Below, piece by piece: positions 1 through 45,043 of a DNA stretch of 45,043 nt (positions are counted from its first letter, which is position 1; each line of letters opens with the position of its first letter). A program made the translations under genes and the position numbers. The notes beneath the pieces were generated by a model, which did not search any database, was not told where the DNA came from, and was given only the letters and a program-made list of their open reading frames with translations. Origin of the DNA: a virus; IMG/VR virus record IMGVR_UViG_3300036719_004797, positions 1 through 45,043 of that record; one strand, given 5' to 3'.

Positions 1-127
1 CGTCGGTGAGCGTGGGATGGCTTGTCCGTGCCTCCCACTCCAACTCGCCTATCATCGCGTCGATCATCTCGCCGATGCGGTGGTCGCATATGCCGCGCAG
101 CCGCTGGCGCAGGCGGGCGTTCGCGTC
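1..127. repeat. Terminal direct repeat, left copy
   Basis: Bases 1-127 are identical to 44917-45043. A repeat of exactly 127 bases is what a de Bruijn assembler with k=127 leaves at the ends of a circular contig, so this is best read as an assembly overlap and not a physical phage end. A gene interrupted at base 1 continues in frame at 44916, which supports circular closure. Confidence 0.95.
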
Positions 128-133
128 AGTCAT
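1..133 (-). CDS. Small hypothetical protein, N-terminal part (gene crosses the contig joint)
   Basis: The minus-strand ATG at 133-131 overlaps the TGA of the upstream gene as ATGA. Reading continues off the left end and, after circular closure, into 44916-44798, giving an 83-aa protein that starts MTDANARLRQRLRG. Its second half (LTDAEREAI ... LLERTK) matches the C-terminal half of the upstream 64-aa gene, so the two are tandem paralogues. No known domain is recognised. It is co-transcribed in the early minus-strand operon, just before the endonuclease and terminase genes. Confidence 0.75.
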   Translation of the reverse strand, partial: MTDANARLRQRLRGICDHRIGEMIDAMIGELEWEARTSHPTLTD

Positions 134-324
134 TTCGTTCTTTCCAGTAGCGAGCGGAGCGCGGCGTCCACCGCATCTGGCCCGCCAGTGCCGATGTAGT
201 AGGCAATCGCCTCCCGCTCCGCGTCGGTGAGCGTGAACGGCGTCAGGGCACAGTGCAGAGTGGTGCGGCCGACGACGTAAGGGCAGGTGGTCTCGAAATC
301 ACTGGAGTGGTCGCGGTCGTTCAC
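130..324 (-). CDS. Small hypothetical protein, tandem paralogue of the joint-crossing gene
   Basis: The start is a GTG at 324-322 that overlaps the stop of the DUF3310 gene as GTGA. The product is 64 aa. The second half contains LTDAEREAIAYY and ends in SLLERTK, a pattern repeated in the next gene downstream; the nucleotide match around the LTDAEREAI codons is also clear. The first half has a Cys near residue 15 (TTCPYVVG) and no recognisable fold. The function is unknown. The duplicated tail suggests recent gene duplication in the early operon. The chosen start fits the coupling used by almost every gene of this operon. Confidence 0.65.
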   Translation of the reverse strand: MNDRDHSSDFETTCPYVVGRTTLHCALTPFTLTDAEREAIAYYIGTGGPDAVDAALRSLLERTK

Positions 325-548
325 TTGCTCACTCTCTCGATCTCGCGGTTGATGTACCACGCCGCCTTCCGCAAGTCCTCGACCTGGTCGCCCTTGAGGC
401 CGGCCCGCCACAGGTACTTGATTGCGTTGCCGAGGTTGAAGTTGAAATGCTCGGTGATTGCGATGCACTCGATGCCGCTCGGGTGCGCGGTGTAGTGGCT
501 GGGGTGCTCGACGTTATCCGGAACTCCGGACTGCCGCAGTTTGGACAT
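321..548 (-). CDS. DUF3310 family protein
   Basis: The 75-aa product reads MSKLRQSGVPDNVEHPSHY and then contains GIECIAITEHFNFNLGNAIKYL and WRAGLKG...DLRKAAWYI. The H-P-x-H-Y opening, the GIEC segment, the N-x-GNAIKYLWR segment and DLxKAxWYL are the marks of DUF3310, a small family common in phages and sometimes annotated as nucleotide-kinase-like without firm biochemistry. The ATG at 548 has an AAGGAG 11 bases upstream. The stop overlaps the GTG of the next gene. A role in nucleotide or DNA metabolism is likely from its place among replication genes, but the reaction is not established. Confidence 0.85.
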   Translation of the reverse strand: MSKLRQSGVPDNVEHPSHYTAHPSGIECIAITEHFNFNLGNAIKYLWRAGLKGDQVEDLRKAAWYINREIERVSK

Positions 549-595
549 GGCCCGTTCGACTCCTTCTCGCGGTTGCAGCGGTTGCACTGGATCAC
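329..595 (-). CDS. Possible zinc-ribbon peptide overlapping DUF3310 (doubtful)
   Basis: A GTG at 595-593 overlaps the stop of the LexA-like gene as GTGA, the coupling used across this operon. It opens a frame whose first 26 residues contain CNRC and CPNC, a plausible four-cysteine zinc ribbon. From about residue 30 onward the frame is Ser/Thr/Arg-rich and lies entirely on top of the well-supported DUF3310 gene in another frame, so at most the N-terminal part is believable. It may be a short real gene with an overlapping tail, or chance. Confidence 0.25.
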   Translation of the reverse strand: MIQCNRCNREKESNGPCPNCGSPEFRITSSTPATTPRTRAASSASQSPSISTSTSATQSSTCGGPASRATRSRTCGRRRGTSTARSRE

Positions 596-804
596 TTGAC
601 CACCCGGAGCGTGCGGAATTGCTTGGGCTCCCACTCGACGTAGCCGATCTTGCGGAGCCGCTCGAGCTTCTGATGCACGTCAGTCGGGAGAGTGCCGACG
701 GCCGTGCCGATCTCTCGCAGCGTCGGCGGATACCCCCGCAGTCTGGTCAATTCGCGTATGGCGTCAACGACGACTTGCTGGCACTTCGTTGGTCGCTCGC
801 TCAT
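592..804 (-). CDS. LexA-type winged-helix DNA-binding protein
   Basis: The 70-aa product contains LTRLRGYPPTLREIG followed by a helix-wing segment (VHQKLERLRKIGYVEW). This is the LexA N-terminal DNA-binding domain pattern (x-G-x-x-P-T-x-R-E-I) without the serine-peptidase half, so it cannot self-cleave. Such stand-alone wings occur in phages as small regulators. The ATG at 804 overlaps the TGA of the DUF1376 gene by four bases. Its target is unknown. A site inside this operon or host SOS boxes are both possible, but no canonical LexA box was searched systematically. Confidence 0.7.
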   Translation of the reverse strand: MSERPTKCQQVVVDAIRELTRLRGYPPTLREIGTAVGTLPTDVHQKLERLRKIGYVEWEPKQFRTLRVVK

Positions 805-1706
805 GCCGTGGCCTCCTGTGCCAATGCGTCCAGCCGGCGGTGCTCCTGCTCTCGCCTTTTGGCCTCGCGCTCCATGGTCGCCCTCGCCGCAGCCGCGAAC
901 GCCGGATCGACCTGGGGCGGCGTCCTGTCGTCAGGCGGCGGTCGCTGGCCGCGCGGACGGCGACGGTCGCGGTAGTATCCGCCGAGCACCTCGGCGACGA
1001 AGTTGGGTTTGCAGAGCTGCCCCAGGCTCACCGGGGAGGTGAACTGCCGGCACTCGGCCAGGAGCGGGATCGCCCTGGCGGCTTCCTCCGCCCATCCAGG
1101 CTCCGCCAGGCGGTCGGCAGCCTCGGCCGGCGGCTTGGCGGAAAGCCAGGCCCTCCGCGTGCGGCCGTCCGCCGCCTGGTTCCAGGCCTCCAGCAACCCC
1201 TGCCACCCTGCCGGAACCGCGTTTCTGTCGCCTGTTGTTGTTGTTGTAATACATGTGGTTGTGGAAGCATCCGCCGAGCATATGCCTTCGCATATGCCAT
1301 CGCTTGAGCGTTCGCATATGCCATCGCATATGCCATCGCATCCGGCCGGCTGGGGGTTTGGGCAAGGCGGGCAGGGAAGGGGGGCTTCGTCTTGTCGCTT
1401 GGCTGCCCACAACTTGCTGGCGGACTGCCGGGCCTTTTCGGTCCGGTCGGACGCCTTCGACCGTTCGTGCTCGAGGCGGTTGTTTCGTCGCCGGCCGTCG
1501 CTGCAGACCGGGAACTTGTCCGAAATCGCCTTCCAGCAGGACCGGATGCCTGGCGAAATCAGCTCCAGCCGCTTCACGTCGTCCGGCAGGGCCCCTTGCT
1601 CCCATTGGACGATCAGCAGGGTGATGTAGTGGCCGCGCTCCTCGGCGGTCCAGCCGGTCGTGGCGGCCAGGAAGTCGCGTCCGAATAGGGGAAACCAGGG
1701 TGCCAT
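801..1706 (-). CDS. DUF1376-containing replication protein (initiator or helicase-loader type)
   Basis: The 301-aa product begins MAPWFPLFGRDFLAAT and continues with LTAEERGxYxxLL-like spacing, the DUF1376 signature seen at the N terminus of phage replication proteins. Residues about 95-150 form a variable, Cys/Gly/Ile-rich linker; residues about 160-235 look like a second folded part (W-Q-x-LLEAW ... CRQFTSPVSLGQLCKPNFVAEVLGG); the C terminus is basic and charged. The linker is encoded by 12-bp iterons (1278-1334), so the initiator gene probably contains its own origin, as lambda O does. The arrangement is seen directly; origin binding is inferred. It lies downstream of the Sak4/SSB genes in the same operon. 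Confidence 0.75.
   Translation of the reverse strand: MAPWFPLFGRDFLAATTGWTAEERGHYITLLIVQWEQGALPDDVKRLELISPGIRSCWKAISDKFPVCSDGRRRNNRLEHERSKASDRTEKARQSASKLWAAKRQDEAPLPCPPCPNPQPAGCDGICDGICERSSDGICEGICSADASTTTCITTTTTGDRNAVPAGWQGLLEAWNQAADGRTRRAWLSAKPPAEAADRLAEPGWAEEAARAIPLLAECRQFTSPVSLGQLCKPNFVAEVLGGYYRDRRRPRGQRPPPDDRTPPQVDPAFAAAARATMEREAKRREQEHRRLDALAQEATA
1278..1334. repeat. 12-bp iterons inside the replication gene, candidate origin
   Basis: GCATATGCC occurs exactly at 1278-1286, 1290-1298, 1314-1322 and 1326-1334, with a degenerate copy in the phase of 1302 and another at 1338, so the period is 12 bases. The core GCATATGC is self-complementary. An AT-rich stretch for this genome lies just to the left (about 1228-1262, including TTGTTGTTGTTGTAATACA). 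Iterons plus an AT-rich element in the linker of an initiator gene is the lambda-type origin layout. Origin activity is inferred. Confidence 0.6.
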
Positions 1707-1710
1707 CTGT

Positions 1711-2169
1711 CTACCTCCGTAGCCGCGCTGCCAGCTCGTCCATTGGCCGCAGTTCTTCTCGCGGTATGTAGTGGTTCAAGACTCCGTAGCCGAAGTCGCG
1801 CACCGGCGCGGCCGCCAGCCGCTTGCCGTATTCCCAGCCGACGAGCGACGCCGAGCGGGTGCCATCGAAATACTCGGCGAGCACGAACAGGTCTGCGAAC
1901 GGCTTGCCCTGCTCGTGAATCAGATTGAAGGCCTTGCGTGCCGTCTTGACGTCCACGGTGAATAGCAGCGGCACGACGAAGTCCACGCCGCCGTCGCCGT
2001 CAGGACGCTCGCCTATGTCCGGCATGAGGCCGCAGAAGTGACCGAAGGCGAACTCGCCGGCCATGCCTACGTCCTCGTATCCTTCCGACAGCGGCCGCGA
2101 CGAGCTGTGCCCGTCGTGGATCGCTGCCCGCCTGGTGGCGAGCGAGTGGATTGCATCCTTGTAATCCAT
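1711..2169 (-). CDS. PD-(D/E)XK-like nuclease family protein (putative)
   Basis: The product is 152 aa from the ATG at 2169, which follows GGAGG with a 4-base spacer; reading further upstream gives an Arg-rich, unlikely N terminus. GMAGEFAFGHFCG (residues about 35-48), then GDGGVDFVV and TVDVKTARK, fit the E...D...DxK arrangement of PD-(D/E)XK nucleases. The remainder (LFVLAEYFDG, VGWEYGKRL, YIPREELRPM) resembles restriction-endonuclease-like phage proteins. It sits between the SSB-like and DUF1376 genes, so DNA processing in recombination or replication is likely. Catalytic assignment is by motif only. One copy of the dispersed TATTTCGAT motif is in its coding sequence (1864-1872). Confidence 0.55.
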   Translation of the reverse strand: MDYKDAIHSLATRRAAIHDGHSSSRPLSEGYEDVGMAGEFAFGHFCGLMPDIGERPDGDGGVDFVVPLLFTVDVKTARKAFNLIHEQGKPFADLFVLAEYFDGTRSASLVGWEYGKRLAAAPVRDFGYGVLNHYIPREELRPMDELAARLRR

Positions 2170-2341
2170 GAATCCTCCATCCCGCCCGGCCCGGCTTGCA
2201 CGGGCCCGCCGCTCGAGGGCGGTTGTCGTTGTCTGGTCCGGATAAACCATCAACGACTGCAGCGGATATTTCGCCTCTCACTGCCTAGCGGCCGATGCAG
2301 CAGGATGACCGCTGCCGCTACGCCCACGGCGGGGCGTTGCC

Positions 2342-2842
2342 TCAAAACGGTATGTCGTCGTCGCCTCCAGCGGCCTTGACGACCGCGTCGGCCTTCTGTG
2401 CAGGCGTCCGCGGCGGAGCCTTGCGGATCGCGGCCGGCAGCGGCTTGGGGCCCGGCTTCCATTTCTCCACCTTGACGTACTGGTTGCCTGCCCGGCTGAT
2501 GCCGTGCAGCACTTCCACCGTCACGGCCCGGCCCTTGAGCTGCTGCTCGTCCCAATCGACCGACGGGTCCGGCGGATCGAGGCTGGCCGCGCGGCAGAGG
2601 GCCTCGATCTTGCCGCGGTAGTGGGCGGGAATGTTCGACCAAAACGGCTTGTAGCCGTGCACGTCCACGAGCACCAGGAGCACGTCGCCGTTTTTGTTTT
2701 CCGGCGACCTCACCTCGTCCTTGGTGTCCCACTTCACCCACTTCACGGTGCCGACGTGCGTGCCTTCCGGCACCATCGGCAGCACGGCCTCGGCGTCGGC
2801 TGCGGTCGCCTGCGAATCCTTCCATAGCGAATCAAATCTCAC
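2342..2842 (-). CDS. Single-stranded DNA-binding protein, SSB-like
   Basis: The 166-aa product begins MRFDSLWKDSQATAADAEAV and ends DDDIPF. The acidic tip with terminal I-P-F is the protein-interaction tail of bacterial and phage SSBs. The middle (THVGTVKWVKWDTKDEV ... GDVLLVLVDVHG ... KGRAVTVEVLHG) has the strand-rich look of an OB fold, and a Pro/Lys/Ala linker precedes the tip. It belongs in the same operon as the Sak4-like ATPase, and such pairs form a recombination module. There is a 172-base gap after its stop before the next gene, in which I see no gene. Confidence 0.65.
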   Translation of the reverse strand: MRFDSLWKDSQATAADAEAVLPMVPEGTHVGTVKWVKWDTKDEVRSPENKNGDVLLVLVDVHGYKPFWSNIPAHYRGKIEALCRAASLDPPDPSVDWDEQQLKGRAVTVEVLHGISRAGNQYVKVEKWKPGPKPLPAAIRKAPPRTPAQKADAVVKAAGGDDDIPF

Positions 2843-3024
2843 GACTGAATCTCCGGAGTGTGCTTCTCGTTGCCGATGCGGACGATCCGATCGGCTTGTC
2901 CTGTCCAGATTTCGACGATGGCATCCAGTGCCAGGTCGAGGTTGATTTCACCGGCGTTAAACGCCGCCATCAGCTCCAATGCCTTACTGCGAGCCTCGGC
3001 CAGCTTCTCGGGCGTGTTGACCAC
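2839..3024 (-). CDS. Small hypothetical protein
   Basis: The frame opens with GTG at 3024 just after the stop of the Sak4-like gene and ends in TGA overlapping the ATG of the SSB-like gene. The 61-aa product (TPEKLAEARSKALELM ... GEINLDLALDAIVEI) looks predominantly helical and ends with a short charged tail. No family is recognised. Longer upstream reading is Arg/Pro-rich and overlaps the ATPase, so it was not used. Confidence 0.5.
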   Translation of the reverse strand: MVNTPEKLAEARSKALELMAAFNAGEINLDLALDAIVEIWTGQADRIVRIGNEKHTPEIQS

Positions 3025-3028
3025 GCGA

Positions 3029-3952
3029 TTACTCCGTAGGGGTGCAAATCTCGTGCAGGCGAGCGTCCACCCGCTCGTGCAGCTCATCCCATTCGTCCTG
3101 CGACAATTCGCCGGCGTGCAGCCGTTGATCCATCCGCTTCGCGAGATCGGTGACCTCGGCGGTGGTCGCGGCGTCGTTGATTGCGGCCAGGCCCTTCTTG
3201 AACAGGGCTGACCGTTGTTTCGTGGACGAGGACGGTGCAGGCTCGACAATCTGCACCGCCTCGCCACCGGCTAGCCACGCGGCTAGCCGTTGTCCGGTTT
3301 CGGCCGTAATGGCCTTGGGATCGCCGGCAAATAAGCCGGTCCGATCCTTGCTCGCCACCGCGAAATGGCCGTCGTGCACCAGGTCGAGGCAGCAGGTGAA
3401 CTCGTATTCGACGCCGTCACGCGTCTCGGCCTTCATGCCGAGCTTGACCACCTTCTTCTTCCCGCCTTCGTCCACCTGGGCGGTTTCGGTTTTGGACCGC
3501 GACGTGGCGATGACATGAGCGCTCGAGCGGAGCATCCGGTCGATGAACGCCCGATGCCGCGGCGTGACCTCGCTGTAGGCGCTCCAGGTGTTGCCGCGGA
3601 ACTTGGCCCGTGCCAGTTCGTCCACCAGCTCCAGGCAGCCGCCCTTGCCGTTCCACTCGTGGCTGATGCTATCGACGATGATCGCATCGGCCCCGGCCTG
3701 CTCGGCGGCGTCAATCGCCTCGATGTACCGCTCGGGCGTGAACGGCGGAGCCAGGTCGATGACCTGGAAGGGCACGAGGGAATCGTACAGATCGCTCGAC
3801 CCCTGCTCGGTGTCGAGGACGATGATGTTCTGGCAGCCGAGGCCCTTGGCGACCAGAAGGCCGCCATAGGTCTTGCCGCTGCCAGACGGGCCCGTCAGCA
3901 AAAGCCGCAGCTTGGTCGCGGACCGTCGTGCCTTGCGAATCGAAATACTCAT
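3029..3952 (-). CDS. Sak4-like RecA-fold ATPase (phage recombinase, AAA_24 type)
   Basis: The 307-aa product has a Walker A motif GPSGSGKT at residues 21-28, a Walker B-like IIVDS at 91-95 and a Q/S/T-rich sensor segment (VIATSRSKTE, about 150). This matches the P-loop phage proteins of the Sak4 group (RecA/Rad51 core), which promote single-strand annealing together with an SSB. The C-terminal 70 residues are helical and charged. Its ATG overlaps the stop of the preceding gene, and an SSB-like gene follows within 200 bases, supporting the call. The first codons (MSISI) contain one copy of the TATTTCGAT motif. Confidence 0.8.
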   Translation of the reverse strand: MSISIRKARRSATKLRLLLTGPSGSGKTYGGLLVAKGLGCQNIIVLDTEQGSSDLYDSLVPFQVIDLAPPFTPERYIEAIDAAEQAGADAIIVDSISHEWNGKGGCLELVDELARAKFRGNTWSAYSEVTPRHRAFIDRMLRSSAHVIATSRSKTETAQVDEGGKKKVVKLGMKAETRDGVEYEFTCCLDLVHDGHFAVASKDRTGLFAGDPKAITAETGQRLAAWLAGGEAVQIVEPAPSSSTKQRSALFKKGLAAINDAATTAEVTDLAKRMDQRLHAGELSQDEWDELHERVDARLHEICTPTE

Positions 3953-4170
3953 GCTTCGTGCTTCCTCTCTCTACGAAGTTCCAGGGCCGCCTCCGCTAGC
4001 GACGTTCGCAGCGACAGCACGGCGGCCGGCTCCAACTCGTACACACCAACTCCCACACGCCGCATCCCGGCGGCGAGTCGCTTTGCAGCGTGATACAACT
4101 CCAAGAGTCTCGCCGTCCTGGCGGCGATCCGCTGCTCCGCGATCCTTTGCTCACTCGTCAACGCGAGCAT
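3949..4170 (-). CDS. Small helical hypothetical protein
   Basis: The ATG at 4170 follows GGAGG (within the 3' end of csrA) at a good distance. The product is 73 aa, with MLALTSEQRIAEQRIAART and a long amphipathic helical pattern ending in ELRRERKHEA. It overlaps csrA by 20 bases and the next gene by four. No family is recognised; a coiled-coil or DNA-associated accessory protein would fit the composition. Confidence 0.6.
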   Translation of the reverse strand: MLALTSEQRIAEQRIAARTARLLELYHAAKRLAAGMRRVGVGVYELEPAAVLSLRTSLAEAALELRRERKHEA

Positions 4171-4345
4171 CCTTGCCTCCATTGAAGTCGAGCCGCTCCA
4201 GCAGCTCGTTGCGATACACCTGCTTTTCGCGGTCGGCCGTAATGCCGATTCGCACCTTGTCGCCCCGTATCTCAATCACGGTGATTTCGATTTCCAGGGC
4301 TGGAAACACAAGCGATTCGCCTTCCCGGCGTGAGAGCACGAGCAT
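4151..4345 (-). CDS. csrA: CsrA-family RNA-binding translational regulator
   Basis: The 64-aa product starts MLVLSRREGESLVF and continues ITVIEIRGDKVRIGI and ADREKQVYRNEL. These are the diagnostic CsrA/RsmA features: M-L-V-L-S/T-R at the N terminus, the G-x-x-I/V-R-I-G-I strand and the R-x-E-I/L/V near residue 45. CsrA dimers bind GGA motifs in mRNA leaders and control translation. The length matches cellular CsrA (about 61-68 aa). It is coupled by TAATG to the gene before it. A phage copy could redirect host translation or control phage mRNAs. Confidence 0.93.
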   Translation of the reverse strand: MLVLSRREGESLVFPALEIEITVIEIRGDKVRIGITADREKQVYRNELLERLDFNGGKDARVDE

Positions 4346-4611
4346 TACGAGGCCCCCCGCTGCATGGACGCCAGGCGAGCCAGGCTGCCACGCATGGCCG
4401 GCCCGACGACCGCCGCCTCGAGCTCGTCCCGTGCCGCCGACAGGTGCCCGATCGCCTCAACGAGAGCGTCGTGCAGTCCGGCCGGGTCGCGAGCCGCGAT
4501 CCGTTGGTCGATTGTCAGGTCGATCCCGGCCCACTCGCCGGCGTCGGTGATTGGTGCCGATCGCCTGGCGAGCTGTGCACGGTTCGACAGCACGGTGGCG
4601 ACCTGGATCAC
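4345..4611 (-). CDS. Hypothetical protein preceding csrA
   Basis: A GTG at 4611-4609 overlaps the stop of the upstream gene (GTGA) and opens an 88-aa frame ending at a TAA that overlaps the csrA ATG. The sequence is helical and charged (TIDQRIAARDPAGLHDALVEAIGHLSAARDELEAAV). No domain is recognised. Longer upstream starts would overlap the preceding gene and give Arg/Gly-rich sequence, so they are rejected. Confidence 0.55.
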   Translation of the reverse strand: MIQVATVLSNRAQLARRSAPITDAGEWAGIDLTIDQRIAARDPAGLHDALVEAIGHLSAARDELEAAVVGPAMRGSLARLASMQRGAS

Positions 4612-4823
4612 TCGATCGACAACGGCCGGCCGTCGTCCTTGAAGGGGCAGGCCGCCGATTGCAGCCGCCAGCGAGTCAGGCCCGCGCGTAACGCCAGGCG
4701 TCGCGGCGACCACGACTCCCGAATCGACTCGCACGCCGCTTCGATCTCCGCCCGTGACGGCTCGCCGAGCAGTCGCCCGGTTTCCTCGTCGTCCGCCTCG
4801 ATCCGCGTTCCTTCGCGTTGCAT
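4608..4823 (-). CDS. Small hypothetical protein, first gene of the early minus-strand operon
   Basis: The ATG at 4823 has an AAAGGAGG Shine-Dalgarno sequence six bases upstream, the strongest in the operon. The 71-aa product is acidic at first (TRIEADDEETGRLL) and then has IRESWSPRRLALRAGL, a short segment seen in many phage proteins of unknown role. It is the promoter-proximal gene, about 100 bases downstream of the predicted minus-strand promoter at 4931-4959. Confidence 0.65.
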   Translation of the reverse strand: MQREGTRIEADDEETGRLLGEPSRAEIEAACESIRESWSPRRLALRAGLTRWRLQSAACPFKDDGRPLSIE

Positions 4824-4930
4824 CCCGTCCTCCTTTGGATAGGAGGGGCGCCGTCGGCTTCCTGCTCTGCGCTGCCATCGGCGGTCCCTCGCCTGTGGTT
4901 CCATCGGCCGCGGTGGCTGATGGTGAGGGA

Positions 4931-4959
4931 GTTTTATGGCTGACGGAAAACAATGTCAA
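4931..4959 (-). promoter_or_regulatory. Predicted sigma70-type promoter for the minus-strand early operon
   Basis: On the minus strand TTGACA (4959-4954) is followed by a 17-base spacer and TAAAAC (4936-4931), a weak -10. It is placed in the 193-bp divergent gap between the operon (first ATG 4823) and the methyltransferase (5017). No comparable promoter was noticed further down the minus-strand gene string, which is nearly continuous to 14528. Confidence 0.6.
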
Positions 4960-5016
4960 GCCCAGTTGTCCGGCCACTAGAAAACCGCTACCGTCATGCA
5001 GGCCAGGGAGGGCTCA

Positions 5017-6042
5017 ATGCGATACGCCAGTGTGTGCGACGGCATCGGTGCGGCCCATGTTGCATGGCAGCCGCTCGGGTGGCAGTGCTCATGGACGAGC
5101 GAGATCGAGCCGTTTCCGGCCGCCGTCGTGGAGCAACGATGGGGGTTCGCGAACTACGGTGATGCGCTACTGCACGCCGGCGCGGCCGACGCGTTCTCTT
5201 TTATGAGGTGGGATGATGAGCAAGAAACCTCGCCGGACCTCATTGTCTCGGGAACTCCATGTCAATCCTTCAGTGTCGCAGGGCTGCGAAAAGGACTGCG
5301 TGACCCACGAGGCGGACTTATGCTCACGTTTGTTGAGATCGCTCAACGTTATCGCCCTCGATGGCTTGTCTGGGAAAACGTCCCCGGCGTCCTGTCCAGC
5401 GGACGAGGACGGGATTTTGGTGCCTTGCTCGGGGCGTTGGGGCAGTTGGGGTACGGGTGGGCCTACAGAGTGCTGGACGCTCAATGGTTCGGAGTGGCCC
5501 AGCGACGCCGCCGTGTGTTCCTTGTCGCGTGTGCTGGAGATCAGCGAAGTGCCGCAGCGGTACTTTTTGAGCGCGAAAGCGTGCGCCGGGATACTCCGCC
5601 GCAGCGAGAGGAAGGGGAGGTCCGCTTTGCCGTCGAAGCTACTGGCAGCGTTGACGGCGGCGGTTCAAGCGAAGGAATGACGGTATGGCAACCGTGCCGC
5701 GACTGCGGCATCCCGTTTACGAAATCACGCAGAGCCCAGAGCAGCACCGACGACGAAACCTGGGTGCCGGGCACAGTGGCTCCGACGCTCAATTGCTTTG
5801 ACCAGGGTGACACGAGGGCAACGGTAGCAATCGCGACCGAAATGCGAGTCAGGCGATTGACGCCCCGCGAGTGCGAGCGGCTCCAGGGGTTTCCGGACGA
5901 CTACACGGCCATCACGTTCCAGGGCCGGCCGGCGGCGGACGGGCCGCGGTACAAGGCCATCGGAAACTCGATGGCCGTGCCTGTCATGCGCTGGCTCGGC
6001 GAGAGGATCGAGGCGGTGGAGCGATCAGTCGGTCGATCGTGA
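5017..6042 (+). CDS. DNA (cytosine-5)-methyltransferase
   Basis: The 341-aa product transfers a methyl group from S-adenosylmethionine to C5 of cytosine. Motif I VCDGIGAAHVAWQPLG is at residue 6 onward; motif IV GTPCQSFSVAG holds the catalytic Cys82; motif VI WENVPG is at 119; QRRRRVF (motif VIII) is near 161; a target-recognition region with a CRDC pair follows; and GNSMAVPVM (motif X) is near the end. The start at 5017 is preferred over 4996 because AGGGAGG lies five bases upstream. No partner restriction gene is next to it, so it is an orphan enzyme, likely for protection from host restriction or for regulation. Its 3' end overlaps the convergent repressor gene by 59 bases. Confidence 0.93.
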   Translation: MRYASVCDGIGAAHVAWQPLGWQCSWTSEIEPFPAAVVEQRWGFANYGDALLHAGAADAFSFMRWDDEQETSPDLIVSGTPCQSFSVAGLRKGLRDPRGGLMLTFVEIAQRYRPRWLVWENVPGVLSSGRGRDFGALLGALGQLGYGWAYRVLDAQWFGVAQRRRRVFLVACAGDQRSAAAVLFERESVRRDTPPQREEGEVRFAVEATGSVDGGGSSEGMTVWQPCRDCGIPFTKSRRAQSSTDDETWVPGTVAPTLNCFDQGDTRATVAIATEMRVRRLTPRECERLQGFPDDYTAITFQGRPAADGPRYKAIGNSMAVPVMRWLGERIEAVERSVGRS

Positions 6043-6250
6043 CGCCCAGGCACTCGGCGATGGCCTTGGCCGTAGACACCTTCGGATCGTTGAGTTGGTA
6101 GAGCGTGGCCCGGCCTACGCCTGCCCGCTCGGCCAGCTCGTCGAGGTGCATCCCGCGGCTTTTCGCCATCGCTTCGATCCGCCGAAACAGAGCAGACGGC
6201 TCGCGGGTTCGCGGCCGGCCGCCTGGGTGTCGCTCGCTTACGGTCGCCAT
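5984..6250 (-). CDS. XRE/Cro-family helix-turn-helix repressor
   Basis: The 88-aa product carries LDELAERAGVGRATLYQL followed by TAKAIAECLGVTIDRLI, a classic Cro/CI-type helix-turn-helix domain (residues about 35-78). The N terminus is short and basic (HPGGRPRTREP). The ATG at 6250 has GGAGG seven bases upstream, so the longer frame is rejected. It is next to attP and int, the usual place of a lysogeny regulator, and is the best candidate for the phage repressor. It is small for a full CI (no cleavage domain). An inverted repeat just upstream (6263-6281) may be its own operator. Confidence 0.82.
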   Translation of the reverse strand: MATVSERHPGGRPRTREPSALFRRIEAMAKSRGMHLDELAERAGVGRATLYQLNDPKVSTAKAIAECLGVTIDRLIAPPPRSSRRASA

Positions 6251-6262
6251 ATCTAGGCCTCC

Positions 6263-6281
6263 GGTGCCAATTATTTGCACC
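6263..6281. promoter_or_regulatory. Inverted repeat upstream of the XRE gene, candidate operator
   Basis: GGTGC-N9-GCACC (centre AT-rich, ending next to AATTATTT) lies 12-30 bases before the repressor ATG, straddling where its Shine-Dalgarno and -10 regions would be. This is a typical size and place for an autoregulatory XRE operator. Binding is inferred. Confidence 0.45.
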
Positions 6282-6320
6282 GGCTCCCGCCCGGCACTAC
6301 CGTGCAGTGCAGGAGCCGAA

Positions 6321-6367
6321 TACACCCGGAAGGGCTCGAACCTTCAACCTTCGGTTCCGTAGACCGA
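6321..6367 (-). other. attP: attP: copy of the 3' half of a tRNA-Arg(ACG) gene
   Basis: Read on the minus strand, these 47 bases fold as the 3' part of a tRNA. The anticodon stem TCGGT/ACCGA encloses the 7-base loop CTACGGA (anticodon ACG, arginine), followed by a 5-base variable segment, a T-arm GAAGG-TTCGAGC-CCTTC, the acceptor 3' strand CGGGTGT and discriminator A. The 5' half is missing: no ACACCCG-like partner lies in the 30 bases upstream. Next to an integrase gene this is the classic attP core that rebuilds the host tRNA 3' end upon integration. Confidence 0.85.
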
Positions 6368-6501
6368 TGCACTTCAAGGGGGGCAGGCCACCCGTAGGGA
6401 TTGTGTTGATTTTGCTTTCCAATTTTTTGATTGGGAGGGGAACGCACCACGCGGAAGGACTAGTCACCGCGAGGGAGTGACGCTACCTATATGGGCCACC
6501 C

Positions 6502-7404
6502 ATGATCCGCCACGTTGCCCCGCAGACCCTCGCCGACTACGTCGGCCACTACGCGCTCACCCATCCGCTCGACCGTGAGTCGCTGCGGCAGTATGAGATC
6601 GTCGTCCGCCTGCTCGACCGCTGGGCCGGGCATCACGTTCGCCTCGACGAACTCGACACGCAGCTCGTGTCCTCCTGGCTCGCCGACTACGGCCAGACCG
6701 TCAAGCCGAGCACGGCCCGTTCCAAGCGGCAGATGGTGTTATCGCTCTGGCGGTCAGCCGTGGATGACGGCCTCGTCGATCCGGTGTCGCTGATGCGGCG
6801 TGTCCGCCGCGTTCGCGTCCCGCACCAGGCCCCGGTGGCCTGGACGCGAGAGGAGATTGAGCGGTTATTGATCGCCTGTCGGTCGCTCCCGCGGTGGCAC
6901 CGCTGCGGGCTGCGGCGGGCGGAGTGGTGGGCACTTGCGATCCGGGTTGCCTATGACAGCGGCCTCCGTTGGGAGGACCAGGTCCGGCGATTCCGCGTCG
7001 ATCAAGTGACCGAGGACGGCCTTGTCGGTTGGGATCAGAACAAGACCGGACGGTATGTCGTGTTTCGCTTGAGCGACGAAACGATGGCCGCCTTGCGGGC
7101 CTCGCTCGTGCGATGCCCGCGGGAGTTGGTGACGCCGTGGATCGGTTCGCACGAGACATTCAACGACCAGGTCCGCACGCTGGTGCGTCGGGCCGGCGTC
7201 AGACGCGGGACGTGGAAGTGGATTCGCCGGACATCGGCTACCGACGTGGAGATTCAAGAGCCGGGATCGGCCGGGCGGCACCTCGGGCACGCTCCTGGCT
7301 CGAGGGTGGCCTACGCCAGCTACGTCGATCCCGTCCAGGTCGCCGCCGCCCGTCGCGGAGTGTCGCCGCGGCCGCTTTCGGTGCCGCCGGCGTCCGCCGG
7401 TTGA
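6502..7404 (+). CDS. int: Tyrosine recombinase (phage integrase)
   Basis: The 300-aa product has an N-terminal SAM-like core-binding domain (residues about 8-100) and a C-terminal catalytic domain. Expected active-site residues are Arg156 in SGLRW, Lys181 in NKTGRYVV, Arg242/243 (IRRTSAT), His263 in LGHAP and the nucleophile Tyr274 (YASYVDP). It should catalyse attP x attB recombination at a host tRNA-Arg gene, since attP lies 135-180 bases upstream. The ATG at 6502 is the first workable start; no good Shine-Dalgarno is visible. An AT-rich stretch (about 6403-6436, including CCAATTTTTTGATTGG) between attP and int could bind integrase or host bending factors. Confidence 0.92.
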   Translation: MIRHVAPQTLADYVGHYALTHPLDRESLRQYEIVVRLLDRWAGHHVRLDELDTQLVSSWLADYGQTVKPSTARSKRQMVLSLWRSAVDDGLVDPVSLMRRVRRVRVPHQAPVAWTREEIERLLIACRSLPRWHRCGLRRAEWWALAIRVAYDSGLRWEDQVRRFRVDQVTEDGLVGWDQNKTGRYVVFRLSDETMAALRASLVRCPRELVTPWIGSHETFNDQVRTLVRRAGVRRGTWKWIRRTSATDVEIQEPGSAGRHLGHAPGSRVAYASYVDPVQVAAARRGVSPRPLSVPPASAG

Positions 7405-7573
7405 TGCCTGTTTACCCATTGACAGTGGTGGTCAAGGGGCGTGCCATCGGACCGCGAATAGCGGTCCGATACGGACTTTGGGGGGTTTCCAGGCCGGTGC
7501 GCGCACGGAAAATGCCATCAGGTGGAGTTCGAAGCCGGGGGCCGCGACGTTTTCGCGGCCGGAAGGACCCACC

Positions 7574-7587
7574 CCCCACCGGTGGGG
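7574..7587. repeat. 14-bp palindrome, copy 1
   Basis: CCCCACCGGTGGGG is perfectly self-complementary. A second copy lies at 7651-7664, embedded in a larger inverted repeat. Confidence 0.85.
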
Positions 7588-7621
7588 ATTGCCACCTACA
7601 GGGGGGTCGCCCCCCCATGCG

Positions 7622-7637
7622 GAGTATTTCGATACTC
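7622..7637. repeat. Hairpin GAGTAT-TTCG-ATACTC containing the dispersed motif
   Basis: A perfect 6-bp stem closes a TTCG loop. The centre is one copy of TATTTCGAT (7625-7633). Two more copies of the 9-mer follow at 7672-7680 and 7705-7713, all in plus orientation. Confidence 0.8.
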
Positions 7638-7640
7638 ACA

Positions 7641-7671
7641 CTCGCGACCCCCCCACCGGTGGGGTCGCGAG
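7641..7671. repeat. Large inverted repeat with the second 14-bp palindrome
   Basis: CTCGCGACCCC (7641 onward) is mirrored by GGGGTCGCGAG around a CACCGGTG centre. As RNA or cruciform this is a very stable stem. No T-run follows on either side, so it is not a typical intrinsic terminator. Confidence 0.75.
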
Positions 7672-7791
7672 TATTTCGATAGGCGGCCGTCGGGCGGCCG
7701 CGAGTATTTCGATAGCCTGGCCGCTCGTGAGCTGGCATCCGACGCGAGCGGCACGTCGGCCGATGGCCGGGCGGCCTCACCTGCCCGACGT

Positions 7792-7875
7792 GCCCGGCCA
7801 GGTGAGCCCGGCCAGGTGAGCCCGGCCAGGTGAGCCCGGCCAGGTGAGGCCGGCCAGGTGAGGCCGGCCAGGTGA
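7792..7875. repeat. Six tandem 14-bp repeats
   Basis: The unit GCCCGGCCAGGTGA starts at 7792, 7806, 7820 and 7834, and the variant GGCCGGCCAGGTGA at 7848 and 7862, head to tail without spacers. A seventh, degraded copy begins at 7876. Confidence 0.92.
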
Positions 7876-7898
7876 GGCCGGGCGGCGGACCTGCCCGG

Positions 7899-7942
7899 CG
7901 GACCGATGGCGGACCGATGGCGGACCGATGGCGGACCGATGG
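7899..7942. repeat. Four tandem 11-bp repeats
   Basis: The unit CGGACCGATGG starts at 7899, 7910, 7921 and 7932. The 11-base period is about one helical turn. The ACCGATGG core resembles one half of the ACCGATCGGT operator-like palindrome in the downstream promoters. Confidence 0.92.
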
Positions 7943-8052
7943 CCGCCGGGCTCGAGCGTCGCCGCCGGCCGTCGGATTCTCACGAAACCAAGTGTCCACC
8001 ATGCCCGGCCGGCGCAGGGGTATAGGCGAAAAAGTTTTTTTGGGTTCAAGGC

Positions 8053-8081
8053 TTGACAGGCTATTTACCGATCGGTAGATT
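8053..8081 (+). promoter_or_regulatory. Promoter P1 with palindrome TACCGATCGGTA
   Basis: TTGACA (8053-8058), a 17-base spacer and TAGATT (8076-8081). The spacer contains the perfect 12-bp palindrome TACCGATCGGTA (8066-8077), overlapping the -10. A symmetrical A-tract/T-tract (8029-8041) upstream could be an UP element. It serves the 57-aa gene at 8108. Confidence 0.8.
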
Positions 8082-8107
8082 AGTGGCACCAACGGGAGAA
8101 AGTGAAA

Positions 8108-8281
8108 ATGGAAGACAAGCTGACGCCGAAGTTTGTGGCGGTTTTCGCGGCCTGGAACGGCCGGCCGATGGGACCGGAAGAGCTGGCCGGGCTCGAGCGT
8201 ATGACACAACAAGAGCTCGCCGAAAACTTTTTCTATCTCGCCGAAAAAATTAAGCTTGACCGCATTTTGGCCGATCGGTAA
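8108..8281 (+). CDS. 57-aa hypothetical protein, first gene of the right-hand region
   Basis: The ATG at 8108 follows GGGAGAAAGTGAAA and lies 26 bases after the P1 -10, so it has both a promoter and a Shine-Dalgarno. The protein reads MEDKLTPKFVAVFAAWNGRP and then GLERMTQQELAENFFYL, mixed helical and charged, with no recognised domain. Its last codons and stop (GCC-GAT-CGG-TAA) form part of promoter P2. It could be an early regulator, but that is only inferred from position. Confidence 0.65.
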   Translation: MEDKLTPKFVAVFAAWNGRPMGPEELAGLERMTQQELAENFFYLAEKIKLDRILADR

Positions 8282-8284
8282 TAT
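8256..8284 (+). promoter_or_regulatory. Promoter P2 overlapping the end of the 57-aa gene
   Basis: TTGACC (8256-8261), a 17-base spacer and TAATAT (8279-8284), with CCGATCGG (8271-8278) immediately before the -10. The expected start of transcription, about seven bases after the -10, falls on the A of the ATG at 8291, so the next gene is probably translated from a leaderless mRNA. Confidence 0.75.
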
Positions 8285-8290
8285 ACTGGC

Positions 8291-8878
8291 ATGAACACTA
8301 ATGAACACAAATCACGAGCGGCGGCCGCGGGCCTTGAATGGTCCGCAGTGCTCGCCGCCTACCGTGAGGCCCGCGGGCTCGAGGCCGCCGACGTTGAGCG
8401 TCGCCAGGCCTTCCGCCGCGACGCGTTCAAGGCTTCCAGCGGCGACGCTCATGGCGGACACTGGAAGGCCGCCAATCGTGCCGCGTTCACCGGCGGCGAC
8501 GCTACTTACGTCAAGGGCCTTGACGTGACGGCCGCCGACCGCGGCATGACAGCCGATGAGGTATTCGCGGAGCTGGCCGGCGACGCCCCGACACTCCGCC
8601 CGGCCGACGACGTGATGAGCGAAACGATTGACCGGCTCGCCGCGCTCGCCGCGTCGCCGGCCGACGACACGGCCGACATGGTGCCGCTCGTGGCCGCCGC
8701 GGCCGCCGCCGATATCACGGAGCAATGGCTTCGCCAACTCGTGAAAGCCGGCAAGGTCCGCGGCCGCAAGGCCGGGCGAAACTGGCTCGTTTCCGCCGCC
8801 GACGTGGCGTTTTTCCAGCGGCATCCGACGGCCGGACGCCCGCGTTTTCGCGTTTTTCAACAACCCGCCCCATTTTGA
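8291..8878 (+). CDS. Helix-turn-helix protein, probably leaderless
   Basis: The 195-aa product starts MNTNEHKSRAAAAGLEW. The C-terminal part (residues about 138-185) reads AAAAADITEQWLRQLVKAGK, VRGRKAGRNWLVSAADVAFF, the MerR/excisionase-type winged helix in which a turn-rich hairpin follows the recognition helix. The N-terminal 130 residues are Ala/Asp-rich with no known domain. It is the first larger gene of the right-hand unit and may regulate it. No Shine-Dalgarno is seen, and the ATG coincides with the predicted transcription start of P2. A downstream ATG at 8301 is out of frame. Confidence 0.7.
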   Translation: MNTNEHKSRAAAAGLEWSAVLAAYREARGLEAADVERRQAFRRDAFKASSGDAHGGHWKAANRAAFTGGDATYVKGLDVTAADRGMTADEVFAELAGDAPTLRPADDVMSETIDRLAALAASPADDTADMVPLVAAAAAADITEQWLRQLVKAGKVRGRKAGRNWLVSAADVAFFQRHPTAGRPRFRVFQQPAPF

Positions 8879-8945
8879 CCGTTCGAACATAACGCCCGAA
8901 CCCGGCCGCGGGCATCAACGGCCGGACAACCAGGAGCCCGAACCC

Positions 8946-9350
8946 ATGACCGCCTATCGCATCATTCGAACCCCCGACGCCCGCAGCCGCGGCGCGGTTT
9001 CATTCTTCGACGTGGAGCGCGTCGCGGCCGACGGCCGCCGCCAATGGATCGCCACAACCGATAACCGCGCCGAGGCTCGTGAGCTGGTACGCGGGCTCGA
9101 GGCGGACAACCAGGCCGCCCGCGACGCGTCCACGGCCGCCGAGCTGGCCGCCGCTCGTGACGCCGCCGACCGCCTACAGAATCGCCGCCGAAAGATCGCC
9201 GGCGGGCATCCGCTCGCCTGGAAGGGCTATCGCGCTACAGCCGGCCTTGCCGGCATGATCGCCGAGGCCCGCGATGCCGCCGCCGCCCGGCTTCGCGCCG
9301 CTCGTGCCGCCTACATGGCCGCCGACGCGGCCGCCGATTGCCGCTGGTAG
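8946..9350 (+). CDS. Hypothetical Ala-rich protein
   Basis: The 134-aa product opens MTAYRIIRTPDARSRGAVSF and carries a central, long Ala/Arg-rich helical region (AAELAAARDAADRLQNRR), then a short Trp-containing segment. It follows the conserved leader exactly. It has no recognised domain; a coiled coil is likely from composition. A small GC hairpin follows (9392-9410). Confidence 0.65.
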   Translation: MTAYRIIRTPDARSRGAVSFFDVERVAADGRRQWIATTDNRAEARELVRGLEADNQAARDASTAAELAAARDAADRLQNRRRKIAGGHPLAWKGYRATAGLAGMIAEARDAAAARLRAARAAYMAADAAADCRW

Positions 9351-9391
9351 CTGCGGCCCCCGGCCGCCGGCCGTGGCACAAGCCGCGGCCG

Positions 9392-9410
9392 GTGCCCGGC
9401 GGCCGGGCAC
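9392..9410 (+). terminator. Hairpin after the 134-aa gene
   Basis: GTGCCCGG-CGG-CCGGGCAC is a perfect 8-bp stem with a 3-base loop, 42 bases after the stop. No T-run follows, so it may be a pause, a weak terminator or an mRNA-stability element. Confidence 0.35.
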
Positions 9411-9455
9411 GTTGCCCGACCCCGAACCCGTGAACCCAACCAGGAGCCCGAACCC

Positions 9456-10409
9456 ATGACCGCCCGCACCACAACCCGCACCGCCCGCCCCGACGTGTAC
9501 CAGACCGTCACCGATTCAATCGTCGCCGCCCTCGAGGCTGGCAACGTCGCCCCCTGGCATAAGCCGTGGAAGGCCGGCCACGCCGCCGGGCCCGTGTCGC
9601 GCCCGCTCCGGAACAACGGCCAACCGTACCAAGGCGTAAACGTGCTCGTTCTCTGGATTGCCGCCGAGGCCGCCGGTTACACGGCCCCGCTCTGGCTTAC
9701 CTACAAACAGGCCGCCGAGGCCGGCGGCCACGTCCGGAAGGGGGAGAAGGGCACAACCGTTGTCTACGCGTCCACGTTCACGAAAGAGGAAACCCGCGCC
9801 GACGGCTCGACCGCCGAGCGGAAAATACCGTTTCTCAAAACCTACACGGTATTCAATGCAGAACAGTGTGACGGCTTGCCCGCACACTACGCGGCACAGG
9901 TCCCGCCGCCGGCCGGCGACGTGACGCCGCACGAGGCCGCCGCCGCTTTCGCCGCGGCCACCGGCGCCGACATCCGCGCCGGCGGTGCCCGCGCCTACTA
10001 CTCGCCGGCCGCCGATTACATCCAGGTCCCGCACGCGGCCACGTTTGAAACGGCCGAGGCGCACGCGTGCACGACGCTCCACGAGCTGGCGCACTGGACC
10101 GGCCACGCGTCGCGGCTTGCCCGCGACCTGGCCGGCAAGTTCGAGCGGCACGCGTACGCGGCCGAGGAACTGGTAGCCGAACTGGCCGCGGCTTTCCTGG
10201 CGGCCGACCTTGGCCTCGAGGCGAGCCCGCATCCGGAGCACGTCAACTACCTGGCCGCCTGGCTCGAGGTCCTCAAGAGCGACAAGCGTGCCATTTTCAC
10301 CGCGGCGAGCGCCGCCAGCCGGGCGGCCGCCTACCTGCACTCGCTGCAGCCGGGCGGAGCCGGCGACCAGGAGCCCGCCGAAACCGAGGCCGAACCCGTC
10401 GAGGCCTGA
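9456..10409 (+). CDS. ardC: ArdC-type antirestriction protein with zincin-like domain
   Basis: The 317-aa product has the ArdC N-terminal ssDNA-binding domain (residues about 12-145; GNVAPWHKPW, RNNGQPYQGVNVLVLW, KGEKGTTVVY, TVFNAEQCDG are typical). A metallopeptidase-like domain follows with HELAHWTGH (209-217) and the downstream helix AEELVAELAAAFL (about 235) supplying the third ligand Glu. Family members protect incoming DNA from type I and related restriction and were first known on conjugative plasmids. It is probably expressed early, matching the location behind promoters P1/P2. It follows the conserved leader. Together with the phage methyltransferase it suggests two layers of anti-restriction. 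Confidence 0.88.
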   Translation: MTARTTTRTARPDVYQTVTDSIVAALEAGNVAPWHKPWKAGHAAGPVSRPLRNNGQPYQGVNVLVLWIAAEAAGYTAPLWLTYKQAAEAGGHVRKGEKGTTVVYASTFTKEETRADGSTAERKIPFLKTYTVFNAEQCDGLPAHYAAQVPPPAGDVTPHEAAAAFAAATGADIRAGGARAYYSPAADYIQVPHAATFETAEAHACTTLHELAHWTGHASRLARDLAGKFERHAYAAEELVAELAAAFLAADLGLEASPHPEHVNYLAAWLEVLKSDKRAIFTAASAASRAAAYLHSLQPGGAGDQEPAETEAEPVEA

Positions 10410-10416
10410 CGCCGAC

Positions 10417-10448
10417 GCCGGGCCCGGCCAACGTCGGCCGGGCCCGGC
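10417..10448 (+). terminator. 13-bp-stem hairpin after ardC
   Basis: GCCGGGCCCGGCC (10417-10429) is the exact reverse complement of GGCCGGGCCCGGC (10436-10448), with a 6-base loop. No T-run follows. Each arm is itself nearly palindromic. A similar hairpin lies at 12740-12772. Confidence 0.45.
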
Positions 10449-10484
10449 AACCCACCACCACCACCAGCACAGGAGCCCGAACCC

Positions 10485-10724
10485 ATGACCGCCGCCCAAT
10501 TTTGCCGCCTGGCCTCACGTTACGCCGACCTGCCCGCCAACGTCCGCCGCACCGTGGACGCTCTGGCCCTTGCCGATTGGCCCGAGGCGGACCGCCACGC
10601 CGCCCGCGGCACCGACGCCCGCCGCGCGGCGGACCGTTTCCTCCTCGACCTGGACGCCGTCGGCGCCGCCGTCGGCCCGGCCCGCCCTGCAGCTGCCCGC
10701 ACGGTGCCCATGTTCGCCGATTAA
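10485..10724 (+). CDS. Small hypothetical protein
   Basis: The 79-aa product starts MTAAQFCRLASRYADLPANV and looks helical, with an acidic middle (DWPEADRHAARGTDARRAAD). It has the conserved leader and ends in TAA directly ahead of the A-tract that precedes promoter P3. No family is recognised. Confidence 0.6.
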   Translation: MTAAQFCRLASRYADLPANVRRTVDALALADWPEADRHAARGTDARRAADRFLLDLDAVGAAVGPARPAAARTVPMFAD

Positions 10725-10742
10725 AAAAAGTTTTCTCACCAC

Positions 10743-10771
10743 TTGACAGCGTATTTACCGATCGGTAATAT
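10743..10771 (+). promoter_or_regulatory. Promoter P3 with palindrome TACCGATCGGTA
   Basis: TTGACA (10743-10748), a 17-base spacer and TAATAT (10766-10771), with TACCGATCGGTA at 10756-10767. AAAAAAAGTTTT (10723-10734) lies just upstream, as in P1 and P4. It drives the gene at 10820. Confidence 0.85.
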
Positions 10772-10819
10772 ACACCAACCAACGCGGCCGAGGCCGCACA
10801 ACCCTAGGAGCCCGAACCC

Positions 10820-11398
10820 ATGCACCGCTTCCGCGTACTAGGAATCACCGACGCCGCCGGCCACTGTGAGCTATGCGGCACCTTCTGCCCCGCGCGACGC
10901 GTCGCCGTCGAGCTCGTTGACGTGGACGGCGCCACGACCGGTGACGTTCAATATTGGGGCGTCGTTTGTGCCGCCGAGGCCCGCAGCGGCCGCCGCGATG
11001 CGACCATCGCCCGCCAGCTCCGCCAGGAGGCCGAGCACGCCGGCGAGTATGACGCCGCCGGCCGCCCGCACGCCGGCCGCCGCTCGAGGCCGACCGTCCG
11101 CCGGCAGTCCCGCCGCGAGGCCGCCGCGGCCGCCGCGGCCGCCGCAACCGAGGCCCGTATCGTATGGGCCCGCACCGCCTCGAGCGTGCCGGCCGGACTC
11201 ACGGCCGAGGCCGCCGCAGAGTATCGGTACCGGCAGGCCGGCCGCCGGCCAGAGTGTAGCTACCTCACGGCCAACAGCGCCGGCCACCTGGCCGCGGTCG
11301 ATCGCACCGACCCGGCAGACGTGGCGCGGTTCGTCGCGGCCGGTTTCACTTACGAGGCCTGGCTCGAGTTGCCGCTCTCCGAACCCGCGGCCGCATGA
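10820..11398 (+). CDS. Hypothetical protein with a possible zinc knuckle
   Basis: The 192-aa product begins MHRFRVLGITDAAGHCELCG; CELCGTFCPARRVAVEL and a later GVVCAAEA give four cysteines that could bind zinc. A long Arg/Ala-rich helical stretch (residues about 60-112, including an octa-Ala run) follows, and then a small domain ending FTYEAWLELPL. It is the first gene behind promoter P3 and has the conserved leader. The function is unknown; nucleic-acid binding is possible. Confidence 0.6.
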   Translation: MHRFRVLGITDAAGHCELCGTFCPARRVAVELVDVDGATTGDVQYWGVVCAAEARSGRRDATIARQLRQEAEHAGEYDAAGRPHAGRRSRPTVRRQSRREAAAAAAAAATEARIVWARTASSVPAGLTAEAAAEYRYRQAGRRPECSYLTANSAGHLAAVDRTDPADVARFVAAGFTYEAWLELPLSEPAAA

Positions 11399-11500
11399 CG
11401 GCCGCCCCCCGCGTGCCTGGCCGCCTGGCCGGGCCCGCCGGGGCCGGCCGACTTCCGACCGACCCGAACCCATGACCCATAGAACCAGGAGCCCGAACCC

Positions 11501-12019
11501 ATGAGCACGACAACCACCACCACCGCCCGCCACGCCCACACGCCCGGCCCGTGGCGGCACAACCCGAAAACCGGCCACGTCATCCTAAACGGCTCCGCCA
11601 GCTACGCCGTCCGCGATCGCACGGCCGACGACGGCGACCCGCCACGATTCAATCCCGCCGACGTGCAACTGATGGCGGCAGCGCCCGAGCTGCTCGCCGC
11701 CGTCGAGGCGGCCGTGCAAATGCTCGACCGCTGGTCGCACGTCGCTGGAAACGAGCTGACAGAGACAACCCGCAGGGACCTGGCGGCCGCCTGGCTCGCC
11801 GGCCGCCAGGCCATCCAGGCCGCGACCCGCCGCCGCAGCTTGTGGAGCGTCACGGCAATCGTCGAGGAATGGAATCCGGCCACCGGCGACTTCGACGAAA
11901 TCGACCTGGACCACGAAACGCGAGCATACGACGCCGAAGAAGCCGAGGACGACGCCCGCAACAGATGGAGCGACCACGGCTATAGCCCCGACCGCGTGAA
12001 GGTCCGCCGCATCGACTGA
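11501..12019 (+). CDS. Hypothetical phage protein of the HTPGPW type
   Basis: The 172-aa product contains HTPGPWRHNPKTG near the start and FNPADVQLMAAAPELLAAV in the middle. The combination of T-P-G-P-W with a downstream A-x-x-I/L-M/I-A-A-A-P-E-L-L is widespread in phage early regions, but the function is unknown. The second half (WSVTAIVEEWNPATGDFDEI) looks like a separate small domain. It uses the conserved leader; a short upstream frame from the extra leader copy at 11471 ends in a TGA that overlaps its ATG. Confidence 0.65.
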   Translation: MSTTTTTTARHAHTPGPWRHNPKTGHVILNGSASYAVRDRTADDGDPPRFNPADVQLMAAAPELLAAVEAAVQMLDRWSHVAGNELTETTRRDLAAAWLAGRQAIQAATRRRSLWSVTAIVEEWNPATGDFDEIDLDHETRAYDAEEAEDDARNRWSDHGYSPDRVKVRRID

Positions 12020-12126
12020 CCCGGCCGCCCCTCCCCCGGCCCCGGCATCCGCCGCGGCCGGCCAGGGGGATGCCGGCGACGCTCGCCGACTCCCGAACCC
12101 ATAGCCCCAACCAGGAGCCCGAACCC

Positions 12127-12411
12127 ATGACCACGAACCCGCAGACTTTCCCGCACGGCGCGACGCTCGAGCACACGACGACCGCAGGCTACGAAATCCG
12201 CCGCCGCGGCCGCTTGGTCGGACGCGTGCATATCCGCACGACCGCCCGCAGCCGTTGGTCCGCCGACATTTTCGCCTATGACGGTTTCGCCTGGACGCTC
12301 GACCGCCGCACGCCGGCGGCCACGCTCCGCGAGACTCGCGACGCCGTCCGAGACTACGTCGCCGCCTACGACCGCTTCGCCTACGTCGCTTCCGGCGACT
12401 GCCACCGATAA
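12127..12411 (+). CDS. Small hypothetical protein
   Basis: The ATG at 12127 directly follows an exact leader. The 94-aa product (GATLEHTTTAGYEIRRRG ... ADIFAYDGFAWTL ... DYVAAYDRFAYVA) is rich in aromatics and beta-prone. No family is recognised. Confidence 0.6.
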   Translation: MTTNPQTFPHGATLEHTTTAGYEIRRRGRLVGRVHIRTTARSRWSADIFAYDGFAWTLDRRTPAATLRETRDAVRDYVAAYDRFAYVASGDCHR

Positions 12412-12464
12412 CCCAGCCCGAACCCATAGCCCGAACCCAACCCCCAACCACGGAGCCCGAACCC

Positions 12465-12731
12465 ATGCCCGCCTATGCCATCGTGAGCAACTACGCCGGA
12501 AAGACTATGGACCACGTCGAATATCCCCGCCGGTGCCGCCGCATGAGCGAGGCTGAACTACTGTTCACGATTGCCGACTGCCGCGAAAGCCTGGCCGCCT
12601 GGCCCGACTGCCCGCAGGCCGATTACTACCAGGACGAAATCCTTTACGCGGCGGCCGAGCTGGCCCGCCGTGAGCGAGGCGGGAAGCGCCGCCGGCCGAT
12701 CGCCGAGCACGCCGCCGGCCTCGAGGAATGA
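12465..12731 (+). CDS. Small hypothetical protein
   Basis: The 88-aa product has EAELLFTIADCRESLAAWPD and YYQDEILYAAAELARRERGG, likely two amphipathic helices. The leader has one mismatch (CGGAG). A segment of this kind (short acidic helix, Y-x-D-E-I/x-x-E-L) is seen in several unannotated phage early proteins, but I cannot assign a role. Confidence 0.6.
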   Translation: MPAYAIVSNYAGKTMDHVEYPRRCRRMSEAELLFTIADCRESLAAWPDCPQADYYQDEILYAAAELARRERGGKRRRPIAEHAAGLEE

Positions 12732-12739
12732 CCGCCGAA

Positions 12740-12772
12740 CCGGGCCCGGCCGGACAACCTGGCCGGGCCCGG
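12740..12772 (+). terminator. 12-bp-stem hairpin
   Basis: CCGGGCCCGGCC (12740-12751) pairs with GGCCGGGCCCGG (12761-12772) around a 9-base loop, right after the 88-aa gene. No T-run follows. It is near-identical in arms to the hairpin after ardC. Confidence 0.45.
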
Positions 12773-12841
12773 CCAACCCACGGACAACCCAGCCCGAACC
12801 AATGACCAACCATCGCACAACCCAGCCCGAACCCCGCCGGC

Positions 12842-12870
12842 TTGACCGCCGTGGCCGATCGGCAATAATT
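12842..12870 (+). promoter_or_regulatory. Promoter P5-type, upstream of a leaderless HTH gene
   Basis: TTGACC (12842-12847), then GCCGATCGGC (palindromic) and an AT-rich -10 (AATAAT/ATAATT at about 12864-12870). The ATG of the next gene, at 12876, lies at the expected transcription start, as for P2. Confidence 0.6.
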
Positions 12871-12875
12871 CACCC

Positions 12876-13094
12876 ATGCCAAAGATCGACCCATCGCACT
12901 ACGTTTCAATTCAGACCGGCGCCCGCCTGGCCGGCATCAGCCGGTTGCACTTGCGGGAGTGCATCAAGGCCGGCCGCGTCCAAGGTATCGAGATCGACGG
13001 CTACTACTTCGCGCTCCGCAGCTCGTGCGAGAAGTTTGAACGCGACCCCGTCGGCCGAGGCCGGCCGCGCACCAAGCCGGCCGACGGTCGATAG
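12876..13094 (+). CDS. Small helix-turn-helix (excisionase/MerR-like) protein, probably leaderless
   Basis: The 72-aa product contains VSIQTGARLAGISRLHLREC and IKAGRVQGIEIDGYYFALRS, the compact winged helix of excisionases and MerR-type regulators. It is related in layout to the C terminus of the 8291 protein, and the two are the only genes in this block that lack the AGGAGCCCGAACCC leader and sit directly on a promoter. It could be the excisionase, working with int, or a regulator of the right-hand promoters. Its C terminus is basic (GRGRPRTKPADGR). Confidence 0.7.
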   Translation: MPKIDPSHYVSIQTGARLAGISRLHLRECIKAGRVQGIEIDGYYFALRSSCEKFERDPVGRGRPRTKPADGR

Positions 13095-13139
13095 CCAAGG
13101 CCGCCGGGCAGCCCACAAAAAACTTTTTTTGCTCACCAC

Positions 13140-13168
13140 TTGGAACCTATTTAGCCGAACGGTAATAT
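13140..13168 (+). promoter_or_regulatory. Promoter P4 with an imperfect palindrome
   Basis: TTGGAA (13140-13145), a 17-base spacer and TAATAT (13163-13168), with TAGCCGAACGGTA in the operator position. AAAAAACTTTTTTT (13117-13130) and GCTCACCACTTG upstream closely match P3 (CTCACCACTTG), so P3 and P4 are copies of one module with a decayed operator in P4. Confidence 0.75.
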
Positions 13169-13214
13169 ACGTCAGACAGTCAGCCCGAACCCCTAACCCA
13201 AGGAACCCGAACCC

Positions 13215-13478
13215 ATGACCACGTCCCGCACGCAATCCGGCCTTCTGCCCATCGGTACGAAGGTATGCGGCAACGACGGTTTCACGCTCCGCGTCGGCCA
13301 GGTCGCCGACCACACTACCGACAAGTGGGGCACCTGGCACGTCGTCGCCGTGGCCGGGAAGTTTGAGAAGGTCGGCCACATCGGCGACGCCGGCCAGCTC
13401 GGTATCGGCTGGAAGGTATGGACCGCACGCGACGGCCGACACGGCGACTCGAGCGGCCCCGCGTATACCGGCGACTGA
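13215..13478 (+). CDS. Small hypothetical protein
   Basis: The 87-aa product (GLLPIGTKVCGNDGFTLRVG ... WGTWHVVAVAGKFEKVG) is strand-rich, possibly an SH3- or Tudor-like small beta domain judging by the G-T-K-V opening. The leader has one mismatch (AGGAACCCGAACCC). It is the first gene behind P4. No family is recognised. Confidence 0.6.
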   Translation: MTTSRTQSGLLPIGTKVCGNDGFTLRVGQVADHTTDKWGTWHVVAVAGKFEKVGHIGDAGQLGIGWKVWTARDGRHGDSSGPAYTGD

Positions 13479-13506
13479 CCACCAACAACCCCAGGAACCC
13501 GAACCC

Positions 13507-13740
13507 ATGACCACCGCAGCCCCAACCCACCGCCACCCCGACCCGCTCGTGCTCGAGACTGTGGCCGCCATCCTGGCCGGCCACGAGCTGCCCGACGAGC
13601 TGCACAACATCGACAACTACGATTCGATCGGCTGCCCGATCGCCAACCGATACGCGGCACGCATCCGCCGGCAGGTTTGCCGGCTCGTGGCCGCATCCGG
13701 CCGGCCGATGCCGCGCACCGGAACCTTCCTCGACGAGTAG
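13507..13740 (+). CDS. Small hypothetical protein
   Basis: The 77-aa product from the ATG at 13507 contains HPDPLVLETVAAILAG and YAARIRRQVCRLVAASG, mostly helical. It is preceded by AGGAACCCGAACCC with one mismatch. The function is unknown; it lies in the same transcript as the primase-polymerase gene. Confidence 0.55.
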   Translation: MTTAAPTHRHPDPLVLETVAAILAGHELPDELHNIDNYDSIGCPIANRYAARIRRQVCRLVAASGRPMPRTGTFLDE

Positions 13741-13785
13741 ACAACCCGGCCGGACAACCCGGCCCCAACCCAGGAGCCCGAACCC

Positions 13786-14283
13786 GTGGACAACCTGACC
13801 GAACTGGAAACGATGGCCGCCAACGGTGCCCGATTCGTCCGCCTCGCCCGCGGCGAGAAACGGCCGCTCGGCGCCGCCTGGCAAACCAAGAGCACCGACG
13901 ACTTGACATACGTCAAGGCCTGGCTGGATTCCGGTAGTAACGTCGGCTTGCTGCTCGGCCAGGCTTCCGGCCTGGTGGACGTGGAATACGACGAGCCCGC
14001 CGGCCTCGAGCAACTGGCCGCCTACGGGATAACCGACCTGCAGACCCCAACCTGGCGATCGGCCAGGGGCGAGCACCGGCTTTTCCGTTGGGCACCGTGG
14101 ATGCCGCCGGCGGCGGCCATCAAGATCGACGGTATCGAAATACGGATCGGCGGCCGCGCCGCTCAATCCGTGCTCCCGCCGTCACGGCATCCGGCCGGCG
14201 GCCGGTATGAATGGATCGTCCCGCCGTCGGCTTGCCCGGTGGCGGCCTTCCCTGCTCAACTCCTGGCGGGAGCCTACGCATGA
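13786..14283 (+). CDS. Primase-polymerase domain protein (prim-pol/AEP N-terminal type)
   Basis: The 165-aa product starts at GTG, directly after an exact leader. NVGLLLGQASGLVDVEYDEP (about residue 45) is the place of the metal-binding D-x-D motif of archaeo-eukaryotic primases, here DVEYDE; GEHRLFRW and AAQSVLPPSRHPAGGRYEW match the later core motifs (S-x-H with P-P-S before it). Usual phage versions are fused to a helicase; this one is the bare domain. It could prime replication from an origin, or act in repair. The TATTTCGAT motif is found in its sequence (14134-14142, minus orientation). Its stop overlaps the next start by ATGA. Confidence 0.75.
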   Translation: MDNLTELETMAANGARFVRLARGEKRPLGAAWQTKSTDDLTYVKAWLDSGSNVGLLLGQASGLVDVEYDEPAGLEQLAAYGITDLQTPTWRSARGEHRLFRWAPWMPPAAAIKIDGIEIRIGGRAAQSVLPPSRHPAGGRYEWIVPPSACPVAAFPAQLLAGAYA

Positions 14284-14531
14284 TCCGCGACGCCTTCCGT
14301 GCCGTGCTCGCCGTCGCCGTCATGGCCGCGGCCGCCGGCGTCGTCGTCGAGCTGCGGCACCGCCTGGCCGTGATCGACTTGTCGCACCGGCTCGCCGTCA
14401 CCGGCCACCCGGTCGCATGGCAGGCCTCGCCGGCCGCTGGGCAACCAGTGCCGGCGGAGCCTGGCCGGCTGCGGCAGCTCGGCCGCGCGGCCTTGAACAT
14501 GGCCGACGCCGCCTTGAACGTCGTCCGCTAG
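14280..14531 (+). CDS. Small membrane protein
   Basis: The ATG at 14280 overlaps the stop of the primase-polymerase gene. The 83-aa product has one hydrophobic N-terminal segment (AFRAVLAVAVMAAAAGVVVE, residues 5-24) and a soluble basic tail. It is the last gene of the plus-strand block; its TAG shares CTAG with the stop of the convergent minus-strand gene. Confidence 0.6.
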   Translation: MIRDAFRAVLAVAVMAAAAGVVVELRHRLAVIDLSHRLAVTGHPVAWQASPAAGQPVPAEPGRLRQLGRAALNMADAALNVVR

Positions 14532-14908
14532 TCTCGCCGCGTCGCCAATCGCACGGCCAACCCGCGAAGCACCAGCCGCATCGACGGGTCGCCAAACCAA
14601 ACCCGCAGGCAGACCGACGAAATCGCGTCCGCCGTGCCGCGAAGTAAGAGCGGCCACAACGGCCCGACGCCGTGCCGGGCTTCCCACTGCTCGCGAACCT
14701 GGGCACGCACGAGCGCCACGGCATGATCGACCGCGGCGTGATTCTGCCCGCCGGCCCGCTCAATCGCCTCGAGGTGCCGATGCGGCCAATGGCGGACCAC
14801 CAGCCGCACCAGCTCGTCGAATCTCGCCGGCCCGCATAGAGACGCCCTGCTCACGCAGGCCTGGCGGATATGCTCGGTGAGCTGCTCGAGGGCGTCGGCC
14901 GCCATCAT
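14528..14908 (-). CDS. Hypothetical protein, last gene of the minus-strand string
   Basis: The 126-aa product contains a His- and Arg-rich helical sequence (RFDELVRLVVRHWPHRHLEA ... WPLLLRGTADAISSVCLRVWF). Two moderately hydrophobic stretches occur in the second half. No domain is recognised. It is the promoter-distal gene; its end meets the plus-strand block head-on with a 4-base overlap of stop codons and no visible terminator. Confidence 0.55.
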   Translation of the reverse strand: MMAADALEQLTEHIRQACVSRASLCGPARFDELVRLVVRHWPHRHLEAIERAGGQNHAAVDHAVALVRAQVREQWEARHGVGPLWPLLLRGTADAISSVCLRVWFGDPSMRLVLRGLAVRLATRRD

Positions 14909-15202
14909 TCACCTGGGCGGGCACTTGCCATCGGGGCAGGGGGCGGCCGGCCGCGACTTGCAGCGGTCGCAGGTGCACTCGCACTTCTGCAGGATTTTGC
15001 CGTCCGGCTTCCAGTAGCCATTCACGCACGTCTTGCCGCAGACGCACTCGGGCCTCGGCGCCGGCGGAGCCGGATCGTCGGCCGTCATGCTCGCGCGTGC
15101 GGCCGCCACCGCCGCCGCCGCACGCGGGGCCTGGCGGTCGAACTCGACCGGATCGGCCGACAACCAGACGAGCACCGAGATCAGCCACTCGAGCCAACGC
15201 AT
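14909..15202 (-). CDS. Small exported Cys-rich protein
   Basis: The 97-aa product has a short hydrophobic N terminus (LEWLISVLVWLSADP) and, after an Ala-rich linker, eleven cysteines in ECVCGKTCVNGYWKPDGK and CECTCDRCKSR patterns. Such an arrangement suggests an exported, metal-bound or disulphide-rich domain. It lies next to the peptidase and membrane genes of the probable lysis region and might be a spanin-like or envelope-acting factor, but sequence alone does not show it. Confidence 0.6.
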   Translation of the reverse strand: MRWLEWLISVLVWLSADPVEFDRQAPRAAAAVAAARASMTADDPAPPAPRPECVCGKTCVNGYWKPDGKILQKCECTCDRCKSRPAAPCPDGKCPPR

Positions 15203-15203
15203 A

Positions 15204-15476
15204 TCACCACCCTTGCCCGTGATCGACCAGGGGAAAGCCGTCGTCGCCGACCGGCTTGGAGTGAACCAGGTGCCGGCCCTGCTCGACGGGATCGTGCGGC
15301 GGCTCGGCCACCAGGGCGATCCACAGGAAGGACTTGGCCGCTCGAGCGATCCACCGCAACACCGGCCGATCGGGAGCCGGCTGCCAGGGGCTCGGTGCCG
15401 AACCGCCGGCGAACAGGAAGTAGCCCACGGCCACGCCAGCCACCAGGGCGAACAGGATGCGGCGATCCAACGTCAT
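15204..15476 (-). CDS. Small membrane protein
   Basis: The 90-aa product starts MTLDRRILFALVAGVAVGYF, one clear N-terminal membrane segment with few basic residues before it, followed by a soluble tail rich in Pro and His. It lies between the peptidase and the Cys-rich protein; a spanin or holin-accessory role is possible. Its start codon is part of GAGGG-TATTTCG-ATG, so one copy of the dispersed motif overlaps the ATG. Confidence 0.6.
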   Translation of the reverse strand: MTLDRRILFALVAGVAVGYFLFAGGSAPSPWQPAPDRPVLRWIARAAKSFLWIALVAEPPHDPVEQGRHLVHSKPVGDDGFPLVDHGQGW

Positions 15477-15486
15477 CGAAATACCC

Positions 15487-16629
15487 TCACAGCGACAGAT
15501 GGAGCGAGGCCGGAACGGCCGGAACGTCGAAAAGCGTATCGGGCGCGGGCGGCCGGATTTCCGGCGGTGCCGGCTGCATCCAGTTGCCGTTATGTAGGTC
15601 GCGCCACTTGAATCCGGTTTCGACGGAGCCGATCGCCCACGCGTCGCCGAGCATCCCCTCGACCACCCGCCGGCGAGCCCAGAACGAGCCGGGAGGCATA
15701 TCGTCCGGCCAGCGGTTTTCGTAGGGGCCGCACCAATTCGGGCCCCAGCTATTCAAAACCAGAACGCAGTCATCCGGCGATCCGTTGGCCTTGTAGCGAA
15801 CCCCGATAGCCACCATCTGGTGATACCAAACGCCCGAGGCATCCATGATGCCCGACGGCCCGAGCCTGGACGAAAAGCCCTGCGAGCTGGCGAGCGTCAC
15901 AGGAAACCCGGCCTCGAGGGCCGCGGCCAGCTCGTCCCAGGTGCGGACGGCTACGACGTGCTTGCATGGAGCCCGCTTCGCGATCGCCTCAAACTGCGGC
16001 CGTTGCGTCTCGCCGCCGGCACCGTAGGCACCCCAGGCCTTTTCCGTTTCCGCGTTGTAGGTCGTCAGGTCTACACCCAGCTCTGCGAACGGCTGCCGAT
16101 AGACGACGCCCCAATTCTTTAGCCACTTGGCCGCACCGAACCCAGTGGCCCCGTCCGACCAGCCGGCGAAGCTGCGATTCATCGCCTGGCACCTGGCCCC
16201 GCCGTAGATCGCTTCCGTGCTCGGCAGCATCGGCGGCTCGGCCGTTTCGCCGAGAGCCCACGATACGCTTTCCTGGCAAAAGACCGCGTGCATGGCTCCC
16301 CAGGCGACGCACGAGCCAATCAACTGCCGCCCGACCACGAACGGCTTTCCGTAGCGGGCCTGGTGAGCCCGATACATGGAACGATAGAGGAACGTATCCA
16401 CGCCCTTCGCCTGTGCCATGCACTCGGCACCGGCTTGGGCAAAGAACGGCTCGGCGAGCTGGCCGAGGAACTCGCGGGCCCCGGCCGGGTCCGGAACGTA
16501 GCCAAAGTTCTCCGCCTGGCGAGGCCGTTGCCACGAGTGCACGGCGATCGTGGCCGCCACCCCTAGCAGCAGGGCCGCAACCAGCAGGCGGGCCGTATGA
16601 CGATTGGCGAAGGTGTCACCGGCTCGCAT
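15487..16629 (-). CDS. Membrane-anchored papain-like cysteine peptidase
   Basis: The 380-aa product has an N-terminal membrane anchor (residues about 13-30, LLVAALLLGVAATIAV) and a C1-type core. GSCVAWGAMHA gives the nucleophile Cys107, the WYHQMVAIGV segment gives His270, and VLNSWGPNW gives Asn293, in the Cys-His-Asn order of papain. Peptidases of this family cut peptide bonds; here the target could be host envelope proteins, the peptide part of peptidoglycan or a virion protein. It lies between holin-like and small membrane genes, so lysis is the simplest guess. No standard endolysin (lysozyme, amidase, transglycosylase) was found elsewhere. Confidence 0.75.
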   Translation of the reverse strand: MRAGDTFANRHTARLLVAALLLGVAATIAVHSWQRPRQAENFGYVPDPAGAREFLGQLAEPFFAQAGAECMAQAKGVDTFLYRSMYRAHQARYGKPFVVGRQLIGSCVAWGAMHAVFCQESVSWALGETAEPPMLPSTEAIYGGARCQAMNRSFAGWSDGATGFGAAKWLKNWGVVYRQPFAELGVDLTTYNAETEKAWGAYGAGGETQRPQFEAIAKRAPCKHVVAVRTWDELAAALEAGFPVTLASSQGFSSRLGPSGIMDASGVWYHQMVAIGVRYKANGSPDDCVLVLNSWGPNWCGPYENRWPDDMPPGSFWARRRVVEGMLGDAWAIGSVETGFKWRDLHNGNWMQPAPPEIRPPAPDTLFDVPAVPASLHLSL

Positions 16630-17179
16630 CTTCAGCCGCCCTCCCAACCTCGCGATAGGCGGCGATCCACGCGGCACGCTGGGCCGGCGACAAGGGGCCG
16701 CCGGCGACGCCGGCCGCCTGGTCCAGATAGTCCTTGATCGCGTCGCGGGCCCGCGGATGCTTGTCGCCGAGACTGACGCCGCGGCACATCAGCAGGCGGG
16801 CCCGCTGCCGCAACTGGTCCATCGCCTGCCCGGTTTTTAAGAGCGGCTCGGGCTGCGCGGCATCGTATTCCAATTCGGCCGCGATCTCCTGCATGAGCGA
16901 GGCCGTGATCGTGGCGTCCAGGCTGGCGTCCGGCCCGACGAACTTGCCACGCAGGACGAGCTTCGCGTCCGGAGCCGGCGGGGCTGGCGTCGGAGCGTCC
17001 GGCCTGGCCGACGAGCTGGCCCACGAGACTATGCCGGCCACCAGCAGGCAGCCGGCGGCCAGGTGCCGGGCGTCGAGCTTGGGCAGCTCCGCCCCGGCAG
17101 TGAAGGCCGTCACCCGCTCCCGCAAGTAAGGGCCGGCGATAATCAACGCGGCGGCGGCAATCAGCACAGCAGAGAACAT
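16616..17179 (-). CDS. Membrane protein with two N-terminal segments, holin-like position
   Basis: The product is 187 aa from the ATG at 17179 (TAATG overlap with the upstream stop). Hydrophobic segments at about residues 2-19 (FSAVLIAAAALIIAGPYL) and 44-58 (LAAGCLLVAGIVSWASS) precede a Pro-rich linker and a soluble, helical C-terminal part (residues about 80-185). It could be a holin, an antiholin or a peptidoglycan-contact protein. The long soluble part is unusual for a small holin. Confidence 0.5.
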   Translation of the reverse strand: MFSAVLIAAAALIIAGPYLRERVTAFTAGAELPKLDARHLAAGCLLVAGIVSWASSSARPDAPTPAPPAPDAKLVLRGKFVGPDASLDATITASLMQEIAAELEYDAAQPEPLLKTGQAMDQLRQRARLLMCRGVSLGDKHPRARDAIKDYLDQAAGVAGGPLSPAQRAAWIAAYREVGRAAEDASR

Positions 17180-17550
17180 TAGGCGGCCTTCCTCACGAGC
17201 GGCAGCATGGCCTCGATCGCCCCGGCCGCAGCCATCAGCACGAGCGAACGCACCGCCGGCCGCACGACGAGCCAGACGGGATAGGCGAGCATCGGCACGC
17301 ACTTGTCGGCGACGCTGTCGAACAGCAGGCCGACGGCCTCGAGCACCCAGGCCTTCTTTGCCGCCCCGTCATCGGGCAGCGAATCCACGGCGGCCATCGC
17401 CACCCGCAGGAGGGCGACCGTCAGCTCGCCAAACTCGGCGACCGAAATACCACCGGCCGCCGCCGAGTTGGCCGTGGCGATGAACGCCCGCACCTTGTCG
17501 GCCACGCCTGGCAATCCGGACGCCGCAAAAACCGGGGCCTCGTGCATCAT
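17179..17550 (-). CDS. Membrane-associated hypothetical protein, holin candidate
   Basis: The 123-aa product has a soluble N-terminal half and a hydrophobic C-terminal half (PMLAYPVWLVVRPAVRSLVL and MAAAGAIEAMLPL) ending in a basic RKAA tail. The shape (hydrophobic segments, charged end, about 120 aa) and position ahead of the peptidase fit a holin, but no family is recognised. There are two adjacent ATG codons at the start; the first is used here. Confidence 0.5.
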   Translation of the reverse strand: MMHEAPVFAASGLPGVADKVRAFIATANSAAAGGISVAEFGELTVALLRVAMAAVDSLPDDGAAKKAWVLEAVGLLFDSVADKCVPMLAYPVWLVVRPAVRSLVLMAAAGAIEAMLPLVRKAA

Positions 17551-18056
17551 GTATCGGCAGTGCTCCCAACGCCGACCACGAGCACGTCGATTTCGACGCT
17601 GCCGGCGGACGGGTTCGCGATATAGAGGACGTTGTTCACGCCGTTCGTCACGGCCCAGCCATCTTGATAGTCGGCGACCCGGTAGTCGCCGCCGCGATTG
17701 ACGCGGGCGGAGTAGCCGGTCGTGTCGCTCGGCCCGATAACGCCGACGAGGACGTAACGGCTGGCGGTCGTCGTGTTGACCACGACGAAAAACTCCTTGA
17801 GCGTGTTCACTACCACCTTGCCGGCGAACCCGAACGCCGTCGCGCCCAGGTCGAGCAAGTCCATCGAGTAGGACTGCCCGGCGGAGATGGTCACGCGATT
17901 CCGCCAGGCCACGTTGGCCTGGCCGGCCCCGGTGCCGTTCTCGACGCTGCGAGTGGTTCTGATTTCCACGCTCTCGGCCAGGCTGCCGATCGCGGGGCCG
18001 TCGGAAAACGAGTAGGTGCAGCGGGAATTGCCCGTCACGGTGAGCGTCGTTGCCAT
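17547..18056 (-). CDS. Probable structural protein (tail-associated)
   Basis: The 169-aa product is beta-rich, with many Thr, Val, Asn and Gly residues (MATTLTVTGNSRCTYSFSDG ... VVVNTLKEFFVVVNTTTASR ... NNVLYIANPSAGSVEIDVLV). Composition and place after the tail genes suggest a minor virion or fibre-associated protein. No domain is recognised. Confidence 0.55.
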   Translation of the reverse strand: MATTLTVTGNSRCTYSFSDGPAIGSLAESVEIRTTRSVENGTGAGQANVAWRNRVTISAGQSYSMDLLDLGATAFGFAGKVVVNTLKEFFVVVNTTTASRYVLVGVIGPSDTTGYSARVNRGGDYRVADYQDGWAVTNGVNNVLYIANPSAGSVEIDVLVVGVGSTADT

Positions 18057-18313
18057 TACTGAATCAGCCCTTCCTCGTAAAGCCGTTTGGCGGTCGCCAC
18101 GTTGCAGCCCAGCTTGAACGCCAGCAGCTCAAAGAACGTGATCTTGCTGTCGCGGCTCGTGATGGAGCCGATCCCAGCCCGCCGCAGTGGTGTGTAGTGA
18201 ACGTGCTCGCCGCTCGGCGGTGCCAACGGTTCACGCCCGCGGGCCGTGTACCGAAATGCGGCCTCATCGGGACGAACGCGTCGAATCACGTTTTCGGTGC
18301 TCCTACCTCCCAT
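18056..18313 (-). CDS. Small hypothetical protein
   Basis: The ATG at 18313 is the most natural start; a longer reading is Arg/His-rich and unlikely. The 85-aa product ends with ITFFELLAFKLGCNVATAKR and LYEEGLIQ, a helical segment. Its stop overlaps the ATG of the next gene as TAATG. The function is unknown. The 56 bases before the start hold no gene. Confidence 0.55.
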   Translation of the reverse strand: MGGRSTENVIRRVRPDEAAFRYTARGREPLAPPSGEHVHYTPLRRAGIGSITSRDSKITFFELLAFKLGCNVATAKRLYEEGLIQ

Positions 18314-18369
18314 TGTACGCGTGTTCACTACGATTCCCGCGCGCGGCTTCGCCACGCGTCGGCGGTCGC

Positions 18370-19131
18370 TTATGCCTCCTGGCAGGCCGGGATCGTGGAT
18401 GCGTAGCCCGCCAAGTCGATGGCCGTATCGGGCGTGCCACGCGGGCCCATGCTGCGGGCGATCTTGTCGAGCATCATGACCACCGGCCAATCAGTAACCT
18501 CAAACGGCGGCTCCCCGGCCTCGAGCCGTCTGGCGAACTTGGCGGCGAACGCGGCATTGAGTAGCCCGACCGTGATTTTGAAATGCTCGGCCGGCGGGCC
18601 GTAGGTGCCGCTCCGCTCCCGCACTACGTCGATCGCCTGCCGCAGCAGGGCCTCGGCCGCCGTTGCCGGCACAGGCCGCGGGCCGTCGAGGCCGAACACC
18701 CTCCCAGACACAACCGGCTCGGGCTTCGTCAGCCCGTCGTGCAGTTCCGCATGGCGGGCCTTCACGGCCGCCCACGCCGCCTCGATCGTGTCGGGGTCCA
18801 TCGCCGACACGCACTCGCCGTCGAGGGCCTCGTCGTCATCGGCGATTACCCGCTCGGGGTCCACGAGCGGGCCGCGCGTGTCGATCGTCTGGCACAGAGG
18901 CAGCCCCTCGCAGCAGGCCGCCTCGGCGGCCGCGACTCGCGTATCCCTGGCCGCACGCAGGGCCGCATTTTGCTGCTCCAACTGCTCCATCGTATTCATC
19001 AAACGCTGCCTCTCTCGTAAAAGTCTGAACGCGTCGGCGGCCAGCGACCCGCTGGTGCCTTGGTCCCATGTCCCTTGGAATTGCCGGCACCGCCGCTCGA
19101 CGGCCGCCAGGTATTCGGCGTCGAGAATCAA
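18370..19131 (-). CDS. DUF6378-containing protein
   Basis: The frame opens at a TTG (19131-19129), with GGAGG five bases upstream and the stop of the metallophosphoesterase overlapping it as TTGA, giving 253 aa. A coiled-coil region (LRERQRLMNTMEQLEQQNAA, about residues 40-60) comes before a Cys pair segment. The C-terminal domain (about residues 175-250: RSGTYGPPAEHFKITVGLLN, WPVVMMLDKIARSMG, DTAIDLAGYA) matches the DUF6378 pattern, widespread in phages and of unknown biochemistry. The use of TTG is unusual but well supported by context. Confidence 0.7.
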   Translation of the reverse strand: MILDAEYLAAVERRCRQFQGTWDQGTSGSLAADAFRLLRERQRLMNTMEQLEQQNAALRAARDTRVAAAEAACCEGLPLCQTIDTRGPLVDPERVIADDDEALDGECVSAMDPDTIEAAWAAVKARHAELHDGLTKPEPVVSGRVFGLDGPRPVPATAAEALLRQAIDVVRERSGTYGPPAEHFKITVGLLNAAFAAKFARRLEAGEPPFEVTDWPVVMMLDKIARSMGPRGTPDTAIDLAGYASTIPACQEA

Positions 19132-20330
19132 CGCACCTCCATCGACGGGCCGGCGACGTGCATGGCCGCCAGGCCGCCACTGTGGTCGTAGACGAACAGC
19201 TCCATCGCCTGCCTGGCGCCAATCCAGCCATTTACGGCGTGATAGTCGTCGGCTGGCCCAAGCGACGGCGCGACTCTCACGAGCACCCCGTCGTAGGTTT
19301 CGACCGGCCGCGACCACTCGGCCGCCTGGTGGTGCAGGTGGCCCGTATGGATTTCACGGTAGGGGCACTTCGCCCACTCCCGCGGGGCCTCGATCGCCAT
19401 GAGCTGCGGCAGCTTCTTTTTGGCCCGGTTCCCATGGCAGAACCCCAGGAGGTTGCGACCATGATGCAAATATTTCCGCGGCGTGTAGGCCTGCTCGACC
19501 TTCACGCGGCGGTCGTTCCGGAATCGCTCTACCAGGATGCGTTGAAAGGCGAACGTCAGGGTTTCGTCGTGATTGCCGGCGACCACGAGCGTGTCGGCCG
19601 GGGCGACAGTCGCGGCCGCGTCCACCATCGCCAGTAGGGCGTCGGTACCATCGCCGAGCATCTTTGGTAGCCGGCCGTCCCGCTCGAGCGGCGTGCCGCT
19701 GGTCGTCGTGCCCGCGGGCGTGTCGTAGTGGTACACGTCGCCGAGCGTCGCCACCGTCATTCGGCCGGGCCGGTATCGCCTAGCAACGTCGATCAGCTCC
19801 GACGAGGCCTCACGCACGAGCCGGCCGGCGATCTCCAGGTCGTAGTCGTCGCCCGCGGTTTTCCGCCACGCGTATTTCCCGAAATGCGGATCGGCCACCA
19901 CGAGCACGGCCCAACTATTATTCCGTTCCGGATACTTGGGGCGCGGCTTGATCGGCTTTCGGATTTTCCCGGCGGCCGCCTCGATCATGGCCTCGACGCA
20001 CTCGCGGACCGTCGGGCCCGGACGAGGGCGGAGCCGGACGAACACCCGAAACAGCTCGGTGACGGTCGGCTGGCCGGTGGCCCGGTCCACGGTGGCACAC
20101 TCCCACTTGGTCGCTTCGCTCGCGGCCACTTCGTACAGCGACAGGTCAGCCTCGATATGCCGCAGCAGGTCGTCCACGGTGCGGATCGTCCGGCTCGTCG
20201 AACGTGCCTCGAGCACGTCGCCGTCCTGCTTCCGTGTCACTTGCTCGGCGTCGGCTGACGGCGTCGCCTTGGCCTGGCTGGCCGCAGCAACACCTGCCGC
20301 CACCTCGGCTATGAGGCTCGCTTTAGCCAA
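19128..20330 (-). CDS. Calcineurin-like metallophosphoesterase
   Basis: The 400-aa product shows the family motifs in order: DPHFGK (about residue 147), GDVYHYD (about 195), GNHDE (about 252), a His-bearing segment GFCHGNR (about 297) and GHLH (about 329). These residues bind the two metal ions. The first 130 residues form a distinct, helical N-terminal part. Phage enzymes of this type have been linked to DNA ends, nucleotide or RNA processing; the substrate here is not determinable. It overlaps the small gene before it by 22 bases. Confidence 0.85.
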   Translation of the reverse strand: MAKASLIAEVAAGVAAASQAKATPSADAEQVTRKQDGDVLEARSTSRTIRTVDDLLRHIEADLSLYEVAASEATKWECATVDRATGQPTVTELFRVFVRLRPRPGPTVRECVEAMIEAAAGKIRKPIKPRPKYPERNNSWAVLVVADPHFGKYAWRKTAGDDYDLEIAGRLVREASSELIDVARRYRPGRMTVATLGDVYHYDTPAGTTTSGTPLERDGRLPKMLGDGTDALLAMVDAAATVAPADTLVVAGNHDETLTFAFQRILVERFRNDRRVKVEQAYTPRKYLHHGRNLLGFCHGNRAKKKLPQLMAIEAPREWAKCPYREIHTGHLHHQAAEWSRPVETYDGVLVRVAPSLGPADDYHAVNGWIGARQAMELFVYDHSGGLAAMHVAGPSMEVR

Positions 20331-20560
20331 CTATCCACCCCTTGCTCGCCGATCGTGATGCCTACGGACTGCAGGGCTATCGAAATAACCCGGCTCGCCG
20401 TCCGCCGCCTGGTGCCGAACACTCCCGCCTTCCAGGCCGCCAGGATCGGCTCCAGCTCGGCGGTCTGCTCTGGCGTCAGCTTTTGCCACCAGGGCAGCGT
20501 CGTCTGGTGCCGCGGAATGGCCGCGGCGATCTCGTCCACGAGCGATCGTTTTGCCGGCAT
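20309..20560 (-). CDS. Small hypothetical protein
   Basis: The 83-aa product reads MPAKRSLVDEIAAAIPRH and contains TPEQTAELEPILAAWKAGVF, VISIALQSVGITIGE. It looks helical. It is coupled to the metallopeptidase gene upstream and the metallophosphoesterase downstream. One copy of the TATTTCGAT motif lies inside (20379-20387). No family is recognised. Confidence 0.6.
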   Translation of the reverse strand: MPAKRSLVDEIAAAIPRHQTTLPWWQKLTPEQTAELEPILAAWKAGVFGTRRRTASRVISIALQSVGITIGEQGVDSWLKRAS

Positions 20561-20853
20561 CAGTCGTCCTCGTGATCGTCGGCCTGTCGGAACCCTTCGG
20601 CATCGAGGATGGCGGCCGCCGTGCTGGCGACTTCCTCAACCGTGTCCTCGCTCAAATCTGGAAACCTGGCATGAAGGATTTCGTGGAGCAAAACGTCCAT
20701 GAGGGCGAGCCCGCTCATCGACTTGTGGACGCGAATCGTTCGCTTCTCCCAGTTGCAATCGCCCTCGCGGTCACGGGGATAGTCGATCCGCTTGATGGAC
20801 CAGCGGCGCTCGCCGATATACACCCGCGTCGGCTTGCGTCGCCTAGGGCTCAT
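20560..20853 (-). CDS. Small HExxH zinc metallopeptidase-like protein
   Basis: The 97-aa product contains LLHEILHARFPDLSEDTVEE; HEILH at residues 57-61 is the zinc-binding motif and a glutamate a dozen residues on could be the third ligand. Beta-prone sequence precedes it (RVYIGERRWSIKRIDY, TIRVHKSM). Similar minimal SprT-like or phage metallopeptidases occur in many phages. Its ATG and stop overlap both neighbours by four bases or fewer. The substrate is unknown. Confidence 0.75.
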   Translation of the reverse strand: MSPRRRKPTRVYIGERRWSIKRIDYPRDREGDCNWEKRTIRVHKSMSGLALMDVLLHEILHARFPDLSEDTVEEVASTAAAILDAEGFRQADDHEDD

Positions 20854-21158
20854 TCACCCGGTTCTGCCTTATCTGGAATGGCCGTCAACCCCGTTTCCTC
20901 GCTGCTATCACCGATGCCAAGCCACTCGCGTCCGACGCGGTTCATGGCCTCGCGGCGGCCTCCGCATCCGCAGGACGACAGTCCTGCCAGCCTGGCGAGC
21001 TTGTCAGCACGCGATTCGGTAATTCCGACAGAAAACAGGAGTGACGCCACCCGGTCGCCAGCACCACCGGATGGGCACGGTTTGATTACCGTCGTGCTCG
21101 AGGCACGCCTCCCGCAGTTCTTGCAAATAAGATTTGGCCCTACGTCACAGTTCTTCAC
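20850..21158 (-). CDS. Small Cys-rich (zinc-binding) protein
   Basis: GTG at 21158-21156 overlaps the stop of the upstream gene, and the frame runs to a TGA overlapping the metallopeptidase ATG. The 102-aa product carries CKNCGRR, an SSCGCGGRREAMNRVGREWL segment and another Cys-Pro pair; the cysteine spacing suggests a zinc site. The C-G-C-x-x-R-x-x-x-M/L-N-R pattern is common in phage tail-region small proteins. Translation from the earlier ATG would overlap the large upstream gene and is not preferred. Confidence 0.6.
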   Translation of the reverse strand: MKNCDVGPNLICKNCGRRASSTTVIKPCPSGGAGDRVASLLFSVGITESRADKLARLAGLSSCGCGGRREAMNRVGREWLGIGDSSEETGLTAIPDKAEPGE

Positions 21159-22483
21159 GATTCTTCCGGCGGGTTGAGCATTTCCATCTTGATTGTCGCA
21201 GGATTCATCGCGGGCCAGCTCCAACCAGGCTGCCAGCAGGCGCTCTCGTCCTTCGCGCCGAAAGACAGGTTTAGCGTGTGCTTGCTGTCCGCAAATGCAG
21301 CCCACAGGTTTTGGTCTACACGGAACTCAAGCGTTGGCCGGTTGTACCTATTTACATCTCCTTCTTGGTTGCCGCACTGTTCTTGGCCGTTTTCCGCGCA
21401 GCCCCAAAAAGACTTGCTGCCGCGAGCAACAATCGTGGCTATCCCGCCCTGAACACTTTGGCTGCGAGGGAGTGCCACAAGACCGTCGTAATGTTCGTAA
21501 ACGATAGCCGGGGCGTTTTGGCACGGCCCATCTTCGGGCCGCGCTGGGATTCCGGTAGGCCATGGCGATGACGCGAGCGGCGGATTGTCCACCGCAAACT
21601 CGAAAGTCTTATCAACAAGGGCGTCTACGCGATATTTCTTCAGCCTACCGAAGCAGTTCGGTTGGACGTGAGAATCTATCGACACGTCGGTCCCAAAAGT
21701 GACGGCATAGTCGTGATCCGTCACGTTGTAAAGACGCTCGGGATTTGTAATTACAACGTCACCGACGTGCTCCGGCACGTCCGTCTCCATCGACCGCAGG
21801 GGGCCTTGCGGAAGGAAAAATGGCGCCGGCTCCTTTGTTTCGTAGAAACTAAATCTCTTGTTCCCGTAGTGCCTGTAGGCAATTAGATGCTCCTTCTTGA
21901 ACCGGAACACACCCTTTTGCGTGAGGTACGGAAACTCTGCACGCGGCAGCTCGTACGTTAGGTATGTAATCCAGCTCGCGCCTACATCTCCATACGGACT
22001 GCCAACAACGGGAGGATTCCAAGACGCTTCGTTGGCAAGCGTGTTTGCAAAAAACGTATCAAGCTCGTTGCGCGGCGGGCATGACGCGTTCGTAGCGAAG
22101 ATGTTGCTTCCGTAATGGCTGCAAAGCGCCACAGTTATTCGCGTTTTCTCTAAGCCAAAATGGACCCTCGCGTCGGCCGCGTATGCGGATTGGTACGTCG
22201 CACACCCAGCCGCGTTCAATCTTATCCCGTAAGGACGGTTGACTTCGGCAATATCCCTGCCGAGAACCTTCTCCCTTCCGAGCTTGTAGTGCCACTCGTA
22301 TTCCTGCCAGCCTTCTATTCCGTTGTTGATTTGCGTCCCAGGCTGGCGCCGCGGCCAGAAAAACGTCGTGCCGTCATATTGGTTGGCGAGGTAGCAGTAA
22401 TTCCACTGGTTGAGAGAAGGCCCAAACCCCTCAAACGCCACGATAACCCTATTGCAGCACCGGCAGGGTATGAGCCTTGACAC
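21155..22483 (-). CDS. Large tail-region protein of unknown function
   Basis: The 442-aa product starts at GTG (SRLIPCRCCNRVIVAFEG) with a CxCC cluster, and is rich in Tyr, Trp, Phe and Asn (YCYLANQYDGTTFFWPRR ... GASWITYLTYEL). No domain is recognised. Position between the distal-tail genes and the small enzymes suggests a virion-tip or adhesion protein. Base composition is clearly less GC-rich than the neighbours (many A/T-rich codons around 21800-22100), hinting at a different history for this gene. Confidence 0.6.
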   Translation of the reverse strand: MSRLIPCRCCNRVIVAFEGFGPSLNQWNYCYLANQYDGTTFFWPRRQPGTQINNGIEGWQEYEWHYKLGREKVLGRDIAEVNRPYGIRLNAAGCATYQSAYAADARVHFGLEKTRITVALCSHYGSNIFATNASCPPRNELDTFFANTLANEASWNPPVVGSPYGDVGASWITYLTYELPRAEFPYLTQKGVFRFKKEHLIAYRHYGNKRFSFYETKEPAPFFLPQGPLRSMETDVPEHVGDVVITNPERLYNVTDHDYAVTFGTDVSIDSHVQPNCFGRLKKYRVDALVDKTFEFAVDNPPLASSPWPTGIPARPEDGPCQNAPAIVYEHYDGLVALPRSQSVQGGIATIVARGSKSFWGCAENGQEQCGNQEGDVNRYNRPTLEFRVDQNLWAAFADSKHTLNLSFGAKDESACWQPGWSWPAMNPATIKMEMLNPPEES

Positions 22484-22484
22484 C

Positions 22485-23021
22485 TCAAAACACCCCCACT
22501 GCCCATTTGCCTGGCCCGGTGGTCGCCGTCGCGCCAGTTGGCCCCGTCAGGCCCACCCACAGCAAATGAACCGGTCCGCAACTGGTGCTATTGAGGAATC
22601 CGTTTCCGCTTGGAGTGGCGTATTTGTCGGCTGGATTCTGCACGTTGACCTTGCACGCCACGACGCCGCAGGCCGCGGCTCGTCCGATTGCGTTGTTTTT
22701 GATCGGTTCGAGGCAAATTACAAATGCGTTTCCGTTGTTCGCGAGCTGGCCCTTTAGCACCGGCCGCCGAGAAAACTCAAGTTCGTGCGTCGCGCTGTCG
22801 AACGGGTCTATAACAACGCCCGACACGGAGAGCACGAAAAACCGCGGCGCGTCCTGCCCAGTGACATTTTTTACCCACACTGTATTGGGCGCTGGCTCGA
22901 GACCCGCCAGCTCGCCGCCGGTCTGCTGCGGAATGGCGATCCGGTCGAGCATCTTGTTCCAGGCAGTCGCCGGGATGACAAGACGCTCGCCAGGAGTAAC
23001 CTTTTGGTATGGGTCTGGCAT
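22485..23021 (-). CDS. Probable distal tail or baseplate protein
   Basis: The 178-aa product (MPDPYQKVTPGERLVIPATA ... NTVWVKNVTGQDAPRF ... CGVVACKVNVQNPADKYA) is beta-rich and has repeated Gly/Thr-rich segments including LTGPTGATATTGPG near its end. It follows the tape measure and a 321-aa tail protein. No family is recognised. Confidence 0.55.
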   Translation of the reverse strand: MPDPYQKVTPGERLVIPATAWNKMLDRIAIPQQTGGELAGLEPAPNTVWVKNVTGQDAPRFFVLSVSGVVIDPFDSATHELEFSRRPVLKGQLANNGNAFVICLEPIKNNAIGRAAACGVVACKVNVQNPADKYATPSGNGFLNSTSCGPVHLLWVGLTGPTGATATTGPGKWAVGVF

Positions 23022-23023
23022 GG

Positions 23024-23989
23024 CTACGAAGTCGGCGTCGTGAACGGAGCCTGTGTCGGCGTGATCTGCGGGAACTTGTTGCCGATCGCGAGGCGAGCAA
23101 AGTCTTTGCCACCGTAGACCGTGTTGACGAACACGAACTTGGGGCGGCGAATGATGGTGGCCGGCCCGGCGCTCGTTTCATACATGACTGACATTTGCTC
23201 CCAGCCGAGCTTGCCGGATTGCACCTCGATTTGGCCGACCTTGAAGGTGCTGCGATTCGGCCTGGCACAAAATGAAAACGTGATCGAGGCCGCCGGGGCG
23301 TTGCGAGTGATCTCGCCGCGGGCCCCCATGAACAGCACCTCGCCGGCCGAGAACACGCGCCAATCGGATTTGTTGACCGTGCCCGTCAAATCGTAGAGCG
23401 TCGCGATGTATTCCGTGACGAGCATGGACGCCGGAAACACCCACGTTTCCGAGAAATTGAATACCGGCACCACCTTGTCGGTGCCCTTGACCTGGTCGCC
23501 CTCGACGTTGATCGCCCCCTCGAGGTCCGGCACTAGGGCGCCCTCGCCCGGCCGGCCGTGCCCAATCTGGCCTTTGATTCCGGTCGTGGAACCGGCGACC
23601 TGCTCGCCCAAGTTGTCGTTATTCGTCTGGAAAGACTGCGTGATATGCTCCGAGCCGCCGGTCGTGTCAAACGATATGGTGTTGGCAGTCGGGTCGTCGC
23701 CGTTGTCGCCGTTGTTGTCGTTGCCGTCGCCCTCGATGATTAGCGTGCCGTAGGCGGCGGACAGCTCGTACCACTTGTTGCCCAGGCTTCGCACGTCGAG
23801 CCGGCTGCGACGGTGCCCGGCCCAATCGAGCGGGGCGATTTCCTCGCCCTTCTTCTCGGCCGCCGCGTAGCTCACCTGGTTGGGCAGGAGCCACCGCAGC
23901 GTGACTTCGCGGCGGAGCCGGCCGTCGTCCTGCGTCGTCAGGCCGCCGCTGCCACTGTCGAAAAGCTCGATCTTCTCTGGGTAAGCCAT
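23024..23989 (-). CDS. Probable tail structural protein (distal tail position)
   Basis: The 321-aa product begins MAYPEKIELFDSGSGGLTTQ and has an acidic Asn/Asp/Gly-rich insert (residues about 88-105: EGDGNDNNGDNGDDPTAN). The first gene after the tape measure in siphophages is usually the distal tail protein, which this position suggests. Sequence shows beta-rich regions (SFCARPNRSTFKVGQIEVQS) but no clear family match. Confidence 0.55.
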   Translation of the reverse strand: MAYPEKIELFDSGSGGLTTQDDGRLRREVTLRWLLPNQVSYAAAEKKGEEIAPLDWAGHRRSRLDVRSLGNKWYELSAAYGTLIIEGDGNDNNGDNGDDPTANTISFDTTGGSEHITQSFQTNNDNLGEQVAGSTTGIKGQIGHGRPGEGALVPDLEGAINVEGDQVKGTDKVVPVFNFSETWVFPASMLVTEYIATLYDLTGTVNKSDWRVFSAGEVLFMGARGEITRNAPAASITFSFCARPNRSTFKVGQIEVQSGKLGWEQMSVMYETSAGPATIIRRPKFVFVNTVYGGKDFARLAIGNKFPQITPTQAPFTTPTS

Positions 23990-23997
23990 TGTGCGCC

Positions 23998-26358
23998 TTA
24001 CGCGAAAGCCATGCCGCCGGACTCGATCGACCTGGCGATCCGGTCGAGCAGGGCGACTTGCCGCTCCGAGGCGGCGGCCGTCTTTTCTGATACCGAAATC
24101 AGTTCTTTGTCGCCGCCGGACACCGGAGCCGTCATGTCCCGCTGCGTTGCCGCGATGGCGGTTTGAACGGCCGCTGGGTCGAAGGCCTTTACGCCACCCT
24201 TGCCAAAGTCGCCAGCGTTGATGATTTGCTCGATCCCGTCGGCCGTCCGCTTCGTGTTGTCCGCCGTTTCCTTGGCGACGTTCAGCTCGGGGCCAATGCC
24301 AATCTGGCCTGAAATGCCAGCCGAGAACGTGGCGAGCATCGCACCAAAACCGCCGCCCGCCTGGGCGGCGCTCGTGCCGGGCGGTATGAACCCTGGCTGA
24401 CGATATTCAGACCGCTTCGCAGATGACTTGTCCGACGCGGTTTCGGCTTCCTTCGGATTCAGTTTCGCCTTGGCACGCGCGAGGTCGTCGCGGAGATTCT
24501 TCAGCGTGCCTTCATACGGATCATCTGCCGCTGCCGCCGGCGACGACGGACCGCCGCCGCGCTGTTTACGCCTTTTTTCCAGGGCCGCCTGCCTGGCTTC
24601 CCTGCGGGCATGCATATCTGCGACTGCTTTGTCGTTTTCGGCATTACGTTTCGCATCGTCCTCTGCAGTTCTGGAAAGGAGCCCAAGGGCGTCGATCGCA
24701 ATGCCGATTGGTCCAACAATCAAGGTGTTGAAGTGGCTAGCCAATAGTCCCCATAAGGTACTAAGCCGATCCGCCCAATCTGTGAGGTAGGTTGTCAGCG
24801 AATCAAATCCGCCGACGATCCCGTTGTAGATCGACACGCCAACCGACTGCGCCCTGGTGCCAATGCCGGAAAAGAATCCGTTGATCGCCTGGTCCATCTG
24901 CACCAGGGCGATCGCGAGATTCAGATTCATGATTTCCCATGCCGTCTTGAAATCCATCGCCGACATGGCGGCCACGATTGCATCAAACTCGCTCTTGAAC
25001 GCCGGCGACAACTGCCTCGCCGCTACCACCGAAAGGGTGATTCCGCCGACGAGCAGCGCGACCGCCATCCCGATGGGAGTAGCCAGCGCGGCGAGGGCCG
25101 CGCCGATTAGCGCAACTCCGGAGGCCAGCACCTTGCACGCCAGGCCGGCGACAATCGCCCCGGCCCCAAGCACGAATACGGCCGCCGTCACGCCAGCCAC
25201 CAGCTTGGCGGCCAGCGGGAATCGTTCGATCAACATTCCCATCGCGTCCATGAGCCACGTTAGCGCCGACACGGCCTTCGAGGTCGAGTCTCCAAGGGCC
25301 TTGGCAAACGAAATCGAGAGCCGCTGCACGGCGGCCCCGATTCGCTCAAATGCCCCCGTGATGCCCGACATGACGATTTGGAACTTCGCCGCCACCGGAA
25401 GGTTGCTTTCCATCGCGTCGGCCATCGTCGTGAATCCGGCCGTGCCCACCTTGAGGAAGGCACCGATTACGCGGATACCGCGGTCGCCGAACACGCGGCC
25501 GAGAATGTCGTCGCGGGTTTGCTCGTTCACTCCCACGAGCGCCTTTTCCAGCACGCCGACGATCTGCACGACCGGGAGCAGCTTGCCTTGAGCGTCGCGG
25601 AAATCGCTCATCGACAGGCCGATCTGCGCCAGGGCGTCGGCCGCCTCTTTCGACGGGCTCGTGAGCCGCACGAGCATGGTCTTGATGCCCGTGCCGGCTT
25701 CCTCGCCACGGATGCCGTAGCGGGCTAGGATCGCCAGGCCTTGCGAGATGTCGAATAGCGACTGATTGAACAGGGCACCAGCCGATCCGACGAGGGCGAA
25801 GCTTTCGACCATCGCGGCAATCGACGTTTCGGACGCGTCAGCGGCGGCCGACAGCGTATCGACCGCCTCGACGGCAGACACGCCGAACGAGTTCATCGCC
25901 ACTTTCATAAACACGGCGGCGTCCGCCATCTCGACGCCAGACACGCGGGCGAACTGCACCGCCGACTCCGCAGCGCCGGCGAGCACGTCCTCGATGGACA
26001 TTCCGGCCTTTGCCAACTCGAGCATCGCGTTCGCAACTGCGGCCGGCGCGACGCCCATCGACCGCGAAAGCCGCAGGGCTTCTTCCTCGAGCCGCTTTAC
26101 GTCCTTGGCAGACAAGCCGGCGGCCGCCCGCATCCCGAGCAGGGCGTCCTCAAAGCTCGCCGCCTGCCTGGCGGCCAAGACGAGCGGCAGGCCGACCGCC
26201 GTGCCGCCGAGCATCAGCTTGGTGCCGAGCTGCTGCATCGAGGCCCCGACGGCCCGTAGCCTTGCCTGCACCCGGCCCATCGCCTGCTGAAACGCGCCGT
26301 CTTTCGCGAAAATCTCGACGAACGCCCCGCCCGCACGCACGCCGCCGACGCTTGACAT
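23998..26358 (-). CDS. Tail tape measure protein
   Basis: The 786-aa product has the usual features: an N-terminal region with long Ala-rich helices (MSSVGGVRAGGAFVEIFAKD, ARLRAVGASMQQLGTKLMLG), repeated FEDALLGM/ALxAAAxAS segments, a hydrophobic membrane-like section (about residues 395-455; LVAGVTAAVFVLGAGAIVAG, GMAVALLVGGITLSVVAA) and a Lys/Glu-rich C-terminal part (KRRKQRGG). The N-terminal portion corresponds to the TP901-type tape measure domain. By the rough rule of 1.5 angstrom per residue the tail would be near 120 nm. It follows the tail chaperone, as expected. Confidence 0.9.
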   Translation of the reverse strand: MSSVGGVRAGGAFVEIFAKDGAFQQAMGRVQARLRAVGASMQQLGTKLMLGGTAVGLPLVLAARQAASFEDALLGMRAAAGLSAKDVKRLEEEALRLSRSMGVAPAAVANAMLELAKAGMSIEDVLAGAAESAVQFARVSGVEMADAAVFMKVAMNSFGVSAVEAVDTLSAAADASETSIAAMVESFALVGSAGALFNQSLFDISQGLAILARYGIRGEEAGTGIKTMLVRLTSPSKEAADALAQIGLSMSDFRDAQGKLLPVVQIVGVLEKALVGVNEQTRDDILGRVFGDRGIRVIGAFLKVGTAGFTTMADAMESNLPVAAKFQIVMSGITGAFERIGAAVQRLSISFAKALGDSTSKAVSALTWLMDAMGMLIERFPLAAKLVAGVTAAVFVLGAGAIVAGLACKVLASGVALIGAALAALATPIGMAVALLVGGITLSVVAARQLSPAFKSEFDAIVAAMSAMDFKTAWEIMNLNLAIALVQMDQAINGFFSGIGTRAQSVGVSIYNGIVGGFDSLTTYLTDWADRLSTLWGLLASHFNTLIVGPIGIAIDALGLLSRTAEDDAKRNAENDKAVADMHARREARQAALEKRRKQRGGGPSSPAAAADDPYEGTLKNLRDDLARAKAKLNPKEAETASDKSSAKRSEYRQPGFIPPGTSAAQAGGGFGAMLATFSAGISGQIGIGPELNVAKETADNTKRTADGIEQIINAGDFGKGGVKAFDPAAVQTAIAATQRDMTAPVSGGDKELISVSEKTAAASERQVALLDRIARSIESGGMAFA

Positions 26359-26361
26359 AAC

Positions 26362-26769
26362 TCAATCCCCAAAAATCTGATCGAAAACTTCGGGCGTAAT
26401 CAGCTTCGGTTTCGGCGGTTCGTAGAACGGATTGAACTCGTGCGGCTTGTACGGCTCGCGGCGTTTCTTGGGATCGCGGTGGATCGAATACTGCTGGGCT
26501 ACGAGGCTACTGGTGTGGTTCCACTTTTCCTTTTGCTTCCCTTCGCTGGCCCAGACGAGGCCGCGGAGCGTCCATTCGCCGGGATGGACGCCGACGATTC
26601 CGGCAAGCTCGTAGCAGAGTCGGTAGAGGTCAGGTACCGATCCATCGCCGCGTCCATCTCGGTCCCGATGCTCCCGATTCTCGCCTGCAGTGTCTCGGCC
26701 ATCTTCCGGTCCGCCGCCCGAGCCTTGTCGAAGGCCATCTGCAGCGCCGGGCGCAGGTCTTTCCGGCAA
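26362..26769 (-). CDS. Frameshifted extension of the tail assembly chaperone (GT-type)
   Basis: This frame is open from 26769 to a stop at 26362 and overlaps the chaperone gene. Its believable part is the last 90 residues (VPDLYRLCYELAGIVGVHPG ... KPHEFNPFYEPP). That region has no ATG start of its own, so expression probably needs a ribosomal frameshift from the chaperone frame, as in many siphophage G/GT pairs. The frame before about residue 45 is Gly/Arg/Asp-rich and not convincing. The 9-T run at 26776-26768 (minus strand) is a perfect -1 slippery site, but a shift just ahead of VPDLYRLCYELAG would fit the peptide better. Confidence 0.55.
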   Translation of the reverse strand: MPERPAPGAADGLRQGSGGGPEDGRDTAGENREHRDRDGRGDGSVPDLYRLCYELAGIVGVHPGEWTLRGLVWASEGKQKEKWNHTSSLVAQQYSIHRDPKKRREPYKPHEFNPFYEPPKPKLITPEVFDQIFGD

Positions 26770-27056
26770 AAAAAAATCACTTCCTCGATCAGTGCCTCGC
26801 TCGCCGCGTGGAGCACGTCGGCATTGAACCCGTCGGCAAATTGCTCGGGCGTCACGCTGCGGTGGTTAGCCTGCTCCTCGCACATGACGTAGAGCACGCG
26901 GCCGAGTGTGAACACGTCGGCGATCTGCTTGAGGCACGACTGCGTCGTCGGCAGGTCGAGCATATCGACGCCGCAGCTCGTCTTGACACGTTCAAAGGCC
27001 CCCAGCGTGCCCTTGATGTTCCACATTCGGCCTTCGGTATCGGTAAAAGTTCGCAT
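26499..27056 (-). CDS. Tail assembly chaperone (gpG-like)
   Basis: The ATG at 27056 (MRTFTDTEGRMWNIKGTLGA) gives 185 aa; the earlier reading is less likely. The protein is helical, with EEQANHRSVTPEQFADGF and ALIEEVIFFCRKD followed by a charged helix (LQMAFDKARAADRKMAETLQ). Size and position (after the tail tube, just before the tape measure) are those of gpG-type chaperones that bind the tape measure during tail assembly. The final 40 residues are Ser/Ala-rich and lie over the alternative frame. Confidence 0.65.
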   Translation of the reverse strand: MRTFTDTEGRMWNIKGTLGAFERVKTSCGVDMLDLPTTQSCLKQIADVFTLGRVLYVMCEEQANHRSVTPEQFADGFNADVLHAASEALIEEVIFFCRKDLRPALQMAFDKARAADRKMAETLQARIGSIGTEMDAAMDRYLTSTDSATSLPESSASIPANGRSAASSGPAKGSKRKSGTTPVAS

Positions 27057-27058
27057 GG

Positions 27059-27436
27059 TTACTTGCCGTGCATCCACTGCTTGAGCGTGAACGTCGCCAG
27101 CACCGCGTCGTCGAGCGTTTCATCGGATGAGGAGTCGCAGACAACGAAGTCCGCACTCACCTCCCGCAATCCATTGGTGGTTGTGACAGTTACCACCTGG
27201 CCGTCAACCTCGGCCGCCCGCAATTTCGCGGCGTCGGCCGGCTTGAACACGGACACCACCAGCTCGTAGGTGCGGTGCACGACCACGCTCGACTGCGCGG
27301 CGTGCCCGTACCCCGTGGCGTCGATCTCCGTCGTCCGCCTTTGCACTGACACGTCCCGAACGCCGGACAGGATTTGCCCGTCTAGGGTAAGGACGCAGTT
27401 CTTCCCTAGACGGTACTTGTCAGTGACGCTCGGCAA
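27059..27436 (-). CDS. Tail tube-type protein 2
   Basis: Read from a TTG (27436) the 125-aa product has YRLGKNCVLTLDGQILSGVR and VRDVSVQRRTTEIDAT and ends VLATFTLKQWMHGK, the folded-beta pattern of tail tube subunits. It shares the opening Y-x-L-G-K-x-C and the V-S-V-x-R segment with the next gene upstream, so the two are tandem copies. The TTG start follows GAGGTG. An alternative start is not obvious. Confidence 0.6.
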   Translation of the reverse strand: MPSVTDKYRLGKNCVLTLDGQILSGVRDVSVQRRTTEIDATGYGHAAQSSVVVHRTYELVVSVFKPADAAKLRAAEVDGQVVTVTTTNGLREVSADFVVCDSSSDETLDDAVLATFTLKQWMHGK

Positions 27437-27450
27437 CGCATCACCTCACG

Positions 27451-27816
27451 TCAGGACGGGTTTTTCCGCAGGCTGATCGTGTATTCGTTGGCGTTGTCGA
27501 GGTCCTGCGTCTCGGAAATGGTCATCACTTGGTACACGCCGGACGGCGCCGTCGGCCCGCCGGCGCCGATCGTCATGGTGATCGTGCCCGTGGCACCGAC
27601 CACGGCACTGTGATCGAGGCAGGTCACTTCGATGGTGGTGTTCGACCGAACGAAGGCGAACTCCTTTTCGTCGCCCGACCCACGCGTCGTGACATCGGCC
27701 TCCGCCGCCGTTTCCCGGTTGACGCTGACGTTCTTCACGTCCTTGTTGTCGATGCCGGCGGAAAACGTGAACGAGCAGTCTTTGCCGAGGAAGTAGCTGT
27801 GCGACGTGTAAGGCAT
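27451..27816 (-). CDS. Tail tube-type protein 1
   Basis: The 121-aa product (MPYTSHSYFLGKDCSFTFSA ... VKNVSVNRETAAEADVTTRG ... YQVMTISETQDLDNANEYTI) is beta-rich and matches tail tube proteins in layout, including the central D-V/I-T-T segment. Two such genes in tandem could give a tube and a tube-derived terminator or a minor tube subunit. Confidence 0.6.
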   Translation of the reverse strand: MPYTSHSYFLGKDCSFTFSAGIDNKDVKNVSVNRETAAEADVTTRGSGDEKEFAFVRSNTTIEVTCLDHSAVVGATGTITMTIGAGGPTAPSGVYQVMTISETQDLDNANEYTISLRKNPS

Positions 27817-27876
27817 TTGTGCGGGTGCTCCAGATGGTCCGGCGGGAATCGCCTACCTGTACGTCAGTATACCCAA

Positions 27877-28650
27877 TTACGGCCTTCCTCCGGAGATCGA
27901 CACGCCGCGGCCGGCCTGCGAAGCACGGAACGCTCCGCGGAAAATCCGCTGCAGTTCACCGCTCGTGACGGCCTTCATCATGGCCGGGTGCATATACGGC
28001 CGCTCCGGATAGACGAACGTGCGCGGGCCGCCGACCTGGAGCCACCGGCTGCGATTCTTGGGGTGTTGCCCCTGGCTAAGTCTGGTGACGATGGGAACGT
28101 AGTTCCCCGTGTATTTCGGTATGTAGCCCCAGGTCGTGAGCGTTTGCGATCCACCGAACTCGTGCAGGTACGGCAGTTGCTTGCCCTTCCTCGACGGCCC
28201 GACCACGGCCGAGTGGTTCATGGGGTCGTAGAAGTTCCAGAGGTTTCGCCGGAAGCCGAGCATATGCGACGACGGAACGTGCGTATGCGGTGGATCGCCT
28301 GGAGCAGACGGCGGCCGCACCTTGATCTCTCGCACTCGATCGAGGATCGCCTTCTTCGTATGCGGCCGCAGGCCTGGCAGGCGATACAGCTCGCGGAGAT
28401 TGAGGCCGGGATTCGCCTTCATCACCTTGAGCTTGGGCTTCGCCAGGCCCATCTTCTTGATGGACTTGCGGGCATGGTCCTTGATCCGCATGGAGCCTTT
28501 CGTCAGGGCCCGGTACTCCATGCCAGACAGGGCGTTTTTCACGGCCGCCCGATCAAAGAAATTGGACACGCTCGCCCGCATGGCGACGCCTGGAATCCTC
28601 CAGCCGCCGCCCATCGGGAACATTCCGCCGCCCGTCGGAAAGATCGCCAT
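27877..28650 (-). CDS. Probable neck or tail-completion protein
   Basis: The 257-aa product (MAIFPTGGGMFPMGGGWRIP ... HARKSIKKMGLAKPKLKVMK ... FRRNLWNFYDPMNHSAVVG ... YLHEFGGSQTLTTWGY ... AMMKAVTSGELQRIFRGAFR) resembles in layout the HK97 gp10 / minor tail group: a basic helical N-terminal part, a central H-x-F/E-F-G-G segment and a terminal helix pair. Its place between the head-tail genes and the tube supports the role. No specific family was confirmed. Confidence 0.5.
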   Translation of the reverse strand: MAIFPTGGGMFPMGGGWRIPGVAMRASVSNFFDRAAVKNALSGMEYRALTKGSMRIKDHARKSIKKMGLAKPKLKVMKANPGLNLRELYRLPGLRPHTKKAILDRVREIKVRPPSAPGDPPHTHVPSSHMLGFRRNLWNFYDPMNHSAVVGPSRKGKQLPYLHEFGGSQTLTTWGYIPKYTGNYVPIVTRLSQGQHPKNRSRWLQVGGPRTFVYPERPYMHPAMMKAVTSGELQRIFRGAFRASQAGRGVSISGGRP

Positions 28651-28651
28651 G

Positions 28652-29125
28652 CTACGGCCCCGTCGGCGTCAGATGGTCCCGCGGCACCCGGTACGTCACG
28701 GCGATCTGCGACAGAAACACCCGCCGATCGGTGAGCGAATCCCGGTCGAACGTCGTCTGCATGGCCGCCCCGAAATAGTGGGCGTTGGCAGGCATCGACG
28801 GCATCACGAGCAGGTCGCTCCGGATGGCATCGACGATCTCCTGGCAGAGATTCGCCAGCTCGTCGATCTCCTGGTTGCTGCCGTCCACCATCCGGGCGAC
28901 GACGACCATCACCTCATGAGTGAATAGGTCTTGGCCGCGGGATGATCGCTCCGTTTCCACCGTCGCCGGCACCACGCTCACTTTGAGCGTCCGCAGCTCG
29001 GGCCCTTCGTAATCGGGCACATACACCCGCTTGGCCGGGATCGACGCGTAGGGGGGCGAGAACTCGTAGGCCGCCAGGCCGGCGGCCAGGGCGTCGGATA
29101 TTTCGATAGCGACAGCGTCGGGCAT
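28652..29125 (-). CDS. Tail terminator-like or head-tail joining protein
   Basis: The 157-aa product (MPDAVAIEISDALAAGLAAY ... DYEGPELRTLKVSVVPATVE ... LCQEIVDAIRSDLLVMPS ... FLSQIAVTYRVPRDHL) has the alternating alpha/beta arrangement of tail terminator or completion proteins. It carries one copy of TATTTCGAT in codons 5-8 (29099-29107, opposite strand to the gene). Position fits; family membership is not proven. Confidence 0.5.
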   Translation of the reverse strand: MPDAVAIEISDALAAGLAAYEFSPPYASIPAKRVYVPDYEGPELRTLKVSVVPATVETERSSRGQDLFTHEVMVVVARMVDGSNQEIDELANLCQEIVDAIRSDLLVMPSMPANAHYFGAAMQTTFDRDSLTDRRVFLSQIAVTYRVPRDHLTPTGP

Positions 29126-29127
29126 TG

Positions 29128-30183
29128 TTAGGCGACCTTGGGGCCGCTCTCCGTGGCCTTCTTCTCTAGTAGAGCAAGGTTGCCGGCGAATATCGGATTG
29201 GCCGAATCACGCCGGAACGCTTCGCGGGCGTGCTTGAGGGCCTCGCCGTCGAGGCCGAGCCTCGAGGCGGCGAGGCAGGCCAGCTCCGGAGCCCGCGGAC
29301 CGTAGGCCCGCGGATCGCTCGCGTGCGACTGATTGGCCGGCGGGCAGAACGCCGCGTGCCTCGCGTAGTAAAGCGCCGACACCCAATCGCCCATCTGCTC
29401 CGCCATCTCGGCGAACGCCAGGAAGGCCTCGGGCTCCTGCGGAGCCGCCTGGATCGCCTCGAGCAATCGCGGCTTGACCCGTTCCGGCTGCAGCCGAGCC
29501 AGGGCCCGGTACGCGTAGGCACGCTCGGTCGCGGCCCCGCCTGGCATCCGCAGGTACCGCTCAAACGCTTCTACGGCCTCGGCATCGCGGGCGTAGTCCA
29601 GCTCGCGGGCGAGGTACCAGTGCATCCGCACGTCCAGCGGGTTTTCCCGCACGGCCTGCCGCAGCAGCGTCAGGTCGCTCTTGTGCTGCTTGCCGGGCTG
29701 CCGATGGTGGCGAATCGTCAGGGCCTCGGTCGTCGTCTGCACTTCCTCGCCAGACCAACGGGCGAGCCCCTCGTGCGTCGCCCCCACCCACCGATAGCCG
29801 CCGCGGGTATGGATGCGGTCCGACAGAAATCGCACGTCGGTGCTCCACTGGTACAAGTAGCGGAGCTTGGTCGTCTGCGGCGTCCACGCGGCCTCGAGGG
29901 CCTCCCGCCAGCCGGGATCGAGCACTTCGTCCAGGTCGAGGCGGATGCACACGTCCACGTCGGCCGGCAGATGGTAGAGCGAAAGGTTGTGGGCGTCGTC
30001 CCATCGCCACGGTATCGGGGCCCCGCGGGCGACCGTCACGCCGGCGGCCTCGAGCAGCTCGACCGTGGCGTCGGTCGAGCCCGTGTCAGTCACCACCCGC
30101 ACGTCGGCCTCGCGGCAGGAGGACTCCCAGGCCGGCACGTTGGCGGCCTCGTTTTTCGCCAGGGCGTAAATGCCGATTTTCAT
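29128..30183 (-). CDS. Family 2 glycosyltransferase with TPR-like C terminus
   Basis: The ATG at 30183 overlaps the methyltransferase stop as ATGA. The 351-aa product starts MKIGIYALAKNEAANVPAWE and has the GT-A marks TDTGSTDAT (residues 32-40) and the D-x-D region RLDLDEVLD (81-89), with THEGL near 136. The second half (about 165-350) has repeated helical pairs (AERAYAYRALARLQ-type, EALKHAREAFRRDSANPIFA), like TPR repeats, often present in enzymes that modify proteins or cell surfaces. It forms a three-gene cassette with a methyltransferase and a GH130-like protein, next to the virion fibre genes. Confidence 0.83.
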   Translation of the reverse strand: MKIGIYALAKNEAANVPAWESSCREADVRVVTDTGSTDATVELLEAAGVTVARGAPIPWRWDDAHNLSLYHLPADVDVCIRLDLDEVLDPGWREALEAAWTPQTTKLRYLYQWSTDVRFLSDRIHTRGGYRWVGATHEGLARWSGEEVQTTTEALTIRHHRQPGKQHKSDLTLLRQAVRENPLDVRMHWYLARELDYARDAEAVEAFERYLRMPGGAATERAYAYRALARLQPERVKPRLLEAIQAAPQEPEAFLAFAEMAEQMGDWVSALYYARHAAFCPPANQSHASDPRAYGPRAPELACLAASRLGLDGEALKHAREAFRRDSANPIFAGNLALLEKKATESGPKVA

Positions 30184-30737
30184 GTCAGCACCGCCACGCG
30201 TCGCAGGCCGTCGTCGATGTATTCGACCTGGCGGTTGGCCTCGCGGGCGAACACTTCCACCGCCCTCGCCACCTGCGGATTGCAGCAGTCGTCCGCCAGG
30301 ATCGCTCGGCAGTGAGCGACGAGCCGCAGGTCGGCCAGGGCCCCGGCGAAACTGTGGTCTCCATCGACGTGAGCAAAGCACGCCCGCGGCAGGCTCTTGA
30401 TCGCGTGCGAATCGACCACCACCAGGTCGGCCTCGATCTGGTGCCGGTCAATCAAGTTCTTGGCGTGAGCCAGGCAGTCGAGCGAATCGTCGTCCATGCA
30501 GCCGTCGATACAGAGGAACGAGGCCCGCGGGGCGACGGCCGAAAACACCATCAGCGAGTAGCCGCAGCGGGTCCCAATCTCGATCACGCGGCGCGGCTTG
30601 TACCGCTCGCAAATCGCGGCCTTCATCGCGTAGTGGCCGATGACGGCCGAGTCGCAGAAAAACCAATCGTTTTCCCGCCAGTTGGATTCCAGCAGCGACT
30701 TGACGCGGTCGTAGATCGAAAGCTGGATCGTGCTCAT
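30180..30737 (-). CDS. Class I SAM-dependent methyltransferase (TylF/Methyltransf_24-like)
   Basis: The 185-aa product has motif I VIEIGTRCGYSLMVF (51-65), an acidic strand end ASFLCIDG (72-79) and FAHVDGDHSF (121-130), a pattern of Methyltransf_24-type O-methyltransferases, plus LADDC (148-152). It would methylate a small-molecule or sugar hydroxyl or amino group. It is coupled to the GH130-like gene upstream (ATGA overlap) and the glycosyltransferase downstream, so a methylated sugar is the likely product of the cassette. Confidence 0.75.
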   Translation of the reverse strand: MSTIQLSIYDRVKSLLESNWRENDWFFCDSAVIGHYAMKAAICERYKPRRVIEIGTRCGYSLMVFSAVAPRASFLCIDGCMDDDSLDCLAHAKNLIDRHQIEADLVVVDSHAIKSLPRACFAHVDGDHSFAGALADLRLVAHCRAILADDCCNPQVARAVEVFAREANRQVEYIDDGLRRVAVLT

Positions 30738-31768
30738 GGCCGCACCAGGAGGTTCGTGACTTCGGCGACCGTCATTTCCACGAGCCACGCTTCCGCGTCA
30801 CGCACGCCGAACGACGCCACGAGCCGGCCGCCCTTGATCGCCAGGCCGGCGGCGAACTCGATCGCCCGCTGCTCGAGGAAAGCGAACGGCAGCGACACGC
30901 CGACAATCGCCCAGCCGGCCGCCTCGTCGAAGGACACAAAACGGTGCTCGTAGATGCGGCGGCCTTCGTCCTCCGCGACCTCGTGCACCAAGGCCAGCCA
31001 GATGCCGCCGCCGAGCGGCACCAGCTGCGAGCCGCCGCGAAAGCCGGCCGCCAGCCACGGAGCCGGGGCGTGATTCGTTACCAGCCAGGCCTCATCCTGC
31101 TCGCGGACGGTGGCGACGCGGCCGTCGTTGTGGCACGAATACAACCACTCGGCGCGGCCGAGAATCGGCATCCAGTTCTTTTCGTGCCGCCCGGTCGTCG
31201 TCGGCAGGCAGCGGATGCTATCGAAATACCCGGTGGCGATCCGGCAGGCCCCGTCGAAGGGCTCGATGTTCCGCACGGTGGCCGAGGCCAGCATCGTGCC
31301 GTCCACCATGTTGAGCCGCACGTCCTCGAGGCCGTCCACCGGGAAGTCGGTTCGCGGGTAGTCGTGATGCACCTGCTTGGCGTTGACGGGCTCCAGGTCG
31401 TCGGCTAGGTCCACGAGCACGTTTTCCGTGCGGATGACGCCGCGGTCCTCCGCCGGCATCTCGTAGCACCCGTTTACGATCCGGTAGTTGGAACTGCGAA
31501 CGTTGACCATCCAGCCGGCGGCGGTGGCGACGATGGAGGGGTTGAACAGCGACCAGCCAGGGTAGGCCGGCTCCAGGTCGAGCCGCACGAACCGCGCGCT
31601 CGCCAGCTCGTCGAGGCGGTGCGTGTACCAGGTCCGGTTGCGTCGCACGACGGGCTCCATGCCTGGCGGCAGTTCACGCCGCAAAAGGGATTCGCACGCC
31701 CGCCGGCCGGCCGTCAGCTCGCCGCAGTAGTAGGCATGGGCGGCGACGGCGTGCAGGTGGTCGATCAT
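30734..31768 (-). CDS. GH130-like five-bladed beta-propeller protein
   Basis: The 344-aa product contains FNPSIVATAAGWMVNVRS, RTENVLVDLADDLEP, FPVDGLEDVRL, GGSQLVPLGGGIWLALVHEV and a final SFGVRDAEAWLVEM. Repeated strand-loop units with S-N/Q-Y and E-D-V-R segments are typical of GH130-type mannoside phosphorylases and related sugar-transfer enzymes. Whether it is catalytic cannot be judged. It begins at ATG 31768; reading further upstream gives a basic leader and is not preferred. It is the first gene of the sugar-modification cassette. One TATTTCGAT copy lies in it (31220-31228). Confidence 0.6.
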   Translation of the reverse strand: MIDHLHAVAAHAYYCGELTAGRRACESLLRRELPPGMEPVVRRNRTWYTHRLDELASARFVRLDLEPAYPGWSLFNPSIVATAAGWMVNVRSSNYRIVNGCYEMPAEDRGVIRTENVLVDLADDLEPVNAKQVHHDYPRTDFPVDGLEDVRLNMVDGTMLASATVRNIEPFDGACRIATGYFDSIRCLPTTTGRHEKNWMPILGRAEWLYSCHNDGRVATVREQDEAWLVTNHAPAPWLAAGFRGGSQLVPLGGGIWLALVHEVAEDEGRRIYEHRFVSFDEAAGWAIVGVSLPFAFLEQRAIEFAAGLAIKGGRLVASFGVRDAEAWLVEMTVAEVTNLLVRP

Positions 31769-31789
31769 GGAAACATTCGTACACCATCC

Positions 31790-31824
31790 GGAATAGGTGA
31801 CAAGATGGGTTTGCCGCCTATTCC
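31790..31824 (-). terminator. Hairpin between the 105-aa gene and the sugar cassette
   Basis: GGAATAGG/CCTATTCC arms (31790-31797 and 31817-31824) can pair across a 19-base loop that spans the stop region of the upstream gene. Weak as a terminator (no T-run), but the only candidate boundary before the cassette. Confidence 0.3.
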
Positions 31825-32135
31825 TCCACGCTTTCCGCCGGCAGCAACGCCAGCGCATCCGCCCACGGGATCACCTCGACCGCGGGCAGTAAAACCGACC
31901 GATCGGCCGCGGCCCACATTCCGTGCAGCAATCCGCCTTCGCCCACTTCCGTTAAAACGTCGCCGCAAAGCATCAACCGCCCATCGTTCAGCGTCCGCGG
32001 CATCGGCACGCAATTCGTATTGCCATGCTCCGCGTGCAGTTCCGCGAGCCGCGCGGCGAGCGCGGGCGAGAACACTAGCGCCAGCGCCTTCGCGTCCGCG
32101 TCACTGATCGGGAGCGTGAGGTCTGCAAGCGTCAT
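31818..32135 (-). CDS. Small hypothetical protein
   Basis: The 105-aa product (MTLADLTLPISDADAKALAL ... LAARLAELHAEHGNTNCVPM ... VLLPAVEVIPWADALALL) is helical with a D/A-rich start. It is coupled to the large fibre gene (ATGA overlap). It could be a fibre-assembly chaperone, judging from position only. Confidence 0.55.
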   Translation of the reverse strand: MTLADLTLPISDADAKALALVFSPALAARLAELHAEHGNTNCVPMPRTLNDGRLMLCGDVLTEVGEGGLLHGMWAAADRSVLLPAVEVIPWADALALLPAESVEE

Positions 32136-35100
32136 ACGTTGCGGCCTAGTGCGGTCTGGAATGCTTGCATAGCATCGTAATAGGCCGTCGCTTGCGCCGA
32201 TGTCATTCCGTGCCCAATGCTGTATGACATAAGACGGATGGCGCTCACCCCCAGCGTTCCGCCGCTTAATCCGGCCGCGAAAACCCGTATCGGCTCCGCA
32301 AAACTAGTGTATGTGTTTGCCGCTATAGACGAGTTCAGCGATTGCGCATTTTTATACAAAGACATGGCAGTGCCGGATGTTCTGCTGACTAGATAGTGCC
32401 CCGCCGTGACCGTGTTTGTTGACTCGCAATTAGTCAGGCCAATTCCGCCAAGTTGCCCGGTACGCTGGGCCGTCGATCCGCCGCATGCGCCGGAGTTGCC
32501 ACGCCCCAAGAGGTAAAGCCTGTTAGTTGCCGCTGCGTTTAGTGCTCCGATGACAATAGAACCAGGGTTTGCAGTTGTGGATGGGTTCCATTCTGCTCCG
32601 TAGTACGATAAATGCCCTAAGGATTGGCTAAACACATCATCCGGCAACACTCCCGTCGCTAGATGTTTGTTTGTGCCGTTTCCAGTTAGGCCACCGGTTG
32701 CGCCAGTTTCCGCAAAATCGCCGCTTACGAAGTTGCTATTCGTATCGGTCACGTTGCCGAATTGCGTCCCGCCCAGCGACGGCCCCCGGTACAGCGGCAC
32801 CAGCGAGGCGGCGAGATTCGACCCCGCGAAAATGCCCAGGCGATAGAAGCGGTCGCGGATGCCTGCGGCGTCGATGGAGTTGCACAAGGTATTAACAGCG
32901 GATGCCGTGCTGGCCGATACCGTGCCGCCGTTGGCGTAGACGCTGTTGATCCAACTTTGCGCGTCTGCGTTGGAGACTTGCGGGGCTAGAGTGATTGACC
33001 ATTTCGATCCAAGATAACGCTCGACTGCGAGCCGTTGCGCCGCGGTGAGCGCGGGCTGAAAAATCAACAGTTCCGCAATCGTGCCGTTTAGGTTGTTCCA
33101 AATGTTTCCGGCATCGCGGCCGATGAATGGCTGCGCACTGGTTGACTGCGATAGGGTGCCGGTCAGTGCCGCGGTGGTGTTCACGGTTGCGCCGTTTACC
33201 CGCGCGATTGCCTCGCTGCTGGAAAGCGTCACCCCAGCAACGATGTTGGATAGCCGCCAGTTATTGGGCGATTCCGCGCGGGGTGCGTTGCCGCTATTCC
33301 AGCCGTTGCCGTACGCGCCGACGCCTTGAGCGTTAAGCCATCCTGCGTGAAATGCTGAAGGCTGATCGGCTTCTCCGTCATGGAACACAAACGCGCCGTT
33401 TGCCGATTGGCCCGTCCTGCCGGCCCAATAAATAGTTGCCGATCCATTCCAAGACGATTCCGGCCCGCGCAGGTGTTGTGAAACGAAAGACAACTGCCGC
33501 CGCCCGTTGAGGGTGGTTCCCGAAACGGTCGGCCTACTCCCCCCCGTCGCCTGCGTAGCGTGTCGGTCGTTCCCAGACTTGTCGCGCCATTGGCCCACCG
33601 GAGGAGTCGGATCAGGGACGTTCGCTATGCCCCATTTCTGGGCGAGGTACTTTTCGACGCGGGCGCGGTCGGTGGTGGAGAGGTTCCCAGAATAGCAGAC
33701 AATCTCCGCGATGTTGCCGTTCAGGCCAGACGAGCCTGATGTGCGAACCGGGCCGATCTTAGTGACGGTGTTCGTAGTATTTAGCGCCGCCGACGCCACG
33801 CCGTCAGTCCCCTGCACGCCCTCAAAATGCGCCCGCTGGGTTGTGCCGATGGACTGGCCGCACAGCAGACGATACACGCCGTTCGCCGCAGCGGACTGCA
33901 CTACCTGTCTGCGGCACACAAACGCTATGAATGCACCCCAGAACGTCAAGAGCGGTGAGTCCTCTGGATTAGTAGGCGCAGATGTAATGATGCCGCCAAA
34001 GTGGTCAGCGTTCTTCGCTGCCACTGCGAACATCGTCACATTTTCAAGTTGCAGGAAGTTGCCGTTGATCGTCAGCCCCTGCGTGCCAGTGAACTGCATC
34101 ACCGTCCTGCCATTCTGCGATCCGCCATGCGTCGGCCGCAGGCTTCCGCTGGATGTGGCATGGCGGTTGTTGCCGCTCTTGTCATTCCACTGACTCACCA
34201 GACCGCCGCTTGCGGTGATGCTGCTGGCATCGCTGGCATCCAGCCACAACGAACACCCAGCCAATTCGGTTGGGGCAGCAACGGCGGCAGTCTCGTCGGC
34301 TGCGGACTTGTGGACTCCGCTGATCCCCCACTTCGTCGCTAGGTAGGATTCGACGCGGGCGCGGTCTGCGGTAGAGAGCGCAGAGTTAAAGACAATGACC
34401 TCTGCAAAAGCGCCGTCAAATCGACCAACTGAACCATCTGCGCCGCCGCCGCCAATAAAAAACGCATTGATCGTTGTTTGCCCAACGTCAATATCTCCCC
34501 CCAGCATGGCAGCCGCGCCTTCCTGGTACAAAGATGCCGTCGTGCCTGCAACTATCGCGGAAACTATTTGGGGATTCATCCCAGAAGATGCCGAGCGCGT
34601 TGTAGTTTTCGATGCAACAGCATCGTCGCGCTTCGAAATCACCCACCCAGCCCCGTCTGTCCGTATCTGCAACAACGAAACCGGAGTCGCGGAGTTGCTG
34701 AACGCGGAAATTATCGAGTTTGCAGCAAGTGCGTCTGGGTCAACGACAACAAACACACTAGCCGCCTTGTCGGAACCGCTCATCACGGACGCCACGCCGC
34801 TTGCGCCCATAGATGTAAGCGAACCGTCGAAATCAATTGCGTTGCGAGTGCCTATCGTTCGCGTTCCAGTTGTCGGCCGCGCCGTCCCGCTTGCCGTTGC
34901 ATGGTTCCCTTGCCCACTCTTGTCGTTCCACTGGCTGACAAGCCCGCCGGATTGCGTGATGCTGGCCGCATCGCTCGCATCCCACCACCCCACGCACCCG
35001 CTGATATCCGTTGGCGACGTCACCGCGGTGACCGGCCCAGCGTCGGTGGTGTAGAGCGTGGAGGTATCCGCACCATCCAGCCACAGCGCGAGGCCGGGAA

Positions 35101-35167
35101 CGGAACGCGGGTCGAATTGTTTCGCCCTAGTGATCGCGGTTTGCCACCGGCTCACAGAATCCTCCAA
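32132..35167 (-). CDS. Large receptor-binding/fibre protein with repeated LamG-like domains
   Basis: The 1011-aa product contains three repeats of a LamG/concanavalin-like fold: each has LWLDGADTSTL- or WWDASDAASIT-type openings, a QWNDKSGNNRHAT segment and a terminal RARVEKYLAQKWGI-type helix (about residues 30-290, 300-525, 530-730). A separate C-terminal domain follows (AQSWINSVYANGGTVSASTA ... PLYRGPSLGGTQFGNVTDTN ... QATAYYDAMQAFQTALGRNV). Such adhesins bind host surface glycans. It overlaps the collagen-like gene upstream by 16 bases. The repeats are homologous and point to internal duplication. Confidence 0.8.
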   Translation of the reverse strand: MEDSVSRWQTAITRAKQFDPRSVPGLALWLDGADTSTLYTTDAGPVTAVTSPTDISGCVGWWDASDAASITQSGGLVSQWNDKSGQGNHATASGTARPTTGTRTIGTRNAIDFDGSLTSMGASGVASVMSGSDKAASVFVVVDPDALAANSIISAFSNSATPVSLLQIRTDGAGWVISKRDDAVASKTTTRSASSGMNPQIVSAIVAGTTASLYQEGAAAMLGGDIDVGQTTINAFFIGGGGADGSVGRFDGAFAEVIVFNSALSTADRARVESYLATKWGISGVHKSAADETAAVAAPTELAGCSLWLDASDASSITASGGLVSQWNDKSGNNRHATSSGSLRPTHGGSQNGRTVMQFTGTQGLTINGNFLQLENVTMFAVAAKNADHFGGIITSAPTNPEDSPLLTFWGAFIAFVCRRQVVQSAAANGVYRLLCGQSIGTTQRAHFEGVQGTDGVASAALNTTNTVTKIGPVRTSGSSGLNGNIAEIVCYSGNLSTTDRARVEKYLAQKWGIANVPDPTPPVGQWRDKSGNDRHATQATGGSRPTVSGTTLNGRRQLSFVSQHLRGPESSWNGSATIYWAGRTGQSANGAFVFHDGEADQPSAFHAGWLNAQGVGAYGNGWNSGNAPRAESPNNWRLSNIVAGVTLSSSEAIARVNGATVNTTAALTGTLSQSTSAQPFIGRDAGNIWNNLNGTIAELLIFQPALTAAQRLAVERYLGSKWSITLAPQVSNADAQSWINSVYANGGTVSASTASAVNTLCNSIDAAGIRDRFYRLGIFAGSNLAASLVPLYRGPSLGGTQFGNVTDTNSNFVSGDFAETGATGGLTGNGTNKHLATGVLPDDVFSQSLGHLSYYGAEWNPSTTANPGSIVIGALNAAATNRLYLLGRGNSGACGGSTAQRTGQLGGIGLTNCESTNTVTAGHYLVSRTSGTAMSLYKNAQSLNSSIAANTYTSFAEPIRVFAAGLSGGTLGVSAIRLMSYSIGHGMTSAQATAYYDAMQAFQTALGRNV

Positions 35168-36291
35168 CGGCTAATCGCGGTGGAGTAGGTCAGCACCGCG
35201 GAACCGCCATCGGCGGCTAGAACGTAATCGCCGCCCGTGGCGTTGCGGAAACGATTTGCGGCCGTGCTGGACGCGGATTCGTGCTTGAGCGTGATAGCCG
35301 CGCCGCCGCTAGCGTTGACGTTGACCAGTAGCCGCAGCGCGCCGTCTACCGTGCCCGCCGCCAGCCCCGTGATATCGACCGCAGTGCTGGACGATAGCCG
35401 CAACAGATCGCACACCCCCGGCGCGTAGTTATTTTGCGAGGCCGAAAGCGCGGCCGGCGAAACGACAACCGGGGAAACGGCATCGCTGCCGCCGGTCTGG
35501 TGGCTGGACGCATGGGCGCCGATGCGGGCAGCGGCGAGCGTGCCGCTGGTTAGGTCGCTGGCGTTGGTCGTGGCGGTTGCCGACGATCCAGTTGCTCCTG
35601 TCGCCCCTGCGGGGCCGGTCGGGCCCGTGACTGTGCTTGCAGGGCCCGTGCTTCCCGTCGGCCCCGTCACCATCGAAGCCGCCCCGGTTGGCCCCGTGAT
35701 CGCCAGCAGGTCAATCGTCGCCGAGCCCCAGGTCCCGCCGCTCTTGGGACCGTAGAAGTCCGCCGCGAGCGTGTCGATGTACCAATCGCCGTTCTCGCCA
35801 TAGTTCGAGAGCGGTGCCCCCTGGCCGGCGAGCAGCGTCGCCCCGCGGACACCCGTGGCACCTGTCGGGCCAGTGGCCCCAGTGCTGCCTACGGGACCGC
35901 TCGGACCGGTGACGTTGGATACGCCCGTCGGTCCCGTCGGCCCCGCCACCGTGCTCTGTGGCCCCGTCGGCCCCTGCGGTCCGCTCTGGAGCTGGATGCC
36001 GGCTCCCCACGAGCCGGACGCCTTGGGTCCGTAGAGCACGCCCGCGTTCACGTCGAGCCAGAAGTCGCCGCTGCTACCAAACGATCCGGTCGGGCCGCTC
36101 GAGCCCGAGTAAAACTTTGCCCCATCGACGCCTGGCGACCCCGTTGGGCCGGTCGTCCCGTTGCCGGGAGCCCAGGCGGTGCCGTTCCAGAACAGGCCCG
36201 CCCCGGTGGCCGGGGCAGTCGCCGCCACCGTGCGGCCCTGGAGCTGCGTGGCGTTACCGGACGACGGCGTGCTGATGGAAAAGAAAGGCAT
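35152..36291 (-). CDS. Collagen-like fibre protein, copy 2
   Basis: The 379-aa product has the N terminus [20 protein letters not shown], then several Gly-X-Thr/Pro collagen-like blocks ([52 protein letters not shown]) and a beta-rich C terminus (TVDGALRLLVNVNASGGAAI ... TYSTAISRWRIL). The N terminus is shared with the paralogous gene at 36298-37185. Collagen-type triple helices give phage fibres stiffness. Probably a tail or head fibre subunit encoded beside the large adhesin. Confidence 0.8.
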   Translation of the reverse strand: MPFFSISTPSSGNATQLQGRTVAATAPATGAGLFWNGTAWAPGNGTTGPTGSPGVDGAKFYSGSSGPTGSFGSSGDFWLDVNAGVLYGPKASGSWGAGIQLQSGPQGPTGPQSTVAGPTGPTGVSNVTGPSGPVGSTGATGPTGATGVRGATLLAGQGAPLSNYGENGDWYIDTLAADFYGPKSGGTWGSATIDLLAITGPTGAASMVTGPTGSTGPASTVTGPTGPAGATGATGSSATATTNASDLTSGTLAAARIGAHASSHQTGGSDAVSPVVVSPAALSASQNNYAPGVCDLLRLSSSTAVDITGLAAGTVDGALRLLVNVNASGGAAITLKHESASSTAANRFRNATGGDYVLAADGGSAVLTYSTAISRWRIL

Positions 36292-36297
36292 TGTTTC

Positions 36298-37185
36298 TTA
36301 CCCGTAGAAGTTGAGCGCTTGCCAGTTGGTGCCGTCGAACAACACCTGGGCGCGGCGTGAAGGCTGGTAGGAACCGAGCGTCACGACGCCCGTGGCCGTC
36401 GTCGTCTTGACGTTGAGCTCGTAGTAGGCGCCCTCGGTTTCGGAGATCACGAAATCGAAGCCGGCGGCGACGCCCGTCGGCAGCGTCACGTCGCGATTCG
36501 CCCCGTCCGGATTGAGGAACTGGTACCGCTCGCTCGTGCTCGTGAGCGTCTTGGCACCGGCGAGCGTCTGCACGTTCACGTTGGTGCGAGCACCAGGCCC
36601 AGTAGGCCCTGTGGAGCCCGTCGGGCCGCCGGACGGGCCGGTCGGCCCCGCCGTGCCCGTCGGGCCCGTGACGGTCGATTGCGGCCCTGTCGGTCCCGTG
36701 ACGGTGGATTGCGGGCCCGTGCTGCCGGTCGGGCCTGTGATGCCCGTCGGTCCCGTGACCGTGGACTGCGGCCCCGTCATGCCGGTTGGCCCCGTCGGCC
36801 CGGTCGGTCCGGTGACGGTGGACTGCGGACCCGTGCTGCCGGTCGGGCCGGTCGGCCCTGTCGGGCCCGTCGGACCACCTTGAATCGAAATACCTGCCCC
36901 CCAGCTCCCCGAGGCCTTTGGCCCGTACAGATAGGAGTTGCCGGTATCGAGGTAGAAGTCGCCGCTCACGCCGAGGGCGTTCGACGGGGCTCCGGAGCCG
37001 TTGTAAATCTGCGGGCCATCGGTGCCGTGAGGGCCGGTCGGGCCCGTGACGCCAGTGGATGCCACCCAGGCGGAGCCCGAATAGGTGAGGACCGTGCCGG
37101 CGGCCGGGGCGGTCGCAGCGATCGGCCGCCCTTGCAGTTGCGTGGCGTTGCCGGATGACGGGCTACTGATCGAGAAAAACGGCAT
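36298..37185 (-). CDS. Collagen-like fibre protein, copy 1
   Basis: The 295-aa product has [20 protein letters not shown], an insert with [20 protein letters not shown] and, from about residue 110, a long run of [10 protein letters not shown] and related triplets (to about residue 195). The C-terminal part ([20 protein letters not shown] ... [20 protein letters not shown]) is a beta-rich head. It is paralogous to copy 2. G-P-T triplets are the type that carry O-linked sugars on Thr in some bacterial collagen-like proteins, which is relevant to the nearby glycosylation cassette. One TATTTCGAT copy lies at 36884-36892. Confidence 0.83.
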
Positions 37186-37559
37186 CAGTCACTCTCCACC
37201 AGTTGCGTATGGATGCGGCGAATCCGCTGCCCGCGGTCCGCCCACGACCACGGGTTATTGGCACCGCCTGGCACCATCACCTCGTATGTCCGCCGCGTGC
37301 CGCTCTCGTCAATCTCGCGAATCTTGTCGCCCCGCTTGGGGTTGTCTCGCATCTCGTCGGCCGACACGAAGTAGTCGCGGGTTTCGAACCGGACCATCTG
37401 CCCGGCCGCGTCCAGCGAATCCCATCGCGTCATGCCGATCGTGGCATGAACGGACTTTGAGAACATGGCCCCGGCCGGCTTGTAGTCCACCATCACGGAA
37501 AGATGCTGCTTCCGCTGCTGGTCGAACCAGGCCGCACCCTTGGCAATCATGTCCTGCAT
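37185..37559 (-). CDS. Possible head-tail joining protein
   Basis: The 124-aa product ([20 protein letters not shown] ... [18 protein letters not shown] ... [20 protein letters not shown]) is beta-rich with a helical start, the shape of head-completion or joining proteins. It lies directly after the capsid/decoration genes and before the fibres, the normal place for such genes. No family is assigned. Confidence 0.55.
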
Positions 37560-37593
37560 CGAACGCTCCTGCCCGAATACCTGTCCGCCCTGT

Positions 37594-37631
37594 GGCCGCG
37601 CGGCGGGCTTGGGCTACCCAGCCGCGCGGCC
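37594..37631 (-). terminator. Inverted repeat after the decoration protein gene
   Basis: GGCCGCGCGGC (37594-37604) and GCCGCGCGGCC (37621-37631) form an 11-bp stem with a 16-base loop, in the gap between the decoration gene and the next gene. Without a T-run it is probably a partial terminator or mRNA-processing element. Confidence 0.4.
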
Positions 37632-37641
37632 AACGTCGGCG

Positions 37642-37965
37642 TCAGGCGCCCGGCACGAGCAGCACATCGACCGTGTTGTCGGTCGTGGCCGCAGCCTTGG
37701 CCGCGAACCCCATCACGGTGCCGGTGGCACCCGTCACGGCCTGACTCTGGTACAGGTAGACCTTCGCGCCCTGCGCGATGGCCGTACCGGCACCGGTCGG
37801 CTTGACGATGGAGAACACGCCCTCGACGTTCAGGGCACCCAGCTCGTTCGCGGCGATCGGCCGCGAAGCCACACCCACCATCGAACCGACGACGACCGCA
37901 TCACCGGCGGCGACGCCAGTGGACGGGGTGTAGTCGATCGCACAACCATCGGCACGCGTTGCCAT
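37642..37965 (-). CDS. Capsid decoration/DUF2190 protein
   Basis: The 107-aa product (DGCAIDYTPSTGVAAGDAVV ... VASRPIAANELGALNVEGVF ... GAKVYLYQSQAVTGATGTVM) matches the DUF2190 family in order: I-D-Y-T-P-S/A, G-D-V-V-V, V-P-I-A-A, A-L-x-V-x-G-V-F, V-Y-W/L. Family members sit next to capsid genes and act as decoration or head-fibre parts. Immediately downstream of the major capsid gene here, with a strong hairpin between them. Confidence 0.82.
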   Translation of the reverse strand: MATRADGCAIDYTPSTGVAAGDAVVVGSMVGVASRPIAANELGALNVEGVFSIVKPTGAGTAIAQGAKVYLYQSQAVTGATGTVMGFAAKAAATTDNTVDVLLVPGA

Positions 37966-38011
37966 GTTGGAAACCTTCTTTCTTGATTCTGGAAACTGGA
38001 AAATTGAGAAC

Positions 38012-38046
38012 CCCGGCGGGCCGGCTCATGCGTCCGGCCCGCCGGG
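38012..38046 (-). terminator. Strong hairpin after the capsid gene
   Basis: CCCGGCGGGCCGG (38012-38024) pairs with CCGGCCCGCCGGG (38034-38046), a perfect 13-bp stem with a 9-base loop. On the minus strand it is followed by GTTCTCAATTTTCC, moderately T-rich. It could act as a partial terminator or stabilise the upstream capsid message. Confidence 0.6.
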
Positions 38047-38064
38047 AACGATGCTCACAGCAGG

Positions 38065-39879
38065 TCAGGCGGTCGCCATCCGGTAGGCACCCTTCGCCTC
38101 GGCCTTGGCGACACCGAAGTCGAAGTAGCCCCGCATCTGGATGCCGAGCGTCGCGAAATCGGCCTCGGCCTGCTCCACGGTCGGCTGCCGCTGACCGTTG
38201 AGGAAAGCCACCTCCATCGCCGGCAGGTCGCCGGGATTGGCACACAGCCACCAGGTCGAGGCGCTCGTCAGGTAGGACGAGCTGACGACCTGGTAGCGAC
38301 CCGCGAGAACGTTGGCGTTCGTGCGGGTGGCGTTCTCGCCGGTGATGAGCAGGCTGCCGGCCATCAGCTCGGCCGCCGCGATCTCGAGCTCGGGCGGCAC
38401 CAGCAGCAGCGCCGGTGCGATTCCGAGCGGGTTGCCGTCGGGGTCCTGCAGCTTCCGGTAGCTGGCCGCAGCCGTCTTGAGCGACGAAAGCTGCAGGGCG
38501 TTGCCGGCGGCGGCAGTTTCCTTCGCGTAGAAGGTGCTATTGGACGATTCGAACTCCGACCAAAAGACCTTATTCAGCTTGATCGCGGCCCCTCTCCCCA
38601 GCCTGGACGGCACGGCCGAGAGGGCACCCAGGTCATCGTTGATGATGTCCTGGCGGGTGACGCTCGTGAGCCGGCCGTAGGTCTTGGCCTTGATGGTCCG
38701 AGACTCGTCGCTCGCGTCGGCGCTCTTCAGCTCGCCGCCGTTCGCGACCTCCTCGAACTCGAAGCCACCGTTGAGGCGGATGCCCGTCACGGTCTTGAAG
38801 TCCGACACCGAGCGGACGCTCGCGATCCGGTCCCACACCGACTCGACGGCGTTGAAACCGGCCAGCAGGAACTTGCCGTAGGTCGCGGCAAGGACGTTGC
38901 TGATCGTGTGCGTCGCGAAAGCGGTCGCCATGATCGTCCGCAGGTTGCCGTTGGTGATCCGGTTGCTGCCGCCGTCGTAGCCGTTGGCACGAGCGGCCTG
39001 CAGAAGCGTTTCACCGAGCGACACCGCACGGTTCTTGCTCGCGGCCTCGAGGACGCGGGCGTCGAACCGCCTTTCCACGTCGGGAAGGCCACCGGCGAGG
39101 CACAGGCTCGCCTCGATGACCGCGGGGCCATCGACCTTCTCGACGACGTGCACCGCCGGGGCGGCCGGACGGCTGGCACGCACGTCGGCGAGCAGCTCGG
39201 CCTTGATCTCGCGGAGCAGCTCCGCCTTGATCTTTGCCGTGTCCTCGACGACCGGAGCGGGCTGCGACTCCACGGCGACGATCGCCGGGGCTTCCGTCTG
39301 CGGCACAGCGGCCTCGACGGGCATCTCGTTGGCGGATTCCGCCATGGATTCATCCTCGCTCGCTTCGGCAGCGATAGCCGCGGACGTATTGGCGTCCGCT
39401 CCAAAAAGCACGATCGAAACCTCGCGGAGCGAACTCGCCCGCACGATTGAAACGGGTCCGGTGAACTCACGGCCGTTGACCATCACCGACTCGCCGGGAG
39501 CCACGTTCTCGATGCGGCCTGTATCGGCCCCGATCGACGCCTGCAGCCGCAGGCCCTTGCGGGCCAGGCTGATGACGCGATCGGCCAGCGGGCCCTCGCC
39601 GATCAACTCGCCGGCCAGGGTGATCTGCTCGCCGTCATTGGCGACGATCGTGGACTGACCGAGCAGCGAATCCAGGCTGGCCTCGTGGCCCCACAGGATC
39701 GGGATGGCCTGGCGGGACGTGTCCATGCCGGCCAGGTCCACGACGAGCGGGTTGCGCGACCACGACTGCCGGATCGCCCGGCCCGTGTAGGCCGTGATCT
39801 CAAAAGTCGGATTCGCCGGCGCGTCGCCCTCGGCGGCCTTGAGGCGGAAGTCGGCGGAAAAGTTCATCGCGTTGCTCAT
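38065..39879 (-). CDS. Prohead protease - major capsid protein fusion
   Basis: The 604-aa product starts MSNAMNFSADFRLKAAEGD. Residues 1 to about 175 have S78-type prohead protease marks: His65 in LWGHEASLDSLLG and Ser155 in SSLREVSIVLFG. A long Glu/Ala/Pro-rich scaffold-like linker follows (about 175-260; AKIKAELLREIKAELLADVR), and then a capsid domain to the end (LGETLLQAARANGYDGGSN, TSVTRQDIINDDLGALS, PALLLVPPELEIAAAELMAG, MEVAFLNGQRQPTVEQAEAD), of the HK97-fold/Mu gpT-like kind. Protease, scaffold and capsid in one chain is known in several phages. The ATG overlaps the portal stop by four bases. Confidence 0.9.
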   Translation of the reverse strand: MSNAMNFSADFRLKAAEGDAPANPTFEITAYTGRAIRQSWSRNPLVVDLAGMDTSRQAIPILWGHEASLDSLLGQSTIVANDGEQITLAGELIGEGPLADRVISLARKGLRLQASIGADTGRIENVAPGESVMVNGREFTGPVSIVRASSLREVSIVLFGADANTSAAIAAEASEDESMAESANEMPVEAAVPQTEAPAIVAVESQPAPVVEDTAKIKAELLREIKAELLADVRASRPAAPAVHVVEKVDGPAVIEASLCLAGGLPDVERRFDARVLEAASKNRAVSLGETLLQAARANGYDGGSNRITNGNLRTIMATAFATHTISNVLAATYGKFLLAGFNAVESVWDRIASVRSVSDFKTVTGIRLNGGFEFEEVANGGELKSADASDESRTIKAKTYGRLTSVTRQDIINDDLGALSAVPSRLGRGAAIKLNKVFWSEFESSNSTFYAKETAAAGNALQLSSLKTAAASYRKLQDPDGNPLGIAPALLLVPPELEIAAAELMAGSLLITGENATRTNANVLAGRYQVVSSSYLTSASTWWLCANPGDLPAMEVAFLNGQRQPTVEQAEADFATLGIQMRGYFDFGVAKAEAKGAYRMATA

Positions 39880-41642
39880 GTTGCCTCCGCAGCCTCTTGC
39901 TCGCGTTTCCACGTCCGCTCCGCCCACTCACGGCCGGCGTCGCCGCCCCACAGGAGCCACGAGATGTAGGAGTTGGACGGCGGATCGACCGTATGGTTTT
40001 TCTTGTAGGCCGCGTGCCTGGCGAAGAACGACACCATGCGCCCGATCGTGTCGAGCGACAGGGAACGGCCATTGGCGATATCGCGGGCCCGTGCGATGCC
40101 GACGGCGGTGCCGCCGCGGCCGTATTCGTCCCGCAGGTCGAGGCCGCGGCGAGCCGCAGCCCGCGCGGCCTGCGGCGGCCGGTAGCCGTCGGCGGCCTCG
40201 AGGTCCTGGTCGTCGTCCTCGGCCGCCACCGGAGCCGGCTCCGCCGTCAGTCCCAGCTCGCGGGCCAGTTGCTTTTCCGCCGCCCGCTGCCGCAAAACCT
40301 GCTGCCAGTTCTTGCCGCGCTTGGCACAAATCTCGGCGAGCGTGGACGTGTTGCTCTCAAGCTGCATGGCCTCGGCTTCGCTTTCCTTCGTCGGATCGAC
40401 GTGCTCGTGCCCGTCCCACGTCCACGTCCAATTCCACTCCGCCACCGGCGGCAGGCCGTCGGGGATCATGCCCGGCACCAGCGCGGCTTCGTCGAGCCAT
40501 TTGTTGAGCAGCGGGTCGAGAATCACCCGCTCCACGTCGCCACGCTCGGTGGCCTGGTGCTTGCGGTACACGAGATAGTCGCCACGCATCGACGAGTAAT
40601 TCGCACTCGACGAATCCATGGCCGCCACGATGTACGGCATATTCACCGAACGGGCAATCTCGTTGAGGATGCGACGCACGAACGAGTCGTAGGTGCCCGT
40701 CGGTTGCTCGGGCTTGAGCTGGTACGGCTCCCACCCTTCCGGTGCGGACATCATCATGCCGCGGACGATTGGCATGGTTTCCCACGCGTCGATGCCGGCG
40801 GCACCGGCACCGTCGGCCGGCATCGTCGTCTTGAGGATCGCGGCGAAGTCCGCCGCCGTTTCGGCGGCCGTCACCACCGCCAGCGTGTAGCGGCGGAGCA
40901 TCGCGAACAGCTCGAGGGCCGGCACGATCTCGCCGACGCCGCGGTGCTGGCCGGGCCGCGTCGCGTGATACCAGTGCAGGACGTTGTCCGCACTCTCCCA
41001 GCGGCCATCCACCGACCAACCGGGGAGTAGGCTGCCGGGGTGATGCCTTGTGATCCAGTAGTCGATGACGTTGCCGTCGGCGTCAAACCGGACGCCGTCC
41101 ACTTCGCCAGGATTCGGAAAGCCGCTTGGGTCGCAGATTTGCTCGGCCTCGACGAGCTTCACGTCGAGCTGCACGCCCCGCAGCCGGCGGTTGTTCGTCA
41201 GCACGCCGAAGGCCTCGCCGTCGCCAAACTTGGCGATCTTCGAAATCCGCAGCTTGCGAGCCAGGTCGATATCGACCATCCAATCGAACACGGCCATTTC
41301 GACGCGGCGGACCCGGTTGGCGTCAACGTCGGGGCCCAGGTCGAGCTGGAGCCGCGGGCCAGTGCCGATCAAGTCGTTGGCCCAGGTCGAGGCCATGCCG
41401 GCCGCGTAGGAGTTGTTGGCGATCTCGTAGCGGGCTCGGGCCCGCAGCTTGCGACGCACTTCCGGCGACAGGGCAGCGTCGGCGGAGTAGTAATCCGCCA
41501 TCGACCAATGCCGCTGATTGAGATTGGTCGTCTGGGCGGCGTCGTAGCGGGCCCGCACGAGCGTCTGGAGCGCGGCCGACTGCTTGGCGACCTTCGCCTG
41601 CAGTTGTGCCTTCGTTTCGGTCTTTCTGGCCGCTCGAGCCAT
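39876..41642 (-). CDS. Portal protein (lambda B family) with C-terminal extension
   Basis: The product is 588 aa from the ATG at 41642, which overlaps the upstream stop as TAATG. NQRHWSMADYYSADAALSPE, NNSYAAGMASTWANDLIGTG and FVRRILNEIARSVNMPYIVA with SSANYSSMRGDYLVYRKHQ are the marks of lambda-type portals. After the portal core (to about residue 470) comes an acidic linker and a separate C-terminal domain (about residues 505-580) with GTAVGIARARDIANGR, RMVSFFARHAAYKK and YISWLLWGGDAGREWA, a domain also seen as part of other phage head proteins. The portal forms the dodecameric DNA gate at the head vertex. Confidence 0.92.
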   Translation of the reverse strand: MARAARKTETKAQLQAKVAKQSAALQTLVRARYDAAQTTNLNQRHWSMADYYSADAALSPEVRRKLRARARYEIANNSYAAGMASTWANDLIGTGPRLQLDLGPDVDANRVRRVEMAVFDWMVDIDLARKLRISKIAKFGDGEAFGVLTNNRRLRGVQLDVKLVEAEQICDPSGFPNPGEVDGVRFDADGNVIDYWITRHHPGSLLPGWSVDGRWESADNVLHWYHATRPGQHRGVGEIVPALELFAMLRRYTLAVVTAAETAADFAAILKTTMPADGAGAAGIDAWETMPIVRGMMMSAPEGWEPYQLKPEQPTGTYDSFVRRILNEIARSVNMPYIVAAMDSSSANYSSMRGDYLVYRKHQATERGDVERVILDPLLNKWLDEAALVPGMIPDGLPPVAEWNWTWTWDGHEHVDPTKESEAEAMQLESNTSTLAEICAKRGKNWQQVLRQRAAEKQLARELGLTAEPAPVAAEDDDQDLEAADGYRPPQAARAAARRGLDLRDEYGRGGTAVGIARARDIANGRSLSLDTIGRMVSFFARHAAYKKNHTVDPPSNSYISWLLWGGDAGREWAERTWKREQEAAEAT

Positions 41643-41926
41643 TAGCCGATCGCCCCTGGTGATTCCTGCCGCGAAAACCGCATCGAAAGCCACGGTGACT
41701 TCGTCGCGCTCGCGTTCGCCCGCTGCTCCATCACGAACTTGGCCGCCTCGACCTGGCGGTGCAGCTCGTGCTGCTCGATCTCGCCGGCGTCGGTCCTGGC
41801 ACGACGCGGCTGCGCGAGGTTCGCGGCAATCGCATCGAGAACGTCGGCGTTGTCGGCCAAGTCGGCACCTCTAGCGGGCAGGGGCAGGGACCGCTGCACC
41901 CTACCCGCTAGTGTACCATTGTCCAC
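41642..41926 (-). CDS. Small protein upstream of the portal, candidate head-tail connector
   Basis: The frame starts with GTG at 41926 and ends at a TAA overlapping the portal ATG. The 94-aa product (NADVLDAIAANLAQPRRART ... EQHELHRQVEAAKFVMEQ) is helical. Genes between terminase and portal in lambda-like genomes are usually gpW-type joining proteins; size and place allow that, but no motif confirms it. Confidence 0.5.
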   Translation of the reverse strand: MDNGTLAGRVQRSLPLPARGADLADNADVLDAIAANLAQPRRARTDAGEIEQHELHRQVEAAKFVMEQRANASATKSPWLSMRFSRQESPGAIG

Positions 41927-41950
41927 CGCACGTTCTGCGGTGGCGCACGC

Positions 41951-42235
41951 TCACCAGTAGCGAACGACCGCGTACCAGCCGCGCGGCCCTCGAGCCGTCG
42001 CGATCTCGCGGGGGCGACGCTGGCCCCAGAAGCAGCAGCGACGAATCGCATCGTCGGCACTCGTCGTCGAGAATCCGATGCCCTCGTAGGAGCCGCATCC
42101 GGAGTGCACGAGCACGCCGCGGCGGGCCATGACGACGGCCGCGTCCTGGGCGGTCTGCACGACGACGACGGGACGGGCGGCCTCGGCCTGGACGGCAGCC
42201 AGGCACAGGAGCAAGCAAGCCAGAATGAAACGCAT
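41951..42235 (-). CDS. Small exported protein with signal peptide
   Basis: The ATG at 42235 (after GAGG-TATTTCG) gives 94 aa. MRFILACLLLCLAAVQAEA is a signal peptide with a likely cleavage after AEA. The mature part has GCGSYEGIGFSTTSADDAIR and RCCFWGQRRPREI, ending RGWYAVVRYW. Small secreted proteins with a G-C-G-x-Y-E-G-I-G-F-S segment are familiar to me mostly from planctomycete-type genomes; the role is unknown. An exported protein among packaging genes is odd: it might act as an envelope or superinfection factor. The start codon lies inside one copy of the dispersed TATTTCGAT motif. Confidence 0.65.
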   Translation of the reverse strand: MRFILACLLLCLAAVQAEAARPVVVVQTAQDAAVVMARRGVLVHSGCGSYEGIGFSTTSADDAIRRCCFWGQRRPREIATARGPRGWYAVVRYW

Positions 42236-42313
42236 CGAAATACCTCGGCAGGGGGTCGAGCGACCGCAGACTCCCATGCCTGGTACGGGCGTCAACCTCA
42301 ATCCGGCAGCGTG

Positions 42314-44422
42314 CTAGCGTCGCAGTTTCGCGAGCAGCTCGGCCCGTTTCGCGGCCATCTGCTCCCGCGAGATCGTCCGCCTGGTCGTCGCCAGCGGCTT
42401 CGCGTCCGCACCGACCGCCGAGATGCCCGTGTAGGATGCCGCCACGGCGGCACCGACGACGCAGTCGAGCCAGTGGTTATCCCGGCCTGGAATCAGCCGC
42501 CACTCGTCCACGACGCGGCCGCGGGCCTCGACCCGCGTCGGGTACTCGCTCGTGAGATGCTCGGAGAGCATTTCGTGATTGCCGGCATGGATCGTCAACA
42601 CTTGGGGATCGCCCATCGGCAGTTTCATCCGCGATGCGAAAAACGATTTCCACGCGTTCGTGTCGAATAGGACGTGCCGCTGCTTGAGGATCGTGCTCGT
42701 CCGCCAGTTGGCGCCGACTCGCTCGCCGCGGTCTGGCCGCTTGTCCGAAAGCGTCGATCCGGAGGCACCGACGAATCGGCCGTGCGTCGGGATCACGCGC
42801 GGGCCCCAGGCGGACCGCCTGGCAAAGTCGCGCACCACGCCGGCGGTTTGTGCCCAGTTGGCATCGACGAACATCTGCCCGACGCGGAGCACGGCGTCGT
42901 CGTTCTCGCGGCCGATCTCGCGGTCGAGTATTTCGATAGCCACTTTTTCCAGGCCGGCATGGATCGCCGCCTCGAGGCCGATGCCGCCGGCGGCCTTCAC
43001 GAGCGTCTTGCGGGCGTCGCGGAGGGTGTAGTAGCTGCGAGACTGTTCCGGATAGGTGCCGTAGGCGACTAGGTGCCCGCGGAGCTGCTGACCCCAGGCG
43101 ACCACCGCCCAGTAGAGAAGTTTTTCCTGCACGTCCACAAACGCCGTCAGCGTGTCGAGGCCGGCCGGCACGATCCACCGCGGCACGTTGACGATCTTCG
43201 CCCGCACCTCGTCGCCGGCGAGGGCCGCTGCCTTCGCCTCGTTGGCAATCGGCTTCTGCTGGAACTCGCTGGCGAATACGTCCTCGCCGTCGTCGATCAA
43301 CGCGTTGTAGGCGTGCTGGATCGCAGAGTGTTCGGCGTCAGGGTCGAAGCAGCTCGCCCACGACACGACGCAGCCGTCGTCCATCGCGTCGCGGTTCGCG
43401 AGGTAGTAGTCGTTGGCGGCCTTGTGAGCCCTAGCCTGGTCGCCCACCAGGTCTTTGTCGAACGTGTTTCGCAGCTCGCGGTATTTGCCGAGCCACAAAT
43501 CCTCGTGCCCCTTCGCCCACGATCGCACCATCGGGATGCGTTCGCCCTGGTAGGCAGGGAACTTCCGCGTGTCGAGGAGTTGATCGACCATATCGTCCAC
43601 CTGGATCACCGTGGCGTTGATGACGCACGCGATGCTCTTGGTATGGCCGGCCAGTTTCATCACGCTCTTGGAAAGAATCTCTAGCCGCTTCTGCACCTGC
43701 ACCGTGGAGGCCGCGCTTTCCCGCGTCTGCGGATCGTCCACGATCACGAAGTCAGGGCGGAGCTGCGTGCCGTCCGGCGACTTGTGCCGCAAGCCAAGAA
43801 TCGAGCCGGTGAGGCCGCGCGAGAAGATGATGCTCCCGCCGCTCACGGAGCCCTTGATGGACGGCAGCACGATCGAATCGGCGTTCCACCGGATATGGGT
43901 GTGCTCGCCGCCGCAGGTCTGCGACAGGCAGCGTTGCGGCTTGCCTTCCAGGGCCCGCACAGGGATGCAGACCTCGGGGAAGTCCTCGGCGAGCAGATCG
44001 TTTTCCGCAAGCTCGAGCTTGACCGACGTGATGGCCTTGGCCGCTAGGTCCGCCTCGGCGGCGAAGATCGCCCCGAATCGCCGATGCCCGTAGAGCATGG
44101 CCCAGATGAGCGAGTTTTCGCTGATGGTGGATTTTGCGAAACCGCGGTACACGGCGTTGATAAATCGGCCGCCGCGCAGGATGCAGTCTTGAATCCGGCC
44201 GATGACTCGCAGGTGGTCGTCAGAGAACGGCGACAGGCCGGTGGAGTTGGGGAAATACTCCACCAGGAACTTCGCTAGGTCGAGGCGGCACGCGTCGCGA
44301 CGCTCCTGGTTGCCGACCTGGCCGATGGCACCAATGTCGGCACCGAGCCGCGTCGTGGCCCGGCCGCGTTCCAGAGTTGCCTTGCGGCGGTTCTCGATTG
44401 CCTCTTTCGACTTCGCGACCAC
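42314..44422 (-). CDS. Terminase large subunit (GpA-like)
   Basis: The 702-aa product begins at GTG (44422) after GGAGG and is the packaging motor. VYRGFAKSTI (residues 91-100) is the deviant Walker A (R/G-x-x-K-S/T), DFVIVDDPQ (224-232) the Walker B with the catalytic acidic residue, and the nuclease domain has LTAFVDVQEKL (about 415) and the late DNHWLDCVVGAAVAA (about 655) acidic sites. The ATPase and nuclease follow each other as usual. The length is in the range of GpA-type terminases. No separate small terminase subunit was identified; the preceding nuclease-like gene or the small gene at the joint are the only neighbours. Confidence 0.92.
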   Translation of the reverse strand: MVAKSKEAIENRRKATLERGRATTRLGADIGAIGQVGNQERRDACRLDLAKFLVEYFPNSTGLSPFSDDHLRVIGRIQDCILRGGRFINAVYRGFAKSTISENSLIWAMLYGHRRFGAIFAAEADLAAKAITSVKLELAENDLLAEDFPEVCIPVRALEGKPQRCLSQTCGGEHTHIRWNADSIVLPSIKGSVSGGSIIFSRGLTGSILGLRHKSPDGTQLRPDFVIVDDPQTRESAASTVQVQKRLEILSKSVMKLAGHTKSIACVINATVIQVDDMVDQLLDTRKFPAYQGERIPMVRSWAKGHEDLWLGKYRELRNTFDKDLVGDQARAHKAANDYYLANRDAMDDGCVVSWASCFDPDAEHSAIQHAYNALIDDGEDVFASEFQQKPIANEAKAAALAGDEVRAKIVNVPRWIVPAGLDTLTAFVDVQEKLLYWAVVAWGQQLRGHLVAYGTYPEQSRSYYTLRDARKTLVKAAGGIGLEAAIHAGLEKVAIEILDREIGRENDDAVLRVGQMFVDANWAQTAGVVRDFARRSAWGPRVIPTHGRFVGASGSTLSDKRPDRGERVGANWRTSTILKQRHVLFDTNAWKSFFASRMKLPMGDPQVLTIHAGNHEMLSEHLTSEYPTRVEARGRVVDEWRLIPGRDNHWLDCVVGAAVAASYTGISAVGADAKPLATTRRTISREQMAAKRAELLAKLRR

Positions 44423-44766
44423 TAACGGCCCTCCGCCGCGGCCACGACGGCACGAGCCAGGTCAACGAGCCGCGCCGTTTCAACGATCACCACGCTGGGC
44501 TTGTTGTTGCGGCGGTGCCAGACGATCGGCACCTTGCCGGCCGGGGCGTCGCTCGTGGCCTGCTCGATGGCTGGGTAGAGCTGCAGGGATTCGACGCGTT
44601 TGGCCTCGACGTGTATCGCGACGCCCTCGAGCACCACGTCGGGCGAATCGGGCCCGCCCTGGAATTGCACGCCGCGGCGTGCCTCGACGCCCAAGGCCGC
44701 GCCTAGTTCGGCCGCAGCCTGCCGCTCGCCTCGCTTGCCTTTCTCGCGTGATGCGCGGCCACCCAT
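44422..44766 (-). CDS. PD-(D/E)XK phage endonuclease
   Basis: The 114-aa product (start MGGRASREKGKRGERQAAAE) has K-G-x-R-G-E-R, then FQGGPDSPDVVLEGVAIHVE and AKR: E20-like, D and the E-x-K of PD-(D/E)XK nucleases of the Hjc/VRR group. It stands directly before the terminase, as small packaging-associated nucleases often do. It could resolve or trim branched DNA during packaging. Stop and the terminase GTG overlap (TAGTG). Confidence 0.75.
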   Translation of the reverse strand: MGGRASREKGKRGERQAAAELGAALGVEARRGVQFQGGPDSPDVVLEGVAIHVEAKRVESLQLYPAIEQATSDAPAGKVPIVWHRRNNKPSVVIVETARLVDLARAVVAAAEGR

Positions 44767-44797
44767 CAGTTCACACCTGCTTTCGTGCTGTCCGCTG

Positions 44798-45043
44798 TCA
44801 CTTTTCGACAACTTTTGTGCGTTCCAGTAGCCAGCGGAGCGTGGCGCCGTATGTTGCCACTCGCCCACCCTCTCCGTATGACAGGCTGGAAAACCATTGG
44901 ATCGCCTCCCGCTCCGCGTCGGTGAGCGTGGGATGGCTTGTCCGTGCCTCCCACTCCAACTCGCCTATCATCGCGTCGATCATCTCGCCGATGCGGTGGT
45001 CGCATATGCCGCGCAGCCGCTGGCGCAGGCGGGCGTTCGCGTC
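44798..45043 (-). CDS. Small hypothetical protein, C-terminal part (gene crosses the contig joint)
   Basis: This is the same gene as 133-1 after circular closure. In the contig it carries TSHPTLTDAEREAIQWF and ends LRWLLERTKVVEK with TGA at 44798-44800. The 44917-45043 part duplicates bases 1-127, so counting it twice would be wrong. It is paralogous to the 130-324 gene. Thirty-one bases follow before the endonuclease start. Confidence 0.7.
   Translation of the reverse strand, partial: DANARLRQRLRGICDHRIGEMIDAMIGELEWEARTSHPTLTDAEREAIQWFSSLSYGEGGRVATYGATLRWLLERTKVVEK
44917..45043. repeat. Terminal direct repeat, right copy
   Basis: Identical to 1-127. Removing one copy gives a 44,916-bp circle with an uninterrupted gene across the joint. 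Confidence 0.95.

Follow-up and report, generated by a model that had tools for sequence, protein, structure and literature searches.

Start-associated sequences (SAS) have been described in Cluster K mycobacteriophages (PMC3203893), and a SAS-like motif in Cluster EF Microbacterium phages (PMC7302621). SAS are asymmetric, occur in approximately 10–19 copies in one orientation within the non-structural arm, and lie just 5' of start codons that are mostly ATG (PMC3203893). They are conserved at positions unable to pair with 16S rRNA and are absent from the host genome, and about half of the Cluster K sites are preceded by imperfect 17-bp inverted repeats, which are referred to as ESAS (PMC3203893). 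What they do has been an unanswered question since 2011, and the literature that we found reports them from actinobacterial phages alone. In T4-type phages, promoter early stem-loops (PeSL) are described as intergenic regulatory units, each with an early promoter and a stem-loop, that are thought to shuffle small genes (PMC4503421). Mosaic phages carry short conserved boundary sequences, and repeats flank Corndog gene 14 (PMC3029335, PMC4351075). The 17-bp repeat of Cluster O is a separate element, palindromic and not tied to gene starts, unlike the leader described here.

We analyzed IMG/VR record IMGVR_UViG_3300036719_004797 over 45,043 nucleotides, and this whole stretch is referred to as the window. 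It contains a 14-bp leader, AGGAGCCCGAACCC. Like SAS, the leader is a short, asymmetric, AGGAG-containing repeat that coincides with the ribosome site of many non-structural genes unrelated to each other, has a single orientation (ten copies, each exact or with one mismatch, all on the + strand), and is lineage-specific. Many gene families follow it across related phages, at least 21 in five phages. The core AGGAGCCC is common to both elements, and here it ends 6 nt before the start codon. Read directly from the TM4 sequence (NC_003387), SAS consists of an A/C-rich stretch, GGGATAGGAGCCC, 3–7 nt, and the start, often ATGACC. The two elements differ in the placement of the conserved box, which in SAS is upstream (GGGAT) with the last 3–7 nt variable, whereas here it is downstream of AGGAG and reaches the start codon. 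The Cluster K consensus GGGATAGGAGCCC has no copy with zero or one mismatch in the window and one copy with two. The ESAS 17-bp inverted repeat is absent, and GC hairpins without a common sequence are found instead. Different from SAS, ORF-exact exchange at the leader is demonstrated in this clade. The clade is an independent case of a start-associated sequence, and its differently placed box sets what is conserved apart from the Shine-Dalgarno site.

The likeness to PeSL lies in an intergenic regulatory unit with a stem-loop, strong stem-loops being present in most spacers here. The differences are that most spacers here have no promoter, that what stays constant is a translation leader, and that the marker proteins of this phage are not T4-like.

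Ten unrelated genes share a 14-bp leader

The leaders and their genes are as follows.

8932..8945, + strand: leader 1, exact; gene 8946-9350, no assigned function, 134 aa
9442..9455, + strand: leader 2, exact; gene 9456-10409, ArdC-like antirestriction protein
10471..10484, + strand: leader 3, exact; gene 10485-10724, 79-aa protein also kept in leaderless relatives
10806..10819, + strand: leader 4, exact; gene 10820-11398
11487..11500, + strand: leader 5, exact; gene 11501-12019, unrelated ORFs instead in L093 and L011
12113..12126, + strand: leader 6, exact; gene 12127-12411, unrelated ORF instead in L011
12451..12464, + strand: leader 7, one mismatch (CGGAG); gene 12465-12731
13201..13214, + strand: leader 8, one mismatch (AGGAA); gene 13215-13478
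13493..13506, + strand: leader 9, one mismatch (AGGAA); gene 13507-13740, absent from L093
13772..13785, + strand: leader 10, exact; gene 13786-14283, Prim-Pol domain, GTG start

Seven of the ten copies are exact and three have one mismatch. The original prediction, that ten unrelated genes share a near-identical leader up to the start codon, was borne out. All ten copies directly adjoin a start codon (nine ATG, one GTG), compared with 0.01 start-abutting sites expected from first-order Markov surrogates, and the ten genes fall into ten separate, mutually unrelated protein families. Irrespective of start codons, 0.03 sites that are exact or one mismatch away are expected from the surrogates per whole window, against the ten observed. 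A scan of the whole window found no copy on the - strand or in the structural arm. The leaders are confined to 8.9–13.8 kb and their genes to 8.9–14.3 kb, in the non-structural arm.

The nine letters following AGGAG, CCCGAACCC, are exact before the start in 10 of the 11 module genes that have a Shine-Dalgarno site, a set selected without using the 9-mer. There are 18 exact copies between 8895 and 13785, all on the + strand; ten are in leaders, and the other eight lie upstream, within spacers and with no Shine-Dalgarno site. The latter copies fit poorly with a purely translational role. An antisense RNA encoded inside the phage was also considered and rejected, since the minus strand of the phage window has no exact CCCGAACCC.

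The leader ends a spacer common to several gene junctions

The spacers show a recurrent layout. From 5' to 3', a stop codon is followed by a usually strong GC hairpin, an A/C-rich linker, the leader, and the start codon. The leader forms the 3' end of this modular spacer. Five spacers are detailed below.

9351..9441, + strand: spacer with strong hairpin (-55.7 kcal/mol, z -3.5) and A/C-rich linker; holds a CCCGAACCC copy without a Shine-Dalgarno site; a near-identical counterpart precedes a different gene in L093
10410..10470, + strand: spacer with strong hairpin (z -5.1) and A/C-rich linker
11399..11486, + strand: spacer with strong hairpin (z -4.6); upstream stretch 99% identical in L093 and 90% in L011, there before unrelated genes
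12020..12112, + strand: spacer with hairpin (z -1.8); L011 upstream stretch 97% identical, there before an unrelated ORF
12732..12845, + strand: spacer with strong hairpin (z -4.3), upstream of an HTH gene promoter; contains two leader remnants without a Shine-Dalgarno site

Because spacers of approximately 90–110 bp are common to different gene junctions, the repeat exceeds 14 bp in places. Strong hairpins, with z below -2, occur in 18 of 27 spacers, while the coding control has a mean z of -0.18. The hairpins are individually strong, their sequences differ between spacers, and no common RNA fold was found among the spacers. The linker 5' of the leader is predicted to be mostly unpaired. Promoter-operator motifs lie upstream of only a minority of leaders. 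Neither Rfam matches nor tRNAs were found.

Genes are exchanged at the leader

Comparison with related phages revealed unrelated ORFs, replaced from start to stop, between spacers that are 90–99% identical. Where a single gene has been gained or lost, the leader forms the junction, and the alignments overlap there. In a small sample, three cases of gene gain or loss and two sites of ORF swapping had their junctions at the leader or start codon. About five to six independent exchange events are represented, drawn from five partial genomes plus L082 and L083. The sole exact copy outside the clade lies at a gene-insertion junction in L082, where identity to L083 resumes at the ATG. The arrangement is reminiscent of boundary sequences in mosaic phages in that a gene sits between two short direct repeats in one phage, and a relative that lacks the gene has just one copy. 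It differs in that the joint doubles as the translation leader of nearly every module gene. The leader thereby links a translation signal with phage mosaicism as a joint for single-ORF swaps, which hints at how phages could trade small accessory genes with their expression kept.

The idea of a mobile micro-repeat that brings in genes as cassettes was upheld in part. Genes are indeed gained, lost, and swapped at the leader; the joint is the whole spacer, and self-mobility found no support. The alignments support the entire spacer between genes, leader included, as the unit of the cassettes. As spacers are alike at several junctions and between phages, whole ORFs could be swapped, inserted, or deleted by homologous recombination or strand annealing. 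Genes for a predicted RecA/Sak4-like ATPase and an exonuclease are present in the phage, and its own machinery may carry out this recombination.

The leader is specific to one phage clade

A search of related phages, as originally suggested, identified the leader in four further IMG/VR phages. Together with the present one, they form a single clade (bootstrap 100), which consists of uncultured temperate-type phages; no close cultured phage was found. L092/L012 was left out as an independent witness, being 100% identical to L093. Outside the clade, in phages that lack the leader, homologous genes follow AGGAG and other A/C-rich spacers, for example ACCGAGACC, which differs from CCCGAACCC. The leader is therefore a property of the phage lineage and not of the gene. 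All relatives have AGGAG with similar spacing and A/C-rich surroundings. Homologues lacking the extra sequence without a change of translation had been named as counter-evidence to a special role; the sequence half of this statement applies, as CCCGAACCC is missing at 65 of 66 homologue starts in relatives outside the clade.

An exact scan of 84,980 species genomes gave only single, chance-like matches, and a host-wide leader found no support within that collection. Among 392 Planctomycetota genomes searched for the host by homology, the 79-aa protein had no close match (one weak hit) and Prim-Pol had distant matches only. Between 8.1 and 20.5 kb, we found no candidate trans-acting gene that is common to all four other clade contigs yet missing from leaderless phages.

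Constraint on the leader and its possible roles

We propose, with a probability of about 0.6, that AGGAGCCCGAACCC is a clade-specific "house" translation-initiation leader, ending a modular spacer that doubles as a recombination joint. AGGAG would be its Shine-Dalgarno site. CCCGAACCC would be a spacer with little structure, in which the host ribosome or some other factor places an additional, sequence-specific constraint on the exact letters. The leader would act in translation initiation, and a newly arrived ORF would fall under it. The usual anti-Shine-Dalgarno pairing is not extended by CCCGAACCC, though the 16S rRNA of this host may differ.

Between orthologous pairs, CCCGAACCC diverges by 2.0% compared with 32.6% at codon position 3, figures somewhat inflated in that the genes were picked by motif similarity and the pairs share ancestry. 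The Shine-Dalgarno part diverges more than CCCGAACCC, by approximately 14%. The core keeps its register with the start codon in cases of altered Shine-Dalgarno distance too. Alignment of spacers across different junctions shows conservation concentrated on the leader while the remainder diverges, and the high-conservation block begins at the Shine-Dalgarno site and ends at the start codon. Predicted accessibility is 0.59 in native spacers, 0.58 in those of relatives, and 0.44 in random genomic spacers. By accessibility alone the leaderless relatives' spacers are equal, so this measure lends no support to a role for the exact letters of CCCGAACCC.

An undescribed factor might read CCCGAACCC in the mRNA and make the leader the mark of a translational regulon; candidates are a protein of the phage or the host, a small RNA, and some feature of the host's ribosome. 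We hold this only tentatively. A shared control site keeps some credit from the stronger conservation of CCCGAACCC relative to the Shine-Dalgarno part, from the failure of accessibility to explain its letters, and from its fixed position at the start codon. With such a reader, a separate "password" leader would belong to every phage lineage, and any incoming gene would adopt it by recombination at the start codon.

It is also rather unlikely that the leader is a plain efficient ribosome site, in which AGGAG and an unstructured A/C-rich spacer of good length need no special reader and the letters are a frozen clade accident spread by spacer recombination. The layout common to all relatives and the near-equal accessibility of native and relatives' spacers, above that of random ones, are in line with such a site. 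They are opposed by the 9-mer diverging less than the Shine-Dalgarno bases, by the leader staying conserved across junctions as the rest of the spacer drifts, and by the free variation of the letters in relatives with the same genes.

Exact CCCGAACCC copies in spacers without a Shine-Dalgarno site, the movement of whole spacers between junctions, and gene exchange at the leader could alternatively reflect a mainly DNA-level recombination or replication-linked repeat, which ends at starts by happenstance and whose letters do not matter for translation. This appears quite improbable, given that register and orientation to the start codon are fixed in all ten window genes, that Shine-Dalgarno site and start codon bound the conserved block, and that leaderless relatives have the same A/C-rich layout without the repeat.

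The phage also has a CsrA homologue, which had been put forward as the leader-binding regulator.

4151..4345, - strand: csrA homologue, 64 aa, E 3e-19; also delimited as 4193-4345

The consensus core bound by CsrA is ANGGA, usually in a hairpin loop. Other clade contigs showed no csrA, but they start close to the module, short of that arm. Although the homologue is present and GGA overlaps the Shine-Dalgarno site in all ten leaders, joint control of the ten genes by CsrA binding is very improbable, since csrA also occurs in four leaderless relatives (L080, L082, L089, and L090), most leaders read CCAGGAG with a C at the A position of the core, no hairpin loop presents GGA, and the conserved CCCGAACCC itself has no GGA.

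A start-linked leader shared by unrelated genes

The leader AGGAGCCCGAACCC, whose AGGAG is the Shine-Dalgarno part, was found at ten places from 8932 to 13785, seven of them exact and three with one mismatch. All ten copies are on the + strand, and the last base adjoins the start codon (nine ATG and one GTG). Markov surrogates of the window gave 0.03 expected sites with ≤1 mismatch, compared with the ten found. The downstream proteins form ten families, and hence the ten unrelated genes of the original prediction stand. One product is an ArdC-like antirestriction protein and another a Prim-Pol domain protein, while the other eight have no significant Pfam match. The leader is limited to the rightward module, which has the integrase region on one side and the leftward structural arm on the other. 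The window, an IMG/VR virus record, has terminase, head-protease/capsid, tape-measure, tail-fibre, integrase, and DNA-methyltransferase genes and therefore represents a temperate-type tailed phage.

When 2.9 million viral contigs were scanned for exact matches to the leader plus ATG, 14 contigs matched, four of which hold 3-7 copies (one further contig, L012/L092, is identical over the whole length to one of these four). At ≤2 mismatches, each of the IMG/VR phages L093, L011, L094, and L074 has 7-10 start-linked copies. These four and the window form one clade with a bootstrap of 100 in the concatenated tree of a 79-aa protein and the Prim-Pol protein, and the multi-copy leader is absent from the 14 other phages of this tree. 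The proposed search for the leader added four members among related phages, and bacterial and archaeal genomes returned single matches only.

The leader belongs to the phage, and its letters are conserved

Within the clade, 21 protein families stand behind the leader. In leaderless phages, homologues of the window's ten genes show the same order of A/C-rich linker, AGGAG, a similarly long and mostly A/C-rich spacer, and ATG, but the spacer letters differ from the leader. The exact 9-mer CCCGAACCC occurs at one of 66 such homologue starts, and some leaderless phages have their own recurrent leader, AGGAGACCGAGACC, which is weaker. By these comparisons, the leader is a property of the phage and not of the gene.

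In clade orthologous pairs, divergence is 2.0% for CCCGAACCC, 13.8% for codon positions 1 and 2, and 32.6% for position 3, and it is about 14% for the five Shine-Dalgarno bases over the same ortholog totals; these figures are guides, as genes were chosen at ≤3 mismatches to the motif and the pairs are non-independent. For gene sets picked without using the 9-mer, copies of it within one phage have an average pairwise identity of 0.67-0.90 among clade members versus 0.30-0.60 in the relatives. Compared across families, each leader base holds 1.1-2.6 bits of information, and the content drops upstream. The 9-mer letters are, by their placement, anchored to the start codon, because CCCGAACCC stays in place at L074 2555 though AGGAG is further upstream, and GAACCC is retained in the primase leaders of L094 and L074 despite a shorter Shine-Dalgarno distance.

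From stop codon to leader, most spacers contain a strong hairpin and then a linker with little G or T. The hairpin z is below -2 in 18 of 27 clade spacers, and control coding windows of similar length have a mean z of -0.18 with none below -3. Leader and start are predicted to be unpaired with a probability of 0.59 for native leaders, 0.58 with spacers from leaderless relatives, and 0.44 with random genomic 9-mers. Accessibility thus accounts for the A/C-richness and not for the exact letters.

The csrA gene of the window is real, and CsrA may act on some of the leader-gene mRNAs. As reader of the leader, a role that the original prediction had offered, CsrA is not supported, since csrA is also present in the leaderless relatives L080, L082, L089 (twice), and L090, and GGA is absent from the conserved 9-mer. 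The two csrA genes of L089 are on a 77-kb contig.

The closest kind to the leader is the Start-Associated Sequences (SAS) of Cluster K phages (PMC3203893) together with a similar motif in Cluster EF Microbacterium phages (PMC7302621). Ten sites in the sequence of the Cluster K phage TM4 consist of an A/C-rich stretch, GGGATAGGAGCCC, usually 3-7 nt, and the start, often ATGACC. The overall layout is the same as here, but the conserved box of our leader is on the opposite side of AGGAG. As the consensus test and the test for the extended part (ESAS) both failed, the leader is not classed as a Cluster K SAS proper but grouped as a new variant within the SAS kind.

Genes are exchanged at the leader

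Gene 11501, L093 5021, and L011 1480 are mutually unrelated, with upstream stretches 99% and 90% identical; between L011 1480 and gene 11501, identity returns at the stop codon (96%). Gene 12127 and L011 1992 are likewise swapped unrelated ORFs, with 97% identity on both sides. At the site of window leader 1, L093 has one extra gene between two leaders; gene 13507 is between two leaders in the window where L093 has one. The two alignments overlap by ~20 bp, the leader included. Block 13184-13509, which spans the next leader up to its start codon, shares 92% identity with L093, compared with 76-77% in the flanks, and spacer 9351-9455 has 88-92% identity to an L093 spacer preceding a different gene. 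Outside the clade, a gene that L083 lacks is present in L082, and identity returns exactly at the primase ATG, which in L082 is preceded by the only exact out-of-clade leader among the 66 homologue starts. These swaps, gains, and losses support the earlier idea of cassettes. The predicted RecA/Sak4-like ATPase (3029-3952) and exonuclease (19128-20330) could drive exchange at short homologies. The nearest gene-shuffling comparisons are the PeSL cassettes of T4-type phages, as described in PMC4503421, conserved boundary sequences (PMC3029335), and Cluster O repeats (PMC4351075).

The halves of a single gene, L082 11149-11598, match 13215 and 13507, which are two genes in the window; fusion of adjacent cassette genes can therefore occur. 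Of gene 11501, only the C-terminal part is matched by the L011 1992 ORF, where a leader thus stands before a gene fragment.

Stray copies and promoter-like sites

Outside standard leaders, CCCGAACCC has eight copies in the window and 41 in the clade contigs, window included, and some of these are coding or are shifted leaders. The copies resemble leaders that have decayed or been duplicated; one, upstream of the HTH-gene promoter, is kept in all five clade phages. Beside the HTH-gene promoter of L094, tandem 22-bp repeats CCCGAACCCAT(G/A)GCCAACCCAC (3670-3735) suggest slippage of leader fragments.

Promoter-like sites (TTGAC or TTGG, then an A/T-rich -10) and AT-rich blocks (e.g. AAAAAACTTTTTTT) in the window
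8028-8045, AT-rich block just upstream of a promoter-like site
8050-8085, promoter-like site
8258-8290, promoter-like site
10725-10735, AT-rich block just upstream of a promoter-like site
10750-10775, promoter-like site
12845-12875, promoter-like site
13115-13130, AT-rich block just upstream of a promoter-like site
13140-13170, promoter-like site

The five promoter-like sites have in common a palindrome resembling TACCGATCGGTA, located between or beside the -35 and -10 boxes and probably a phage-repressor operator. Similar sites occur in L093, L011, L094, and L074. The HTH-type genes 8291 and 12876 begin about 7-9 bases past the -10 box of such a site, so their mRNAs may be leaderless. In this phage of 66% GC, AT-rich blocks are just upstream of three of the five sites, possibly as UP elements or terminators.
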